Shown in pieces: positions 1 through 64,000 of a stretch of DNA of 64,000 nucleotides; the stretch's first letter is position 1, and each line of letters starts with the position of its first letter. Made by a program: the position numbers and the translations under genes. The notes beneath the pieces are model-generated. The model was given only the letters and a program-made list of their open reading frames with translations. It made no database searches and was not told the DNA's origin. The stretch covers positions 1 to 64,000 of the forward strand of contig QWPB01000180.1 in assembly GCA_003671275.1 (NCBI GenBank), in the 5' to 3' direction. The stretch comes from Planctomycetota bacterium. Its GTDB lineage: Bacteria; Planctomycetota; Planctomycetia; Planctomycetales; Planctomycetaceae.

Positions 1-1590
<1,590 letters not shown>

Positions 1591-1674
1591 TTTTCAGTGT
1601 CCGGAACCTCGGGAGAGTTGGGCATCCGCCGATGATCCCGAACGGACCGTGCTCCTAACACAACAAGCCGCAAT

Positions 1675-2335
1675 CGGGATAGGGGTCCGCCTTGTGGCGG
1701 AACCCCTTCCACACCACCGGACGCACGGCTCCGCATCCGGCGGTTCAAGTGGTTTGCGACTTCTGTGGGCACTGTTCGGCCAGGCTGAAGAGGCTCCGTT
1801 TCTGGAAGTAGCTCGTGTGCAGGACCCATGTGGGCGGCTTTCGTTTTCGAGAGTCGCCCCGGGCCCTTTCTGGAGTCGGCGATCATTCAGGGGGCGGGGA
1901 CTCTCTATCGATTGAGCGTTGTCCGGTGACCGCGACGATGTGATGTGATCTCTCGCACGCGATATTTGGCTGCTTCCCGTTTGTCACGGACAGGCCGAGG
2001 CACCTCCGATTCCTTGGTCGGGCGTGCTCTTGGCAACGTTCCCCCTCATCCGCAAGCCCTGCCACTTTCGCTCGCACGCTCGCCGTTTACCGTCAGTCCC
2101 TCCGAACAGGTATCCGGCTTCTCCGTGTGCTGCCGAATCGCCCAACCGTGACAGCCCCATACGGGGTTCGCGTTCATCGGTCAAAGCTTCGACTCCAGCT
2201 TCCTTCCCACGTGCCTCGCGACGACGCAGTGGCCTTCAGCTCACAGTTCCCCCCTGCCTGGGACCGTAGGGGGCTTTCACCTCCCAGCTGCAAAACATGC
2301 TGGGCACGCAACACAACATCGCTGCGGTGCGGCAC
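1675..2335 (-). mobile_element. ORF-less group II intron (approximate ends)
   Basis: Read on the minus strand, the 3' part holds a domain V-like hairpin at 1713-1745 (arms CCGCCGGATGC and GCGTCCGGTGG around GGAGCC, with a CGC-type catalytic triad). A domain VI-like hairpin at about 1682-1705 follows, and the sequence then runs into CCCTATCCCGAT, as bacterial group II introns end. Near 2000-2260 there is domain I-like sequence (for example GAAGCCGGATACCTGTTCGG and GGTAAACGGCGAGCGTGC). No reverse-transcriptase frame lies between domain I and domain V; only about 250 bases separate them, so the intron-encoded protein is missing. The 5' end near 2335 is a guess. The family assignment comes from remembered intron sequence features, not from a covariance-model search. 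Confidence 0.68.
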
Positions 2336-2429
2336 CGCAGCGAATTGGATATCTGAAGAACTCAGTACCACCCCCGTTGAGGCCGCGATTCACGCGGTAC
2401 CAGCCGCCGACCGCCGGCTTCCTGGATGA

Positions 2430-3289
2430 GACCCAGGCGGGATCAGCGTACTAACCAAGCCCATGTCGAGCCCCCCTGGTAAAGATTCGGATTCCCCGGA
2501 CGCGGTTGAGCGAAATCGATTTTTCTCGCGACCCAGCCCCGATTTGACGAAAGGTCTGCTTGACTTTTCCATCAGGAATCGCCGATAGTTCCATTCAGCT
2601 TCATTTGACAGAGAAGTTCAGCGAGCTACGATTCTGTCTGAAGCGGCTGCGGGGACTAACCATTTTGACTGGTGGGAACCTGCAGTTTACGTGAAGTGTG
2701 CTGTGTGTGAGCCGTCGATGCTCGATGGCTGTATCGGACACAACCCCAGGATTGGGTTTGGTCAACATGAGTGGGTTGCAAGTTGTCCCACTCAGGCAAG
2801 ACTAGACCATCGGATGGTTGCGTAACGAGACACACAAACCTTCGTGAGGGGATCTTCCCGGTTCAACAGGGCTGTGCGTTTGGGCGTTCGCCTGAGTGAT
2901 CGAGCCTGTTGAAAATAGACGTCGAGTTTCTGGTGCCGCTCATGCGGCCCAGATCCTTGTCCGCTGTGGGTTGCCTACATCTCGGCATCTGGCGTCCTTG
3001 TGACGTGCACTGTCGGGTGGCTGTCCTGAAAGCGGAGAGGTTCGAGTCTGAAACCGGTGATTGATTCCATCGGGCCTCGATGTGATCGAGGCTTGTCTGT
3101 CTGGGTCCCCCTGACAACCTGGCGAGTCTGTTGTTTTCACTGTTGCTCCCACCGCTGTTCCACTCTGTGAAGCACTCCGCATCTGTGCCGTTTTCGGCGC
3201 GGTGCGTGGTTTTGGTATTGGCTTCCGCTGTGAGTGGTCTCACCCTGTGAGCGGTCTCCTGGTGAGCATTCTCTCTCTGGATTTTCTTC
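2430..3289 (+). promoter_or_regulatory. Long structured leader region of rho
   Basis: About 860 bases with no credible gene precede rho. Hairpins on the plus strand include TGAGTGGG/CCCACTCA (2768-2794, 8-bp stem), AACCC/GGGTT (2742-2758), and a longer arm pair TTCAACAGG (2862-2870) with CCTGTTGAA (2905-2913) enclosing a small GGC/GCC hairpin. An imperfect 17-bp tandem repeat beginning CTGTGAG occupies 3228-3261. The bases before the rho ATG are pyrimidine-rich, with no clear Shine-Dalgarno sequence. Rho genes in several bacteria are autoregulated by attenuation in their leaders, so a regulatory role is plausible but inferred. Promoter position is not resolved. Confidence 0.4.
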
Positions 3290-5122
3290 ATGTCGACTGA
3301 TCGTTCTTCCTCCTCCCGGCGTCCCATTCGCCGCGCACCACGCTCTACGGGCCGCGATGACCTGCAATCGTTCGATTTCGAGGACACTACCGACCTGAAC
3401 GACTTCGGCGCCGGAGTGACTGAGGAGGCCCGTCCCGCGCCCCGCACCCGTCCATCCGCCGGGACGCGACCCGCCGCCCCCCCCGCCCAGGAACCGGACC
3501 CCGCTCCCGTGGCGGACTCCGGAAGCCGCCGCCGCCGGACAATTGCTGCCAAGCCCCGAATCTCTCCACCGGCTCCCGCTGCGCCCTCCGTTCCTCCGGC
3601 TCCCGCACCACGGGACATCTACAACGACAATCGCGACTCGGACGACGATCGGGACGAAGCCTTTGATGATGATGGTCCTCGTTCCGATGGGGATGAGGGA
3701 GGCGAAGATGGGGGCCGTCGCCGTCGCCGTCGCCGTCGTCGCGGACGTGGTGGGCGAGAGGGCGACTCCGCTCCCCCCGCAAACGGCCCTCGCAATACAC
3801 GGGCCCCTCAAGGATCACGCCCCCCCGCACCACGCGGGTCGGAACGCAGCAGTTCCGGAGGACGGTCAGGGCGTCCCGCGGCACCACCCCCCGCCGCTCC
3901 TCGCCGCGAGCGTGTCGAGCGTCGCAGCCTGAGTAGTCCGCCCGGGCAACGACACACCAAATTCATGAAGGATGCCCCGCTTCCGGCCGGCGAGATCGTC
4001 GGCGATCTGGTCGAAATGACCGGCGTATTGGAACTGCATCCCAAGGGCTACGGCTTCCTGCGGATGGCCAAGAACGATTACGGTGCTGAAGATTCGGACC
4101 CGTTCGTTTCCAGTTCACTCGTCGAGAAGTACCGCTTGCGTGAAGGGGTGCAAATCCTCGGCGAAGTGGGAATGGGCACGCGGGGTCAGGGACCGCGCCT
4201 CGTCAACATCAAACTGATCGATGGCAACACGACCGAGGTCTATGAACAGGTCAAAAACTTCGACGACCTGACCCCTGTCAATCCGTTCGAGCAGATCAAG
4301 CTCGAAACCGGAACCCAGCCAATCACCATGCGGGTCATGGACCTGCTGACGCCACTGGGCAAGGGTACTCGCGCCCTGATCGTCGCTCCGCCGCGCAGCG
4401 GAAAGACCATGCTGCTTCAGGATATCGCCAATTCGGTGACCAAGAATCATCCCGAGGTGCATCTGATCGTTCTACTGATCGATGAACGTCCGGAAGAAGT
4501 GACTGACATGCGCCGCAACGTGAAGGGTGAAGTCATTGCCTCGTCCATGGACCGCGACATCGAAAGCCATGTCCGGATCAGCCAGCTGGTGATCGAACGC
4601 GGCAAGCGACTGGCCGAATCGGGTAAGCATTGCCTGATTCTGATGGACAGCATCACCCGCTGTGCCCGCGCTTTCAACAAGTGGATCGGTGGCGGACGGG
4701 ACAGCAAGATCGGCACTGGCGGACTCGATGTCCGGGCCCTGGAAATTCCACGCCGGATGTTCGGAACGGCCCGTCGCTTCGACGAAGGGGGCTCGCTGAC
4801 CGTGGTCGCGACCGCCCTCATCGAAACCGGTAACCGAATGGACGACTCGATCTTCCTCGAGTTCAAAGGCACCGGAAATATGGAGCTGGTCCTCAGCCGC
4901 GATCTGGCCGAACGCCGGATCTGGCCCGCCCTGGACGCCTCCAAATCGGGGACCCGCCGCGAAGAAAAGATCCTCGATCCAGCTGTCATGGAAGGAGTGA
5001 CCATGCTCCGCCGCAGCCTGGCCGCTCTCAATCCGACCGAAGCGATGGAAACTCTCGTCAAGACCCTTCAGCGGTTCCCGACGAACAAGGAGTTCCTCGA
5101 ACGAATCAAGTCGGTCCTCTAA
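3290..5122 (+). CDS. rho: Transcription termination factor Rho with long N-terminal extension
   Basis: RNA-dependent hexameric ATPase that terminates transcription. The 610 residues exceed the roughly 420 of E. coli Rho. Residues 1 to about 225 form a low-complexity extension rich in Pro, Ala, Arg and Asp, with an acidic stretch near 110-135 and an uninterrupted Arg tract near 143-152. The cold-shock-type RNA-binding domain begins near 245 (GVLELHPKGYGFLR). Walker A is at about 367-373 (PPRSGKT), then DERPEEV near 398, DSITR near 453, and the Q/R-loop segment GGGRDSKIGTGGLD near 467-480. Extended Rho N-termini are known in planctomycetes and other high-GC bacteria. Start at the ATG at 3290; an intrinsic terminator follows. 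Confidence 0.96.
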   Translation: MSTDRSSSSRRPIRRAPRSTGRDDLQSFDFEDTTDLNDFGAGVTEEARPAPRTRPSAGTRPAAPPAQEPDPAPVADSGSRRRRTIAAKPRISPPAPAAPSVPPAPAPRDIYNDNRDSDDDRDEAFDDDGPRSDGDEGGEDGGRRRRRRRRRGRGGREGDSAPPANGPRNTRAPQGSRPPAPRGSERSSSGGRSGRPAAPPPAAPRRERVERRSLSSPPGQRHTKFMKDAPLPAGEIVGDLVEMTGVLELHPKGYGFLRMAKNDYGAEDSDPFVSSSLVEKYRLREGVQILGEVGMGTRGQGPRLVNIKLIDGNTTEVYEQVKNFDDLTPVNPFEQIKLETGTQPITMRVMDLLTPLGKGTRALIVAPPRSGKTMLLQDIANSVTKNHPEVHLIVLLIDERPEEVTDMRRNVKGEVIASSMDRDIESHVRISQLVIERGKRLAESGKHCLILMDSITRCARAFNKWIGGGRDSKIGTGGLDVRALEIPRRMFGTARRFDEGGSLTVVATALIETGNRMDDSIFLEFKGTGNMELVLSRDLAERRIWPALDASKSGTRREEKILDPAVMEGVTMLRRSLAALNPTEAMETLVKTLQRFPTNKEFLERIKSVL

Positions 5123-5152
5123 CGAGGTCGCTTTCCTCTACCGTCTTCCCCG

Positions 5153-5183
5153 GCCCGGTGGTTACTCCACCGGGCTGTTTTTA
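5153..5183 (+). terminator. Intrinsic terminator of rho
   Basis: Perfect 9-bp stem GCCCGGTGG (5153-5161) and CCACCGGGC (5167-5175), loop TTACT, followed by TGTTTTTA. It lies 30 bases past the rho stop. The right arm and U-run also encode the last residues of the convergent phosphorylase gene, whose stop codon lies in the loop. Confidence 0.8.
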
Positions 5184-5980
5184 TGACCGGACGAAATCCC
5201 CCCGATCAGCTGCTCCAACAACAGCTGCATCTGTCCCGCCGCCAGTGCAACCGCAGCCACCACGTGGGCTCCATCGGTGGGTTCCAGGGCATCCGGTCGG
5301 CATTCATTACTCACGACCGACAGGGCCGCAACACGCATTTCCAACTGCCGGGCGCGGAGGGCCTCTGGGACCGTCGACATTCCGACCAGATCGCCTAGTC
5401 CTCGGAGCCAGCGGTACTCGGCCCGTGTCTCATAGTTCGGCCCCGTCATTCCGATGTAGACCCCCGAGGCTCCCTGGCCACCGGTTCGACGCGCGGCGTG
5501 AAGCGCCATCTCTGTCAACGGCGGATCATAGATGGGGAGCCGTCGGGGCTCGGGAGCCGAACCCGCTGCGTTGTTCATCAGGTTCACATGGTCTCGAACC
5601 ACCACGATCTCTCCGATTCGATAGTTCGGGTGCAGCCCGCCCGCTGCGTTGGTAGCGATCAATGCCTCCACACCCAGCTGCCGCAACAGGTCGATGGGAC
5701 GAGTCACCTGTTCGGCGGAATACCCTTCGTAGCGATGAAAACGGCCTTCCATTACCGCGACCGACTGGCCGGCCCAGCTTCCCAGCGTCAATTGACCTTT
5801 ATGCCCAATCGCGGTCGAAACGGGCAGACCTGGAATTTCGCGGTACGGGATCGACACGGCCTGCTGTACAGCGGCGACGACACCCCCTAAACCACTTCCC
5901 AGAATCACGCCCACACGCGGCCGATGCGTAGTCCGTCCGAAGATCAGTTGTGTCGCCTGCGACAGCCAGTCACGAATCAC
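5162..5980 (-). CDS. Purine nucleoside phosphorylase, trimeric PNP/MTAP type
   Basis: Phosphorolysis of purine (deoxy)nucleosides to free base and (deoxy)ribose-1-phosphate in purine salvage; cytoplasmic. The 272 residues fit the family. Motifs: GVILGSGLGG (phosphate loop), GRFHRYEGY (phosphate and sugar site), ATNAAGGL, MTGPNYETRAE (base-site Glu region), GMSTVPE and VVSNEC. This order is that of PNP class II/PunA-type proteins rather than MTA phosphorylase. The ATG at 5980 gives a normal N-terminus. Its 3' end overlaps the rho terminator, so transcription from the two convergent genes meets there. The exact symbol (punA versus deoD-like) is left open. Confidence 0.92.
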   Translation of the reverse strand: MIRDWLSQATQLIFGRTTHRPRVGVILGSGLGGVVAAVQQAVSIPYREIPGLPVSTAIGHKGQLTLGSWAGQSVAVMEGRFHRYEGYSAEQVTRPIDLLRQLGVEALIATNAAGGLHPNYRIGEIVVVRDHVNLMNNAAGSAPEPRRLPIYDPPLTEMALHAARRTGGQGASGVYIGMTGPNYETRAEYRWLRGLGDLVGMSTVPEALRARQLEMRVAALSVVSNECRPDALEPTDGAHVVAAVALAAGQMQLLLEQLIGGISSGHKNSPVE

Positions 5981-6349
5981 GTGAATCTCACTCAGAAATC
6001 GAATTGGGTCGCTCGTCGCATCGAACGGCGACCGGATCGCAGAATGGTGTCCAACAGACAGTTATGTCAAGATTCGTCCCGTGAATGCGAGAGGTACTTT
6101 ATGCTTGGCAAAGATCCATCCCGTACACGGAATCCGGCCCACAAGGAAACCGACGCATCCATCCAGACAACGCCAATTCAATTGTTAGCCAGCCCTGAAT
6201 GAATGAAACACCCCTTTCGGGGCTGGGGCTTGGCCAGTTAACAATCGGTTGATCCGACTATTTTCCCGGGGGCCAGAGCGTCCGCATCTGATAGCCTGAT
6301 AATCTGCAAGAGGAGAGCCTCCGGGTGGTCGCAGCTTGAGCGCACGGAG
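5981..6349. other. Intergenic region with possible lepA terminator
   Basis: About 370 bases without a credible gene. On the minus strand, CCCC-GAAA-GGGG (6211-6222) followed by TGTTTCATTCATT may be a weak terminator for lepA. The promoter of the phosphorylase gene should lie near 5985-6080, but no clear box was recognised. Confidence 0.4.
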
Positions 6350-8155
6350 TCACCCCTCGTCGCCACGCGCTTCCAGCACTGACAGGAACGCCTTCTGTGG
6401 AATATCCACTTCGCCGAACGACTTCATCCGCTTCTTGCCTTCCTTCTGCTTTTCCAGAAGCTTGCGTTTGCGGCTGATGTCGCCGCCGTAGCACTTGGCG
6501 GTCACATCCTTCCGCACAGCCGAGATCGTTTCGCGGGCGATCACCTTGCCGCCCAAAGCAGCCTGAATCGCAATTTCGAACTGGTGCTTGGAAATCTCTT
6601 CCTTCAGCTTCTTGCACACGGCCCGGCCGCGGCGTTCGGCGGTCGTACGGTGGACGATCATCGCCAGCGCTTCGACCTTGGACCCCTTGACGAGGATGTC
6701 CATCTTCACGAGGTTGGCATCCCGGAAGCCAATGACTTCATAGTTCATCGTGCCGTAACCGCGCGTCACCGACTTGAGCTTGTCGTGCATGTCGTACACG
6801 ATTTCAGCCAGCGGCAGTTCATAGACGAGCTGCGCCCGGTCAGAGCCGAGATACTCAGTCGTCTTGTAAACTCCGCGGCGGTCTTCGCACAGTTGCATGA
6901 GCGTGCCGATGCAGTGCGAGGGAACGATGAATTGCACCTTGGCGATTGGCTCGCGGAACTCCTTGATCGATCCGCTGTCGGGCACATCGACCGGGTTGTC
7001 GATCTTCTGCACGACATCGTTTTGCAGCAGCAGTTCGTAGGTAACGTTCGGAGCGGTCTGGATCAGGTCGACTTCCGCTTCACGCTCCAGCCGCTGCTGG
7101 ATCACTTCCATGTGCAACATGCCGAGGAAGCCGCAGCGGAAGCCGAAGCCGAGGGCGTCGCTGGTCTCGGGGGCGAACGAGAAGCTGGCGTCGTTGAGGC
7201 TCAACCGCTCGAGTTCCTCGCGCAGGTGTTCAAACCCGGTCGTATCGATCGGGTACATGCCGCAGTACACCATCTGCTGCGGCTCTTTATACCCTTTGAG
7301 AGGTTTGTCGGTTGGGCGGGCGGCATGCGTCAGGGTGTCCCCGACGTGGATGTGCCGGATTTCTTTCACGCCGGTGATGACGTAACCCGCCTGCCCCGGT
7401 CCCAGCTGCTCACAGGGCACCATGTTGGGGCGGAACTGGCCGATCTCGATCACGTCGTTGATCGACCCGCCCTTCATGAACTTGACGCGATCGCCCTTCT
7501 TGACGGTCCCTTCCTGGACGCGGATGTAGGTCACCACACCGCGGTAGTAGTCGTACTTGCTGTCGAAGATCAGGCACTTGAGCGGAGCGTCCGCGTCACC
7601 CGTCGGGGGGGGGATCTTTTCAATGATGGCTCGGAAGCACTCTTCGATTCCGATTCCCTGCTTGGCACTGACGCGGAGAGCATCGGTCGCATCGAGACCG
7701 ACGATCTTCTCGATTTCCTCGCACACCTCGGGAATGCGAGTCACCGGAAGGTCGATCTTATTGATGACCGGGATGATCTCCAGATTGGCTTCGATGGCAA
7801 GGTAAGCGTTTGCCACGGTCTGAGCCTGGACTCCCTGGAAGGCATCCACAACCAGCAAGGCCCCTTCGCATGCGGCCAGGCTGCGCGAGACTTCGTATTG
7901 GAAGTCGACGTGCCCCGGTGTATCGATGAAGTTGATTTCGTAGGTCACACCATCGAGCGTGTAGTTGATCGCGACGGCCCGGGCCTTGATCGTGATCCCA
8001 CGCTCCCGCTCAATATCGAGATCATCCAGGATTTGATCCTGGAACTCGCGTTTGGTAATCGTCCCGGATTTCAGCAGCAGCTGGTCCGCGAGGGTACTCT
8101 TCCCATGGTCAATATGGGCGACGATGGAGAAGTTGCGAATGAGCTTCGTGTCCAT
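6350..8155 (-). CDS. lepA: Elongation factor 4 (LepA), ribosome-associated GTPase
   Basis: Translational GTPase that acts on ribosomes during elongation and initiation, especially under stress. The 601 residues are typical. G1 is AHIDHGKST, the switch region is RERGITIKA, G3 is DTPGHVDF, and G4 is NKIDLP. The LepA-specific C-terminal domain contains KCYGGDISRKRKLLEKQKEGKKRM split over the run (GGDISRKRKLLEKQ is diagnostic). An ATG at 8194 would add 13 residues (MDRLTPFAF and so on), but the conserved family start is the ATG at 8155 (MDTKLIRNFSIVAHI). No strong Shine-Dalgarno sequence precedes either. The long open frame opposite is a GC-driven shadow. Confidence 0.97.
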   Translation of the reverse strand: MDTKLIRNFSIVAHIDHGKSTLADQLLLKSGTITKREFQDQILDDLDIERERGITIKARAVAINYTLDGVTYEINFIDTPGHVDFQYEVSRSLAACEGALLVVDAFQGVQAQTVANAYLAIEANLEIIPVINKIDLPVTRIPEVCEEIEKIVGLDATDALRVSAKQGIGIEECFRAIIEKIPPPTGDADAPLKCLIFDSKYDYYRGVVTYIRVQEGTVKKGDRVKFMKGGSINDVIEIGQFRPNMVPCEQLGPGQAGYVITGVKEIRHIHVGDTLTHAARPTDKPLKGYKEPQQMVYCGMYPIDTTGFEHLREELERLSLNDASFSFAPETSDALGFGFRCGFLGMLHMEVIQQRLEREAEVDLIQTAPNVTYELLLQNDVVQKIDNPVDVPDSGSIKEFREPIAKVQFIVPSHCIGTLMQLCEDRRGVYKTTEYLGSDRAQLVYELPLAEIVYDMHDKLKSVTRGYGTMNYEVIGFRDANLVKMDILVKGSKVEALAMIVHRTTAERRGRAVCKKLKEEISKHQFEIAIQAALGGKVIARETISAVRKDVTAKCYGGDISRKRKLLEKQKEGKKRMKSFGEVDIPQKAFLSVLEARGDEG

Positions 8156-8425
8156 GACACAACAGTCGAAGGCAAAAGGGGTTAACCGATCCATGCAGTC
8201 ACACTGCGTGGCCGGTCACGGTCGAAACCGGCCCACCTCGTCAGCGCTGCGTCCCGCAGTATAGCGTGTATCAGGGCAACGCCGGGAGGGAGTTTCTGGA
8301 ACTGTGATTCCGCATCCCCATTCTGAATCATCGAACGTTGCCGATGTGTTCCGTTGGCTTGCTGACCCTGTGTTCTCCGGGTATCTTGATACTGCGGCGG
8401 AATTCCCTTGGGGAAACCGTCACGT

Positions 8426-8500
<75 letters not shown>

Positions 8501-8583
8501 CTGATTTCTTCTGAGAGTCCGCATTGAGCCGAGCGTACTCGAACTTCCCTGAAAATGGGAAACCTGTGGCGGGGTGTCCAAGG

Positions 8584-9993
8584 ATGGATCCAGTGCCGCC
8601 AACAACGGCTGCCTCTTCGATCCCCGCAATTTCTGTGGTCGGGTCGGATCTCCCTGCAGTGCCGGATCTGGTGTCGTCCAACCTGCCGAATCGGGAAGAA
8701 CCTGCGGCGGACGATCCCCCTGCAATCAGAGGCGACTTTCCATTCCAGTGCCCGGGAGAGCTCTCCCCCATCTCGGAGGGAGTCCATCTGTCGCGGCTGG
8801 CAGCTTTCTACAATAAGTGCCGGAACTGCCCCTCCCGATCCGACATCGTCCGCCTCGCCCCCGGTCTTCGAGTGGCCTGGGAGCAACTGCTCGCCCGGCG
8901 ATCCCCCGACAGCTTGTTTCGTATTGATGGCGTGCGGGGCCGGGCACACTCCGATTGGACCGAACGCGAGGCGGCCCAGCTGGCGGCGGCCTACCTGGCG
9001 GTACTCGCAGATGTACTGGTCGTCCACCATGAGCAGACGTTGACGCCACGGCCATCGCAGCCCCGCATCGTGCTGGGCTATGACACCCGTGCGGAGTCAC
9101 CCGAATTTGCAATCGCGATCGCTCGCATGCTACGACAGCACGGAGCCGAACTGATTGATCTGGGCTGGTCCACCCGTCCAATGGTTGAGCAGCGGTTGTG
9201 GACGAGTGGAGCCAGTGGGGCCGTCTACGTCACGGGGGCAGGCAGCGCTCCGGCATGGACCGGGGCCGACCTGCTGGGGCCGGATGGGATTGTCTGGTCA
9301 CGGGGAGGAGTGCTGGATCTGGTCGAGCAGCGATTCCACTCGCCCCTGCCACGACTCGTCCGCGAAGCCGGTCCGCACCATACCGAGTCGGTTCCCATCG
9401 GAGTTCGCGATCACTGGGCTCGCGAGCTGCATGGGTTACGGCCTTTGAAGATCCGAGTTCATGTATCCGATCCCCTGCAGTATGAGTTGCTCCTGCAGAT
9501 TCAACCCTTGATTTCCGGACTGACCATCTCGAAGTCAGCGACATCGAAAGGGTCACCCCCCGCCGGTGAACTCTTCGACGCCGTGTTCGAGTGGGGAGAA
9601 GACAGCCGCCAGTGCCAGGTCCGGGATGTTCTCGGAGGGAGCGTCTCGGAGGAAGCACTGACCTTTCAGCTGGGCACCTTACTGCTGGATGAACACCCGC
9701 ATGTCGACGTGGTGGTTCCGGATGAACTGTTTCAGCGTTGGGGACGAACCGTCACGCGCTGTGGCCCCGGCTACCTGGTCTTTCACCAAGGGGGCCATTC
9801 CGAAGAGCAGCTGCGACGGACGATGGAAACGTTGCACGCGCCGCTGGGGCTGGATGGGACGGGACGATATTGGATTCGCCGGGGGGGGCACGTGATGTGT
9901 GACGCCCTCCTGACAACAGCAATGACACTTCAGGCTCTCAGCCGAACCGATGCCGCACTGTTGAGCTGGGGGGTGCCACCATTGGAAGGTTAG
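8584..9993 (+). CDS. Phosphohexomutase-like protein lacking catalytic motifs
   Basis: The 469-residue protein follows the alpha-D-phosphohexomutase (phosphoglucomutase/phosphomannomutase) layout. It has a RIDGVRG entry motif (about 113-120), LGYDTRAESPEF (about 164-175), an IDLGWSTRPM strand, and a final domain like the phosphate-binding domain (near RRGGHVMCDALLTTAM). The active-site loop TASHNP is replaced by TGAGSAP (about 220-226). The metal loop DGDxDR reads WGEDSR (9591-9608), so the phosphoserine and metal aspartates are missing. An N-terminal region of about 100 residues carries YNKCRNCPSRSD, a possible Cys-pair motif. The ATG at 8584 is preferred over an in-frame TTG at 8524; neither has a convincing ribosome site. 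Probably a non-catalytic or repurposed member. Confidence 0.72.
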   Translation: MDPVPPTTAASSIPAISVVGSDLPAVPDLVSSNLPNREEPAADDPPAIRGDFPFQCPGELSPISEGVHLSRLAAFYNKCRNCPSRSDIVRLAPGLRVAWEQLLARRSPDSLFRIDGVRGRAHSDWTEREAAQLAAAYLAVLADVLVVHHEQTLTPRPSQPRIVLGYDTRAESPEFAIAIARMLRQHGAELIDLGWSTRPMVEQRLWTSGASGAVYVTGAGSAPAWTGADLLGPDGIVWSRGGVLDLVEQRFHSPLPRLVREAGPHHTESVPIGVRDHWARELHGLRPLKIRVHVSDPLQYELLLQIQPLISGLTISKSATSKGSPPAGELFDAVFEWGEDSRQCQVRDVLGGSVSEEALTFQLGTLLLDEHPHVDVVVPDELFQRWGRTVTRCGPGYLVFHQGGHSEEQLRRTMETLHAPLGLDGTGRYWIRRGGHVMCDALLTTAMTLQALSRTDAALLSWGVPPLEG

Positions 9994-10022
9994 GCAGGAA
10001 TCTGGAAGGTTAGGCAGGAATC
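9983..10022. repeat. 20-bp perfect tandem duplication
   Basis: The unit TGGAAGGTTAGGCAGGAATC occurs at 9983-10002 and again at 10003-10022. The first copy contains the stop codon of the phosphohexomutase-like gene, so the duplication lies across the gene's 3' end. Confidence 0.9.
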
Positions 10023-10156
10023 GTCGTCCGGGCCCCCATTCGGCCTTCGGGTGCCCAGACCTCCTCTTGACGAGTTGCCGAGCGGGCTGCTAACCGGTCA
10101 TTTCGATGGGTTGTGGCTCTGCGGTGAGCGGCCTGGGTTCCCGCGCATTTTCTGAG

Positions 10157-11362
10157 ATGAAGTCTGCCTTGCCCCTGCGTTTTTCCATGCGAACGATCAT
10201 TCTGGCCAGCAGTCTGGGGACTGTGCTGGGCGGTCTGATTGCGCCGGCAACGGGTCAGGACGACAGCCAATCAGCCCCCTTCGAGACGGCGATTCCTGCC
10301 GATTCCGAGGCGGAAACATCGGGGTTTCTCTTCTTTCCTCGCAGTGGTGCCGAAGAGATGTCGGCGACAACCGAGCCGCCGCCGATCACTCCCGCCGATG
10401 AATCCCCCGTCTCCGAATCCGGCCCCCGCGAGAGGCCGTCCTTTGCGGATGCGAGACTCGATCTGACGGAAGAGTATCAGGGCGATCACAATCGTTTTGA
10501 CGATGCCGGTGGCCGTCCCATTCCCTTCGAACCTGCGGAAGCCGACAACGGTTGGCGGGATTCCAGTATTCAGAGACCGGAAACGATCAGCCTGAATGAC
10601 CAGCCGTGGGTGGAATGGCACAAGATCACTATTCAGGGGCAAACGTTACCGACCGCCGAGGAGGGACTGGGCGTCACCAGCGTCGACATCAAGGGTACGC
10701 TGAAGTTTGCAAAGCTCCCCTTCCTGTTTGTGACCCCTCGGGTGGCTTGGCATTTTCTGGATGGCCCCCCCACGACCGATTTACCGCCACGACTGTTTGA
10801 TTTTTCGCTGGATACCACCGCGTTTGTACCGCTCGATGACCGCTGGATGATCCAGGCAGGGGTGGCTCCCGGCATGTACACCGACCTGCATGCGATGCAG
10901 GATGCGTTCCGGATCACCGGGCGGGGACTGGTGTTTTATCGCTGGTCACCTCAATTGCAGGTGGCGGGCGGGTTCATCTACCTCGGACGGAAAGATATCA
11001 CGGCACTGCCCGCTATCGGGGCCGTCTACACTCCCAGCGACGATCTCAAAGCCGAGTTGCTGTTTCCCAAGCCCAAGGTGGCTTACCGGTATCACCATGA
11101 TCTGGATCGCGAGCGGTGGGTCTACCTGACTGGTGAACTTGGCGGGGGCACATGGGCCATTCAGCGCAGCAGCGGGAGCGATGACATCGCAACCTACCGT
11201 GACCTGCAGCTGCTACTGGGGATTGAACACAAGGAAACCGGCGGACTGAACTGGCAGATGGAAGGCGGTTATGTCTTCTCCCGTGAAATTGAATACGAAT
11301 CACAAATCGGAAACACCGAGCTTCCAGCCACAGCAGTGTTGCGTCTGGTGTTGTCGTTCTAG
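10157..11362 (+). CDS. DUF6268-like predicted outer-membrane beta-barrel protein
   Basis: 401 residues with a likely signal peptide (TIILASSLGTVLGGLIAP, cleavage probably after PATG). A Pro/Ser/Glu-rich linker follows to about residue 130. The rest is dominated by alternating hydrophobic and aromatic strands (WMIQAGVAPGMYTD, LVFYRWSPQLQVAGGFIYLG, WQMEGGYVFSREIEYES) and ends in LRLVLSF, the terminal aromatic typical of outer-membrane barrels. This resembles planctomycete DUF6268 proteins as I remember them. The function is unknown; a porin or adhesion role is only a guess. The start at 10157 (MKSALPLRF) is preferred. 10187 (MRTIILASS) also gives a good signal peptide, and the open frame reaches 10106. 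Confidence 0.6.
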   Translation: MKSALPLRFSMRTIILASSLGTVLGGLIAPATGQDDSQSAPFETAIPADSEAETSGFLFFPRSGAEEMSATTEPPPITPADESPVSESGPRERPSFADARLDLTEEYQGDHNRFDDAGGRPIPFEPAEADNGWRDSSIQRPETISLNDQPWVEWHKITIQGQTLPTAEEGLGVTSVDIKGTLKFAKLPFLFVTPRVAWHFLDGPPTTDLPPRLFDFSLDTTAFVPLDDRWMIQAGVAPGMYTDLHAMQDAFRITGRGLVFYRWSPQLQVAGGFIYLGRKDITALPAIGAVYTPSDDLKAELLFPKPKVAYRYHHDLDRERWVYLTGELGGGTWAIQRSSGSDDIATYRDLQLLLGIEHKETGGLNWQMEGGYVFSREIEYESQIGNTELPATAVLRLVLSF

Positions 11363-11434
11363 ATAACTCGTGCGGCACAATGTGGGTGCTGCGGTGATGC
11401 GATTCACTGCTGGGGAACAGACCGGGAACTTGGC

Positions 11435-12640
11435 GTGGAAACCGATGTCGCGACCATAGAGGTGCTGGAGCGACTGCGGGCGACCCCCGCGATCTGGGAA
11501 CAGCTCACTCGAACGGACAACTCCGCACTCGCGGTGCAGGCTGTACTGCGTCAGGAGTTTCCCGCCGATGTGGTCCGGGCAGCACTGAGTCTGGCGGAAT
11601 TGCGAATGCAGGGGCGGTCCAAGTTCACCCGTTCCGAAGGGATGTGGTTCGATCGTGTCCGGCTGGAGCAGGCGACCCATGAAACCGTCGCCCGGCACAA
11701 AGCTGCTCGATACCGCGATCTGGCGGGGTCTCCGGTGGTCGACTTGTGCAGCGGGCTGGGAGCGGATTCGATCGCGATTGCTGCTCATGCGCATGTCGAA
11801 GCGGTCGATGCCGCACCATTGGCTAGCTGGTTTGTCGCTCGCAACGCCGAGGTGTATGGCGTCGCCGAGCGGATCATGCCCTGCCTCGCGACCGCTGAAT
11901 CCGTCTCGCTGGCGGGACGGATTGTGCATCTCGACCCCGATCGCCGTTCGCAGGGACAACGTCAGATTCGCCTGGAAAGCGGCTCGCCGGGATTACCGTT
12001 CCTCCAAGAGCTGACTCAGACTGCGGCAGGTGGTGCGATCAAGGTCTCCCCAGCCAGTAACTTTGGCGGAAAGTTCCCGCAATGCGAAATCGAGTTGATC
12101 AGCCTGCAGGGAGAATGCAAAGAGGCCACGATCTGGTTTGGGAGTCTGCGGCAACCTGAACCATTCCGGGCCACCGTCCTGCCCGCCGGGGCCTCAATTG
12201 CCGGTGATCCCTGGGACTACCGCCCCCAGTTGCGACCGCTGGGACGCTACTTGTTCGATCCCGATCCCGCGGTTGTTCGAGCGGGCCTGGTCGATCTTCT
12301 AGCGGAGCAATGCGGGCTGGGGCGGCTGGACGACGCCGAGGAGTATCTGACCGGAGAAACTCCCGTCGAATCGCCCTTCCTGCGTCGATTTGAGGTGCTG
12401 GCCGAATTGCCCAACAACCATCGCGAGATCCGCGACTGGTTCCGCCTGTCGTCATTTGGTCAGGTCGAAATCAAATGTCGACACATTCGCATCGATGCGA
12501 ACGAAGTCCGTCGCAAGCTTCCACTTCCGGGGCGTGAGCCGGGCGTGCTGCTGTTTGTGCGGCTGGCGGGAAAAACGCGGGCGATTGCCGCCCGCCGTTG
12601 TTCATCACTCACCACCGAATTACCGAATGATCGTCTCTAG
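11435..12640 (+). CDS. Class I SAM-dependent methyltransferase with THUMP-like domain
   Basis: 401 residues starting at a GTG (METDVAT). Residues 101-113 (VVDLCSGLGADS) form SAM-binding motif I, followed by EAVDAAP for the acidic ribose-binding position. HLDPDRR (near 170) stands where the DPPR-type motif occurs in this family. The C-terminal 110 residues match the THUMP-like pattern: EEYLTGETPVESPFL, a WFR segment, GQVEIKCRHIRID and a final small beta unit. Members are predicted RNA methyltransferases, but the target is not established. Its 3' end overlaps the convergent thioredoxin gene by 21 bases. Confidence 0.75.
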   Translation: METDVATIEVLERLRATPAIWEQLTRTDNSALAVQAVLRQEFPADVVRAALSLAELRMQGRSKFTRSEGMWFDRVRLEQATHETVARHKAARYRDLAGSPVVDLCSGLGADSIAIAAHAHVEAVDAAPLASWFVARNAEVYGVAERIMPCLATAESVSLAGRIVHLDPDRRSQGQRQIRLESGSPGLPFLQELTQTAAGGAIKVSPASNFGGKFPQCEIELISLQGECKEATIWFGSLRQPEPFRATVLPAGASIAGDPWDYRPQLRPLGRYLFDPDPAVVRAGLVDLLAEQCGLGRLDDAEEYLTGETPVESPFLRRFEVLAELPNNHREIRDWFRLSSFGQVEIKCRHIRIDANEVRRKLPLPGREPGVLLFVRLAGKTRAIAARRCSSLTTELPNDRL

Positions 12641-13444
12641 CAAATCCGGATCCAGAACCACCCGGGTGGACAGGTAGCGGTCGGGCGTCTGCTTGAACTG
12701 GTCGCGATTTTCCTGGCTCTCGAACAGATAGAGCTGATCATCATAGAAGGCGGCATACCTGGTCGACCCGGGCACGTGCTGCTTCTTGTCCCAGATGACG
12801 ACCGGGTCGTATCCGCGGAATTGAGGCACGTACTGCTCCGGCCCCGCTTGAAACTGTTTCATCGCCTCGGGAGAGCTCAGGTTGTAAACCTGTTTCTCGT
12901 AAGTGATCGCGTGCTGCGGATTGCCCTTTACCCATTTCTTGTCACGCAGCAGCGTGACCGGGCAGTAGCCACCCAGTTGCAATGCGGGACTTTTGGGAAC
13001 GGGAGGCGTGGGGCGCGCGTGGACCCGGTGATACCAGTCCACCGCCGTGTCGATCGATTGTGTGTAGTCGACAGCGGAACGCATCCCGCTGGACTCTGCG
13101 ATCCGCTCGTTCAGCAGTGGGTCAATAATAATGTCGGTCGGCCACCCCTTGACCTTGTACTGCGCCCGGATGTTCTCGTGGTTCGAGACATTGATCGAAA
13201 CCCCTACGAGCTTGTCCGCCAACCGCTGTTCGACATCGGCATGATGCAGCGTGGTACGCTCCATCGTAACGCAGGGACCGCAGTCCGATGAGTAGAAATG
13301 GATTAGTAACGGACGATTGAGGGTTCGAGCCTCTTTGAAGGCCGCTGCATAGTCGTTCCGCCAGTTGGTAGGCGGCGCAGCCCACGAGATCGACGCCAAT
13401 AGCGTGATACTGAGCACGGCGATCCAGGCGGAACGCAGGGGCAT
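12620..13444 (-). CDS. Secreted thioredoxin-fold protein with two YHS-like domains
   Basis: 274 residues beginning MPLRSAWIAVLSITLLASIS, a clear signal peptide. The thioredoxin domain carries the active-site CGPC at residues 55-58 (YSSDCGPCVTMER) and a cis-Pro-type segment at VKGWPTDI. It is followed by two YHS-like units: LGGYCPVTLLRDKKWVKG with TYEKQVYNLSS, then FRGYDPVVIWDKKQHVPG with FYDDQLYLFES. The protein is probably periplasmic; the domain pairing suggests thiol chemistry coupled to metal or heme handling, which is inference. An ATG at 13519 would add 25 residues before the signal peptide, so 13444 is preferred. Confidence 0.78.
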   Translation of the reverse strand: MPLRSAWIAVLSITLLASISWAAPPTNWRNDYAAAFKEARTLNRPLLIHFYSSDCGPCVTMERTTLHHADVEQRLADKLVGVSINVSNHENIRAQYKVKGWPTDIIIDPLLNERIAESSGMRSAVDYTQSIDTAVDWYHRVHARPTPPVPKSPALQLGGYCPVTLLRDKKWVKGNPQHAITYEKQVYNLSSPEAMKQFQAGPEQYVPQFRGYDPVVIWDKKQHVPGSTRYAAFYDDQLYLFESQENRDQFKQTPDRYLSTRVVLDPDLLETIIR

Positions 13445-13884
13445 GACAGCATCCCCGGAAGCTGAGCGACTGTGGATCGGGCAAAAAGTGTGAAGGGGGT
13501 AGACCGTTACTGATGGCACGCACAGCAGTTCAACCGCCCGATCCCTCGTAACGGTCTCCTATTGCTATCGACGCTCAGGCACTGAAATTCCCGGAACGCC
13601 TTGCGTTTCATATGGTTTAGTACCCAGCTCGCACAGCGCATGACGATTGTGTCTGATCGTACCAGTCGCACGAAGAGAACGATCATTCGGGTTGGTCTTC
13701 CCCTGCGGGATATTCGCCCAACGGACCATCGCCCAGGCTGATTGCGCCAGCCTCACTTGATACCATCGGTACAGTCGACAGGGTTTGCCACTCAGGCGAA
13801 GTCTCTCCCCATGGCAAGATCCTCTCAATGTCCCCGCTTTTCGAGTCCTCACGGATTGTGCTTTCAGGAACTGTCGAGGCGGTC
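13445..13884. other. Divergent intergenic region
   Basis: About 440 bases between the thioredoxin gene (minus) and the IIA-like gene (plus). A 95-codon minus-strand frame crosses it, but its product is Arg-rich and has no recognisable domain. No repeat or clear promoter boxes were found. If the IIA-like gene starts at 13828 instead of 13885, the gap is shorter. Confidence 0.4.
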
Positions 13885-14466
13885 ATGATTCCAGTGCTAC
13901 GATCCGCCCCATCCGAACCGGGGGTCACCTTCATTCGGGCGATCACCAGCGAACAACTCCAATCGATCAATGCCTCGGCTTCGGCAGATCCCACGATTCG
14001 CGGGTGTCTGAATTCCCTGGAACCCAAGTTTCGTGGCGAGTTAGGTGCCTGCATTTTCTGGATGCTGGTCCGCGTCATCGGCCTGCCCCGCTCGGCGGCG
14101 ATCGAGGTGATCACAGCCATTAACCGGCGAGAGAAGATGGGGAGCACGGGTGTTGGCCGTGGCCTGGCTGTCCCCCACACACGGCATCCGCTCCTGGAAG
14201 CACACCTGGTAAGCCTGGCCCTCTTTCCGGACGACGAGTTCGAGTATGAGGCCCTCGACGCGGAACCCGTGCATTCCGTTTTTTTGGCTGTGACGGGCCC
14301 GGAGTCTCCGTCATCCCGGTTTCGGGTTCGAGAAGATCGGGCTCCCATCTCAATCTATCAGGATGTCCAGAACCCGCGGGACAGTCAGGAAGTTTTCGAC
14401 TTGCTGGTCGAGAGATTTCGACTGCGTGAACCGCTGACCGAGGAATGGTTACCTCTCCGCGTATAG
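13885..14466 (+). CDS. PTS IIA (PtsN-like) domain protein
   Basis: 193 residues. The C-terminal two-thirds match the fructose/nitrogen-type PTS EIIA domain: REKMGSTGVGRGLAVPHTRH, with the phosphorylatable His at residue 98, then LVSLALFPDDEFEYEALD and VHSVFLAVTGP. A ~60-residue N-terminal helical region precedes it. No EIIB, EIIC or HPr gene is nearby, so a regulatory role like that of PtsN is more likely than sugar transport. The ATG at 13885 has GAGG about 6 bases upstream; an in-frame ATG at 13828 is possible. Confidence 0.72.
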   Translation: MIPVLRSAPSEPGVTFIRAITSEQLQSINASASADPTIRGCLNSLEPKFRGELGACIFWMLVRVIGLPRSAAIEVITAINRREKMGSTGVGRGLAVPHTRHPLLEAHLVSLALFPDDEFEYEALDAEPVHSVFLAVTGPESPSSRFRVREDRAPISIYQDVQNPRDSQEVFDLLVERFRLREPLTEEWLPLRV

Positions 14467-14480
14467 TGCGGTTTTCAGGC

Positions 14481-14504
14481 CCGGCAGACAGGAATGTCTG
14501 CCGG
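14481..14504. repeat. Palindromic repeat, GCAGACA family
   Basis: Perfect 10-bp stem CCGGCAGACA (14481-14490) and TGTCTGCCGG (14495-14504) with loop GGAA, 14 bases after the stop of the IIA-like gene. The same core recurs at 39479-39500 and, degraded, at 40685-40704 and near 42296-42316. It may also act as a transcript-end hairpin. Confidence 0.8.
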
Positions 14505-14667
14505 ACCGATCCGCAGCACTGTCATTGCTTTCTGTGCGAACGAACGGCGGATTCGGAATCGGATCGAGTGCGACGGGCCCCACCACGTTTCCATCCTGTC
14601 CCTGCGAATTGAGATCTTCCCCCAGGGAAGCATGGCGAGCCGGTGGACGATGTCGTATCTTCCCGAT

Positions 14668-15525
14668 ATGCAACGACTCATTGGATCACATCTCAGTATC
14701 GCGGGCGGCTACTACAAGGCAGCGGACGCTGCCGGAGCGCTCGGAATGGCCACCGTCCAGATTTTCACCAAAAGCAGCAACCAGTGGCGCGGCAAGCCCC
14801 TGACCGACGAAGATGTGCGGCTGTTTCAGGAGGCGGTTGTCCGCAACAACCTCCAGCAGCCCTGCGCACATGACAGCTACCTCATCAATCTCGGCAGCAT
14901 GAATGACGAGTTGTGGCACAAGTCGATTGAAGCGTTCGTCGTCGAACTGGAGCGGGCCGAAACGCTCGGCCTGGTGGGACTGGTGACACATCCCGGAGCG
15001 GCCGGCGAGTCGGAAGAGGAGGACGCCCTCGCGCGTGTCGTCGAAGCCTTTAACATCATCAACAGCCGGACTGCCGGGTTTCGGGTACAGACCTGGATCG
15101 AAGCCACCGCGGGACAGGGCTCCACTCTCGGTTACCGCTTTGAGCATCTCGCCTACATCATCAACGAATCCCAGGATCCCGACCGGTTTGGAGTTTGTGT
15201 CGACACCTGCCACATCTTCGCCGCCGGTTACCCGCTGGGCACACCTGCGGAGTACGCCGCCACCTTCCAGGAGTTCGACGATGTGGTGGGCCTCGATCAG
15301 ATTCGAGCGTTTCACCTGAATGACAGCAAGAAGCCACTCGCCAGCCGTGTCGACCGCCACGACCATATTGGCGAAGGGATGCTGGGGCTGGAGCCGTTCC
15401 GACACCTGATGAATGACTCGCGGTTTGCCCACCTGCCGATGTATCTGGAAACCAAGAAAGAAGAACGCGACGGAGAAGAAATGGATGCCGTCAACCTGCG
15501 AACACTGCTGGGCCTGATCCGTTAA
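14668..15525 (+). CDS. nfo: Endonuclease IV (deoxyribonuclease IV, AP endonuclease)
   Basis: Cleaves 5' to abasic sites in base excision repair; a Zn-dependent TIM barrel. The 285 residues are typical. The expected metal ligands are visible in order: His in GSHLSIAG and AHDSYLINLG, His in THPGA, Glu in WIEATAGQGS, Asp and His in CVDTCHIFAAGY, His in RAFHLNDSK, Asp/His in DRHDHIGEG, and Glu in YLETKKEE. The ATG at 14668 starts exactly at the conserved MQRLIGSHLS; longer in-frame starts upstream (14494) add unrelated residues. ybeY follows after 60 bases, separated by a terminator-like hairpin. Confidence 0.95.
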   Translation: MQRLIGSHLSIAGGYYKAADAAGALGMATVQIFTKSSNQWRGKPLTDEDVRLFQEAVVRNNLQQPCAHDSYLINLGSMNDELWHKSIEAFVVELERAETLGLVGLVTHPGAAGESEEEDALARVVEAFNIINSRTAGFRVQTWIEATAGQGSTLGYRFEHLAYIINESQDPDRFGVCVDTCHIFAAGYPLGTPAEYAATFQEFDDVVGLDQIRAFHLNDSKKPLASRVDRHDHIGEGMLGLEPFRHLMNDSRFAHLPMYLETKKEERDGEEMDAVNLRTLLGLIR

Positions 15526-15535
15526 TGTCGTCCTG

Positions 15536-15570
15536 CTGACGGGGCGTGAACGGCCCCCTCAGCGCTTTTA
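15536..15570 (+). terminator. Terminator-like hairpin after nfo
   Basis: CTGAcGGGGC pairs with GCCCCcTCAG across GTGAACG, one internal mismatch pair, followed by CGCTTTTA. It sits between nfo and ybeY, so the two are probably not a simple operon. Confidence 0.5.
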
Positions 15571-15585
15571 CAGAATGGCCTCCGG

Positions 15586-16113
15586 ATGTCCTCCGCATCT
15601 CCCTATCAAGTGGACATCTCGGACTCCCAGTCAGCGGTCCAAATGTCCGAGGTGGAACTCCTTGAAGTGGTCGCCGCCACCTTGGCGGCCGAGGGGATCG
15701 TCGAGGCAGAGATCAGTATCGCGCTGGTTGATGATCCGACGATTCACGAGGTGAACCGTACCCACCTCGAACACAACTACCCCACCGACGTGATCAGCTT
15801 TCTGTTTGACAGCGAAATGCTCAATCCGCGATCCGCTCAGGCTCCTGGTCGCCGTGGAAATGGGCTGCGAATCGAGGGCGAAGTCATCCTGAGCGGGGAT
15901 ACCGCCGTCCGCGAAGCTCGAGAGTACGGCTGGGAGCCGCGGGCCGAGGTCCTGCTTTATCTGGTCCATGGCCTGCTACACTTGTGCGGCTATGACGACC
16001 TGAGCGATGAAGAACAGATTCTCATGCGCCGCCGCGAGCGGGAAATCCTGGCCTTATTCCAGCTGACTCCGCACTACGCCGAAGACCACGAACCGGCACA
16101 GACCGACCCGTAG
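15586..16113 (+). CDS. ybeY: YbeY endoribonuclease (16S rRNA maturation)
   Basis: Metal-dependent endoribonuclease involved in 16S rRNA 3' processing and ribosome quality control. The 175 residues are usual. The family core NYPTDVISFLF, the EGEVILSGDTA segment and the zinc motif HGLLHLCGYDD (residues 128-138) are present. The classic motif is HxxxHxxxxxH; here the third ligand position is Asp138 instead of His, a variant I believe is shared by several YbeY groups. The gene converges on the DUF1549/DUF1553 gene with 7 bases between stops. Confidence 0.93.
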   Translation: MSSASPYQVDISDSQSAVQMSEVELLEVVAATLAAEGIVEAEISIALVDDPTIHEVNRTHLEHNYPTDVISFLFDSEMLNPRSAQAPGRRGNGLRIEGEVILSGDTAVREAREYGWEPRAEVLLYLVHGLLHLCGYDDLSDEEQILMRRREREILALFQLTPHYAEDHEPAQTDP

Positions 16114-16120
16114 GTACGAT

Positions 16121-18346
16121 TCACCGTCGCAGAATAAATTCGTGGCTGGTGACCAGACTCCAGAACAGATCCTCCAGCCCTTCACGGCGCAAATGGTCAC
16201 TGGTCCCATCACGGATCAACAGCAGCGCCGCCGCCTCTTCGCCCGGCGTTGGTGCCCGACTCAGTGTGGCCCAGTAGGCTTCGTGAATCGCCTCACTCGG
16301 ACCCGCAGAACGGTTCAACAGGGCGGCAATCCGGTTGCCATCCGCGGTCAGCATCTGCTGCAGGGCTTCGCCTGAGATTAATTGAAACGCCTGGACCAGT
16401 GTGGGTGAATCCGTCCGCTCACATTCCGCCGACTGCAAACGGGGCGGCTTGCCGAACAGCGTCAAAAATTTATCCGAGCGAGAGGGAGTCTGATCACGAC
16501 TGCGGACTGCCTGCACCCCGGGCAGTTCGATCGCCCGCAGCCCGGAAGGGTATCCGTTGAACCGGGGCGGGGTGTCGAGTGCCTGACTGAGAGCATCGAG
16601 GAGCGGCTCCGCGCTGATCCGCCGGGGTATCGCTCGCGAGAAATTCGCTTCGTCGGTTGCATTCGTCTCGTTGGTTTCCGAGGCCAGCTGGTAGGTGGCC
16701 GAGTTCATAATCGTCCGCACCAGTGGCTTCAACCGAAAACCGCCGCGGGTAAACTCGCGGGCCAGGTAGTCCAGCAACTCCGGATGGGAAGCTGGGTTTG
16801 ACTCGCGGAAATCGTCGATCGGATCAACAAGACCTCGTCCAAATAAATGGAACCAGATCCGATTCGCCTGGGCCTTCGCGAAGAACGGGTTCGCCGGATC
16901 GGCCAGCCATTCCCCCAGGGCCTCCAGACGCTCTGCGCGAGGCGGGACTGAAGCGGCAGCCAGCAGGAATCGAGGATCACGAGGCTGTCCCGTACGCGGG
17001 TCATCGATGCCCCCCTTGGCGGCGGCAAAGACGATCTGCTCACCCACAAATTCGTGTTTGTCGTTGTCATCGCGACGGTCGTTGTCGACGATCTTGTAAT
17101 CGACCCGTGAAAACAGATTCGCCCAGGCGTAGAAGTCATCCTGGGTCCAGCGGTCGAACGGATGGTTGTGACACTTGGCGCACTGCAGTCGGACCCCCAG
17201 AAAGACCTGGGCGGTCGCCTCGGCCCGCGAGATGGGATCCCGCAAGGCCCGGTAGTAGTTTGCAGGAGGAGAGCTATAGGTGCTGCCTTTGGCACTGACA
17301 ATGGCCGCAGCCCATTCGTTCCAAGGGGTATCCTGGGCGATCTGGGTCTTGATCCAGTGATGAAAGTTCTCGACCCCTTTGCGGTCGATGGTCTTCTCTT
17401 CATTCCTCAGCAAGTCCGACCACTTAAGCGCCCAGTACTCAACAAACTCCTTGCGATCGAGCAGGGTCTCTATCAGCTCCGACCGCTTGTCGGGATTGTT
17501 CATGGCCATGAACTCGCGGGCTTCCACCGCCGAGGGCAGTGATCCCAGCAGATCGTAATAGGCCCGCCGCAAAAACGTGGCGTCGTCACACAACCCCACA
17601 GGTTGCATCCGCAGCCGGTTGAGCTTGGCAAATACCAGATCGTCGATGGGCCCTCGCGACGGAGGTGCCGTGAACTGAAACCCCGGTCGGTCGGGCACCC
17701 GCGCCAGCCGCACGGGCACCCGCCAGTGCAGATACCGCACGGTGATCGTTGTCTCGCCAAACTGTTCGCAATCGATCCGACCACCCGTGAGAACATTCGC
17801 GATCGGCTGGGACAGATCGAACGATGCCAGACCGGTCACATCGCGCGTCGTGCCATCGGAATGTGTCGCCACGGCTTTCAGCACCACTTCTCGCTGGTCA
17901 CCCGTGATCAGCACATCGCGTGGTTGGACATCCAGGGAAATGACGCGAATGGCCCCCGCTGGATCCGCCGGAGCCCCGGCAGCCACCCATCGACGAAGGA
18001 TGGAGTATTCGGGTGAATCGGGCCGAAACCGCTGCCCCCCCTGATGGGCCACCTGCATCGTTGGCTTGAGCAGGATCAAACTGGCATCCGGTTCGGCGGG
18101 ACTGACCCGGCGGCCAGACTGATCCCGGGTCAACGCCAGATAGTCCGAACGGGGATCGTCCCCCCTCAGGGACAGCTTCAACCCTCCCTTGCCCCGGGCA
18201 TTCCCGTGACAAGTCCCCATGTTGCATCCGGCATGGGACAACACCGCCATCACATCGCGATCAAACGACGGAACTGGCTCCACAGCCCACCCGGACTGCG
18301 ACACCACACCCCCGATGATCAACGTCAATAGAAGTCGAAGCCCCAT
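16121..18346 (-). CDS. DUF1549/DUF1553 protein with cytochrome-like N-terminus
   Basis: Large secreted protein characteristic of planctomycetes (741 residues). A signal peptide (LRLLLTLIIGGVVSQSGWA) leads into a cytochrome-like segment with CNMGTCHG at 41-48, an unusual CxxxxCH spacing. A bacterial Ig-like (Big2) domain follows (about 135-215: VISLDVQPRDVLI, AVATHSDGTTRDVTGLASF). DUF1549 carries a second motif CAKCH at 389-393 (LQCAKCHNHPFDRW), and DUF1553 occupies the C-terminus (ANRIWFHLFGRGLVDPIDDFR, SATYQLAS, LFGKPPRLQSAECERTDSPT). Such proteins usually pair with a DUF1501 gene; here none is adjacent. The biochemical role is unestablished. The ATG at 18346 has GAGG immediately upstream. 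Confidence 0.9.
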   Translation of the reverse strand: MGLRLLLTLIIGGVVSQSGWAVEPVPSFDRDVMAVLSHAGCNMGTCHGNARGKGGLKLSLRGDDPRSDYLALTRDQSGRRVSPAEPDASLILLKPTMQVAHQGGQRFRPDSPEYSILRRWVAAGAPADPAGAIRVISLDVQPRDVLITGDQREVVLKAVATHSDGTTRDVTGLASFDLSQPIANVLTGGRIDCEQFGETTITVRYLHWRVPVRLARVPDRPGFQFTAPPSRGPIDDLVFAKLNRLRMQPVGLCDDATFLRRAYYDLLGSLPSAVEAREFMAMNNPDKRSELIETLLDRKEFVEYWALKWSDLLRNEEKTIDRKGVENFHHWIKTQIAQDTPWNEWAAAIVSAKGSTYSSPPANYYRALRDPISRAEATAQVFLGVRLQCAKCHNHPFDRWTQDDFYAWANLFSRVDYKIVDNDRRDDNDKHEFVGEQIVFAAAKGGIDDPRTGQPRDPRFLLAAASVPPRAERLEALGEWLADPANPFFAKAQANRIWFHLFGRGLVDPIDDFRESNPASHPELLDYLAREFTRGGFRLKPLVRTIMNSATYQLASETNETNATDEANFSRAIPRRISAEPLLDALSQALDTPPRFNGYPSGLRAIELPGVQAVRSRDQTPSRSDKFLTLFGKPPRLQSAECERTDSPTLVQAFQLISGEALQQMLTADGNRIAALLNRSAGPSEAIHEAYWATLSRAPTPGEEAAALLLIRDGTSDHLRREGLEDLFWSLVTSHEFILRR

Positions 18347-18561
18347 CCTCAGTCACACCATTTCCCAAAAGAAACCCGCCTTCCGTTCACATTCACGATA
18401 AATCATATGACAACACAACGAAACCCCTGAGCATTGGAGAATCGGAACGGGCCCTGCCCTCTCCGGAATACAGTGGGCAGCCCCCCCTTCCGAAACGCCA
18501 TCACGCTCCGGCCCCTCATCCTTGTACCAGCTGCCCTCCGATCCCTATAATCTTGCTACTT

Positions 18562-18634
<73 letters not shown>

Positions 18635-18657
18635 CTCTGACGTAAAACCTTACTGAA

Positions 18658-18732
18658 TCGCATGTTGCGATACCTGACGATGTTCGTCAGTGCGGTGGAA
18701 AACCTGATTCGAGCGTGGTAGTCGACTACCAC
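18658..18732. promoter_or_regulatory. Three consecutive palindromes before the integrase
   Basis: TCGCA-TGT-TGCGA (18658-18670), CTGACGA-TGT-TCGTCAG (18674-18690) and the gapless 18-bp palindrome GTGGTAGTCGACTACCAC (18715-18732) lie between tRNA-Val and the integrase start at 18743. The first two share the loop TGT. Their placement suits recombinase arm or core sites or an operator for the integrase promoter; which one is inference. Confidence 0.6.
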
Positions 18733-18742
18733 AATTGAAGAA

Positions 18743-19849
18743 ATGGACCGCACGATGACTCGGAAGCGTAGCTCCCTGCCTACTTACCTGCTCCACAAAC
18801 CCACCGGTCAGGCTAGATGCCGGATCGATGGGAAGGACATCTACCTGGGCCTGTACGGGTCGGAAAGTTCACGAATCAGGTACGGGCAACTGGTCGCTAA
18901 GCTGGCGGGCGGTATGTCAGTCGACCCGCTCGCTGACTCCAATCGAAAAGGGCCACCGCGAAGTGATTCTGAGGCTGATCCGGGGCCGACTGTCGGGGAA
19001 CTCTGTCTGGCCTTCCTGCGATACGCCCAAGGCCACTACGTCAAGAACGGCCAACCAACCAGCCAGTTGCATGTCGTCAAAGGCACTGTCCGCCCCCTGA
19101 ATGAACTGTACGGACTGACCCCGGCGAAAGACTTCGGACCGCTGGCCATGAAGGCCGTGAGGACGAAGATGATCGAACTCGGCTGGACGCGTGGCACAAT
19201 CAATGCCTCGATGGGCAGGATTCGACGAATCTTCAAACACGCTGTCGAGAACGAACTGATCGACTCCAACATTCTTCAAAGGCTGCAATGCGTGGCTCCG
19301 CTTCTCGCCGGTCGGACCGAGGCACACGACAACGCCCCCCGCACTGCGGTTGAACCCGCTGACATCGAGGCGGTACGGCTGTTGGTGAGTCCCTTGGTCC
19401 GAGACCTGATTGACGTGCAACGCCTCACTGGGGCACGCTCTGGCGAATTGTTATCGCTTACCACTGGGGCAATAGATCGGACGGGGGAAGTCTGGACAGC
19501 GGAACTGAGCGATCACAAGACCGCCCATCATGGGCAATCCCGGACACTGCACTTCGGACCGCAATCACAGTTGATCCTGACGAGGCATTTGTCCGCTGAT
19601 CCACGTCAACCCGTGTTCCCGATCACTCGCCACGCCTACTGCCGAGCGATCACCAGAGCCTGCGAGAAGGCGGGTATCGAACGTTGGGTTCCTCACCAGT
19701 TGCGACATACGGCGGCGGGAGTCGTCCGCGACCAGTTCGGACTGGAGCATTGTCAGTCGGTTCTCGGTCACAGCAAAGCCGACATGACCGAGCATTACGC
19801 CAAAGCGGGTACGGCCAAAGCTCAAGAAGTCGCACTGAAGATCGGCTGA
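18743..19849 (+). CDS. Tyrosine recombinase (site-specific integrase)
   Basis: Catalyses site-specific strand exchange for integration and excision. 368 residues: an N-terminal arm-type region (residues 10-65, containing KDIYLGLYGS), a SAM-like core-binding domain (about 80-185), and the catalytic domain. The active-site residues are visible: Arg232 in TGARSGELL, a Lys in SDHKTAHH, His318 and Arg321 in VPHQLRHTAAG, His343 in VLGHSKADM, and Tyr352 in TEHYAKAG. All are intact, so it is probably functional. It sits 108 bases after tRNA-Val, its likely target. The ATG at 18743 is used; 18755 is a possible second start. Confidence 0.94.
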   Translation: MDRTMTRKRSSLPTYLLHKPTGQARCRIDGKDIYLGLYGSESSRIRYGQLVAKLAGGMSVDPLADSNRKGPPRSDSEADPGPTVGELCLAFLRYAQGHYVKNGQPTSQLHVVKGTVRPLNELYGLTPAKDFGPLAMKAVRTKMIELGWTRGTINASMGRIRRIFKHAVENELIDSNILQRLQCVAPLLAGRTEAHDNAPRTAVEPADIEAVRLLVSPLVRDLIDVQRLTGARSGELLSLTTGAIDRTGEVWTAELSDHKTAHHGQSRTLHFGPQSQLILTRHLSADPRQPVFPITRHAYCRAITRACEKAGIERWVPHQLRHTAAGVVRDQFGLEHCQSVLGHSKADMTEHYAKAGTAKAQEVALKIG

Positions 19850-19864
19850 CCTCGAATACAATCG

Positions 19865-19929
19865 AAACAACGCGGGATAGGCTGATCCCCGACAAGTGAG
19901 GCTCCTGAATCTCGCTTCCCGCGTTGTTT
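19865..19929. repeat. Perfect 13-bp inverted repeat after the integrase
   Basis: AAACAACGCGGGA (19865-19877) and TCCCGCGTTGTTT (19917-19929) flank 39 bases in the gap between the integrase and the next gene. The RNA would form a strong stem with a large loop. A smaller CGACT/AGTCG hairpin follows near 19943-19958. It could be a terminator, an attenuator or a protein-binding site. Confidence 0.6.
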
Positions 19930-19968
19930 ACGATTTCAGGGTGAAGCGACTTTCAGGAGTCGAGACGG

Positions 19969-21651
19969 ATGGCGAAACGGCATTCTCATTCTGCATTAAA
20001 GCTCCGGAATGAACTGAGGGACAAGGTTCACCTCCTCAGTGTGAACACGCCACCCGACTATTTCCAAATGATCCTCCCGCACAATCACAACGGGACACCG
20101 AATGGTCCGATCAGAGTGAATGCGTATGAGGTCTGCCTTGGCCAGAATCGGCCCATTCGATGGCAAGCCGATGAGGTCCGCGACCTCTGGCGACAGTCGG
20201 CGGAGTTCATTCCCGGTGCGACAGTTGTTGAGGCGGAGTCTGATGCCGGGTTCACGCTGTGGCTGTGGTCAGTGACGCAAAGGGTTTGGACAGCACGCCG
20301 CGAGATGGGGTACGCGATCAACCCTTACACGATGTGGTTCTCCGGCATTGTCACGGGATGCGCTGGGGAGCAGGTTGTCAATTCGGACCCACTGAAGGCG
20401 ACGGCTATTGAGGTATCGCTGATTGCATCGCACGCAGCCAAGATTGCAGATACCGGCGAGAAGTTCTGGGCGGATGTTCACGATTGTCATCAGAGAGCGG
20501 AAGAGAATCTTCGCATTCGCGATGAGGTCAATTCGCAGCCAGACTCTCCGAACCTGTGGCTGGCAGACGGCAAGGCGAAATGCACTCTGAGGGAGTACCG
20601 CACGGCGATGCTGAATCTCATCAGGCTTGAGAATATGAGCAATGCCGTCGCCTGTTACGAACGAATGCTGATTCCAGACACCTTCAAAAAGTACCGGGGC
20701 AAGAGACACTTCACTGCCGAATTGATGGATCATCTCCGTGAAGTTGCGGTCGACCTGGAGAACCACGCGAACATAATGGCGACTGTGAACACGATACAGG
20801 CAGAACCTGCAACGGCAGGTGAAGCCTCGACAGAGAGTAACCACGAGGCTCTCGTGGCTAGCATCGAAGCGGTTTCCGAGCGGTGCATGGGACGGCTGAA
20901 CGCTGACCTGCTGCTATTGAATTCAGACCGCTCGATGTGCGACAAGTTGAAAAAGGCGAATGGCTATTGGGGTACATATCCCATGTGGAGAGAACAGGTT
21001 CACGACTCACCAAGAAATGAAGCGATCGCTAATCGAATTGTCTCGACAACGTACCGTGATCGCATCATGTCAACAACGTACCTCGTTCTGTGCAAGCTGA
21101 ATGAGGTCCACAAGGCTGCGGTTGATGTGTTGATGACGCGAGCCAAAGAGCTAGGGCGTGATCCTGCGGCTATCTGGAAGTCGGCGAACTACTGCCGTGA
21201 ATTACTGGAGGATTACCAGAAGACGCACGATGCGTATCCAAGAAGCCGGGAGAGAGATTTCTGGCCGGATTGTCTTGGGGCAACACTGTTCACGCTTCCC
21301 GCAGACATTCGACAAGCGATTCAAGATGGGCACGCGGAAGTTCTCACTCTCTGTATCAATGCCGATGACCAGACGCCGCCATCGCCTAGACGCGGACTGG
21401 CTCTCTTGGATGCCGCACTGCTCGCGAACGAAGACGATCGAGATGCGGCCAGAGAGACTAAAAGACGATGGAACAACAACCGAGACCCGAAGCTGCCGAC
21501 GCCGATGGGAGTGGCACAGAGCCATCGCCAGCGGGCGATTTACAATTGCGATGAACTGCTCGAATTCATCGCGATTGTCGACCCGGACTCGGTGCAAAGA
21601 GTTCGTAACGGGTATTTGGAACTCCTCCAGTCGGTTGCGAAAACCGTCTGA
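19969..21651 (+). CDS. Uncharacterised 560-residue island protein
   Basis: Not recognised. No signal peptide or membrane segment; largely helical and charged, rich in His, Asn and Trp in the first third. Residues near 355-375 contain a short internal echo (IVSTTYRDRIMSTTYLVL). The C-terminal ~80 residues (RRWNNNRDPKLPTPMG, then HRQRAIYNCDELLEFIAIV) resemble the small winged-helix/MerR-like units of excisionase-type proteins, in which a polar helix is followed by a Pro-rich turn and a tyrosine-containing strand. This suggests DNA binding, but it is weak inference. It lies between the integrase and the DUF1580 gene on the same strand and could be cargo or part of the element's control. ATG at 19969; the upstream ribosome site is unclear. 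Confidence 0.6.
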   Translation: MAKRHSHSALKLRNELRDKVHLLSVNTPPDYFQMILPHNHNGTPNGPIRVNAYEVCLGQNRPIRWQADEVRDLWRQSAEFIPGATVVEAESDAGFTLWLWSVTQRVWTARREMGYAINPYTMWFSGIVTGCAGEQVVNSDPLKATAIEVSLIASHAAKIADTGEKFWADVHDCHQRAEENLRIRDEVNSQPDSPNLWLADGKAKCTLREYRTAMLNLIRLENMSNAVACYERMLIPDTFKKYRGKRHFTAELMDHLREVAVDLENHANIMATVNTIQAEPATAGEASTESNHEALVASIEAVSERCMGRLNADLLLLNSDRSMCDKLKKANGYWGTYPMWREQVHDSPRNEAIANRIVSTTYRDRIMSTTYLVLCKLNEVHKAAVDVLMTRAKELGRDPAAIWKSANYCRELLEDYQKTHDAYPRSRERDFWPDCLGATLFTLPADIRQAIQDGHAEVLTLCINADDQTPPSPRRGLALLDAALLANEDDRDAARETKRRWNNNRDPKLPTPMGVAQSHRQRAIYNCDELLEFIAIVDPDSVQRVRNGYLELLQSVAKTV

Positions 21652-21718
21652 ACCGACCGCAAAATGAAAGCCAAGGAATTCCCGTATTCCCTGTAAAAAG
21701 ACTAGCCGATAGCCATTC

Positions 21719-21750
21719 AGACGGTTGGCCAACTCCAGCAACAACCGTCT
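21719..21750. repeat. 9-bp inverted repeat upstream of the DUF1580 gene
   Basis: AGACGGTTG (21719-21727) and CAACCGTCT (21742-21750) with a 14-base loop, about 80 bases before the DUF1580 start. No U-run follows. It could be an operator or the end of the previous transcript. Confidence 0.5.
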
Positions 21751-21831
21751 AGACCTCTGGCCGATCCAGCATAACTCCCACCATCGCAGACAGCATAACG
21801 CTGTCGCACTGGCTCCCGGTGGGGATTACTC

Positions 21832-22128
21832 ATGTCGATCGATGCTCAATCTGAAACGCTGCTTACCCTTTGCGAAGCCCGCACGGCATTCCCCGGCGGT
21901 AAGCGTCTCGCACTCGCTACGCTCCATCGCTGGCGGTTGCGAGGTGTTCGCGGGGTTCATCTCGAAACGATCCTGATTGGCGGGTTGAGGTACACGTCCC
22001 GCGAAGCCATCGCCCGATTCGTGACCGCCCAGAACGTCGACGAAACGGCGACGCCCACGCTCACTCCTGCGCAGCGAACCCGCCAAGCCATCGCGGCACA
22101 GACTGAACTCGCACGGGCCGGGATATGA
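21832..22128 (+). CDS. DUF1580 family protein, excisionase-like
   Basis: 98 residues. The pattern LTLCEARTAFPGG, TLHRWRLRGVRGVHLETI, GGLRYTSREAIARFV matches DUF1580, a planctomycete family with a MerR/excisionase-like helix-turn-helix layout: a recognition helix, TLHRWRLRG, then a wing and TSREAIARF. Such proteins are found beside integrases in planctomycete islands and probably act as recombination directionality or control factors (inferred). It overlaps the next gene by 4 bases (ATGA), so the two are translationally coupled. Confidence 0.75.
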   Translation: MSIDAQSETLLTLCEARTAFPGGKRLALATLHRWRLRGVRGVHLETILIGGLRYTSREAIARFVTAQNVDETATPTLTPAQRTRQAIAAQTELARAGI

Positions 22129-22436
22129 CCCCGGAGCAGCGTGAGGCCGCTGAACTGCTTCGCGACCTGCAAACCGATCCGAAGCGAGCGGCCATCGTAA
22201 TAGCGGCCAACACGGGACTCCCTCTGGAGTTCGTCCAAGTGTGGCTGAAAACCGGACGCTGGCCGGTCCCGCGACTTGTCCAGCGAAGTCTATTCGACGC
22301 CGGGGACTCCCCCCAAGAAGCGACAAAGCCCACGACCACGGCGAGCGGTCAAGGGCTTCATCGGCTTTTCAATCCGACCGGCAAGTCGGACACCACACGC
22401 AACCCACTCAAAGGATCGCACAAGCATGATACCTGA
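22125..22436 (+). CDS. Small uncharacterised island protein
   Basis: 103 residues, no family recognised. The N-terminal half looks helical (EQREAAELLRDLQTDPKR, then GLPLEFVQVWLKTGRW), and the second half is Ser/Thr/Pro-rich and probably disordered. It overlaps the DUF1580 gene by 4 bases and the following primase gene by 11, giving a tightly packed three-gene unit. A role in replication or recombination of the element is possible from position only. Confidence 0.6.
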   Translation: MTPEQREAAELLRDLQTDPKRAAIVIAANTGLPLEFVQVWLKTGRWPVPRLVQRSLFDAGDSPQEATKPTTTASGQGLHRLFNPTGKSDTTRNPLKGSHKHDT

Positions 22437-25185
22437 TAGCCACGACGAGACAAGATGTACGCCCCTGGAGTTGGTATTGAGCCGACTCCCAGAAGCCACA
22501 GAGGCGGGGGGCGGCTGGTCGGCATGTTGTCCCGCCCATGAGGACGGACGGGCTTCCCTGTCGGTCACAGAGGGAGCCGATGGACGAGTCTTGTTGCACT
22601 GTTTCGCGGGATGCCGACCCGCTGACATCTGCGACGCGTTGGGCCTGCGGGTGACCGACCTGTTTCCGAGAGCGTCCACACTGGCAGCGGCAACACAACC
22701 CAGCGAATCCCAAGGAAAACAGGGGTTGCGTTGTCAGTCGCCGGAGAAGCCCAAGGGCAAAGCGTTCGCGACATCAGGCGAAGCCGTGGCGGCACTGGTC
22801 CGCAGTCACGGGCCGGTGAGTATGTCATGGGCCTACCACGATGCCCGTGGGGAGTCAGTGGGCATCATTTGCCGATGGGATTTGCCCAGCGGAAAAAAAG
22901 ACATCCGTCCGGTAAGCCGTCACGTCGATGGCTGGCGGTTGGTGGGGATGCCTGACTCGCGACCGTTGTACCAGTTGCCGGAACTGGCCAACGCGGATCT
23001 CGTGTTCGTCACTGAGGGAGAGAAAGCAGCGGACGCAGTGCGATCGATCGGGCTGACGGCCACGACATCTGCCCACGGATCGCAATCGGCGGCGAAATCT
23101 GATTGGCGTCCACTGGCGGGCAAGAGTGTCGCCATCGCCCCCGACCATGATCCGCCGGGCGAGCAGTACGCGGAGGCCGTGGCGGGCATCCTTGCGAGTC
23201 TTGACCCGCCTGCCACGGTCAAAGTGGTCAACCTGCCGGGCCTCCCCGAGGGGGGCGATTTCGTGGAGTGGCTCGCTGCTCAACCCGACCCCAACGACCA
23301 CGACGCGGTTTGCGATGCACTACTGAAACTGGTCGAAGCTGCGGAGCCGATCAAGGCCGACGTGCCAGCCGCTGCTGCTCCTGCGGTGGACCGGTGGCAA
23401 CCGTTCCCCGTTGATGCCCTGCCGGAGCCGCTGAGGTCCTTCGTAGCCAACGCGTCGAAGGCCATTGGCTGTGAGCCATCGTTCGTCGCGTTGCCAATTC
23501 TGTCCGCTTGCGGAGCTGCTATCGGCAACACAGCCCGACTGGAAATCAAGGGCGGATGGCATGTCCCGCCGATCCTCTGGACCGCTGTTGTGGGCGAGAG
23601 TGGAACAGCGAAGACTCCGGCTTTCCGTGCGGTGATGAAGCCCGTCCGGGCAAGGCAGCATGTCGCAAAGCAGCGACACGATGAGGTGGAAGTTGAGCAT
23701 CAAGCGGCGATGGCGTTTTACAAGAGGGACATGAAGAAATGGGAGTCCAAGGATCAAATATCCGACGCTCCGCCACGGATGCCGGATGAGCCGCATGCCG
23801 AGCGAGTCTTCACCGAAGACGCCACGGTTGAGGCAGTGGGTTCACTGCTGGCGGGGAACCCCCGTGGCATGCTCTTGGCTCGCGATGAACTGTCGGGGTG
23901 GTTTGGATCGTTCGATCAACACAGCGGTGGAAAGGGCGGGGCCGACTCTGCGAAGTGGTTGTCGATGTACAACGGGGAGACGGTGACGATCGACCGTAAG
24001 ACGGGGACGCCAAGAACGATCTGTATCCCGAATGCGGCCATGTCGATCATTGAGATCGCCGCATCGGAGGGAGACTACCTGTCGGCCCAGAAACCATTTT
24101 TGTTAATCCAGTTGAGCGATCTCTCCCCGGATCTACTGCTGCGCGATCTGAACGGCCAGCAGTTCCTGGTCATGCGAAGCAACGGTACTGGTTACGATTC
24201 CAGCCTCGTCGACCCGTTTCCGCCCGGCAGCTGGGAACGGTTTCTGCCCGGTGATTTTAATGGAGACGGACGAACGGACATGGCGGGACGGTTGTCGTCC
24301 GATGGCAGTTGGTGGATTTCCCTGGTCAACGGAAGCGGCGTTTATCAGTCAGCCACGCGATGGGGAGCGTGGAGCACATCGGCAACCTGGTCCGATCCGC
24401 TTGTGGCGGACTTTGATGGTGATGGCCGCGATGACCTCGCGGGCCGTGTTTCCAATGGCGACTGGTGGGTCTCTCGATCGACGGGAACTGCCTTGCAGGC
24501 TCGGCTCTGGGGCAACTGGAATTCCACGGCCAGCTGGGTGAACGCACAGGCCGCTGACTTCAATCGCGATGGCCGGCTGGATATCGCTGGTCGCAACAGC
24601 CAGGGAGAGTGGTTGGTGTCCCTGTCCAGCGGGACGACGCCTTCCAATTTCACATTCAGTACGAGCAAGTGGGGACAGTGGAGCACCAGTACGACCTGGA
24701 GTGATGTGGCGATCGGGGATTTCAACGGGGACGGTCGAGCTGACATCGTCGGTCGTAGTTCCATCGGGCAATGGTGGGTGAACCGCTCGACGGGCTCTTC
24801 GTTCTCCGCGGCGCTGTACTACGGTAACTGGTCAACAGGAACGACCTGGGCCGATGTGCGAGTGGCGGACTTCGACGGGAATGGTCTCGATGACATCATC
24901 GGTCGAGCACAAAACGGACAATGGTGGCTTGCCGAGAGCTTCGTGACGCAGTTCAGAACCCGTGCATTTGGAGCCTGGGCCGGACCACAAAGCCAGTGGC
25001 AGAACGTGATGGTGGGCGATGCCAATCGCGATGGTCGAGCCGACTTAATTGCCCGCAATGCGGATCAAAACCAGATCTGGACCAGTCTCTGGTCGTCCTC
25101 CGGACTGATCTCCAGTCTCTGGGCCACCTTGCCCGATTCTCCCCAGCGGCAGTGGCAGATTCTGTTTACCAGCTTGATTCAATAA
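22426..25185 (+). CDS. Chimera: truncated CHC2/Toprim/DUF3987 primase-helicase fused to FG-GAP repeats
   Basis: 919 codons in one frame. The first ~540 are a mobile-element replication protein: a primase zinc finger (C34, C35, H38, C59, C63; PAHEDG and LHCFAGC), a Toprim domain (TEGEKAAD at 196-203, PDHDPPG with D240/D242), and a DUF3987 ATPase with Walker A GESGTAKT at 390-397. The DUF3987 domain stops at about PNAAMSI (residue 538), where intact relatives continue for hundreds of residues. From about residue 570 the protein is a secreted-type FG-GAP/VCBS tail with six repeats (GDFNGDGRTDMAGR, ADFDGDGRDDLAGR, ADFNRDGRLDIAGR, GDFNGDGRADIVGR, ADFDGNGLDDIIGR, GDANRDGRADLIAR). No signal peptide is present, so the repeats would stay in the cytoplasm. 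This is best explained by deletion joining two broken genes. ATG at 22426 with AAGGA 10 bases upstream. Confidence 0.8.
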   Translation: MIPDSHDETRCTPLELVLSRLPEATEAGGGWSACCPAHEDGRASLSVTEGADGRVLLHCFAGCRPADICDALGLRVTDLFPRASTLAAATQPSESQGKQGLRCQSPEKPKGKAFATSGEAVAALVRSHGPVSMSWAYHDARGESVGIICRWDLPSGKKDIRPVSRHVDGWRLVGMPDSRPLYQLPELANADLVFVTEGEKAADAVRSIGLTATTSAHGSQSAAKSDWRPLAGKSVAIAPDHDPPGEQYAEAVAGILASLDPPATVKVVNLPGLPEGGDFVEWLAAQPDPNDHDAVCDALLKLVEAAEPIKADVPAAAAPAVDRWQPFPVDALPEPLRSFVANASKAIGCEPSFVALPILSACGAAIGNTARLEIKGGWHVPPILWTAVVGESGTAKTPAFRAVMKPVRARQHVAKQRHDEVEVEHQAAMAFYKRDMKKWESKDQISDAPPRMPDEPHAERVFTEDATVEAVGSLLAGNPRGMLLARDELSGWFGSFDQHSGGKGGADSAKWLSMYNGETVTIDRKTGTPRTICIPNAAMSIIEIAASEGDYLSAQKPFLLIQLSDLSPDLLLRDLNGQQFLVMRSNGTGYDSSLVDPFPPGSWERFLPGDFNGDGRTDMAGRLSSDGSWWISLVNGSGVYQSATRWGAWSTSATWSDPLVADFDGDGRDDLAGRVSNGDWWVSRSTGTALQARLWGNWNSTASWVNAQAADFNRDGRLDIAGRNSQGEWLVSLSSGTTPSNFTFSTSKWGQWSTSTTWSDVAIGDFNGDGRADIVGRSSIGQWWVNRSTGSSFSAALYYGNWSTGTTWADVRVADFDGNGLDDIIGRAQNGQWWLAESFVTQFRTRAFGAWAGPQSQWQNVMVGDANRDGRADLIARNADQNQIWTSLWSSSGLISSLWATLPDSPQRQWQILFTSLIQ

Positions 25186-25384
25186 GAAGTTCAGCCCATT
25201 GCGTCATGGGGGCCTCGCATACCGCCGACAGACCTTCCGGTTCGGTGAGTAGTCGGTCCATCAGTTTGTGGAAGAGGCTCCACCGGCTTCCGCTGCAGGC
25301 GGGACGGGATATGATGCAGCGGTAATCTCCGCGGACGCTGGGGCCTACGCTTGGCACATGGTCAAACCGATATCGACAGAGGCA

Positions 25385-26959
25385 ATGATGAACGAGTTCG
25401 GGGCATGGATTCGGGTCACTTGTGTCGTGCTGGGGCTGGCGAATCTGACTGCCACAGCCGATCTTTCGGCGTCGGAAAAGCCAAACATCGTGTTCATCCT
25501 GTGCGATGATCTCGGCACGGGAGATGTGCATTGCTTCAATCCGGCGGGGAAGATTGCCACACCACGAATGGATGCTCTGGCCCGGACAGGAATGATCTTT
25601 ACGGATGCCCATAGCGGATCGGCGGTCTGTTCGCCCACACGGTACGGCGTGATAACCGGACGGTACGCGTGGCGGTCAAAACTCCAGAATGGAGTGCTCG
25701 GCGGACTGAGCCCGCGACTGATTGAGCCGGGGCGACTGACCGTCGCCCAGTACCTGAAGAATGCGGGCTATGGGACGGCATGCATTGGCAAATGGCATCT
25801 GGGAATGGACTGGGTGCGTTTCCCCGGCAAGGATGTGGCCGAGCTGAACATCGAGTCGGCACAACAGAACCGCCATGTCGACTACACCCAGCCAATCATC
25901 AACGGCCCGCAAGCGGTCGGCTTTGACGAGTATTTTGGGATCAGTGCTTCACTCGACATGGTGCCGTACACCTTCATCGAGAATGACCACGTCGTCCGTA
26001 ATCCGACCGGGGAACGGGCCTTCGAAATGATGCGAGGACGCAAAGGTGGCATGACCCGCAAGGGACCAACGGCCCCCGACTTTGAAGCTGCCGATGTGCT
26101 GCCTCGACTGACGGAACGAGCGGTCGCCGAAATCCGCGAGCGAGCCCCCGCCGCCCAGAAGAAAGGCCAGCCATTCTTCCTCTACATCCCACTCGCCGCG
26201 CCCCATACGCCGATCCTGCCGACCGGCGAGTGGATCGGCAAAAGCCAGCTGAACCCCTATGCCGATTTCGTGATGCAGACGGATCACTGCATCGGTCAGA
26301 TTGCGGACGCCATCGACCAGGCGGGCCTGGCCGACGACACGCTCTTCATTGTCACCAGTGACAATGGCTGCTCGCCGCAAGCCGACTACCCCGAACTGGC
26401 AAAGCTCCATCACAACCCCAGCCACCTTTACCGGGGACACAAGGCCGACATCTTCGAAGGCGGCCATCGCGTTCCGTTCATCGTTCGCTGGCCGGGCCGA
26501 GTCGCAGCGGGGGCGACCTGCCGTGATACCATCTGCTTGACGGACTTGATGGCCACTTGTGCGGAGCTGGTCGGAACTCCCCTGCCGGTGAATGCTGGCG
26601 AAGACAGCTTCAGCTTCCTTCCGGCCCTGCTCTCCCAGGCCGATCGCCCACAACGGCCCCACACCATCCACCATTCGATTAACGGTTCGTTCGCCATTCG
26701 TCAGGGATCATGGAAACTGGCCCTCTGCAGTGGGTCCGGCGGCTGGAGTGACCCCACACCCGGAAAAGCTTCTGTCAACCTGCCGCCCGATCAGCTGTTT
26801 GATCTCGATACCGACATCGGCGAGACGCGAAACCTTGCAACAGAACACCCTGCCGAAGTGGCCCGCCTGACGGCGCTCCTGGAGCAAGTGATCGCCCAGG
26901 GGCGTAGCACGCCTGGAGCAGTTCAGTCCAATACCGTGCCCGTGAAGCTGCGAAAGTAA
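25385..26959 (+). CDS. Secreted arylsulfatase-type sulfatase
   Basis: Hydrolyses sulfate esters, probably of polysaccharides or glycosaminoglycan-like substrates. 524 residues. After a signal peptide (RVTCVVLGLANLTATADLSA) come PNIVFILCDDLG, the metal-binding DD pair, and the formylglycine motif CSPTRYGVITG (Cys converted to formylglycine). GKWHLG, HTPI, VTSDNGCSP (second metal site) and GHKADIFEGGHRVPF follow. The C-terminal SUMF/tail region includes FAIRQGSWKLAL and LFDLDTDIGETRNLA. This layout is that of S1-type sulfatases, abundant in planctomycetes. The start at 25385 is preferred (25388 is an alternative; 25268 adds a non-signal stretch). It is the first intact gene downstream of the island junction. 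Confidence 0.92.
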   Translation: MMNEFGAWIRVTCVVLGLANLTATADLSASEKPNIVFILCDDLGTGDVHCFNPAGKIATPRMDALARTGMIFTDAHSGSAVCSPTRYGVITGRYAWRSKLQNGVLGGLSPRLIEPGRLTVAQYLKNAGYGTACIGKWHLGMDWVRFPGKDVAELNIESAQQNRHVDYTQPIINGPQAVGFDEYFGISASLDMVPYTFIENDHVVRNPTGERAFEMMRGRKGGMTRKGPTAPDFEAADVLPRLTERAVAEIRERAPAAQKKGQPFFLYIPLAAPHTPILPTGEWIGKSQLNPYADFVMQTDHCIGQIADAIDQAGLADDTLFIVTSDNGCSPQADYPELAKLHHNPSHLYRGHKADIFEGGHRVPFIVRWPGRVAAGATCRDTICLTDLMATCAELVGTPLPVNAGEDSFSFLPALLSQADRPQRPHTIHHSINGSFAIRQGSWKLALCSGSGGWSDPTPGKASVNLPPDQLFDLDTDIGETRNLATEHPAEVARLTALLEQVIAQGRSTPGAVQSNTVPVKLRK

Positions 26960-26973
26960 TCGGGAATTCCGCG

Positions 26974-27282
26974 ATGCCGCGCCACACCCCCCGCGATGAT
27001 GATGACGACTGGCTGTCGGACGACGAGAGCTGGCGCGGGGGGCCATTGTCGGATGATGACGACGAGGAATTCGATGACGACCACGCCGAGGAGGTCACGG
27101 TCCCCTGCCGAATGTGTGGCTGTGATATCTACGACGACGCGATCCAGTGCCCATTGTGCGGCGAGTACCAGACAAAAAGCCCCCTGACCGCTTGGGAAGG
27201 CCGACCGCTCTGGTGGCGAGTCGGAGGACTGCTGGGAATCATTGCCGTCTTGCTGACGCTGATCGGACTGATGGGGTGGTGA
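26974..27282 (+). CDS. Acidic zinc-ribbon protein with C-terminal membrane helix
   Basis: 102 residues in three parts. Residues 1-42 are strongly acidic (Asp/Glu clusters DDDDDW, DDDDEEFDDDH). A zinc ribbon follows with two CxxC pairs (CRMCGCD and CPLCGE, near 45-64). The C-terminus is one transmembrane helix (VGGLLGIIAVLLTLIGLM). It is probably a tail-anchored inner-membrane protein with the ribbon in the cytoplasm. No named family was recognised. It starts 15 bases after the sulfatase stop and may be co-transcribed with it. Confidence 0.75.
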   Translation: MPRHTPRDDDDDWLSDDESWRGGPLSDDDDEEFDDDHAEEVTVPCRMCGCDIYDDAIQCPLCGEYQTKSPLTAWEGRPLWWRVGGLLGIIAVLLTLIGLMGW

Positions 27283-27387
27283 CTGGAAGGCTGGCCCTTG
27301 ATCCCTGGTCGGTCGTTTCCCTTCCTCTTGTACTCCGCGCTATCATGCGGCATCGACGATTCCTGATCCATTGGAACGGTGCCCGTG

Positions 27388-30300
27388 ATGCGCGTCTCGC
27401 CCGCTCGTCTGTTCGTTGCCTTGTTGCTGTTGTCTTCCTCCGCCTTCGCCCAGGGCCTTGCCATTCCTCGGCGGCATGACCGGGCTCCGGGCCCAGCTCT
27501 GACTCCCGAGCAGGCGGTCGCGAAGATGACCGTACCCGAAGGGTTTACGGTGGAGATCGTGGCCAGCGAGCCGCAGATCATGAACCCGGTGGCGATGTGC
27601 ATCGACGAGAAAGGCCGGTTCTGGGTCACCGAATCGTTCGAGTACCCGCGCCGCGAGCCGGGGCCTGGGAAGGACCGAATCAAGGTTCTGGAGGACACCG
27701 ACCAGGACGGCAAGGTCGACAAGGTTACGATCTTTGCCGAGGGGCTGAACATCCCGTCGGGGATCAACGTGGGGCATGGCGGGGTGTGGGTGTGTAATGC
27801 GCCGGACCTGTTGTTCCTGGAGGACACGGACGGCGACCTCAAGGCCGATAAGACCTCAGTCCTGCTCACCGGCTGGGGCCGCGATGATACGCACGAGCTG
27901 CCGAACTCACTGACGTGGGGGCCGGATGGGTGGCTGTATGGCCTCAATGGGGTGTTTAATTTTTCGCAGGTGAAGTACGGCAAGGATAACCCGAATCTGG
28001 CGAAGAACCCGAACCATCCGGGGTGGCCAGTGACCTGTGCCCTGTGGCGGATCAACCCGCATACGAAAGAGTTCGACATCTTCGCCGAGGGGACCAGTAA
28101 CCCGTGGGGGATCGCGATCAACGATGAAGGGGAGTTCTTCCTCTCGGCCTGCGTGATCGACCACCTGTGGCACATCACGCAGTCGGGTTACTACATTCGC
28201 CAGGGCGGCCCCTACCCGCCGCACACATGGCCGATCGGGTCGATCGTCCAGCACAAGCACCAGAAGGCCGCGTACTGCGGGATCACGTGGTTCGACAGCG
28301 ATGCCTACCCCGAGGAGTACCGCAAGGTGTTCTACATGGGGAACATCCACGGCGGCTGCATCAACGCCGACATCACCGAGCCGCACGGCAGCACCTACAA
28401 GGGACTGCCGCATCCCGGCTTCACCCCCAAGGCCGGAGCCTGGGACGGAGAGGGCATCACAGCTGCCAAGACCGGCGATGAGAAGTCGCCGAAGCTGGCC
28501 GATCTGCTGACGGCGAACGATGCGTGGTTCATGCCGGTGGTGCAGAAGGTCGGGCCGGATGGGTGCCTGTACATCCTCGATTGGTACGACCGCTACCACT
28601 GCTATCAAGACGCCAACGCCGACCCCGCCGGGATCGAACGCGAGAAGGGGCGGCTCTATCGGCTGCGGTATAAGGAGACGCCACGGGCCCCGAAGTTCGA
28701 CCTCGCCAAGGAGACGGATGAGCAGTTGATTGAGCGGCTGGGGAGTCCGAATGTCTTCTATAGGGAGACGGCGCAGAGGGTGTTGCAAGAGCGGGGAAAT
28801 AGTGCATGGAACCAGCTACGTGAGGTCGTCGTTGCGAACGAAACGCCTGTTCAAAAGAGACGCCATTCCCTTTTTGCATTGATTGGTGCTTCCGCGCCAA
28901 CAGGTGATCACAAAGTGATTCGTTCGGGGGGCAATAGCGAGGAACCAGCGGTTCGCATATGGCTCACACGAGATATTGCTAGCCGCGATAAGGGCATTTT
29001 GCCTCCGACAGGGGAACGGTTGGAAAGAGAACTATCGCGGACACTACAAAATGAATCTGTGGGGCACAGAGACGGATGGATGGATGGACGCCACCCAAGA
29101 GCATGGCTTGTGCAAGCAATCCTCTATTCACAGATGAAATACCACCCAGTCCAGTTTACGCAATGGATGTTGGTGATTGCTTACAATCCTGACGATGGGC
29201 TCATCCCCCAAGTGAGCTGGCAGAACCTCCACCCACTCCTCGAAGACCACACTGACGATTTTCTAATGGTCTTGGAAAAGGGCAAATTCTTGCGGCATGG
29301 ATCGATTGCCCGACTGATGCCACGTTTCGCGGCCCGCATTCTGGCTCGCAAGCAGTTCAACGCTGATGAGATCGCCAAGCTGTTGACGCTGCTCGTCGAG
29401 CAGGACAACGACGACTGTCGCGAGGCGGCGCGGTCGCTGCTCTACGCGATTGCGGACAGCAGCCAGACCGGCAGCTTCGACGCTCCCAAGCGGGAGGCGC
29501 TGAGCGCTGCTCTCGCCCCGACGTTCGCAGCCATCAGCGCTGCCGGGGAGAAGCACGCGCTGTACGTCCCGGCGACTCAATTGTCGGCGACTTGGGGCGA
29601 TGCGAAGGCGATCGCCGCAGTCGAGAAGATGCTGGCCGAGACCAAGGATGAGGCCCACAAGCTCGGCTGCCTGGAGGCCCTCATCGGCGGTGGAGCAGCT
29701 TCAGCCCTCCCCTCCGCTGAGAAGCTGCTCGATGGGTCGCCGGTGCCGACGCAGGAGCAAGTCCTCGCGTTACTCGGCCGGATGAACGCCCCGCAGATCG
29801 CCCCGGCGGTGTTGAGTCGCTACGCGAAGTTCGACCCCGGCCTGCAACCGAAGGCCCTCGAACTCCTCACCACGCGGGTCGAGTGGTCGGCTCCGCTGCT
29901 GGCTGCCATCGAGGCGAAGACGATCTCGAAGGATGCCCTGAACCTGAACCAGCTGCGGCGCATGGCGAGCTTCAAGGACGAGGCGTTCGCGAAGCAGTTC
30001 AAGGCGATCTATGGCACGATCCGCGAGGGCCGCAACCCCGACCGAGAAGGGGTGATGAACTTCACCAAAGACTTCTTGCGAGGCACCCCCGGCGACGCCG
30101 AACGCGGGATCGCGGTCTACAAGAAGGTCTGTGCCCAGTGCCACAAGCTGTACGGCGAAGGGGCCGAAGTCGGTCCCGACCTGACCGGCAGCGGTCGCAA
30201 CAACTGGGATCAGCTGCTGACCAACGTCCTCGACCCGAGCCTGGTCATCGGCGGCAGCTACCAGGCCCGCATTCTGCAGACGACCGATGGCCGCGTCCTG

Positions 30301-30546
30301 ACCGGACTGGCTGTGGAAGACAACGACCAGCGCGTAGTCCTGAAGGTCCAGGGCGGCAAGCTGGAGACGATCCCCCGCGACCAGATCGAGGTCTACAAGG
30401 TCAGCGAAGTCTCGATGATGCCAGAACAGCTCGAAAAGCAGATCACGCCGCAGGAGCTCGCCGACCTGTTCAGCTACCTGGCCCTCGACAAGCAGCCGAG
30501 TGATCCGACTGCGAAGTACCTGCCGGGATATCCGAGACAGAAGTGA
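27388..30546 (+). CDS. PVC-type heme-binding CxxCH protein (membrane-bound dehydrogenase-like, HEAT, cytochrome c)
   Basis: 1052 residues, signal peptide MRVSPARLFVALLLLSSSAF. The N-terminal ~420 residues form a beta-propeller-like domain of the PVC glucose/sorbosone-dehydrogenase-like type (PEGFTVEIVASEPQIMNPVA, ITEST-like WVTESFEYPRRE, LEDTDQDGKVDKVTIFAEG, GPDGCLYILDWYDRYH). HEAT-like helical repeats follow (about 440-890). The C-terminal cytochrome c domain has CAQCH at 915-919 and EVGPDLTG. These proteins are usual beside DUF1501 or sulfatase genes in planctomycetes, with function uncertain, possibly secreted oxidoreductases. The ATG at 27388 is preferred; an in-frame GTG at 27379 gives a poorer spacing. 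A segment near 28785-29180 has markedly lower GC than the rest. Confidence 0.9.
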   Translation: MRVSPARLFVALLLLSSSAFAQGLAIPRRHDRAPGPALTPEQAVAKMTVPEGFTVEIVASEPQIMNPVAMCIDEKGRFWVTESFEYPRREPGPGKDRIKVLEDTDQDGKVDKVTIFAEGLNIPSGINVGHGGVWVCNAPDLLFLEDTDGDLKADKTSVLLTGWGRDDTHELPNSLTWGPDGWLYGLNGVFNFSQVKYGKDNPNLAKNPNHPGWPVTCALWRINPHTKEFDIFAEGTSNPWGIAINDEGEFFLSACVIDHLWHITQSGYYIRQGGPYPPHTWPIGSIVQHKHQKAAYCGITWFDSDAYPEEYRKVFYMGNIHGGCINADITEPHGSTYKGLPHPGFTPKAGAWDGEGITAAKTGDEKSPKLADLLTANDAWFMPVVQKVGPDGCLYILDWYDRYHCYQDANADPAGIEREKGRLYRLRYKETPRAPKFDLAKETDEQLIERLGSPNVFYRETAQRVLQERGNSAWNQLREVVVANETPVQKRRHSLFALIGASAPTGDHKVIRSGGNSEEPAVRIWLTRDIASRDKGILPPTGERLERELSRTLQNESVGHRDGWMDGRHPRAWLVQAILYSQMKYHPVQFTQWMLVIAYNPDDGLIPQVSWQNLHPLLEDHTDDFLMVLEKGKFLRHGSIARLMPRFAARILARKQFNADEIAKLLTLLVEQDNDDCREAARSLLYAIADSSQTGSFDAPKREALSAALAPTFAAISAAGEKHALYVPATQLSATWGDAKAIAAVEKMLAETKDEAHKLGCLEALIGGGAASALPSAEKLLDGSPVPTQEQVLALLGRMNAPQIAPAVLSRYAKFDPGLQPKALELLTTRVEWSAPLLAAIEAKTISKDALNLNQLRRMASFKDEAFAKQFKAIYGTIREGRNPDREGVMNFTKDFLRGTPGDAERGIAVYKKVCAQCHKLYGEGAEVGPDLTGSGRNNWDQLLTNVLDPSLVIGGSYQARILQTTDGRVLTGLAVEDNDQRVVLKVQGGKLETIPRDQIEVYKVSEVSMMPEQLEKQITPQELADLFSYLALDKQPSDPTAKYLPGYPRQK

Positions 30547-30568
30547 TGAGCAAGGGAAAGAAATGGGG

Positions 30569-30661
30569 AACACTAATCTTCACTGATAACCACTAATCCG
30601 GAAGAAGCAGGTTCTGGTCTGCCTGGCTCCGGATTAGTGTTGATTAGCGGTGATTAGTGTT
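30569..30661. repeat. Long imperfect inverted repeat (ACTAATC type)
   Basis: The left arm 30569-30602 and right arm 30628-30661 (34 bases each) are complementary apart from a block of mismatches in the middle. Ten bases at the outer end (AACACTAATC) and twelve at the inner end (CACTAATCCGGA) pair perfectly. The loop is 25 bases. The unit CACTAATC/GATTAGTG is reused within each arm. It is 23 bases after the cytochrome stop and may end that transcript; it looks like a dispersed repeat type. Confidence 0.75.
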
Positions 30662-30795
30662 CCAATCCCGTCCTCCTTGCCCAATCCTAATCTCCATTGA
30701 ATACCACTACTCTCGAACGGACCTGAACGTGCCCCGCCTGGAATTGATCTGCGATGATCAGGTTTCCCGGCATCTTTTTACGAACCACGCCCCGC

Positions 30796-31749
30796 TCACC
30801 CGCGCGGGTCGAGCAGGATCTTAATATGCGTTCCATGGGTCGCCGCCTGAAAGGCCTCAGCCCCCAGGGACAGTGGGAAACGACCTGTAATGAGTGGTTC
30901 GACGTGGATCAACCGGTCTTGTAAGGCCGCAATCGCGGGAGGAAACGGACCGCAACGGGAACCGATCAGCGTGATCTCATCGATGACCAGGGGAGCCAGA
31001 TGGGGGCCCTGTGGATCGGCGACCGTGGTCTTGAGAACAATCGTCCCGCGCGGCCGCACTAGCTGGCAGGCGAGCGGTAATCCGGTCACCGAACCTGTGA
31101 CATCCACTACTAGATCCGCTTCTTGACGAACTAGTCCCTCGAAGATCAGTTGGGTTGCGATCCCCAAGGCCGCGATCCGTTCGAGCTTGCGACGATGCTT
31201 GCCCCAGACAGTGACCTGGCATCCCTGTTGAACCAAGACCTGGGCACAAAGATTCCCGAGACGCCCATCGCCTAGGACAATCGACCGTGGGAACCGTCGC
31301 AGATCCAATTGGGCCGCAATCTGAAAGGCCGCAGCCAACGGTTCGACGAAGACCGCAGATTCGTCCGACACGGTATCGGGAATTGGATGCAGGTTTTGTT
31401 CTGGGAGCCATAGTGTGTCGGCAAACGCACCATCATGATTCAGAATCCCCAGCACCGTCCGATGCGGACAGTGCGTCGGGGCTCCGCTTCGACACGTCTG
31501 GCACTGATGGCAACTGCAATTAATCTCACCGACAACCCGCTGCCCCGCGTATCGACCTTCGCGGGCGATCCCGACAAATTCATGGCCAAGTATTCCCTGG
31601 AATCCCATGTATCCTTTCACGAGTTGCAGATCGGTCTCGCAAATCCCCGCCAACCGAACGTCCACCGGGATGGTCCCCACTGCGGGAGTGCGTCCCGCAT
31701 AGTTGGACTGGTAATTCAGTTGACCATGGTGCAAGGTGAGTGCGTGCAT
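30796..31749 (-). CDS. Zinc-dependent medium-chain dehydrogenase (alcohol dehydrogenase-like)
   Basis: 317 residues, cytoplasmic, zinc-type MDR superfamily. Catalytic zinc ligands: Cys37 in AGICETDLQL and the GHE pair H55/E56 in ILGHEFVG. A structural zinc lobe carries Cys80, 83, 86 and 94 (CHQCQTCRSGAPTHC). The cofactor domain reads IVLGDGRLGNLCAQVLV (GxGxxG-like) and DLVVDVTGS. Length is slightly short for the family (about 340-350). A substrate is not assignable; relatives include sorbitol/threonine and sugar dehydrogenases. Start ATG at 31749. Confidence 0.85.
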   Translation of the reverse strand: MHALTLHHGQLNYQSNYAGRTPAVGTIPVDVRLAGICETDLQLVKGYMGFQGILGHEFVGIAREGRYAGQRVVGEINCSCHQCQTCRSGAPTHCPHRTVLGILNHDGAFADTLWLPEQNLHPIPDTVSDESAVFVEPLAAAFQIAAQLDLRRFPRSIVLGDGRLGNLCAQVLVQQGCQVTVWGKHRRKLERIAALGIATQLIFEGLVRQEADLVVDVTGSVTGLPLACQLVRPRGTIVLKTTVADPQGPHLAPLVIDEITLIGSRCGPFPPAIAALQDRLIHVEPLITGRFPLSLGAEAFQAATHGTHIKILLDPRG

Positions 31750-32175
31750 AAAACTGAGTATGCAATTGAATCTGTTCCGAGAAAAGCGTCACGCAACTTC
31801 TCGGGAGTGTGCCTGATAACTGGCGGCGATGCATTCCGAGACACTTTCTTCCAGGATCGGGATTCACTTTCATTGGGCAGACAAGCACCGGTGTGGAATC
31901 AGTCACAGCTGGCCAGAATGTTCTTCTGGGAAGTTTGTGCGGTGGGGAGGGCGAAGCCACCGCTGAGTTGCGACTCCTTGAAAACCGGGCTCCCGCGCAT
32001 GCGGCTCGGCAGGAGCCACGCCCTCCCGATACGGCAGATTCACAATCTGGCCAGCCGTGTGGAATCAGACCGCTCCAATTGACCCTCGACGAAGCCGGTG
32101 AGTAGACTCGATTTTCTCACCAGTGACTTCCATCGATCCTGCCTGGAAGTTACGCCCACGCCCCAAGGTGTTCCC
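31750..32175. other. Intergenic region with degenerate REP-like arms
   Basis: About 430 bases between divergent genes, no credible gene. GGGGAGGGCGAAGCC (31951-31965) and GGCTCGGCAGGAGCCACGCC (32002-32021, continuing CTCCC) look like two ends of a larger palindromic repeat with a decayed centre. GTGTGGAATCAG occurs twice in direct orientation (near 31891 and 32059). Promoters for both neighbours should lie here, but no clear boxes were found. Confidence 0.4.
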
Positions 32176-34470
32176 ATGCCTGTCACCCGGCTGACTGTTG
32201 TTGTATTGCGGTGGATTACGGCGCTGAATTTCGCAGTCGTCGGCCTGGGGCTGGGCGCGCCGATTTCACAACTGGACGCGGAAGATCAGACCGGCGAACA
32301 GATCTACAAGGAACGCTGTACCGTCTGCCATGGTCCGAATGGGGCGGGCAGCTCCGAGGCCCCTTCTCCACTACAGGGAGACCGGTCCGTGAAGGAGCTG
32401 ACCAAGTTTATCCATGACACGATGCCCAAGGATGAGCCGGAATTGTGCGTGGGGGCCGACGCGGAAAAAGTGGCCGCCTACATTCATGAAACGTTCTACT
32501 CTCCGCTGGCGCAGGAACGGGAACGTCCCGCTCGTATAGAGTTCTCGCGATTGACTGTAAGGCAGTACGAAGAGGCCATCGCGGATCTCATTTCCAGCTT
32601 CTCGGGTGCGGCGGAATGGAGTACCGAACAGGGCCTCAAGGCGGAGTACTTCAAAGAGAAGCGGATGCGAAAAGAGGATCGCCTGATCGAGCGGATCGAT
32701 CCCCGCATCGATTTCTCATTTGGCGAGAATCCCCCGGGCGAAGGGATCAACAAGGAGGAGTTTTCCATCCAGTGGCACGGCTCGCTCCGGGTACCCGAAA
32801 CGGGGATGTATGACCTGATGATCGAGACGGAGAATGCCGCCAAACTGTTTCTGAACGATCAAGACCTGGTCGATGCCATGGTCCGATCCGGCGATCAGAA
32901 GGAGTATGTGGGTTCCACGCGACTGCTGGGGGGGCGACGGTACGAATTGCGGTTGGAGTTCAAGAAATCGAAGGAAAAAACGGCATCCCTCCGCCTGAAG
33001 TGGAGACCGCCGCACCGCGTGTGGCAGGTCATCCCCGAACAGTACCTCTCCCCGCAGGGGACTCCGCGGACACTGGTGGTGACCACACCATTTCCTCCGG
33101 ACGATCGCAGCCGGGGCTTCGAACGGGGGAATGCTATCAGCCCGGAATGGAATGAGGCCACCACCCTTGCGGCACTGGAGGTAGCCAACGCGCTGACCGA
33201 CCGAATCGACGAGATTGCTCGCACCAAGGCCGATGACCCAGAACGCGTTGCCAAGCTCAAAAAGTTCTGCAGCCAGTTTGCAACCCGAGCCTTTCGCCGG
33301 CCACTCACCGAAGAGGACCAGCGGTTTTACGTGGATCACCACTTCGAGACGGCTTCCATCCCGGATACCGCCGCCCGGCGATCATTGACCCTGGTGTTGA
33401 AGTCGCCCCGTTTTCTCTACCGTGAGCTGAACGTGGGAGAGTTCGACGACCTGGATGTTGCCAGCTGGTTGTCGTTCACATTGTGGGACTCCATTCCCGA
33501 TCAGCCACTGCTGGATGCCGCTCAGCGAGGACAGCTGAAAACGCGAGAGCAGATTCAGCAACAGGCCCAGCGGATGGTGAGGTCGCCGCGTTGTCGGGCC
33601 AAACTGCACGACTTTGGTCGCCACTGGTTACGACTGGATCATCATCCCGAATTGACCAAGGACCCGGTAGCGTTTCCCGAGTTCACCGTCGAGGTGGTAA
33701 CCGATCTGCGGACATCGCTCGACCTGACACTGGATGAATTCATCGAGAGAGAGGCTCCCGATGTCCGCGAGCTGTTTGCTGGGCAAGAACTGTTGCTCAA
33801 TGGCCGACTCGCGAAGATCTATGGTGTCGATCTGCCGGTGGAATCCGCTTTTCAGAAGGTCACCGTCACCGACCGGCGAGGCGTGCTGTCACATCCGCTC
33901 ATCCTGGCCTGTCTGGCCTACGACAAGGCCACCTCACCGATCCATCGGGGCGTGTTTGTCTCCCGCAGCCTGCTGGGACGACAGTTGAAGACACCGCCGG
34001 TAGCCGTGGCTCCGCTGGCTCCGGATCTGCATGCCGACCTGACCACACGAGAGCGGGTGGAGCTGCAAACCAGCCCGCCGGTCTGCCAGACCTGTCACAC
34101 CCTGATTAACCCGCTGGGGTATACATTGGAAGGGTATGACGCGATGGGTCGCGTACGGACGACCGAACAGGGCCGCCCGATTAATTCCTCGGGGGCGTAT
34201 ATCGACCGCGCGGGAACCGAGTTCTCGTTCTCGGGCTCGCAGGAACTGGCGGCATTTCTGGTCAACAGCCCCGAGAGCCATGAGAGCTTTGTGACCCAGC
34301 TGTTTCATCATCTGGCGAAACAGCCAGTCCGCGCCTTGGGCAATGACTTTCTGGGAGGGCGTGTGCAGGCGTATCGCGAGGCCGGGTATGACCTGCGAAA
34401 GCTGACCGTGGACCTCGCCACCGAATCGGCCCTCCGCCTGCGAGAGGCTCCGGGCTCCGCTCAGCCTTAA
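32176..34470 (+). CDS. DUF1592-type cytochrome protein with PA14 domain
   Basis: 764 residues, secreted. A signal-peptide-like start (MPVTRLTVVVLRWITALNFA) is followed by a cytochrome c domain with CTVCH at 48-52, then DUF1587-like EFSRLTVRQYEEAIADL. A PA14 domain spans about 153-292 (GLKAEYF, then FSIQWHGSLRVPETGMYDLM, EQYLSP). The rest is DUF1595 (FATRAFRRPLTEED), DUF1592 (LTLVLKSPRFLYRE), DUF1588 (SHPLILACLAYDKATSPIHR and CQTCHTLINPLGYTLEGYDA) and DUF1585 (FVTQLFHHLAKQPVRALG). PA14 suggests carbohydrate binding. This architecture is common in planctomycetes, with no defined reaction. ATG at 32176 with AAGG 7 bases upstream. Confidence 0.88.
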   Translation: MPVTRLTVVVLRWITALNFAVVGLGLGAPISQLDAEDQTGEQIYKERCTVCHGPNGAGSSEAPSPLQGDRSVKELTKFIHDTMPKDEPELCVGADAEKVAAYIHETFYSPLAQERERPARIEFSRLTVRQYEEAIADLISSFSGAAEWSTEQGLKAEYFKEKRMRKEDRLIERIDPRIDFSFGENPPGEGINKEEFSIQWHGSLRVPETGMYDLMIETENAAKLFLNDQDLVDAMVRSGDQKEYVGSTRLLGGRRYELRLEFKKSKEKTASLRLKWRPPHRVWQVIPEQYLSPQGTPRTLVVTTPFPPDDRSRGFERGNAISPEWNEATTLAALEVANALTDRIDEIARTKADDPERVAKLKKFCSQFATRAFRRPLTEEDQRFYVDHHFETASIPDTAARRSLTLVLKSPRFLYRELNVGEFDDLDVASWLSFTLWDSIPDQPLLDAAQRGQLKTREQIQQQAQRMVRSPRCRAKLHDFGRHWLRLDHHPELTKDPVAFPEFTVEVVTDLRTSLDLTLDEFIEREAPDVRELFAGQELLLNGRLAKIYGVDLPVESAFQKVTVTDRRGVLSHPLILACLAYDKATSPIHRGVFVSRSLLGRQLKTPPVAVAPLAPDLHADLTTRERVELQTSPPVCQTCHTLINPLGYTLEGYDAMGRVRTTEQGRPINSSGAYIDRAGTEFSFSGSQELAAFLVNSPESHESFVTQLFHHLAKQPVRALGNDFLGGRVQAYREAGYDLRKLTVDLATESALRLREAPGSAQP

Positions 34471-34484
34471 TACAACCCAGGATG

Positions 34485-35441
34485 TCAGATCACGCGGCAT
34501 GCGAGCGACCGCTGCTGCACGTACTCTTCCAGTTCGATTCGGCGGAAGACGCTTGTCGTGGCTCCGGCGGCTCGCACGCAACTGGCCCCCATGGCGGCTC
34601 CATAGGCGAGGCAGCGATGGGCATCGGCTCCCTGCAGAAAACCGTACAGGTAACCCGCGACAAAAGCATCGCCCCCCCCGGTGCCATCGACCACTTGTTC
34701 GACCGGGAACGCTGCCGCATCCAGCATTTCGCGTCCGTCAAAATGAATCGACCCGTGGGCCCCGCGGGTGACAATCACAGTCCGCGCTCCCAGGGCGGCA
34801 AACTGCCGGGCCTGCGATTCAGGAGAATCGATTCCCAGGATCAATCGGCCTTCATCCAGGTTGGGCAAGAATAGATCCGTCACGGGCAGCACTTCTTCCA
34901 GCATCGCCCGCACGGGAGCCGGGTCGCCAATCACCACATCGAGGACGGTCAACACGCCCAGTTCGCGTGCCAATTCAAAGGCCCGCCGAATATGACTGGC
35001 CGACAGGGCGGGGTTCAGGGCAAATCCCCCCACACACAGCACCCGAGTCTGCGATAGAACTTCACGGGTGAGTGACTCACCGGTGAATTCGGCATTCGCT
35101 CCGACGGCGTGAATAAATCGGCGATCTTCACCCATCACATTGACGATCAGCGTTGCGGCGGTCTGTGCCGTGGCCGTCGTCAGCAGCTGATCACAACAGA
35201 CCCCGTCGGCTGCCAGCTGTTCACGGGCGAACTGTCCCAGGCTGTCATTACCGACGAGTCCACACACCCCCACCCGCAATTCCAACTTTGCCAGATCGAC
35301 GGCGGTGTTGGCCGCACATCCGCCAATGGCCATCTCGATCCGAGGCGTCTTGACCAGCGATCCCGAGGGCGGCATGACCTCGATCGGAGCCCCGACGAAG
35401 TCCACCACCATCAGACCAGCACAAAGAACGTCGAGCGGCAT
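34485..35441 (-). CDS. PfkB-family carbohydrate kinase
   Basis: 318 residues, cytoplasmic; transfers phosphate from ATP to a sugar or nucleoside. Ribokinase-fold motifs: N-terminal LDVLCAGLMVVDF, the substrate lid MAIGGCAANTAVDLAKL, GVCGLVGNDSLGQ, and the catalytic signature DGTGGGDAFVAGYLYGF, where the Asp base is present and the anion-hole segment is GTGGGD instead of the more common TxGAGD. An ADP-type or adenosine/ribose specificity cannot be called. It is convergent with the DUF1592-type gene (14 bases between stops). Start ATG at 35441. Confidence 0.88.
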   Translation of the reverse strand: MPLDVLCAGLMVVDFVGAPIEVMPPSGSLVKTPRIEMAIGGCAANTAVDLAKLELRVGVCGLVGNDSLGQFAREQLAADGVCCDQLLTTATAQTAATLIVNVMGEDRRFIHAVGANAEFTGESLTREVLSQTRVLCVGGFALNPALSASHIRRAFELARELGVLTVLDVVIGDPAPVRAMLEEVLPVTDLFLPNLDEGRLILGIDSPESQARQFAALGARTVIVTRGAHGSIHFDGREMLDAAAFPVEQVVDGTGGGDAFVAGYLYGFLQGADAHRCLAYGAAMGASCVRAAGATTSVFRRIELEEYVQQRSLACRVI

Positions 35442-35494
35442 GGCATTGTTGCGGAGAGAGGTGAGCGTCTGTCAGCGAATCGCAATCAGGGGCC

Positions 35495-37354
35495 TTATTC
35501 GACCTGGACCAGAGGATGATATTCTCCACCGGCCACACGAGCCACGACCGTTTCATGATGCGAATGCAGGCCAAAGGCTGTCCGGGCCGAATCGCCCTTA
35601 CCGGCCTGGTGCAGCACCATCCAGATCATTTCACCCATCCGCCAGCGTGCGGCACAGGCTTCGTGCGGGAGCATCCGTTGCCGATCCTCGCAGACCGTCA
35701 GCGGAGCCCAGGTGACCGGAGCCGTCCGGCGATCCGGAGCCCAGTCCAGCACGATCCCCGTATACAACCCGGTTTGGCTGACTTGCCCCCCAAAGGACAG
35801 TTGTTGATTCACGACCGCCACCTGACGATCGGTGCTGACCACCTTGTTTTGGGCCGCAAAAATCGGCAGCACTCGGACCGTACATCCCGTTTGCTGTAAC
35901 TGCCATTCACGGCTCCGGCCATCCGCCAGGGCATTCCAGCCAGCAGTCAGTGGCAGGTGGCTGGACAGGGATATGTCGGTCTTGCCAGGGGCCCGGACTT
36001 CGTCGGCGATATAGACAAACTGGTCGACACGGGACAGCAGAATCTGACGGTAGAGGGTGACACCCTTGGCCGGTTCGGATCGGAGTTCACAAAAATCCGC
36101 ATCTCCATCGGAGAACCAGCAACTGCACGCCCAGTCTCCTCCCGTGATCGCCTTGCCAGCGATCGTCAATTCACTGGTCCAGTCACCACTGAGCAGCGCG
36201 TGGTCGCCCACGGCAGCATCCAGCTCCAGCATCCCTTGCGGATGGCGCACAATGACGTGGTCTCGCGAATCCCGCCAGTCGCCGAACAGACACGCATAGC
36301 GCGCTGTATCCGACTGGTGCGATCGCAATTGCCGGGTCTTGAGAGACGGGCGGTCTTCCTTTTTCGCCTGAGCCTTGCGGGCAGCTTTGGTCCCGGCCTT
36401 GGTGACCTTGCGTGGGCGGGACAGTGCGGCATTGCGCCAATGCTTCAGCAACCGTGCAGTGGCTTCATCGTCCTGCACGCCGAACCACTCGGCAACACTT
36501 TCCAGCCAGGTCACCGCTTCATGCGGCGTTCGCGAGGGCACCCAGCGGGCTTCATGAGGAAACAACGTGATGGCATCAATGGCCAACGTCCGCAGCGATC
36601 GGCGAACCGCCTTGTCAAACAGCTTGAGTTCAGCCCGATCGGCAATCGTGCTCAATCGACCGAGCGTCGCCAGCAACGGCCCCAGGACCGCATGCAGCGA
36701 AGATTGCGGGTGGCCTTCCGAATCGGTGTATCGTTCCAACATTTCACGAACGGCCTCTCGCACCGCGAATGCATCCGTCGATCGGACCCGCTTGGGTGAG
36801 GTGACCAGCATGCGCAGGAGTTGACCTTCCATCCGCAGCAGCACCGCAGCGGGGGACCTCTCCGCAGTCCGGGTGGAACCCGTGTCGGTCCGTTCGTGGA
36901 TCAGACGCCACAGCCGAACGACCGTCGCGTCGCTCAATTCGCGATGCCGCTCCAGCAGCAAGGTCGAAATCAGGCACTGCTCCAGCGGTCGCAACTGCCC
37001 CGCTGCAGGCAGCCGCTCCAGCCAGGCATCGACAATTCCTGAAAACAAATCGATCGCCGCCCGCCCTTTTCCCATGAGGGATTGACGAACTTCATCGATC
37101 AAATCGATCGAAAGAGAATCCTGGTGGGCATCCCCCGACCAGCGGAGAGCGGTCAGTAACCCCCGCTGTGAGGCAGGAATTGAAAATGCAGCCAGACGAT
37201 CTCGCAGCCAGACAGCCGTTTTCTTGATGTGGCCCGCCGCCAGCACCGATCGGGAAGCCGCCGAGTAACGCAGATCTGCCGCCAGGGAAGGCAACCATGC
37301 GGCATCGGACAACACCGTGGAGGCGGTATGAATCGGTGGTGGGGAAACGCTCAT
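35495..37354 (-). CDS. Uncharacterised large protein, possible heparinase-like C-terminus
   Basis: 619 residues from the ATG at 37354 (MSVSPPPIHTAST); no signal peptide. Residues 1-320 are mostly helical. A basic Lys/Arg/Ala-rich linker lies near 325-355 (RKVTKAGTKAARKAQAKK). The remaining 260 residues are rich in beta strands, with HPQGMLELDAAVGDHALLSG, CWFSDGDADFCELRSE and LSSHLPLTAGWNALADG. This vaguely recalls the beta-sandwich of heparinase II/III-like proteins, but no catalytic motif is recognisable, so no function is claimed. It follows the PfkB gene on the same strand, with 53 bases between. Confidence 0.6.
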   Translation of the reverse strand: MSVSPPPIHTASTVLSDAAWLPSLAADLRYSAASRSVLAAGHIKKTAVWLRDRLAAFSIPASQRGLLTALRWSGDAHQDSLSIDLIDEVRQSLMGKGRAAIDLFSGIVDAWLERLPAAGQLRPLEQCLISTLLLERHRELSDATVVRLWRLIHERTDTGSTRTAERSPAAVLLRMEGQLLRMLVTSPKRVRSTDAFAVREAVREMLERYTDSEGHPQSSLHAVLGPLLATLGRLSTIADRAELKLFDKAVRRSLRTLAIDAITLFPHEARWVPSRTPHEAVTWLESVAEWFGVQDDEATARLLKHWRNAALSRPRKVTKAGTKAARKAQAKKEDRPSLKTRQLRSHQSDTARYACLFGDWRDSRDHVIVRHPQGMLELDAAVGDHALLSGDWTSELTIAGKAITGGDWACSCWFSDGDADFCELRSEPAKGVTLYRQILLSRVDQFVYIADEVRAPGKTDISLSSHLPLTAGWNALADGRSREWQLQQTGCTVRVLPIFAAQNKVVSTDRQVAVVNQQLSFGGQVSQTGLYTGIVLDWAPDRRTAPVTWAPLTVCEDRQRMLPHEACAARWRMGEMIWMVLHQAGKGDSARTAFGLHSHHETVVARVAGGEYHPLVQVE

Positions 37355-37639
37355 CGTGCAAATTCCGACCGTCAGCCCACGCCACGGTTCGACCATACAG
37401 GTGTGATGCTCCGAGCTGCGACGAACTGGCGCTTCCGTGGCTGACGGGGTGACTGCACACCCGCCCAGCGTCGCAGAGACAGCGTATCCGGCGGGATGTC
37501 TGCTGCCAAGGAGGCCATCCGCTCAACATTCACGAAACCGGCCAGCGGCTTGAGTTCGTCGCGAACAGGACATAACGTCTCGGGAACGGAACAGTGGCAA
37601 TTGAAATGTGCCCCCCGATCCCGCTCGATGAGGCGTTCC

Positions 37640-40600
37640 ATGACTCGCAACTGGTTGCTTGGATTTGCAGCTGTCACAGCCCTGGGTTCCGCCGTCTCGG
37701 CGCAGGACCAGCCGCAGTCGCTGGACCCGCGATTGCAGATCAAGCTGTTTGCCGAGAACCCGTTGATCGTGACCCCGACTGGGATTGATGTCGACGAGAC
37801 CGGGCGTGTCTGGGCCATCGAGAGCAATACGCACTTCCCGCCTGAGGGGTATAAGGGTCACCCGACCGATCGTGTGCTGGTCTTTACGGACAAAGACGGG
37901 GATGGCAAGGCCGAGGAATCGGTGGTTTTTGCGGAAGGAGTGCGGCATGCGATGAGCATCGCCGTACGACCGGCGTGGATTGAGCCGATTGAGCTGAATG
38001 AATCTTCCTCCCCTCTACCCCCGGGAGAGGGGCCGGGGGTGAGGGTTTCGCCGACACAGATTTTCCTCGCTACCCGCCGTGATCTCCAACTCGTCGAAGA
38101 CACCGATCACGATGGTAAGGCCGACCGAAAAACGGTCCTGCTTCAACTCGACACCAAGGGAGACTACCCGCACAACGGTCTCGCGGGGATGGCGTTTGAT
38201 TCGCTCGACAACGTGTATATCGGGTTCGGCGAGAATCTCGGCGAGACTTACACGCTCAAGGGGCGTGATGGCATCACGCTCTCCGGCGGAGCCGAAGGTG
38301 GGAACGTCTATCGATTCCGCCCCGATGGGACGAAGCTCGAACTCTGGTCGACCGGATTCTGGAACCCGCATGCCTCGTGTGTCGATGCTCTGGGGCATCT
38401 GTTCACCGTCGACAACGATCCCGACAGCCGCCCGCCGTGCCGGTTGATGCACTCGGTCCGCGGCTCCGATTTCGGTTACCGCTTCCGCAATGGTCGCAAG
38501 GGACTGCACCCGTTTACCGCCTGGAACGGCGAAGTCCCCGGCACGCTGCCGATGCTAGCCGGGACGGGCGAGGCTCCCAGCGGGCTGCTGGCCTACGAGA
38601 GTGCCGGACTCCCTGCTGAGTACGTCGGCGATCTCCTCGGCGGTAGTTGGGGCGATCACCGCATCGACCGGTTCCGCCTCAAGCAGAAGGGGGCCAGCTA
38701 CGAATCGGTCGCCGAGCCGATCATCGTCGGCAACGAAGAGTTTCGTCCCGTGGGACTGGCGACCGCTCCCGACGGCTCGATCTATGTCACCGACTGGGTA
38801 AAACGGGAGTACAAGGTTCATGGCTTCGGGCGGATCTGGCGAATCTCCAACATTGATGCCAAGGCGCACCAGCCGCTGGACCTCGCCCCGATTCGGACCC
38901 AGAAAGACGAGAAAAAACTCCTCGCCCACATCAAGTCGCCCAAGATGGCCGAACGCCGCATCGCCGCTCGTCGGCTGGCGGACCTCAATATCCGCCCGCT
39001 GATTGGCCTAGCCCAGAAGGCCGACGCCTCGACCCGCGAAAAGTACGAAGGGGTCTCCGCCCTGATCCCACACAAGGGACTGGACCACGAACGCCAACTG
39101 CCGCAGTATGCCACCGTACAGGTCGCCCCGTTCGATGCGGTGCAGACGCTCTATCTGGAGGCGTACGACCAAGTCCCCTCGATCCCGAAGCTAATGGGGC
39201 TGCTTGAGAACCCGGCGGGGACCGACTCGCAGTACATTTTGGGCGCGATGCGAGCGCTCTCGCCGATGATCCGCACGCTGGGATCAAGTCAGCCCAAGGC
39301 CGCCGTCACGATCCTCAACAAGGTGGCTGGCAACAGCGACCCGTTCGTCTATGCCGAGCTGATCGGGCTGATTCGGGTCACGCTGAATGATCAGCAGATC
39401 CACAAGGCTCTGGCTTCGAAGGCGGCTCTGGAGCCGCGCTTGCGGAACGCGCTGGTCATCGCGGCGGCTCGTCCCGTAGGGCAGACAATCCTGTCTGCCC
39501 CATCGGCGAGCGGGGGCACCCTCACCCCCAGCCCCTCTCCCGAAGGGAGAGGGGAGCCGGAAGGTTTTACCCCCATCGCAGCGATCGGCCTGTCCGACCC
39601 GGACGCGGCAGTTCGCCGCTCGACTGTTCAGGGAATCGCCGAACTCAAACTCACCGCCCTGAAGCCCGAGGTCGAGAAGGTCTTGACCGCCGAGCCGATG
39701 ACCGAGGAACTGTTCCTCGCCACGCTGGCTGCGCTCGAGATGCTCGATGGCAAATCGCCCGTCGAGTTCGACAAGACCCCCGCTGCGAAGTACGTGATCC
39801 CGCTGCTGAAGACCAGCCTCGACAAGCCGGCCGTGGCGATTCAGGCGATCCGTCTGGCCCAGCCGAAGGACTCGCCCGAAGTCGCCCAGCTGCTGGCCGC
39901 CGTCGTCACGGGCCAGCATCCGCTCCCGATCCAGCAGGAAGCAATCCGCACGCTCGCAACCAACATGACTCCGGATAGCGTCAAGGTGCTGAAGACATTG
40001 GCTGAGAACGAAGCGGTGGACGAATCACTGAGACTGTGGGCGTTCCTGGGACTCTCCACCGAGCCCTCACTGGAAACCACCTGGTGGCTCGATCGCCTGC
40101 AGCCTACGGGTGGGATCGTTCGCAAATCGATCATGCTGTCGCTCCGTTCGCGGAAGAACGAGGCACCAGTTCAGCAGGTGTTTGCTGCCATTCCGCCGTC
40201 CGCACGGCCAGAGTCCAATGCCGGGTGGACGGAAGCCGCACAGCAAGCCGACCCCGCGGACCATGCGTCAGTGAACCGTGGCCAGCTGCTCTTCTCCCAC
40301 CCCAGCGGCCCCGGCTGCATCAAGTGCCATCGCCTGGAAGGCCGCGGCGGGATGATCGGCCCGGACCTGTCGCGCGTCGGCTCGACCTTTACTCCGGAGA
40401 AACTCATCGAGTCGATCCTCGAACCGAGCAAAGAGGTCTCGCCGCAGTTCACGAGTTGGACGATGACCACTCCCGAAGGGGTCGTGCATACCGGCATGCT
40501 GGTCTTCGAGAACGAGGGAAAAACCATCCTCGGCAACGCCGAAGGGAATACCATCGAACTCAAGACCGCCGATGTGGAAACCCGCACCCCGCAGAAGACC

Positions 40601-40684
40601 TCGGTCATGCCGGAGAAGCTCGTCGAGCGAATGACGCAGCAGGAATGGATTGACCTGGTGGCATTCCTGCGGTCGCGCAAGTAA
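37640..40684 (+). CDS. PVC-type heme-binding CxxCH protein, second copy
   Basis: 1014 residues, signal peptide TRNWLLGFAAVTALGSAVSA. Same overall plan as the 27.4-kb protein: an N-terminal propeller-like region (LFAENPLIVTPTGIDVDETG, LVFTDKDGDGKAEESVVFAEG), Asp-rich turns (LVEDTDHDGKADRKTVLLQL), HEAT-like repeats, and a C-terminal cytochrome c with CIKCH at 893-897 followed by MIGPDLSRVGS. Two palindromic repeats are translated inside it: near residues 124-136 and near 613-639 (PSASGGTLTPSPSPEGRGE), neither matching the paralog. ATG at 37640 preferred; 37628 is possible. The DUF1501 gene follows after about 100 bases, a common pairing. Confidence 0.9.
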   Translation: MTRNWLLGFAAVTALGSAVSAQDQPQSLDPRLQIKLFAENPLIVTPTGIDVDETGRVWAIESNTHFPPEGYKGHPTDRVLVFTDKDGDGKAEESVVFAEGVRHAMSIAVRPAWIEPIELNESSSPLPPGEGPGVRVSPTQIFLATRRDLQLVEDTDHDGKADRKTVLLQLDTKGDYPHNGLAGMAFDSLDNVYIGFGENLGETYTLKGRDGITLSGGAEGGNVYRFRPDGTKLELWSTGFWNPHASCVDALGHLFTVDNDPDSRPPCRLMHSVRGSDFGYRFRNGRKGLHPFTAWNGEVPGTLPMLAGTGEAPSGLLAYESAGLPAEYVGDLLGGSWGDHRIDRFRLKQKGASYESVAEPIIVGNEEFRPVGLATAPDGSIYVTDWVKREYKVHGFGRIWRISNIDAKAHQPLDLAPIRTQKDEKKLLAHIKSPKMAERRIAARRLADLNIRPLIGLAQKADASTREKYEGVSALIPHKGLDHERQLPQYATVQVAPFDAVQTLYLEAYDQVPSIPKLMGLLENPAGTDSQYILGAMRALSPMIRTLGSSQPKAAVTILNKVAGNSDPFVYAELIGLIRVTLNDQQIHKALASKAALEPRLRNALVIAAARPVGQTILSAPSASGGTLTPSPSPEGRGEPEGFTPIAAIGLSDPDAAVRRSTVQGIAELKLTALKPEVEKVLTAEPMTEELFLATLAALEMLDGKSPVEFDKTPAAKYVIPLLKTSLDKPAVAIQAIRLAQPKDSPEVAQLLAAVVTGQHPLPIQQEAIRTLATNMTPDSVKVLKTLAENEAVDESLRLWAFLGLSTEPSLETTWWLDRLQPTGGIVRKSIMLSLRSRKNEAPVQQVFAAIPPSARPESNAGWTEAAQQADPADHASVNRGQLLFSHPSGPGCIKCHRLEGRGGMIGPDLSRVGSTFTPEKLIESILEPSKEVSPQFTSWTMTTPEGVVHTGMLVFENEGKTILGNAEGNTIELKTADVETRTPQKTSVMPEKLVERMTQQEWIDLVAFLRSRK
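38010..38045. repeat. Intragenic CCCTCTCC/GGAGAGGG-type palindrome, copy 1
   Basis: CCCCTCT (38010-38016) and AGAGGGG (38026-38032) with CCC/GGG inside form a hairpin, followed by GCCGGGGGTGAGGG. It is in frame within the cytochrome gene and adds Pro/Gly-rich residues (SSPLPPGEGPGVRVS). It resembles the second copy at 39519-39554 read on the opposite strand. Confidence 0.7.
39479..39554. repeat. Composite intragenic repeat: GCAGACA palindrome plus CCCTCTCCC palindrome
   Basis: GGGCAGACA (39479-39487) and TGTCTGCCC (39492-39500) form a 9-bp stem with loop ATCC. CCCCTCTCCC (39532-39541) and GGGAGAGGGG (39545-39554) form a 10-bp stem with loop GAA. Both are in frame within the second PVC cytochrome gene and preserve the reading frame, adding a Pro/Gly/Ser-rich stretch. 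Confidence 0.8.
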
Positions 40685-40788
40685 GGCCGACAAGAATGTC
40701 TGCCCCGCCGATGGTTTTGGGGATTTCCCTTGCCCGAGGAGTATGGCATACTGAAGGGACACTCATTCCCTCTGTCCGGGCAGATACC

Positions 40789-42219
40789 ATGTGGCCCCTC
40801 GTTGATTCGGTCTCCTCGCGTCGCCAAGCTCTCCTCCATGGGGGGGCTGGCTTTGGGGCTGTGGCACTGGCGGGAATGTTTGGCAACCGTTTGCTTCCTG
40901 CGGCGGATGGCTCCCCGTTTGAGGCTCGCCAGCCGCAGTTGCCCGCGCGGGCCAAGAGTGTCATCTTCCTGTTCATGGAAGGCGGCCCAAGCCAGATTGA
41001 CACATTCGACCCCAAGCCGAAGCTGAACGAACTCGCGGGGCAGCCGCTGCCTCCGGGCTATAAACGGGTCATCACCGCCATGGGTGAGATTAATTCGCCG
41101 CTGCTGGGATCGAAGCGAACGTGGAAGCAGCACGGTGAGGCGGGCACCTGGGTCAGTGACTGGCTGCCGCACACAGCCGAGTGCGTCGACGATCTGGCGG
41201 TGATCCGATCCTGCTGGACGAATGGAATCAACCACTCGGGTGGCGTCTGCCAGATGAATACCGGGACGCCCATCGGCGGACGCCCCAGCCTGGGTTCGTG
41301 GGTAACGTATGGACTGGGAACTGAGAACCAGAATCTGCCGTCGTTTGTCGTCCTGACCGACTCGAACACCCCGACCGTCAACGGCCCACGGAACTGGAGC
41401 GCGGGTTTCATGCCAGCGGTCTATCAGGGAACGAAGCTGGAGTTTGGGGAAGAACCGATCCGCTTTCTGCAAACCCCCAAGGGAATCTCCGAGGCGACTC
41501 AGCGAGCCAAACTCGATTTGCTGAACCAGATGAATCGCGAACACGCCCTGTCCCGCGAGTTCCAGACCGAGCTGGATGCCCGGATCGGATCGTATGAACT
41601 GGCCTTTCGAATGCAGGCCCACGCCCCGGGTGTCGTCAATCTCGCGGAAGAGACCGCCGAAACACAGCAGCTGTACGGATTGAACAACAAGACATCCGAG
41701 ACGTTCGGGCGGATGTGTCTGTTGTCGAGGCGGCTGGTTGAGCGGGGGGTGCGGTTTGTTCAGTTGTATCACGGAGCGGGCAGCAAATGGGATGCACATG
41801 CCGGAATTGAGAAGAACCACTCGGAACGATTCGCTGAGTCGGACAAATGCGTGGCGGGGCTGCTCAAGGATTTGAAACGGCGCGGCCTACTCGACAGTAC
41901 CCTGGTGATCTGGGGGGGTGAATTTGGACGAACCCCGATGAGCGAAAAGGGGGACGGCCGCGATCATAATCCGACCGGATTCACGATGTGGATGGCAGGC
42001 GGCGGCGTGAAAGGCGGCCAGACGATCGGTTCGACCGACGACCTGGGATTCCATGCCGTCGAGAACCGACTGCATGTCCACGACCTGCATGCGACCGTGC
42101 TGTACCTCATGGGGCTGGACAATATGCAGCTGACCTACATGCACAAAGGTCGCCCGGAACGTCCTACGCAGAACGAGGGAGCCGCCTACAAGCTGATTAC
42201 GGGACGAGATTTGGGATAG
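40789..42219 (+). CDS. DUF1501 protein with Tat signal
   Basis: 476 residues. The N-terminus has a twin-arginine signal (SRRQALLHGGAGFGAVALAG), so it is exported folded, probably as an anchored or periplasmic protein. The core is the alkaline-phosphatase/sulfatase-like DUF1501 fold: FLFMEGGPSQIDTFDPKP, VIRSCWTNGINHSGGVCQM, WDAHAGIEKNH, VIWGGEFGRTP and DGRDHNPTGFTMWMAGGG, with His/Asp positions that would bind metals. Substrate and reaction are unknown. The ATG at 40789 is chosen because the Tat motif begins within 10 residues; the open frame extends to 40696. It follows the CxxCH protein gene in the same direction. Confidence 0.9.
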   Translation: MWPLVDSVSSRRQALLHGGAGFGAVALAGMFGNRLLPAADGSPFEARQPQLPARAKSVIFLFMEGGPSQIDTFDPKPKLNELAGQPLPPGYKRVITAMGEINSPLLGSKRTWKQHGEAGTWVSDWLPHTAECVDDLAVIRSCWTNGINHSGGVCQMNTGTPIGGRPSLGSWVTYGLGTENQNLPSFVVLTDSNTPTVNGPRNWSAGFMPAVYQGTKLEFGEEPIRFLQTPKGISEATQRAKLDLLNQMNREHALSREFQTELDARIGSYELAFRMQAHAPGVVNLAEETAETQQLYGLNNKTSETFGRMCLLSRRLVERGVRFVQLYHGAGSKWDAHAGIEKNHSERFAESDKCVAGLLKDLKRRGLLDSTLVIWGGEFGRTPMSEKGDGRDHNPTGFTMWMAGGGVKGGQTIGSTDDLGFHAVENRLHVHDLHATVLYLMGLDNMQLTYMHKGRPERPTQNEGAAYKLITGRDLG

Positions 42220-42247
42220 GCTGACGAGCGATCCCAGCCGAGCCAAC

Positions 42248-42317
42248 GGGGCTCCTACTCAGAATGGAGCCCCGCAGAAGATGGAGCCCCGCAGAAGGCA
42301 GACAGCAATGCCTGCCC
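42248..42317. repeat. Terminator-like hairpin, tandem repeat and degraded palindrome
   Basis: GGGGCTCC (42248-42255) and GGAGCCCC (42266-42273) form an 8-bp stem 29 bases past the DUF1501 stop. ATGGAGCCCCGCAGAAG is tandemly duplicated (42264-42280 and 42281-42297). A degraded member of the GCAGACA palindrome family follows (GGCAGACAGCAATGCCTGCC, near 42297-42316). Confidence 0.6.
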
Positions 42318-42410
42318 CACTGGCTGTGGCCCGCCTGTGACTCTAAACAGCCTGTTGAAGAACGCCGTGGGCCGGTGGAGTCACGGGAAGCCAGGACTGA
42401 AACACGGAAA

Positions 42411-43136
42411 TTAGCGTGTCGCCAACTGCGCATCCGGTGTTGCGGGACCGGAAACCGGGCGATCGGTACGGACCACGCGTCCGGTCAGGCGGACGGCACT
42501 GGGGGCCGATCGGCGGGAAGCCGGAGTGTACCGCAGCGCCACGGAGTCGCCCTGCATCGGAGTGGCTGGCGAGGTGGTTTCGCGGGTGCCTTCCAGCCCT
42601 TCGGGATTTTCTTCGACGGGAGCGTTCATATTCTCATCCGGAGTCCCCGGAATCGAACGCCGGGGCACCGGAGCCCGTTCCGTACCCGGCAGACGTTCAG
42701 GAGCAGCCGTTGGGCTTTCTTCACCGGGAGAACGGGGGACGAAACTATCCGTGGGGGCAGTCTTCTCACCTTCCACAGGCGTCGGTTCCGGAGAGTTGAT
42801 CGCGGGTTTGGCCGACTCGATCGATGTCGCCGCACAGCTGTCTGCACACGGAGTGCAGCAGCAGCTGTCGACGAAGTAGCTGCCGCTCCAGCCGTAGTCG
42901 CTGCCATAATTGGTGGTATATGCGGGAGCCGCATAGACCGGGGCGGAATAGGCGTACCCGCCGTATCCCATGTACGGGCTGGCGCCCCATCCATAGCCGC
43001 CTCCAACCCGGCCATAGCCAAAGATGGCATCGTAGACCCTGGGAATAATTCCGGCATTCGCTCGGTGAGCGGTCCCCAGGCTGGGAACCACCAAACTGGC
43101 GATGAGGCAGAACGATTTGAGGCTGACCAGACGCAT
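42411..43136 (-). CDS. Secreted Gly/Tyr-rich protein with Pro/Glu/Thr-rich tail
   Basis: 241 residues from the ATG at 43136. A signal peptide (MRLVSLKSFCLIASLVVPSL) is followed by a Gly/Tyr/Ala-rich region (FGYGRVGGGYGWGASPYMGY), a Cys cluster (DSCCCTPCADSCAAT) near residue 95, and a long Pro/Glu/Thr-rich disordered tail. No family recognised. The composition resembles secreted structural or cell-envelope proteins seen in planctomycetes; the Cys cluster could form disulfides or bind metal. An ATG at 43157 adds 7 residues. Confidence 0.65.
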   Translation of the reverse strand: MRLVSLKSFCLIASLVVPSLGTAHRANAGIIPRVYDAIFGYGRVGGGYGWGASPYMGYGGYAYSAPVYAAPAYTTNYGSDYGWSGSYFVDSCCCTPCADSCAATSIESAKPAINSPEPTPVEGEKTAPTDSFVPRSPGEESPTAAPERLPGTERAPVPRRSIPGTPDENMNAPVEENPEGLEGTRETTSPATPMQGDSVALRYTPASRRSAPSAVRLTGRVVRTDRPVSGPATPDAQLATR

Positions 43137-43244
43137 AGCACGATCCTCGACTCGCAAGAAATCGGTTGACCGACGTTCGGCCTGCCGACAATCCCGCGTT
43201 CTGTACTTTCTACAATCACAACTAACCGGGGGGAAGGACCGTTG

Positions 43245-43697
43245 TCAATGGTCTTCGCGGATTGTGCCGATCTGGCAGTCTGAGCAAACTATCCAGGGAC
43301 GGATTGTATCGAGTGTAGCGGTTCCAATGCCGGGGACGCTGGTCAGGTCTTCGATCGATAAAAACGGGCCATGCTGTTCGCGATGAGCCACAATCCGTCT
43401 CGCCAGAATCTCTCCGATCCCTTCGAGTTGCATCCACTCGACCCAGTTCGCCTGATTCAGCTCAACCCGGTAGGCATACCGGTTTTCGGGGAGCCGTTCG
43501 ATCTCCACCAGCGGCGTCTCTCGCCAATGCCAGCGAGCCCAATTCAGTCCCAGCAGCACCAGCACGAATGTGCTCAGCCCCAGCAAGACGCGCTGATCTC
43601 GGTCGCTCCAGTCGAACCACGGTAGCCGGGATGAATCCAGAGCGGAGGGTGAGGGGACCGGTGAACCGGCGGGTGTATCCGGAATGGGCTGGGTCAT
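43245..43697 (-). CDS. ComEA-like helix-hairpin-helix membrane protein
   Basis: 150 residues from the ATG at 43697 (MTQPIPDTPAG). A membrane helix (VLLGLSTFVLVLLGLNWARW) near 38-57 precedes the helix-hairpin-helix region: VELNQANWVEWMQLEGIGEI and IEDLTSVPGIGTATLDTIRPW, two GIG-type hairpins typical of ComEA, which binds DNA outside the membrane during uptake. No other competence gene is in view, so uptake is not established. It lies 34 bases downstream of the queA stop; an in-frame TTG at 43742 would overlap queA. Confidence 0.82.
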   Translation of the reverse strand: MTQPIPDTPAGSPVPSPSALDSSRLPWFDWSDRDQRVLLGLSTFVLVLLGLNWARWHWRETPLVEIERLPENRYAYRVELNQANWVEWMQLEGIGEILARRIVAHREQHGPFLSIEDLTSVPGIGTATLDTIRPWIVCSDCQIGTIREDH

Positions 43698-43731
43698 GTT
43701 GTCCCTGACGACTTCGGTTCCGAGTGACAGC

Positions 43732-44856
43732 TTATCGCACAATCAGCATCGCATCCCCATAGCTGAAGAACCGATACTGCCGAGCAATGGCTTCCCGATA
43801 CGCGCGGAGCATCAGATCCCTTCCGGCGAGCGTACTGACCAGCACCAGCAGTGTCGACTTCGGCAAGTGGAAGTTTGTGATGAGTCCATCGATCACCCGA
43901 AACTCATACGGCGGACGAATAAACAGATTCGTCTCCCCGGACCAGGGACGCAGCGGACCCGTCGCAGCAATGGACTCCAGAGTACGAGCGGAGGTGGTCC
44001 CCACGGCGATCACTCGTCCGCCACGGGCTCGTGTGCGCTCGATGGCCGCGACGGTAACTGCCGGAAGTTCGCACCATTCGGAATGCATCACATGGTCCGC
44101 CAGTCGCTCAACAGCCACCGGTCGAAAGGTTCCGATCCCGACATGCAGCGTCAGCGTCGCCGTCTCCACACCCAGGGCACGACAGGCGGCAAATACCTCG
44201 GGGGTAAAGTGCAGTCCCGCTGTGGGGGCTGCGATGGCTCCGGGGGTCCGGGCGTACATGGTCTGGTACCGCTCGGTATCGAGATCTGCGCGGACTTCCC
44301 GCTCAATATAGGGGGGCAGCGGAAGCTTACCGTATTGTTCAAGCAGCTGTTGAGCCCGCTGGAACGGATCGGAGACCTCAGGATCGCCTTCGGGGGTCGC
44401 CAGCCATTCTCCCTCGGCGGCCCGGCTTTGCAGCTTCAGTCGGAGCGGATGAGCGACCGCTGATCCCTGCGGTGGGGGGATGTGCAGTTCCTCGCCGACC
44501 TGCAGCTTGCCGCGAGTTTGTCCGATCAACCGCCAGTCACCTCGGGATTCAACACCCAGGAACAACCCTTCCCATTTGCCCCCGGTGGCTCCCCGGACAC
44601 CCCGCAGGCGGGCGGGCAAGACACGGGTTTCGTTGAGCACCAGCAGATCACCCGCGCGTAACCATTGCGGGAGGTCGGCGAACTGGCCGTGAGTCAGAGC
44701 CTGACCGAGCCGGTCGACCACCAGCAGTCGCGAGGCATCCCGCCGGTCTAGCGGAACCTCAGCAATCAGCTCTGGGGGAAGGGAGTAGTCATAACTTGAA
44801 AGTGCCGACAGATCGGCGGGCTGACAGGCGTTCTCGGGGGCTGGGGGCAGGTTCAT
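43732..44856 (-). CDS. queA: S-adenosylmethionine:tRNA ribosyltransferase-isomerase (QueA)
   Basis: Transfers and isomerises the ribosyl moiety of SAM onto preQ1 in tRNA to make epoxyqueuosine. 374 residues, slightly longer than the roughly 350 of E. coli. Family motifs are clear: YDYSLPPELIAEVPLDRRDASRLL (start), DLLVLNETRVLPARL, KLPLPPYI, QTMYARTPGAIAAPTAGLHF (diagnostic), HVGIGTFRPV, HSEWCELP and TNFHLPKSTLLVLVS. The ATG at 44856 is preferred over 44913. It is upstream of the ComEA-like gene on the same strand and divergent from pdxJ. Confidence 0.96.
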   Translation of the reverse strand: MNLPPAPENACQPADLSALSSYDYSLPPELIAEVPLDRRDASRLLVVDRLGQALTHGQFADLPQWLRAGDLLVLNETRVLPARLRGVRGATGGKWEGLFLGVESRGDWRLIGQTRGKLQVGEELHIPPPQGSAVAHPLRLKLQSRAAEGEWLATPEGDPEVSDPFQRAQQLLEQYGKLPLPPYIEREVRADLDTERYQTMYARTPGAIAAPTAGLHFTPEVFAACRALGVETATLTLHVGIGTFRPVAVERLADHVMHSEWCELPAVTVAAIERTRARGGRVIAVGTTSARTLESIAATGPLRPWSGETNLFIRPPYEFRVIDGLITNFHLPKSTLLVLVSTLAGRDLMLRAYREAIARQYRFFSYGDAMLIVR

Positions 44857-45014
44857 GCGGGAAGGATGAGGTCTGGAAGAGCGGGACACAACCGAAACCA
44901 GGGTTGAATGCAAGGCTGATCTCGCAAGCAGGGGTCGGCAAATCGGTGATCGTGGACTCCCTTCCTGCAGCGGTCCATCGTTACCATGCGGTGGGCTACT
45001 CAGTGATGGAATAC

Positions 45015-45752
45015 ATGGTCAAGCTCAGCGTCAACGTCAACAAGGTCGCCACACTCCGGAACACCCGGCCTCTGGGCCTGCCGAGTCCTCTACGAGCGGC
45101 AGAGATTTGCCTGGCTGCGGGGGCTCACGGGATCACGGTTCATCCACGTCCAGATCAGCGGCATATCCGGCCCTCCGATGTCGATGAAATTGCCGAGTTG
45201 CTGACGCGTTACCCGGATGCGGAATACAACATCGAAGGGAATCCGTACTTCGATGAATTCATGCGACACTGTGAACGCGTTCGCCCGACACAATGCACGC
45301 TGGTTCCGGATTCACTGGAACAATCGACCAGCGACCATGGCTGGGATCTGACACGTGAGAGCGAACGGCTGCGGCCACTGATTCAGGAACTGACTCGCTA
45401 TGGCTGCCGGGTCAGTCTGTTTCTTGACCCGCGTCCCGAACTGGTTGTGCCTGCCCGGGAAGTCGGAGCGGACCGGATCGAGTTGTACACCGCCCCTTAT
45501 GCCGAGGCGTTTCATACCGCTGACCTGGGCTCGGTCGTGACGGCTTATCGAGCCACAGCTCAAGCCGCCACCGCTCTGGGACTGGGAGTCAATGCCGGTC
45601 ACGATTTGAGCCTGCAGAATCTGTCGCTGCTCAAGAGCCAGTTGCCCCAACTGCGGGAGGTGTCGATCGGACATGCATTGATTGCCGAGGCGCTGGAGTT
45701 CGGCCTGTCCGACACCGTTCGTCGCTACCTGTGGCTGCTCCAGGTGGAGTGA
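45015..45752 (+). CDS. pdxJ: Pyridoxine 5'-phosphate synthase (PdxJ)
   Basis: Condenses 1-deoxy-D-xylulose-5-phosphate and 3-amino-2-oxopropyl phosphate to pyridoxine 5'-phosphate in the DXP-dependent vitamin B6 route. 245 residues, a TIM barrel. Motifs: KLSVNVNKVATLRN, GITVHPRPDQRHIRPSDV, YNIEGNPYFDEF, CTLVPDSLEQSTSDHGWDL, VSLFLDPRPE, IELYTAPYAEAF, VNAGHDLSLQNL and EVSIGHALIAEAL. The catalytic Glu in EGNP and the His in GHDL are present. The usual VDH near the N-terminus reads VNK here. Start at 45015 (or 45006, nine bases upstream). Confidence 0.95.
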   Translation: MVKLSVNVNKVATLRNTRPLGLPSPLRAAEICLAAGAHGITVHPRPDQRHIRPSDVDEIAELLTRYPDAEYNIEGNPYFDEFMRHCERVRPTQCTLVPDSLEQSTSDHGWDLTRESERLRPLIQELTRYGCRVSLFLDPRPELVVPAREVGADRIELYTAPYAEAFHTADLGSVVTAYRATAQAATALGLGVNAGHDLSLQNLSLLKSQLPQLREVSIGHALIAEALEFGLSDTVRRYLWLLQVE

Positions 45753-45815
45753 ATCTGAGCGTTGCCTGGTCGTTGATGATTCCCGTGTTCGACGCTCTGA
45801 CGGAAGGCCCGTGTT

Positions 45816-47063
45816 GTGGCTCATATCGCTCTTGAACTACCGACGATCCAGAACTGGAGCTGTCACAACTGTGGCGGCTGTTGTCGGCAGCACGCCATCT
45901 ACATCACGGACGCTGAGCGAGAACGAATCACGGCACAGGGGTGGCACGATCTGCCCGGGTGGCCCGTTGAGCGGGGGGTGATCGTGCGGGAAGGCTCGCG
46001 GCAGCGGCTGGCAACCCGCGAAGATGGGGCTTGTATCTTTCTGGATGAGCAGGGGCTTTGCCGGATTCATGCCCGATTCGGCGAGCCTGCCAAGCCACTG
46101 GCCTGCCGTGTCTATCCGTATGCTTTTCACCCTGCGGGCGCGGGGTTGACCGTCAGTTTGCGTTTCAGTTGTCCTTCGGTCGCCCGCAATTTGGGACGCC
46201 CGGTGACGGAGCAGGTCACCGATCTGCAAGCACTCGCACAGGCGGTCTTGCCCGCGAACTATGCGGGAATGGCCCCTCCGGAACTCGCCCGGGGTCAACG
46301 GGTCACCTGGGAACGGTTACTCGAAGGCGTGGATGCCCTGGACGGGATGTTATCGGTGCCACATGTTCCCCTGGGGGTCCGGTTACAGCGGATCGCCGTC
46401 TGGACCGGATTGATGGAACAGGCACCTCTGGCCGCGTTACGAGAAGAACAGCTGGCCGCATTAATCGAGCTGCTCTATGCCGAGAGTGAAGCCCGGGTGA
46501 GTTCCGAACGGGCGGCCATCCCTTCGGGGATGGGGCTGCGACTGTTCCGACTGGCGGTCGGTCAGTATGTGCGGCATGACACCTTTGCCCGCAAGCCGAC
46601 ATGGCGGGATCGCTGGGATTTCGTGTGGTGGGGCGTGCGGTTCGCAAGGGGCAAGGGGCTCACGCCCACGCCGCATCCCCGGTTGAAGGCCGTCGCATTC
46701 ACGGATCTGGCCGGGACGTTTGGCCTTGTGACACCGGAGATGGAAGCCCTGTTGACGCGTTATCTGCGGGTCAAGGTCCAGGGCCTGCACCTGTGTGGCC
46801 GGGCGGCATACGGGGAGTCCCTGTTTGATGGAATACGGTCATTGCTTCTGGTGATCTCGGTCGTGCTCTATGTGACCAAGTGGATCGCCAGCAGTGGTGG
46901 GCGGATTCAGTGGACGCTCGATGACCTGGTCGAGGCCATGACGATCGTCGACCACAATCACGCCTATTCCCCCGCGCTGGGGACCTCCAGCTCGCTGGGG
47001 CGGGTGCGATTACTGAACACGACGGGCGATCTGCCCCGCCTGTTGAACTGGTGTGGACTCTAA
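45816..47063 (+). CDS. YkgJ-family cysteine-cluster protein
   Basis: 415 residues from a GTG at 45816, with GGAAGG about 10 bases upstream. The N-terminal part is the YkgJ/CxxCxxCC cluster: CHNCGGCC (Cys16, 19, 22, 23), with later cysteines in GACIFLDEQGLCRIHARFG and PLACRVYPYAF. These are thought to bind zinc or an iron-sulfur cluster. The remaining ~270 residues are helical and unassigned. The role is unknown. A strong bidirectional terminator hairpin follows at 47150-47174. Confidence 0.82.
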   Translation: MAHIALELPTIQNWSCHNCGGCCRQHAIYITDAERERITAQGWHDLPGWPVERGVIVREGSRQRLATREDGACIFLDEQGLCRIHARFGEPAKPLACRVYPYAFHPAGAGLTVSLRFSCPSVARNLGRPVTEQVTDLQALAQAVLPANYAGMAPPELARGQRVTWERLLEGVDALDGMLSVPHVPLGVRLQRIAVWTGLMEQAPLAALREEQLAALIELLYAESEARVSSERAAIPSGMGLRLFRLAVGQYVRHDTFARKPTWRDRWDFVWWGVRFARGKGLTPTPHPRLKAVAFTDLAGTFGLVTPEMEALLTRYLRVKVQGLHLCGRAAYGESLFDGIRSLLLVISVVLYVTKWIASSGGRIQWTLDDLVEAMTIVDHNHAYSPALGTSSSLGRVRLLNTTGDLPRLLNWCGL

Positions 47064-47149
47064 CGTAAGCCTTCACTGCCGGGCCAGAGGCTCGATGGAG
47101 CAGCGGACCATAACAGCCTATCCCACGTTTTCAACGGACTGATAAAGAA

Positions 47150-47174
47150 CCGAGGGGCCGGTAAGGCCCCTCGG
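47150..47174. terminator. Hairpin between convergent genes
   Basis: Perfect 10-bp stem CCGAGGGGCC (47150-47159) and GGCCCCTCGG (47165-47174), loop GGTAA. It sits between the ends of the convergent YkgJ-type and SEC-C genes and could end both transcripts, although neither side has a long U-run. Confidence 0.6.
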
Positions 47175-47219
47175 AACGAATCACTCATAGCACTGCCAGG
47201 AAATTCAGCTGCGGGAAAC

Positions 47220-49358
47220 TCAACCGTTATTCGGCAACCAGAGTTTCTGTTCACCGGAGGACGAGGCCCCTGCATCGGGTGACCAAAGACTTGCCCCGCC
47301 CGCACTGGAAGGGGTCACAATCCCCGATTCCCATGGTCGATCCAGACCCAGCTCCAGCGCCATCTGCGTCAGCAGCTGCCGCAGCGGGGGGATCTTGGCC
47401 CCGAACAATTCCCACAGTTCCTGGAACAGGCTCTTCAGGCGTGAGGCATCCTCCAAAGAGGATCGCACGTCGCGGAGCTTCCATTCGGCCATCTTCTCGA
47501 ACGAGTTCGGCAGCTTGCTGACGATCTCATATCCCCTGGCGATCCATCGGCGAGCGGCAACGTCATCCATAGACCGTGAAGCCAGTTCAAACAGGTTCGA
47601 CACGATACTCAATCGCTCGTTGTCGTCGCTCACCAATTGGGTTCGCAGCTCCAGCAGATCATTCAGAACAGCCACCGATGGTTGCACCATTGCAGCCATC
47701 GTTGTCCGACGCGAGATGACCGAGAACTGGCTATCCGTCAGTCCCGACAATGCCACTCGCCGCAGCTGGAACAAGCTCAACGCCTGCAGGTGCTGGTCAT
47801 CGCGGACCGTCGTGGATGTCACGGCGGGCAGCTTCAGCGATTGCCGCAGCAATGCGATGGGAGCGATCCAGCGAAGGTCTTCCGCGACCCCTTCGAAGCA
47901 CTCGAGTGAAGCGGCCAGCTGGACCTGGGCATCGGGATTGCCGACCAGATCCTGCGGGGCCTTCCCGTTCAGGGCGACCTGCGGGTGCTTCCTCCACGCA
48001 TCGACCGATGCGGTGAGGAACTCGCGACGCAGTCGACGACGGTCGCCCGCAGGCACGGTCCGTGGCACGTAGTAGTCAAACGTCACCGGGGCATCGTCGG
48101 GACGTTCGCGTCCTGCCACGACCCCTTCGGGCGGATTTTTTTCACTCGGGCGGATCAGGTCGCCCAGGGTCTGGCGGGCCAGAGCCAGGGAATCGTCCAA
48201 CCGCTTGCCAACCAGCCCCGTGACGACCACTGCGGGCGATTTGGTCTTGTCGGCATCGGCGTCGAAGACCGTGACTCGCCCGATAATCCGCGACAGATCA
48301 CTGATCGCGACACCCGCCGCATAGTCCTTCGAAGCCCGGTCGATGATGGCGTAATTAGCTGCCAAGGGCTGCTCAAACTGTTCATCCGATGTCACCGGCA
48401 GCCGGATCAGCCGCGGCTCACTGTCGCACTGGGTCAGGGCCTTCGCCACCGAATCGGTCACAAAGTCGACCGACCGCAACTCGATGCCGTTGGCGGGCAG
48501 ATTGCGAATCAGCTCCTGGGCCAAGGTTTCCAGCTCAACCGCCAGTTCGAAGTTGTCCGTTGATAGCTCCGAGGCCTTGCGAAACGCGGTTGCAGCGGCA
48601 GCTTCGTCGCCATCCCAGGCCCGGAACAAGCCGACGAGATGCCACAGGGCAACGGATTTCGGGTCGTCCTGTTCGGCGACTTCGGCGAGGAGAGCCGCAG
48701 CATCCCCCCAGCAGGCCACCGAGGCCAGTCGCTCGGCCCGGTTGACCTTTTCAGTGGCTGCGGCAGGAGCGATGTACTGCGGCACCTCATGACCACCCCG
48801 GAATGAGGGGGGAATGCTGGCGTCCATATCCAATTCGGTCACCCAGTTGACCAGTTCGGTCCGCTGGTTGTCGTTCGCCAGCTGCAGGGCCATGACCAAG
48901 TGCTGCCGGGCGGCCATGAACTCTTCGCGGCCCATGTGGTATTCGGCGAGGAACTGGGCGAGGCCCGCCACGATGACCGGTTCGGCAGCGATCGAGAAGC
49001 GGAAGGCGCGGCGAATCGCTTTCCGAGCTTCAGGCAGTCCATCCGCCTGCAGGGTGGCCATGGCGTACAGGGCATTCGCGCTGGGATGGTCACTCTTGTT
49101 ACGCAGAAACATCAACAGGGCCGTCTTGGCATCCGAAGCTCGGTCATCGGACATCAGGGCCGCTGCCTGCCGGGTAATCACCCAGGGATTCTGGCTGTGG
49201 GCCTTGGCCAGCTTGTCGAGAATGTTCAGGGCCATTCGCGGCTGGTGGTTGTCGATCAGGCGTTCCGCCTTTTCCATCTCGGGAGAGATCGACTGACAGC
49301 AGAACTTCAACTTCTTCCCGCTGCCACAGGGGCACGGAGCGTAGGCATCCATCGGCAT
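47220..49358 (-). CDS. SEC-C motif protein with TPR-like repeats
   Basis: 712 residues from the ATG at 49358 (MPMDAYAPCPCGSG), with AAGGA 7 bases upstream; a TTG at 49379 adds 7 residues. The N-terminal SEC-C zinc motif is CPCGSGKKLKFCC at residues 9-21. Helical repeats follow (residues 25-260) with TPR-like periodicity (NHQPRMALNILDKLAKAHSQ and EFMAARQHLVMALQLA). The middle and C-terminal parts are unassigned. SEC-C motifs occur in SecA and many stress or chaperone-linked proteins and mediate protein interaction. It is the only gene on its strand in this section until the OYE-like gene upstream. Confidence 0.75.
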   Translation of the reverse strand: MPMDAYAPCPCGSGKKLKFCCQSISPEMEKAERLIDNHQPRMALNILDKLAKAHSQNPWVITRQAAALMSDDRASDAKTALLMFLRNKSDHPSANALYAMATLQADGLPEARKAIRRAFRFSIAAEPVIVAGLAQFLAEYHMGREEFMAARQHLVMALQLANDNQRTELVNWVTELDMDASIPPSFRGGHEVPQYIAPAAATEKVNRAERLASVACWGDAAALLAEVAEQDDPKSVALWHLVGLFRAWDGDEAAAATAFRKASELSTDNFELAVELETLAQELIRNLPANGIELRSVDFVTDSVAKALTQCDSEPRLIRLPVTSDEQFEQPLAANYAIIDRASKDYAAGVAISDLSRIIGRVTVFDADADKTKSPAVVVTGLVGKRLDDSLALARQTLGDLIRPSEKNPPEGVVAGRERPDDAPVTFDYYVPRTVPAGDRRRLRREFLTASVDAWRKHPQVALNGKAPQDLVGNPDAQVQLAASLECFEGVAEDLRWIAPIALLRQSLKLPAVTSTTVRDDQHLQALSLFQLRRVALSGLTDSQFSVISRRTTMAAMVQPSVAVLNDLLELRTQLVSDDNERLSIVSNLFELASRSMDDVAARRWIARGYEIVSKLPNSFEKMAEWKLRDVRSSLEDASRLKSLFQELWELFGAKIPPLRQLLTQMALELGLDRPWESGIVTPSSAGGASLWSPDAGASSSGEQKLWLPNNG

Positions 49359-49455
49359 TCGAGCGTCCTTCACCGCCAACCGGCGGCCAGTGTGCGGCCC
49401 CTCGGGTTTCTACCACAGGGCACGGGTCAAGCTCCGAAATTTAGCCAATCACGGT

Positions 49456-49488
49456 CCGGGGTGACAGCCTGTTCTGTCTCGCCCCGGC
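49456..49488. repeat. Hairpin after the OYE-like gene
   Basis: CCGGGGtGACAG (from about 49457) pairs with CTGTCtcgCCCCGG (to about 49487), loop CCTGTT, with small bulges. It is just past the stop of the minus-strand flavoenzyme gene and may act as terminator; the GACAG core also resembles the dispersed palindrome family. Confidence 0.5.
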
Positions 49489-49505
49489 CAAACGGGCGGG
49501 TGGAG

Positions 49506-51059
49506 TCAGTCCGCCCCGCGTTTTACGCGTTTCACGTCCGCAGCTTCCGGCAGATTCTTGTAGTAGGGATCGAGCGGATAACAGCCGGAGATGATGCCAT
49601 TTCGGGGGGCCGTTGTGCAGTCGCTGAACGTCCGGCAGACCTTCTTGTCGGCAGTAAAGTCTTTCCCTGCCAGGATCTTGGCCGGCAGCTGCCAGTCACT
49701 GAGCACCATCCGTCCCAATCCAATACTGTCGACCCACCCGTGACGAACCAGGGCCTGAGCCACATGGGGCAGATATTCCTGCAGGTATGTGTAGGCTGTC
49801 CCCACGAACACGGGGCGGGAATCGGCGGATTCCTTGGAAAAATGCTGGAAAACCTGCCGCACTGCTTGAATCTGCCGCACGCAACCGACGAGTGGATCTT
49901 CCAGTAGTGAGTACCCGTCCGAAGGCGGGTAAATCGCCGGACGCTGGACATGCGGATTGTAGTAGGGCGACCCCGCTGTCAGGTTCCAGAGTGCCACATC
50001 CTGCTCCTGCCACAATCGGCGAATCAGTTCCACGGGCTCCCGCAAATCGATTTGGTGCGGATTCGCCCGATCTGCCCCGAAAACTGGATAGAGCTGTCCT
50101 TCCTCAGGGGCCATGGGCACTCCTGGTCCCATCACGCCCGGCGTCGAGCGGTCGGAATCGGGACGGTAGGCAAACGTATCCCACAACGACAGCCGGATTC
50201 CGATCGCCAGACCCGGACACTCGCTCCGGACCCCTGCCACAATCTCGCGAATGAACCGCGAACGGCCTTCCAGATCGCCGCCATACGGCCCCGGACGGTC
50301 AAAGGCCGACAAAAATTCATGCCCCAGATAACCGTGACAGCACTTCAGATCAACAAACTGGAACCCCGCGGTTTGAGCCGCTCGGGCACTGGTGATGTAG
50401 GCCGCAATCAATTCCCGAATCTCGCCATCAGTCCATAGGGGGCGGTCGTCATCGGGCGCGATGCCCACTTTCGCATCGAGGGTGGGATGGTGATAGGCCA
50501 CACGCGGTTCGAACCGGTCGGATCGATTCGGCTTGCAGAAGCGGCCCGAGTGGGTCAACTGGAGCCCGACCACCAGATCCTCGGTCGCCTCTGCCCCAAA
50601 GGCTTCGGTATGTGCGGTTGTGGCCTCGACTAGCAACGTGCGGAGTGAGGCCTCGTTCTCGGGCCGATAGCACAACTGACGGGGATTCGCCCGCCCATCG
50701 GGCCGCACGGCAAACGCTTCGCCTCCCCACAACAGCTTGGCTCCTGACAGGCCAAAGTTTCGCCATCGCCGGAGGGTATGCTCGCTGGGCTGACCGCCAG
50801 GGGTGCCGTCCCAGCCTTCCATCGGATGAATGCACCAGCGGTTACCAATTCGCAGTTGTCCCGCGATCAAGGGGGCCGCCAGCGGGCTGTTTTCGGCTGC
50901 CGACAGGGGCCGCTCATCTGCGGGCAATTCTAGCCCCAGTGCCGCGACCGCTTGCCGGAAGTCGTTGACAGTCTTCAGGGTCGGGATGCGAATGGGGGGC
51001 AGCGACACAGTCAAATCCTGTAAAATGGGGGCGGCGTCTGGCTGCGAATTCTTCTGCAT
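49506..51059 (-). CDS. Old-yellow-enzyme-like NADH:flavin oxidoreductase
   Basis: 517 residues, FMN-dependent TIM barrel of the OYE/2,4-dienoyl-CoA reductase group. Motifs: RWCIHPMEGWDG (FMN loop), GLQLTHSGRF (FMN/substrate), QFVDLKCCHGYLGHEFLSAF, DRPGPYGGDLEGRSRFIREI, FVGTAYTYLQEYLPH, and VDSIGLGRMVLSDWQLP for FMN phosphate. A Cys-containing tail (CRTFSDCTTAPRNGIISGCY) may hold an iron-sulfur cluster as in the dienoyl-CoA reductase subgroup. It has a 65-residue N-terminal extension. The substrate is not assignable. Start ATG at 51059. Confidence 0.85.
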   Translation of the reverse strand: MQKNSQPDAAPILQDLTVSLPPIRIPTLKTVNDFRQAVAALGLELPADERPLSAAENSPLAAPLIAGQLRIGNRWCIHPMEGWDGTPGGQPSEHTLRRWRNFGLSGAKLLWGGEAFAVRPDGRANPRQLCYRPENEASLRTLLVEATTAHTEAFGAEATEDLVVGLQLTHSGRFCKPNRSDRFEPRVAYHHPTLDAKVGIAPDDDRPLWTDGEIRELIAAYITSARAAQTAGFQFVDLKCCHGYLGHEFLSAFDRPGPYGGDLEGRSRFIREIVAGVRSECPGLAIGIRLSLWDTFAYRPDSDRSTPGVMGPGVPMAPEEGQLYPVFGADRANPHQIDLREPVELIRRLWQEQDVALWNLTAGSPYYNPHVQRPAIYPPSDGYSLLEDPLVGCVRQIQAVRQVFQHFSKESADSRPVFVGTAYTYLQEYLPHVAQALVRHGWVDSIGLGRMVLSDWQLPAKILAGKDFTADKKVCRTFSDCTTAPRNGIISGCYPLDPYYKNLPEAADVKRVKRGAD

Positions 51060-51346
51060 CTTCTCGGGATGGACGGAACCGTCAACTCGTGAGTGGTAGA
51101 AAGCCGTTTTCGGGGGTTTCCGAGAAGAGGCCGACGGGGCCTCACTACGACCGGACTATCCCATTCGGCAGACTGAGTCACCCCGCAGCGATGGCCTGTC
51201 GGCGGAATCTGCCGCATTTGAACCACCCCGCCCCCCGATAACACAGCCCATGCCCCGCCCGTGTGCAGGCATCGTGCGATGGATTGCCGCCGAACTCAAT
51301 TGACATTGGCCCAACCCATCGACCGCACTGTCAGCCATCCGGGGGG

Positions 51347-51871
51347 ATGATGACGAAGCTGCGGTCCGGAGCGACCACCTTGGCTCATTCGCACCTTGTG
51401 ATTCGACATCTGATCAAAGGCCTTCAAACTCGCGGTCGCGAGGCCCTGGAGATTCGTCTGCCCGATTCGATTCAAGATTTTGTGAACTCCGTGGCCGACC
51501 TGTTTGAACCGTTTCGCGGCGAGGCTCGAGTCGGCTTTGAGTGTACATTTATCGAAGACAGCTGGGAAATTTCGATGTTTCTCGGAGCGACCGAGATCGT
51601 CGGCGGCCCGCTCGACGGGCGACAGATGCCTCAGAATTTCCGCTTCAATTTGCAAGGATTGTTTGACCAGTTCGACTCAATCCAGTCATTCCTGTGGAAT
51701 GCGATGCCGGACAATCCGCTGCTGGATGATTCCCTGCCCATGTCGCTCGTCGTCGTGGAAGGTGTCGTTCGGGGACAGACTGTCCGCCTGCAGTTGCATC
51801 CCTCCGCTCCGGAAGAAATCGGCCCAGCAGTCCGCGAATATCCGGACGGCAGCTATGAACTTTCCGAATAA
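51347..51871 (+). CDS. Uncharacterised protein, 174 residues
   Basis: Not recognised. The ATG at 51347 or 51350 follows a run of G residues that could serve as ribosome site; an ATG at 51263 is possible. The sequence has no signal peptide or membrane segment. It contains a helical N-terminal half (TTLAHSHLVIRHLIKGL, DFVNSVADLFEPFRGE) and a beta-rich centre (ECTFIEDSWEISMFLGATEIV). It stands alone between the OYE-like gene (divergent) and tRNA-Thr. Confidence 0.6.
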   Translation: MMTKLRSGATTLAHSHLVIRHLIKGLQTRGREALEIRLPDSIQDFVNSVADLFEPFRGEARVGFECTFIEDSWEISMFLGATEIVGGPLDGRQMPQNFRFNLQGLFDQFDSIQSFLWNAMPDNPLLDDSLPMSLVVVEGVVRGQTVRLQLHPSAPEEIGPAVREYPDGSYELSE

Positions 51872-51997
51872 CGCCGTGGCGATCCCGAGTGGATTTTCCG
51901 GGAACAAGGCCCGTCGGGTGTCGACCGCCTTGACACCTGACCGGGGCGTCTGCTTTACTTCCCGACCTTGATTCGAGCCGTTCGCGGTTCGTTCAGC

Positions 51998-52070
51998 GCC
52001 ACCGTAGCTCAGTTGGTAGAGCAATGCTTTCGTAAAGCATAGGTCGTCGGTTCGAGTCCGACTGGTGGCT
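51998..52070 (+). tRNA. tRNA-Thr (anticodon CGT)
   Basis: Acceptor GCCACCG (51998-52004) pairs with TGGTGGC (52063-52069), with one G:U pair, discriminator T at 52070. Anticodon stem ATGCT/AGCAT, anticodon CGT at 52031-52033, T-arm GTCGG-TTCGAGT-CCGAC. TTTTT follows within four bases and may end the transcript. No CCA encoded. Confidence 0.96.
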
Positions 52071-52096
52071 TTTTCTGGCCACCGGTGAATGGCGGA

Positions 52097-54391
52097 TTAC
52101 TGCTTGTGGTAACTCACTCGCGAGGCGAGCGTTTGCTCGGCCAGCCCGATCAGGATCAACCCCCACAGAATCCACCACCGAACATCTTCGCCCGGCGATT
52201 CCCGGCGAATCCAATCCAGGGCCCCGGGGGCCTGAATGGTATAGGTGATGTCCGTCAGCTGTTTCTTGAGCTGATCATCGGAGGCCAGGGTCATCTGGCT
52301 CTCGGAAACCGGAACGTTAAATGCCAGCAGCGTATCACGAGATGATTGGTCCTGCAGGTAACGTCGCAGGCCATACACCCCCGGCATTTCCGTCTCGCGG
52401 AAAGCCAAAACCGCCTGAGCCGGAGCCTCTGTTGTCGTAGAGGTCTCCGGAGTGGAACTGTTCCGAGTGGCTTTGATCTTGATGACCCGTTCATCGGGAG
52501 TCGTGATTTCAACGTCCTCGCGGAATTGCGCCAGATCGAGTGTCGTCTGAATTTCTTCGCCCACCGTCATCCGAGGCAGGGAGCGGTCGCGACGCGCCAG
52601 ACGTTTGGCCAGTTCCAGCTGGGCCACCACAAAGGTGGGACTGGCGTTTCCACTGGCCCAATCGTTCCACACTAGCGGGGGCGGGGCATCGGTGGGCAAC
52701 TCCGCCAGCGCCAGTTTTTGCAACGTCTCGGACAAGGCGGTCGGCCCGGCGGAGGTCAGGCAGGCGATCACTCGCCCCTGGCCAAATTCGTGCTCGATCA
52801 TGAGCGGTGACCCGTCGCGCAGGCGAGCAATGACATTGGATCGCTCGGCCAGCGAACGGTCCCGATCGACCGGAAAGTAGGCGTTGATGGTCACAAAGTC
52901 GACCAGCGGGTTCTCCTGACCGGCAAGCAGGGAGAATATCGGGTGATCCGTGACCTCCAGATCCGCCGCCTGGGAACTCGGAGACGGTGGCAACAAGGCC
53001 GGGGACATCCCCAGTGCCATCGGCAACAGCCCCTTCCCCTCCGCATACAACTGCTGGTTGTAGAAGGCGGCATTGATTGTTTCACCGGCAAACCACGCCA
53101 GCCCACCTCCGCGTGACACATATTTCTGAACCGCTTCAACCGCATCCGGCGGTAGATCGGCAACGTTGAGCATGTAAACCAGCGAGTATTGGTCCAGCGT
53201 CCGTTTTCGCAGACCATCCGGGCCATCAATGGTCACCGCGTATCCCGTCACCGCCTGATCCGCTGCTAGCGAGTCGGCGACATACTGCCCCTGAATCGCC
53301 CCCGAGGTCCCATCAATAATCAGGACCGGATTCGACTGCGGAACGTCAATCGCCAACCGCCGAATATTGTCCGCTTCCAGCCCATCCGGCCCCAGTGAGA
53401 CCTCCACTCGATGCAGTCCGCTGCTGGGGAAGTCCACATCGAACGCGACTTCGCGTGTCTCCCCGGCGGGAACCGTGGGAATCGTTTCCCGTCGGTTCAG
53501 CATCTGGCCATCGATGGCGACCGATAACTTGGTCCCGGCAATTTCCCGTGTCCCGTAGTTGGCAATCGTCGCCCGCAGCGAGACCGGAACCCCGACCGCT
53601 GCCGTTTCCACGCTTCCCGTCAATTCGGTGACCGCCAGATTCTCGTGCGGCTCGGGAACCAGACGTACCAGATTCAGACTCACCCCGGCGGCGTCACAGG
53701 CCTTCAACTCGGTGGTCAGCCCCGCATCGTCATTCCAGTCCACGCGTCGAAAGTCCGACAGAATATGCAGCACCTTTTCCGTCGCCCGGTCGTCGGTCAG
53801 CCGTTTCTTGATCGTCTCGATCGCCTTTTCCAGACTTCCCGACTGATATGTGCAGGTCAAATCCTGAAGCTGTGCGGCCGCGTCATCGAGCAGCTGGGTA
53901 TCGACTTCGCGTTCAGTGAATCCGGATGTTGTCACGGTCGGATTCGACAGCATGACCACGGTGATCCGCTGGGTTCCCGGACGGTCGGCTCCCTGGGCGA
54001 TGATATCTCGCAGGACGATCTTCGCCTGGTCAAAGGCACTTCCCTCGCCGACCTGATCCCGCATCGATCCACTGTCATCGAGCAGCACCACGTGATGCGT
54101 CTTGGCTCCCTGAAACAGGGAGAGATGCCGTGGGTCCAGGATTAACCGCCCCACCAGCGCCAAGATCAACAGCACCAGTAATATCCGGGCCAACAGCAGC
54201 AGCATCTGCTCGATCAGCACACGCCGCCGGTTCTTCTGCTCGCTAGCGAACAGGAATTCCATGGCGGCAAACCGCACCGTCCGATACCGCAGGCGGTTGA
54301 TCAGATGGATGATGATCGGCAAAGAAACCAGAGCGAGCCCCGGCCAAAACAACGCGGGATTCAGAAAGTGTTGAAGAATCCACGTCGACAC
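52097..54391 (-). CDS. BatA-like membrane protein with VWA domain
   Basis: 764 residues. The N-terminal BatA-type segment has a membrane helix (NPALFWPGLALVSLPIIIHL) followed by RLRYRTVRFAAMEFLF and a second helix (EQMLLLLARILLVLLILALV). A von Willebrand A domain starts with the metal-ion site DDSGSM (105-110). The centre contains a CARDB-like beta domain (AVTELTGSVETAAVGVPVSL) and a glutamine-amidotransferase-like region (RGGGLAWFAGETINAAFYN). A C-terminal helix (WWILWGLILIGLAEQTL) anchors it. Such proteins are usual in MoxR/DUF58 operons, none of which is nearby here. Confidence 0.85.
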   Translation of the reverse strand: MSTWILQHFLNPALFWPGLALVSLPIIIHLINRLRYRTVRFAAMEFLFASEQKNRRRVLIEQMLLLLARILLVLLILALVGRLILDPRHLSLFQGAKTHHVVLLDDSGSMRDQVGEGSAFDQAKIVLRDIIAQGADRPGTQRITVVMLSNPTVTTSGFTEREVDTQLLDDAAAQLQDLTCTYQSGSLEKAIETIKKRLTDDRATEKVLHILSDFRRVDWNDDAGLTTELKACDAAGVSLNLVRLVPEPHENLAVTELTGSVETAAVGVPVSLRATIANYGTREIAGTKLSVAIDGQMLNRRETIPTVPAGETREVAFDVDFPSSGLHRVEVSLGPDGLEADNIRRLAIDVPQSNPVLIIDGTSGAIQGQYVADSLAADQAVTGYAVTIDGPDGLRKRTLDQYSLVYMLNVADLPPDAVEAVQKYVSRGGGLAWFAGETINAAFYNQQLYAEGKGLLPMALGMSPALLPPSPSSQAADLEVTDHPIFSLLAGQENPLVDFVTINAYFPVDRDRSLAERSNVIARLRDGSPLMIEHEFGQGRVIACLTSAGPTALSETLQKLALAELPTDAPPPLVWNDWASGNASPTFVVAQLELAKRLARRDRSLPRMTVGEEIQTTLDLAQFREDVEITTPDERVIKIKATRNSSTPETSTTTEAPAQAVLAFRETEMPGVYGLRRYLQDQSSRDTLLAFNVPVSESQMTLASDDQLKKQLTDITYTIQAPGALDWIRRESPGEDVRWWILWGLILIGLAEQTLASRVSYHKQ

Positions 54392-54519
54392 GGAGCGGAC
54401 CTGTCAAGGAAAGGGGAAATCGGTCGCCGTGGATTGTAGCGGCTGCTCCATCCACCGGGAGGTCTGTTCTCGGGAACGGACCGAATCGGGAGTCCCGGGC
54501 ATGCTCCCCACCTGACCGT

Positions 54520-55326
54520 TTATTGCCCGCCGTCGCCGGGGATCGGCCAGACGCGGCCGGCCAGCATCCCGCCATCAACGTAGATCGTCTGCCCCGTCAG
54601 AAACCCCGCCGCGTGCGAGGCCAGGAACACCGCCGTTCCGATCAGATCATCCGGCACGCCCAGCCGACCGAGCGGGCAGTTGGCTGTATTCCAGGTCTGC
54701 ATCGTCGGGTCAGACCACAACTTCTGCGTTAGGTCGGTCAGGATAAATCCCGGGGCCAGTCCATTGACGCGCACTCCCCGCGGGCCCCATTCGATCGCCA
54801 ATGACCGCGTCATCCCGTTCATCCCGCACTTGCTCATGGCGTAGGGCGTCACGTTCTTCAGTGGACCGCCGCTGTTCAGCGAGTCGATATTAATCACGCT
54901 GCCGTGACCTTGGGCGAGCATGGCACGCCCCACAGCCTGGGCCATGAAGAACGCCCCCCGCAGATTGATATTCATCACATAGTCGAATTGCTCTTCGGAG
55001 TAGTTTACCGCGGGTTGCCGAATATTGACGCCCGCCACATTCACGAGCGTGTCGAGTCGGCCACACTCCCGGACGATGGTCTCCACGACCGCCTGGTTCT
55101 GAGTCGCCACCGTTACGTCACAGACGAGTGAGCGCACCGCGTGGGCTCCCCCCGAAAGCGAGGCGGCTGCCGCTTGCAGGGTGTCAGCGTTTCGCCCGGT
55201 GATCCAGACGCGGGCCCCGCGCTGGGCGAATCCCCTGGCGAGGGCCAGGCCGATCCCCCGACTGCCGCCGGAAACGAGGACGACCTGTTCGGCCACCGAA
55301 AACAGCGTGTCAGACATGTCAGACAT
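54520..55326 (-). CDS. Short-chain dehydrogenase/reductase
   Basis: 268 residues, NAD(P)-dependent Rossmann-fold enzyme. Cofactor motif SGGSRGIG, then VNVAGVN (the NNAG equivalent), the catalytic Ser region INIDSLNSGG and YAMSK (Tyr and Lys of the active site). PLGRLGVPDDLIGTAVFLAS and GQTIYVDGG close the domain. Resembles 3-oxoacyl-ACP reductase or sugar dehydrogenases; the substrate is unknown. The start has an ATGTCTGAC repeat encoding MSDMSD, so 55317 is an alternative. It begins 12 bases after the epimerase stop, suggesting co-transcription. Confidence 0.85.
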   Translation of the reverse strand: MSDMSDTLFSVAEQVVLVSGGSRGIGLALARGFAQRGARVWITGRNADTLQAAAASLSGGAHAVRSLVCDVTVATQNQAVVETIVRECGRLDTLVNVAGVNIRQPAVNYSEEQFDYVMNINLRGAFFMAQAVGRAMLAQGHGSVINIDSLNSGGPLKNVTPYAMSKCGMNGMTRSLAIEWGPRGVRVNGLAPGFILTDLTQKLWSDPTMQTWNTANCPLGRLGVPDDLIGTAVFLASHAAGFLTGQTIYVDGGMLAGRVWPIPGDGGQ

Positions 55327-55338
55327 TCCGTGGACTCA

Positions 55339-56301
55339 TCATCCGTGGGGTGTGGCCTGGGCATGGAACCAACCGACCGTCTGCTGGAGTCCCTGCTCGA
55401 ACGGCATTTGTGGCTGCCAGCCCCAATCCTGGTTCGCCCGGCTGGCATCAATCAGATTCGACCGCAGGTCACCCGCCCGCGCGGGTCCGCGCAGCAACTC
55501 GGGAATGCGGCGGGAAGCGCCGACCCGTCGCACGCATTCCTCGTAGATCGCCGCTGCGATCTGGTTGGTGTCGACTCCCCGACCGGTCCCCACGTTATAA
55601 GGCCGGAACGGCTCGAGCGTGGGCTTCGTCAAGGCGTTCAGATTCGCTTCGGCCACATCGGTCACATAGACATAGTCCCGGACATAACGCCCGTCGCCAT
55701 TGATCGTCGCCGTTTCGCCCCGCAGCAGACGCTGGCAAAATATCGCCACGACCCCGGCTTCGCCATGCGGGTTCTGTCGCGGACCGTAGACGTTTGAGTA
55801 CCGCAGCGCGAGCCCCTGCATCGCGGTGTTCGTGGCATAGAACTGCACGTAGCGTTCGCCGACCCACTTGGAGATTCCGTACGGTGAAACCGGATCAGCG
55901 GGGTGCGTCTCAGCGGCGGGGGCGAAGACATCGCCATACAGCACCCCGCCCGACGAGGCGAACACGAACCGCTCGACGCCCGCGCGGTCCGCCGCTCGGA
56001 GCACGGACAGCAGTCCCATGACATTGACCTCGGCATCGAAGTACGGCTCGCGAACCGACAGCGAGACCGACATCTGGGCCGCCTGGTGCGAGACCGCCTG
56101 CGGGCGGACCTCTTCGAAGACCTGCTGCACGGCGTCGGGCTGCCGAACATCGACCTCATATAAGCGGACCCCAGCGGGCAGATTGCTCCGCTGCCCCGTC
56201 GACAGATTGTCGATCACGACTGGCTCATGTCCGGCGGAGAGCAGTCGTTCGACGATGTGGCTGCCGATGAATCCGGCTCCTCCGGTGACGATCACGCGCA
56301 T
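55339..56301 (-). CDS. NAD-dependent epimerase/dehydratase (GalE-like)
   Basis: 320 residues, extended SDR acting on nucleotide sugars. Motifs: VTGGAGFIGSHIVERLL (NAD binding), VVIDNLSTG, HQAAQMSVSLSV, FASSGGVLYGD, and the catalytic YGISK with Tyr and Lys. LALRYSNVYGPRQ and YVYVTDVAEAN follow. It is likely a UDP-glucose 4-epimerase or related enzyme, cytoplasmic, feeding surface-polysaccharide synthesis. The ATG at 56301 (MRVIVTGGAG) is preferred over 56337. It is close to the SDR gene and follows the ABC permease gene. Confidence 0.88.
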   Translation of the reverse strand: MRVIVTGGAGFIGSHIVERLLSAGHEPVVIDNLSTGQRSNLPAGVRLYEVDVRQPDAVQQVFEEVRPQAVSHQAAQMSVSLSVREPYFDAEVNVMGLLSVLRAADRAGVERFVFASSGGVLYGDVFAPAAETHPADPVSPYGISKWVGERYVQFYATNTAMQGLALRYSNVYGPRQNPHGEAGVVAIFCQRLLRGETATINGDGRYVRDYVYVTDVAEANLNALTKPTLEPFRPYNVGTGRGVDTNQIAAAIYEECVRRVGASRRIPELLRGPARAGDLRSNLIDASRANQDWGWQPQMPFEQGLQQTVGWFHAQATPHG

Positions 56302-56352
56302 GATGAATCTCCGGATCAGAGGCCGAGGGACCGCCAACGGGCCACCGCTGCT

Positions 56353-57729
56353 TCAGTTCGCCAACGTTTCTGCCACGTCTGTGCGGTACGCGGTGATGCT
56401 GGGGATCAGCCCGCTGAGGATCGCCAGTCCGATGGAAATCGGCACGACGACCAGTTCGTACGGAGACCACGCCCGAGGATCAAGCAACAGCCCACTGCGA
56501 GCCTCAATGATCGGTGAAGCCACGTAGACCAACCCATGCCCCAGGACCAACCCCAACAGCCCTCCCCCGACACACAGCAGCACGGTCTCGCACAGAATGA
56601 TCATCGAGACGGTCGTCCGCTGCGCCCCGAGAGCCCGCATGATAGCGATCTCCCGCCGACGTTCGGCCATCGAGTTGTAGATGCTGACAAACACGCCGAT
56701 CCCCGACACAGCAATAATCAGCCCCGTCATGAACAGCAGCACGGTCTGCAAGTTTCCGACGAGCTTCGACATGATCTGACTCATGACCTGGATCGGATTG
56801 ACCGCTTGGGCCTGCATCCCTTTCTTCAGCTCTTGTTTGATGCCGAGCGAGGACATCGTCGCGGCCAACTGATCGGTGGGATCACGTTTCATCACCAGTA
56901 GAATCGAGGTCACCTCTTTGGCAACGTCCGGGACTGCATGAGCGTGGTGGGCATGGTCATGCCCCCCCGCTTCGTCTTCGGCGGCGTGGGCCAGTTCCGC
57001 CTTGTACTTCTCTTTGAGACCGTTGATATCCTCCGCAAAGAACAGGGCCTCGCGCTGGATGGCTTCAATCAACGGTTTCTCGTGCCCGGCCAGCAGGAAG
57101 AACCCGTCAACATGTACAAAGACGCAGCGGTCGTTCGGTGTCCCCGTCGGCTTCAAGACCCCCTTCACGGTAAACTTCTCATCGTGGACATGGCCGTCTT
57201 CAGTATTCCCACCGTGCAGCAGTTGGAACTGTGAACCAATGCCCCACTGGTTCTTGCGGGCGACTTCTGCCCCGATGACCGCATCCCAGGTTCCTTGGAG
57301 GAAGTCGCCGGGGTTCCACACGCGGAACTGTTGCGGTTCGGGAGTTCGGGCGTAAGGGGCTTTGAAGAACTGCGGCGATGTGCCAATGACCGGGAAGTTG
57401 CCCTCGTTGGTCGTGTCACCAAAGCAGAACGGGATCGCGAGATCGACGCGCGGATCGTCCTTCCATTGCAGGTAATACCGCCACGGCAAGTTCTCGATCG
57501 GTTTGTCGATCCGGTAGACCGTACTGAGCACCAGCTGGGTTTCACTTCCCTGGGGCCCGATGATCAGATCGTACCCGGTGCCACTCTGGGAAAACATTTT
57601 CCCAATGACGCCGTGCAGCACGAGGACCGTGACCATCAGGGCCACTCCCAGAGCGACACTGACCATCGTCAGGACCGAGGCCAGACTACGCTGCTTGAGG
57701 TTCTTCCAGGCAATCGTGAACAAATTCAT
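56353..57729 (-). CDS. FtsX/MacB-type ABC transporter permease with His-rich loop
   Basis: 458 residues. TM1 (LASVLTMVSVALGVALMVTVLV) is followed by a large MacB-like extracytoplasmic region, then three TM segments (LQTVLLFMTGLIIAVSGIGVFVSI, MIILCETVLLCVGGGLLGLVLG and LVVVPISIGLAILSGLIP) with the FtsX signature AERRREIAIMRALGA. The extracytoplasmic part has GGHDHAHHAHAV at 255-266, a candidate metal-binding loop. It pairs with the LolD-type ATPase by a 4-base overlap (57726-57729). Lipoprotein or metabolite export is typical of the class; the His-rich loop suggests a metal link. Confidence 0.86.
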   Translation of the reverse strand: MNLFTIAWKNLKQRSLASVLTMVSVALGVALMVTVLVLHGVIGKMFSQSGTGYDLIIGPQGSETQLVLSTVYRIDKPIENLPWRYYLQWKDDPRVDLAIPFCFGDTTNEGNFPVIGTSPQFFKAPYARTPEPQQFRVWNPGDFLQGTWDAVIGAEVARKNQWGIGSQFQLLHGGNTEDGHVHDEKFTVKGVLKPTGTPNDRCVFVHVDGFFLLAGHEKPLIEAIQREALFFAEDINGLKEKYKAELAHAAEDEAGGHDHAHHAHAVPDVAKEVTSILLVMKRDPTDQLAATMSSLGIKQELKKGMQAQAVNPIQVMSQIMSKLVGNLQTVLLFMTGLIIAVSGIGVFVSIYNSMAERRREIAIMRALGAQRTTVSMIILCETVLLCVGGGLLGLVLGHGLVYVASPIIEARSGLLLDPRAWSPYELVVVPISIGLAILSGLIPSITAYRTDVAETLAN

Positions 57730-58400
57730 GCGGCACCTCCCGGCTGATTGAAGTCGGCCAGAGTCACAACACGGGGAAAGACCTGGGCCACCTCGGGGGC
57801 ATGCGTCACCAGCAGCAGGGAAGCCCCTTCCTGTTCACAAACCGTCCGAATCAGATCGAGGATCTTCGACTGGTTGGCCGAGTCCACACTCGCGGTCGGT
57901 TCGTCGGCCAGCACCAGCTTCGGCGAGTTGGCCAGCGCTCGAGCCACCGCCACCCGCTGTTGCTCTCCCACCGACAGCATCGGCGGTCGATGGTTCATCC
58001 GATGCCCCAGCCCCACGCGATCGAGCAGTTCCCGGGCCCGTTCGCGCCGCACCGGCTGCCCACCGAATGTCATCCCCAGCAGCACATTCTCCAGGGCTGT
58101 AAACGCCGGCAACAGATGAAACGACTGAAACACGATCCCCAGCCGCTGCGCCCGAAACCGGTCCCGGCTCGGCTCCGGCAGCTTGGCAATGTCGAGACCA
58201 TCGACAATCACCTCACCTTCGTCGACGGCGGTGATGCCTGATATCGCATTCAGCAAGGTGGTCTTCCCGCCCCCGCTGGACCCGATCAGCGCGACCTGTT
58301 CCCCGGCATTCATCGAGAACTCGCGGACCCCCAGTACGGGCAACCGCCCCCCGTCGGGAAGTCGAAAGCTCTTCTTGACATTCCGCAATTGAAGTGACAT
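57726..58400 (-). CDS. LolD/MacB-type ABC transporter ATP-binding protein
   Basis: 224 residues; energises the FtsX-type permease encoded directly after it. Walker A GSSGGGKTT, Q-loop IVFQSFHLLPAFTALENV, ABC signature LSVGEQQRVAVARAL (LSVGE instead of LSGGQ), Walker B LVLADEPTA and switch His in LLLVTHAPEVA. Start at 58400 (MSLQLRNVKKSF), with two in-frame ATGs 12 and 18 bases upstream. The open frame extends to 58598 but the added residues are not ABC-like. Confidence 0.92.
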   Translation of the reverse strand: MSLQLRNVKKSFRLPDGGRLPVLGVREFSMNAGEQVALIGSSGGGKTTLLNAISGITAVDEGEVIVDGLDIAKLPEPSRDRFRAQRLGIVFQSFHLLPAFTALENVLLGMTFGGQPVRRERARELLDRVGLGHRMNHRPPMLSVGEQQRVAVARALANSPKLVLADEPTASVDSANQSKILDLIRTVCEQEGASLLLVTHAPEVAQVFPRVVTLADFNQPGGAA

Positions 58401-58542
58401 CAGCGATCCCATCTCCATTGGTGCCGACCAGCCCGTTGAACACGGAGTGTAACGGATCACGGACCACGCATCGACCGGGGCCCTGCCGGGCATGGAATGC
58501 GTGTATGCCTCGAAATACAAGCCGGGAATCATCCCCCGGATG

Positions 58543-59640
58543 CTATTTGCCGCGTTCGCGGAGACGCGGGTCGGTGGCTTGTTGCAAAGCCTCCCCAATC
58601 AGGTTGTACGACAACACCGTTAAGAACACCGCCAGCCCCGGATAGACCACCAGCCACCACAACTGATGATTGGTCTGCGCGGAACTGAGCAGCGTGCCCC
58701 AACTGGGGTTGGGAGGCGGGGCACCGAACCCGAGGAAGCTCAGCGAGCTCTCCGTCAGAATCGCCGCTGCGATCCCAAACGTGATCGGCACCAGCACCGG
58801 AGCCAAGGCATTCGGCAAGATGTAACGGAAGATGATCCGGGGCGTCGAGATCCCCGAGACGCGGGCCGCGGCGACATAATCTGACTGCTTAATACGAAGG
58901 AACTCGGCCCGCGTCAGTCGCGATATCCCGGTCCAGGCGGTCGCCCCGATGATTGCCATGGTATGCCAGATACTCGGCTCCCGAATCAACGAAAAGATCG
59001 CGAGGATCAACACGAGTGTCGGGACACAGAGGACCACTTCGGTCATCCGACTCAGGATCATGTCGACCCAGCCTCCGAAGTATCCGCTGATCGCCCCAAT
59101 AATCAGACCGATCGTGGTGGCGATTCCCATCGACACGAATCCGACGAGCAGGGCAATCCGCGTCCCGTGGACCATTTTGGCAAAGACATCAATTCCCGTT
59201 TCATCGGTCCCGAACCAGTTTTGTTTCGAGGGCCCGCTCTCGTTTCCGAGCGGGTTGGCCGGACGGTCGGGCCATTCGTTCTCGGCCACCACCCGGTATG
59301 GATCGTTGAACGAGAGGGGCCAGATCGCCCAGCTCTCGGGGTCTTTTCTGGGCAGGTTGCGGGCGTATTTCTTAAAGAATTTGTCCTTCACAAAGATCGG
59401 GTTTTCCCAGCTCTCACGGAAGTACCCGAGTGCTGGGAAGTAGAGTTTTCCCTTATACTTGCAGACAATCGGCTTGGTCCCCGCAATGGCCGGAGAAAAG
59501 ATCGCCACCAGGCCGAGAAACCCCACAAAGATCAACGCCACCACTGCGGTCTTATTCCGCAAGAACCGCTTCCAGGTCTCTTCCCAGAAGCCGCGCGACA
59601 CCGATGGACTGGTTGAACTGGTCATGGCTGGCGAACTCAT
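58543..59640 (-). CDS. Oligopeptide-type ABC permease, DppC/YejE-like
   Basis: 365 residues, inner-membrane permease. TM1 (AVVALIFVGFLGLVAIFSPAIAG) is followed by an ~100-residue periplasmic loop (CKYKGKLYFPALGYF, DPESWAIWPLSF, NPLGNESG), as in YejE-type permeases, then NWFGTDETGIDVFAKMVHGTRIALLVG and four to five further TM helices. The EAA-type loop reads YVAAARVSGISTPRIIFRYILPN. It lies directly downstream of the DppB-like permease with 41 bases between. Start ATG at 59640 (59625 alternative). Confidence 0.88.
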   Translation of the reverse strand: MSSPAMTSSTSPSVSRGFWEETWKRFLRNKTAVVALIFVGFLGLVAIFSPAIAGTKPIVCKYKGKLYFPALGYFRESWENPIFVKDKFFKKYARNLPRKDPESWAIWPLSFNDPYRVVAENEWPDRPANPLGNESGPSKQNWFGTDETGIDVFAKMVHGTRIALLVGFVSMGIATTIGLIIGAISGYFGGWVDMILSRMTEVVLCVPTLVLILAIFSLIREPSIWHTMAIIGATAWTGISRLTRAEFLRIKQSDYVAAARVSGISTPRIIFRYILPNALAPVLVPITFGIAAAILTESSLSFLGFGAPPPNPSWGTLLSSAQTNHQLWWLVVYPGLAVFLTVLSYNLIGEALQQATDPRLRERGK

Positions 59641-59681
59641 CCGATCAGATCCCCCAAGGACAGGTATTCCACAGCCCATAA

Positions 59682-60674
59682 CTACTCGCCGCTGTCCTCG
59701 ATCCGCACGCGCGGATCAACCAGGGCGTACAGCACATCGGCCAGGAACTGCCCCGCGAGCGTCAGCACGGCAAAGATCAACGTCTGCGCCATGATAACCG
59801 GATAGTTCCGCCCTGAAATCGCCGAGAGATACAGTTGCCCCAGGCCGGGCCAACTGAAGATTCGCTCGATGATGACCGACCCGCCCAGCAACTCGGGCAG
59901 CGACAGTCCGATCTTGGTCACAAACGGGATCAGCGTATTGCGAAAGGCATGTTTCACGATCACCGCGAACTCGCCCAGCCCTTTGGCCCGCGCGGTGCGG
60001 ATGTAGTCCTGGCGAACGACCTCTTCCATATTGGACCGAATGAACCGCGAGTAGTACGCCAGCGAGCCATAGGTAAACACAATCACCGGCAAGGTGGCGT
60101 GCCAGGCCAGATCCACGATCTGCCCCCATGCTGACAGCTTTTCGTAACCGTCGGAGCGCATGTATTGCAGTGGGAACCAGCCCAGCTTGACGGCGACAAA
60201 GATTTGCAGCATCAGTGCCGCCACGAAACTCGGAAACGAGTAGAGCACATAGAGGAACAGACTGCCCACCCGTTCGTCCCACTTCCCGGACCGCGCCACC
60301 GACAGCAACCCCAGGGGAACCGAGATGAGATACGCCAGGATCAACGACGACGCCGACAGCACCAGCGTGGGACCAATCCGCTCCCCGATCACGGTCTTCA
60401 CGGGGCGTTTATCCGCAGTGATCGAATCCCCGAGTTCGCCTTGCAGCACATTCCCAGCCCACGTCCAGTAGGCGATATACCACGGCTTATCCAGCCCGTA
60501 CATCCGCTCCAGCGCCTTGCGGTCTTCCAGCAGTATCTGACGCTTGGGGTCCCCTTCATCGTTCAAAGCAATCGGATCCCCCGGCATCGCCCGGATCAAT
60601 CCGTAAACCAGAAACGTGATCAGGAACAGCGTCAGCAGTCCGACCGCCAGACGGCGTATGACAAAGGCCCACAT
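59682..60674 (-). CDS. Oligopeptide-type ABC permease, DppB/YejB-like
   Basis: 330 residues. TM1 VIRRLAVGLLTLFLITFLVYGL, then RAMPGDPI, GELGDSITADKRPV, TM segments near 100-140, and an EAA-type loop DYIRTARAKGLGEFAVIVKHAFRNTLIP. GGSVIIERIFSWPGLGQLYLSAI near the C-terminus is typical of DppB. The start at 60674 (MWAFVIRRL) has an excellent AGGAGGG 9 bases upstream; the open frame to 60887 is unrelated. It works with the DppC-like permease and the binding protein; an ATPase gene is not in this cluster. Confidence 0.92.
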   Translation of the reverse strand: MWAFVIRRLAVGLLTLFLITFLVYGLIRAMPGDPIALNDEGDPKRQILLEDRKALERMYGLDKPWYIAYWTWAGNVLQGELGDSITADKRPVKTVIGERIGPTLVLSASSLILAYLISVPLGLLSVARSGKWDERVGSLFLYVLYSFPSFVAALMLQIFVAVKLGWFPLQYMRSDGYEKLSAWGQIVDLAWHATLPVIVFTYGSLAYYSRFIRSNMEEVVRQDYIRTARAKGLGEFAVIVKHAFRNTLIPFVTKIGLSLPELLGGSVIIERIFSWPGLGQLYLSAISGRNYPVIMAQTLIFAVLTLAGQFLADVLYALVDPRVRIEDSGE

Positions 60675-60745
60675 CCGTAGCCACCCTCCTGGTGTCTCGT
60701 TGGGACGATCCGTTCCCGTTGAGCGGATCGCGTGTCGATCGCTGG

Positions 60746-62746
60746 TTACTTGGCCTTCCAGATCGAACCAATCCCGGGCGAGTAATGGAACGGCCCGCGA
60801 GGACTGAACATGTACCCCCGGACGGACTTGTTGAAGGCATACATCGCACTGCGATAGTAGAGCCAGGTGTACGGCTGGTCTTCCCACAACTGCAGGTGGA
60901 TCTGGCGATAGATCTCAGCCCGCTTGTCACGATCGAATTCGCGTTTGCCGTCTTCGAACAGCTTGTCGACCTTGGGATTGGAATACTGAGTGTAGTTTCG
61001 GCCCCCGGTGGCCAGGGCCTTGGTTGTCCACAGATTGTCGGAATCATCAGGGTCCGCCCCGGATCCCCAGCCCGCGCACATCGCATCATAGTTATGCTCG
61101 CGGGCATCCTTTTGCAGCACCGTGAACTCGGTCGACTTGACGATGCAACGAATCCCCAGATCGGACAAATTCTGGGATACCATCCCACAGATTCGCTCGG
61201 CAACCTTGGACCCGGCTCCGAATTTGAGCGTGAACTCGAACTTCACCTTCTGGCCGTTGATCATCTTATCGAGCACCCCATCGTCATCACTGTCGGTCCA
61301 GCCTGCTTCTGTCAGTAGCTCGTCGGCTTTTTCCTGGTCCTGCTGGTAGGGAGTGGGCATCTTCATCGGAGCCATCCACGCTGTCGGGTGATAGATCCCT
61401 TGCGAGGGGGCATACAGACCGTAGCAGATGTTCTTGATCATCTGCTCATGATCGATCGCGCAGGACATCGCCTTGCGAACGCGAACGTCGGAGAAGTAGT
61501 TTGATTTCGTGTTGTAGCCGATGTACGAGAACGACCATTCGTCGCCGAACACCTTGGTATTCTTGCCATAGAACTCCGGTCCGCTGGTCAAGGAAACCCA
61601 TGGTTCGGGCCGCAGCTCCAGTGTGTCGATTTCCCCATTCTTGAGGGCCAGCAGAGCGGTGTTGTCATCGGCAATGATCTTCAGACGGAACGTCTTGAAG
61701 TACGGTTTATCGCGAATGCGTTTCCCGTCCTTCTCAAACCATTCGGGCCGCCGCTCCATGATGACTTCTTTGTCCCGCTCGAACTTCACCACCCTGTACG
61801 GGCCGCAGGTGACCGGAGATTCCTCGTATTTCAAGTGCTCCGGACTTTTGGTCAGCGTGGGATCGCCGGGAATCGATTTCTCAAACAGATGCTTGGGAAT
61901 GATCGGAAAGCTGATATTCCCAACGTTCGTTGCCAGCGATTCCTTATGGAAGATGACCAGCGTGTGATCGTCGTATGCGTGAACCCACTTGAGCTGATCG
62001 ACGCCCGATCGAATTGCGGGGACCATGACCTGGGGGTTCATGATCGCTTGAAAGGTGAAGGCGAAATCATGGGCCGTGACGGGCGTCCCGTCGGTCCAGG
62101 TCAGGTCGTCCCGCAGGACGAACTTGTCGAGCGTGCGATCCTGGCTGGTTTGCCAGGTCTTCACGACATCACGAACGGCGAAGGGCCGCATCGTCCAGTC
62201 CACAGAGGTCAAACCGACGCCCGTCAGCCCCATCACATCCTGGTCTGCAATCGACGAGGCCAGCAACGGGTTCATCCCGTTGACGTTCATCGTCGAATGC
62301 TGGTTGAAAGTGGCCTCCCAATCGACTTCGTCGTCCGCAGCGGGCAAGCGTCCGAGCCCCTCCAGAATCCGACTATTTTCCACAGGAGTGTTGTTTTCGA
62401 GGGCCAGTGCTTCGGCCACGGAAGTCTTCGATGGGTGGGCCGTCTGGTACTGACGCAGCAGTTCCATGGCATCTTCCACGGGCTGGTCAAACCACTTCGC
62501 TCCGGCGTCCAACTCAGCCTGCGAAGGCGGCGTGAACGGCTCCAGCAGCGGACCAGTCTCCTCCGGTGCGATTGCTGCGGGAGTGGCCGCTGCCGTTACA
62601 GACGCGGGCGTAGTCGGGGCAGTCGGGGTCGCGGAACTGGCCGTCGTATTCGTGGGCGGCGTTGATGGGGCCGAGTCGCACCCGGCAACCCACACTCCCA
62701 AAACCACTCCGCCCAGTGCCATCCATCGTCTGCACAAATCGATCAT
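60746..62746 (-). CDS. ABC transporter substrate-binding lipoprotein, SBP_bac_5 family
   Basis: 666 residues from the ATG at 62746 (MIDLCRRWMALGG), with a lipobox-like VAGC after VVLGVWVAGCDS; Cys23 is probably lipidated. A Thr/Ala/Pro-rich linker occupies about 25-60. The SBP_bac_5 body includes FVLRDDLTWTDGTPVTAHDF (family signature), PYRVVKFERDKEVIMERRP, NYFSDVRVRKAMSCAIDHEQ and GWGSGADPDDSDNL. It resembles DppA/YejA-type binding proteins. It captures peptides or similar ligands for the two permeases encoded downstream. Longer frames upstream, to 63409, are shadows of the neighbouring gene. Confidence 0.9.
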   Translation of the reverse strand: MIDLCRRWMALGGVVLGVWVAGCDSAPSTPPTNTTASSATPTAPTTPASVTAAATPAAIAPEETGPLLEPFTPPSQAELDAGAKWFDQPVEDAMELLRQYQTAHPSKTSVAEALALENNTPVENSRILEGLGRLPAADDEVDWEATFNQHSTMNVNGMNPLLASSIADQDVMGLTGVGLTSVDWTMRPFAVRDVVKTWQTSQDRTLDKFVLRDDLTWTDGTPVTAHDFAFTFQAIMNPQVMVPAIRSGVDQLKWVHAYDDHTLVIFHKESLATNVGNISFPIIPKHLFEKSIPGDPTLTKSPEHLKYEESPVTCGPYRVVKFERDKEVIMERRPEWFEKDGKRIRDKPYFKTFRLKIIADDNTALLALKNGEIDTLELRPEPWVSLTSGPEFYGKNTKVFGDEWSFSYIGYNTKSNYFSDVRVRKAMSCAIDHEQMIKNICYGLYAPSQGIYHPTAWMAPMKMPTPYQQDQEKADELLTEAGWTDSDDDGVLDKMINGQKVKFEFTLKFGAGSKVAERICGMVSQNLSDLGIRCIVKSTEFTVLQKDAREHNYDAMCAGWGSGADPDDSDNLWTTKALATGGRNYTQYSNPKVDKLFEDGKREFDRDKRAEIYRQIHLQLWEDQPYTWLYYRSAMYAFNKSVRGYMFSPRGPFHYSPGIGSIWKAK

Positions 62747-62831
62747 CGAAGCGTTCTCCGTCCGCCGCTGTCGTCCGGTCAGAACCCGGCTCCTGACCTG
62801 ATCGGAGTATAAGTAGACGCATCCATCGCTG

Positions 62832-63917
62832 CTATCGGGAAATCGGGCGACTGGCCAGACACAATCCTTCGCGTTGCCGAGGAGTGGCCTCCAGCGTCCC
62901 CCATGAAACGTCGTCGAACACTGTCGTCGCATCCGTGATGGCCCACGGTGATACGTCGCCGTCATCCAGCGGCCCGAATGTCGCCCCAAAAAGCGATGCT
63001 CCCCGGAACTCGGCTCCCCGCAGGTCCGCCCCCCGAAAGTCGGCCCCCTCCAAATCGGCGCAGCGACCGGTCGCATCGGGCAAAAACTGGGCCCCCCGCA
63101 GCTGCGCGCGTTGCAACTGGGCGTTGGACAGATTGGCCCCTCGGAAATCCGCCTGACAGAGATTCGTCCCCTCGAAACGGGCATCGCGGAGCGTGGCCCC
63201 CTCAGCTCGCAGGCCCGACAGGTCCAGATGCGAGGCTTCCATTCCTCGCAGATCACGTCCCGAAAAGTCCCGGCTGGCCAGCAGTTCCCGAACATCGCGG
63301 ACTGACAGCTGGGAGGCCAGATACCGCTGCTCCTTCCAGGGGTCGGCCTCATTGTGATACCCCGCTTCCGACTCCCAGTACCCCAGTCGATCGTCGGACA
63401 GCAGTTCAATGCGGGTGAGCCATTTCAGGCTCTTATACAGATACCGTCCGGGGGTGATGACCCGGACCGGGCCGCCGTGTTCAACAGGCAACGGCTGTCC
63501 ATCGACTTCCCAGACAATGAGGGGGTCACAGGTGTCAACCACTTCGCACGACAGGGAGGTGGAGTGCTGTCGGGGGGAGGCTGCGACAAACGAGACATAC
63601 CGGGCGAAGGGCTGCCGTCCCGCCCACTGGAGCAATGTACGCAGTGAGACGCCGCCGAACTCCACTCCCAGCCGGGACCACCGGGTCACACAGTGCAGAT
63701 CTACCCGCCGCCGTTCAACGGGAAACTGTTGCAGAGCCTCCATCGTCCAGCAGGCCGGGCGATCAATTAACCCGGTCATCGATACGGTCCACGGCCCCTG
63801 GGGAACCAGCGGCATCCGTTCCCCCACCAGCGGCCATTTGCCAGGAGCGACCAGTTGCTGAAGGGGGGGCAAAGGAGACATCAAGGGTGTTTCCGGGGTT
63901 CGTGCATGACGATGCAT
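62832..63917 (-). CDS. Molybdopterin-binding oxidoreductase domain fused to pentapeptide repeats
   Basis: 361 residues. Residues 40 to about 185 look like the sulfite-oxidase/YedY molybdopterin domain: WTVSMTGLIDRP, then DLHCVTRWS with the likely Mo ligand Cys76, GGVSLRTLLQWAG, VRVITPGRYLYKSLKWLTRI and GYHNEADPWKEQRY. From about 213 to 320 come A(D/N)LXX-type pentapeptide repeats (GTNLCQADFRGANLSNAQL, LEGADFRGADLRGAEFRGA) predicting a right-handed beta-helix. No signal peptide is visible. The combination in one chain is unusual. Start at 63917, or 63881 (MSPLPPLQQ). It is the first gene of the minus-strand run entering the window. Confidence 0.82.
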   Translation of the reverse strand: MHRHARTPETPLMSPLPPLQQLVAPGKWPLVGERMPLVPQGPWTVSMTGLIDRPACWTMEALQQFPVERRRVDLHCVTRWSRLGVEFGGVSLRTLLQWAGRQPFARYVSFVAASPRQHSTSLSCEVVDTCDPLIVWEVDGQPLPVEHGGPVRVITPGRYLYKSLKWLTRIELLSDDRLGYWESEAGYHNEADPWKEQRYLASQLSVRDVRELLASRDFSGRDLRGMEASHLDLSGLRAEGATLRDARFEGTNLCQADFRGANLSNAQLQRAQLRGAQFLPDATGRCADLEGADFRGADLRGAEFRGASLFGATFGPLDDGDVSPWAITDATTVFDDVSWGTLEATPRQREGLCLASRPISR

Positions 63918-64000
63918 TCCCAGTCCGAGAGAACCTGGAATGGCGTGCGGATGGATTGCAGTTGAACTCGTCGTCCTGAATGCCGATAATAATCAGCAGA

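Follow-up and report, generated by a model that had tools for sequence, protein, structure and literature searches.

A primase–FG-GAP open reading frame in a planctomycete genome is probably the deletion scar of an element integrated at tRNA-Val

The tRNA-integrated islands with a tyrosine integrase that Islander/TIGER map (PMC4383910, PMC12424338) carry the integrase gene beside the tRNA 3′ end. The window (the whole 64,000-nucleotide stretch of planctomycete DNA analyzed here) has this arrangement, and a relative of its element, L246, also shows the restored tRNA and the displaced 3′ fragment of such islands. The window differs from these islands in that it has no displaced fragment (attR) and in that its right end is cut inside a primase gene. 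The cut falls within a single open frame, 22426–25185, of 919 codons, which begins with an ATG at 22426, ends with a stop at 25183–25185, contains no internal stops, and is preceded by a plausible ribosome-binding site, AAAGGA, at 22410–22415. The initial annotation held that this frame joins a CHC2/Toprim/DUF3987 part to an FG-GAP part, and the ORF listing together with the Pfam and PHROGs matches bears this out, the matches of both parts lying far above chance (E 1e-40 and 1e-27). We propose that the chimeric ORF is very probably a deletion scar. The features of the locus are collected in Table 1.

Table 1. Features of the element remnant and of the chimeric ORF, in window coordinates.
Feature	Position	Strand	Evidence
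tRNA-Val (cac), site of integration, with attL at its 3′ end	18562–18635	+	ARAGORN; 3′ end present nowhere else in the assembly
Element's left arm, which other elements share in conserved form	18636–18742	+	Alignment with left arms behind tRNA-Ala/tRNA-Pro, and with G001
Tyrosine integrase, 368 aa, full length	18743–19849	+	Pfam Phage_integrase, E 9.3e-14; PHROG integrase, E 3e-30
560-aa protein, in the slot between integrase and DUF1580	19969–21651	+	No match in Pfam, NCBIfam, PHROGs or PADLOC
Small DUF1580 protein that usually accompanies this integrase	21832–22128	+	Pfam DUF1580, E 2.4e-13
103-aa ORF without family match	22125–22436	+	ORF listing
5′ part of CHC2/Toprim/DUF3987 primase-helicase gene, residues 1–541	22426–24048	+	Pfam, PHROGs, homolog alignments
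Interval containing the junction, best estimate 24049–24054	24034–24066	+	End of primase homology, start of FG-GAP-side homology
3′ part of host-type surface protein gene: last strand of the upstream domain, then FG-GAP repeats	24049–25185	+	Pfam FG-GAP; own-genome paralog

What defines the ends of the element? On the left, the integrase gene (from 18743) is adjacent to the 3′ end of tRNA-Val (18562–18635), and its nearest relatives, at 60–72% identity, are found immediately 3′ of tRNA-Ala and tRNA-Pro genes. Of the related integrases, several are followed first by a variable gene and then by DUF1580, the same layout as in the window, and the DUF1580 copies behind related integrases are 46–60% identical. 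Because the stretch from tRNA to integrase is conserved among related elements, the left boundary is fixed. The slot occupied by the 560-aa protein (19969–21651) holds different genes in related elements, and the protein is possibly a cargo or defence gene product. Upstream of the integrase, at 18716–18733, there is a palindrome, GTGGTAGTCGACTACCAC, which is perhaps an operator or arm site; related inverted repeats are found at the same place in related elements.

On the right, the initial annotation had noted that the attachment site is missing, and the search agrees: with up to three mismatches allowed, neither the window nor the whole assembly contains the tRNA-Val 3′ end a second time. Since attR is absent, we class the element as a right-truncated remnant and not as an intact island; it is unable to excise by attL × attR recombination any more. 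The related element L246 (integrase 69% identical) is intact: the 3′ half of its tRNA-Ala is present twice as a 45-bp direct repeat (2797–2841 and 10622–10666), and the two copies bound an element of about 7.8 kb. At L246 10622–10990, behind attR, lie an older left arm and the start of a second integrase, ~63 codons long. Similarly, congener G001 carries (L052, G001:C19, 2199–2561, minus strand) tRNA-Val, the left arm and the first ~56–61 integrase codons, after which similarity ends; the 350 bases counted from the start of the tRNA are 71% identical at the nucleotide level. The tRNA 3′ end is not repeated on the G001 contig, of which only about 2.5 kb more remain. Given the right-truncated remnants in G001 and behind the L246 attR, the right end thus seems to have been lost more than once, and the shorter remnant of G001, at tRNA-Val, hints that such loss recurs at this site. 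Both known remnants, two cases only, break near the same integrase position, which a variable linker near the integrase start may explain.

The first half of the ORF has the CHC2/Toprim half and the P-loop of a DUF3987 primase-helicase. PHROGs assigns residues 14–293 to phage DNA primase and residues 319–545 to helicase, and while the Pfam CHC2 match alone is weak (E 0.035), the PHROG primase match (E 1.7e-33) backs it. Walker A and B are intact, and so are the residues of CHC2 and Toprim. DUF3987 (PF13148) matches residues 349–541 (E 1.3e-40), and this match covers profile positions 2–200 of 364 only, so that the domain is incomplete in the chimera; in the relatives L059 and L060 it is complete (positions 2–363 of 364). 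Since Walker A and B are still present, what is missing from the ATPase domain is its second half.

Where does the primase homology stop? With residues 1–543 as the query against 294 genomes of the phylum, the match of full-length homologs ends at residue 541; alignments from a query that itself ends at residue 541 also end there, and these carry no weight for the position of the break. In a larger set searched under stricter settings, the match of 40 primase homologs ends at residues 535–536, after which the homologs continue for a median of 285 residues more. In the alignment, the chimera keeps pace with its relatives through IPNAAMSI (residues 534–541), which pairs with VPSASVSI, followed in the relatives by GGIQPE. 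Past residue 541, all five aligned relatives go on with G(G/T)(I/V)QP and about 250–300 further residues that are absent from the chimera. Full-length DUF3987 proteins therefore run on where the chimera stops, and they do so without the FG-GAP half. Primase alignments extending past residue 600 (L063, L173 and others) were considered as FG-GAP homology and rejected as extensions of primase alignments. The initial annotation had the primase stop mid-domain near residue 538 with the ATPase remainder gone; the truncation within DUF3987 stands, with the end of homology now refined to residues 536–541 and with Walker A and B retained.

The second half of the ORF contains six FG-GAP_3 stretches after DUF3987 (Pfam, E 3.2e-27). 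A paralog in the same genome (L053, contig C4) is 52% identical over 249 aa and aligns from residue 544 on (IAASEGDYLSAQKPFLLIQLSDLSPDL against LNAIESSASASAKPYLILQLADPQPDL), and the complete genome G143 (L100) has the same transition at residue 544, with cadherin-type domains upstream. Likewise, upstream of its FG-GAP repeats the paralog has cadherin and Ig-like domains, not primase. Aligned full-length FG-GAP proteins thus lack the primase and have cadherin-type domains in its place. The chimera has neither these upstream domains nor, as judged by eye, a signal peptide, since it begins with primase sequence; the lack of a signal peptide had been stated by the initial annotation. Single-sequence structure prediction of the FG-GAP half gave a mean pLDDT of 41.8, and the model was set aside. 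The paralog looks divided between contig C56 (G000:C56:27083–27163) and the end of C4, with an identical 27-residue end in both.

Primase homology ends at residues 536–541 (24033–24048) and FG-GAP-side homology begins at residues 544–548 (24055–24069); the junction therefore lies in 24034–24066. The frame is kept across it, as first described, and the interval is sharper than, and slightly to the left of, the earlier placement at about 24040–24130.

Is this a protein of genuine two-part architecture? The initial annotation had said that the same architecture in unrelated genomes would tell against a deletion scar, and this was looked for: neither the whole genomes searched, nor the GTDB and IMG/VR scans, nor the phage and plasmid records yielded an ORF that carries both halves. 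In plasmid records every match to the chimera spans one half only, and in phage records no match reaches beyond the primase half, of which at most about 54% is covered. The GTDB and IMG/VR scans with the whole chimera as query, which returned no relative, relied on few exact peptide patterns and are weak negatives. None of the collected primase ORFs has the FG-GAP half, and none of the FG-GAP ORFs has the primase half. One FG-GAP ORF near a primase (L239) was considered as a fusion and rejected, as it is a separate gene 4.6 kb off. A selected fusion, that is, an expressed and working protein in which the FG-GAP repeats give the truncated primase-ATPase a new binding role, would fit the 919 stop-free codons, the intact Walker A/B, CHC2 and Toprim residues, and the retention of the whole FG-GAP repeat set. 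However, the architecture has no homolog in the collections searched, the ATPase domain lacks its conserved second half, and FG-GAP repeats like these are a feature of large surface-type proteins, while the chimera is without a signal peptide. On these grounds we regard a selected fusion as very improbable, in agreement with the initial annotation, which had called it the less likely alternative. That both halves are free of stops does count against a scar, as it also fits a selected protein; it suggests that the event was recent or that the product is tolerated, and in the one strain at hand selection would look alike.

The deletion scar has also to be weighed against an error of the assembly, a draft of 198 contigs with a completeness of 99.2%, beyond which unbinned contigs could hold further sequence. 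An artefact that joined two unrelated contigs at about 24050, leaving an ORF that is not real in the organism, is the main remaining rival. The draft state favors it, as does the repetitive nature of planctomycete FG-GAP genes, the genome's own paralog being itself divided between contigs C4 and C56. But after a false join the rest of the primase gene and the 5′ part of the FG-GAP gene should turn up elsewhere, and neither was found in the 99.2% complete assembly, unbinned contigs being possible. There are just two other DUF3987 matches in the assembly: a fragment at a contig end (L091, G000:C33:6040–6211; positions 2–57) and a separate 647-aa protein (positions 131–358), neither of which is the missing part of the primase. 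Likewise, what lies upstream of the FG-GAP repeats in the paralog has no second close copy in the assembly. The absence of both remainders counts against a simple misjoin or translocation, subject to the draft state and possible unbinned contigs. In addition, neither the reading frame nor the coding strand of either half is disturbed at the join, and a deletion independently explains the missing attR. We therefore consider an artefact unlikely. Another rearrangement, an inversion or translocation, could have joined the halves instead, and would be compatible with our failure to recover the ancestral gene order from congeners; it too, however, would leave both remainders and attR elsewhere in the assembly, where they were not found, and we judge it very unlikely. 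The comparison with sister genomes yielded the shorter right-truncated remnant of G001 at the same tRNA-Val; the ancestral order beside tRNA-Val or the sulfatase was not recovered in the congeners because synteny is not kept, and an uninterrupted host gene at this place was found in none of the genomes searched, which is a point against the deletion reading.

We propose that an integrase-driven element would have integrated at the tRNA-Val 3′ end, somewhere upstream of a like-oriented FG-GAP surface-protein gene. A single deletion would then have taken the second half of the primase gene and everything to its right up to and including attR, and would have run on into the host gene, which lost its 5′ part; the frame would have been retained by a chance of about one in three. 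A right-end deletion accounts for both the fusion and the missing attR, and the deletion between island and host gene put forward by the initial annotation is thus supported: both halves are truncated, attR and the remainders are missing from the assembly, intact relatives exist, G001 carries a right-truncated remnant at the same tRNA, and the collections searched hold no two-part homolog. Every consequence of such a deletion that could be examined was borne out. That a single deletion was the event, and the order of the steps, we infer from the present arrangement. Any protein made from the fused gene would be a primase fragment that stays in the cytoplasm, holds half of the ATPase domain and has a propeller-like repeat region attached to it, and it is most likely non-functional, because the ATPase is without its second half and the repeats are without export. 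The event is of an ordinary kind, an ordinary scar of decay. It offers a clean case of how losing one end can strand a tRNA-integrated element and splice its genes to host genes, and it warns annotators not to take the 919-aa ORF for a new multidomain family.

Finally, each part of the locus can be set beside a known system. With the DUF3987 primase-helicases of planctomycete elements and phages, the chimera shares the CHC2/Toprim half and the P-loop half, with up to 54% identity to full-length relatives; these proteins are complete, whereas the chimera keeps only DUF3987 positions 2–200 of 364. With the planctomycete FG-GAP surface proteins that carry cadherin or Ig-like domains it shares the repeats, at 52% identity to the own-genome paralog; those proteins have upstream domains, whereas the chimera has none of these and no signal peptide. 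Like the right-truncated remnants of the same element family in G001 and behind L246, the window retains the tRNA-side left arm and has lost the right part. Those remnants break inside the integrase, whereas the break in the window lies 5.4 kb further to the right and gives an in-frame fusion.
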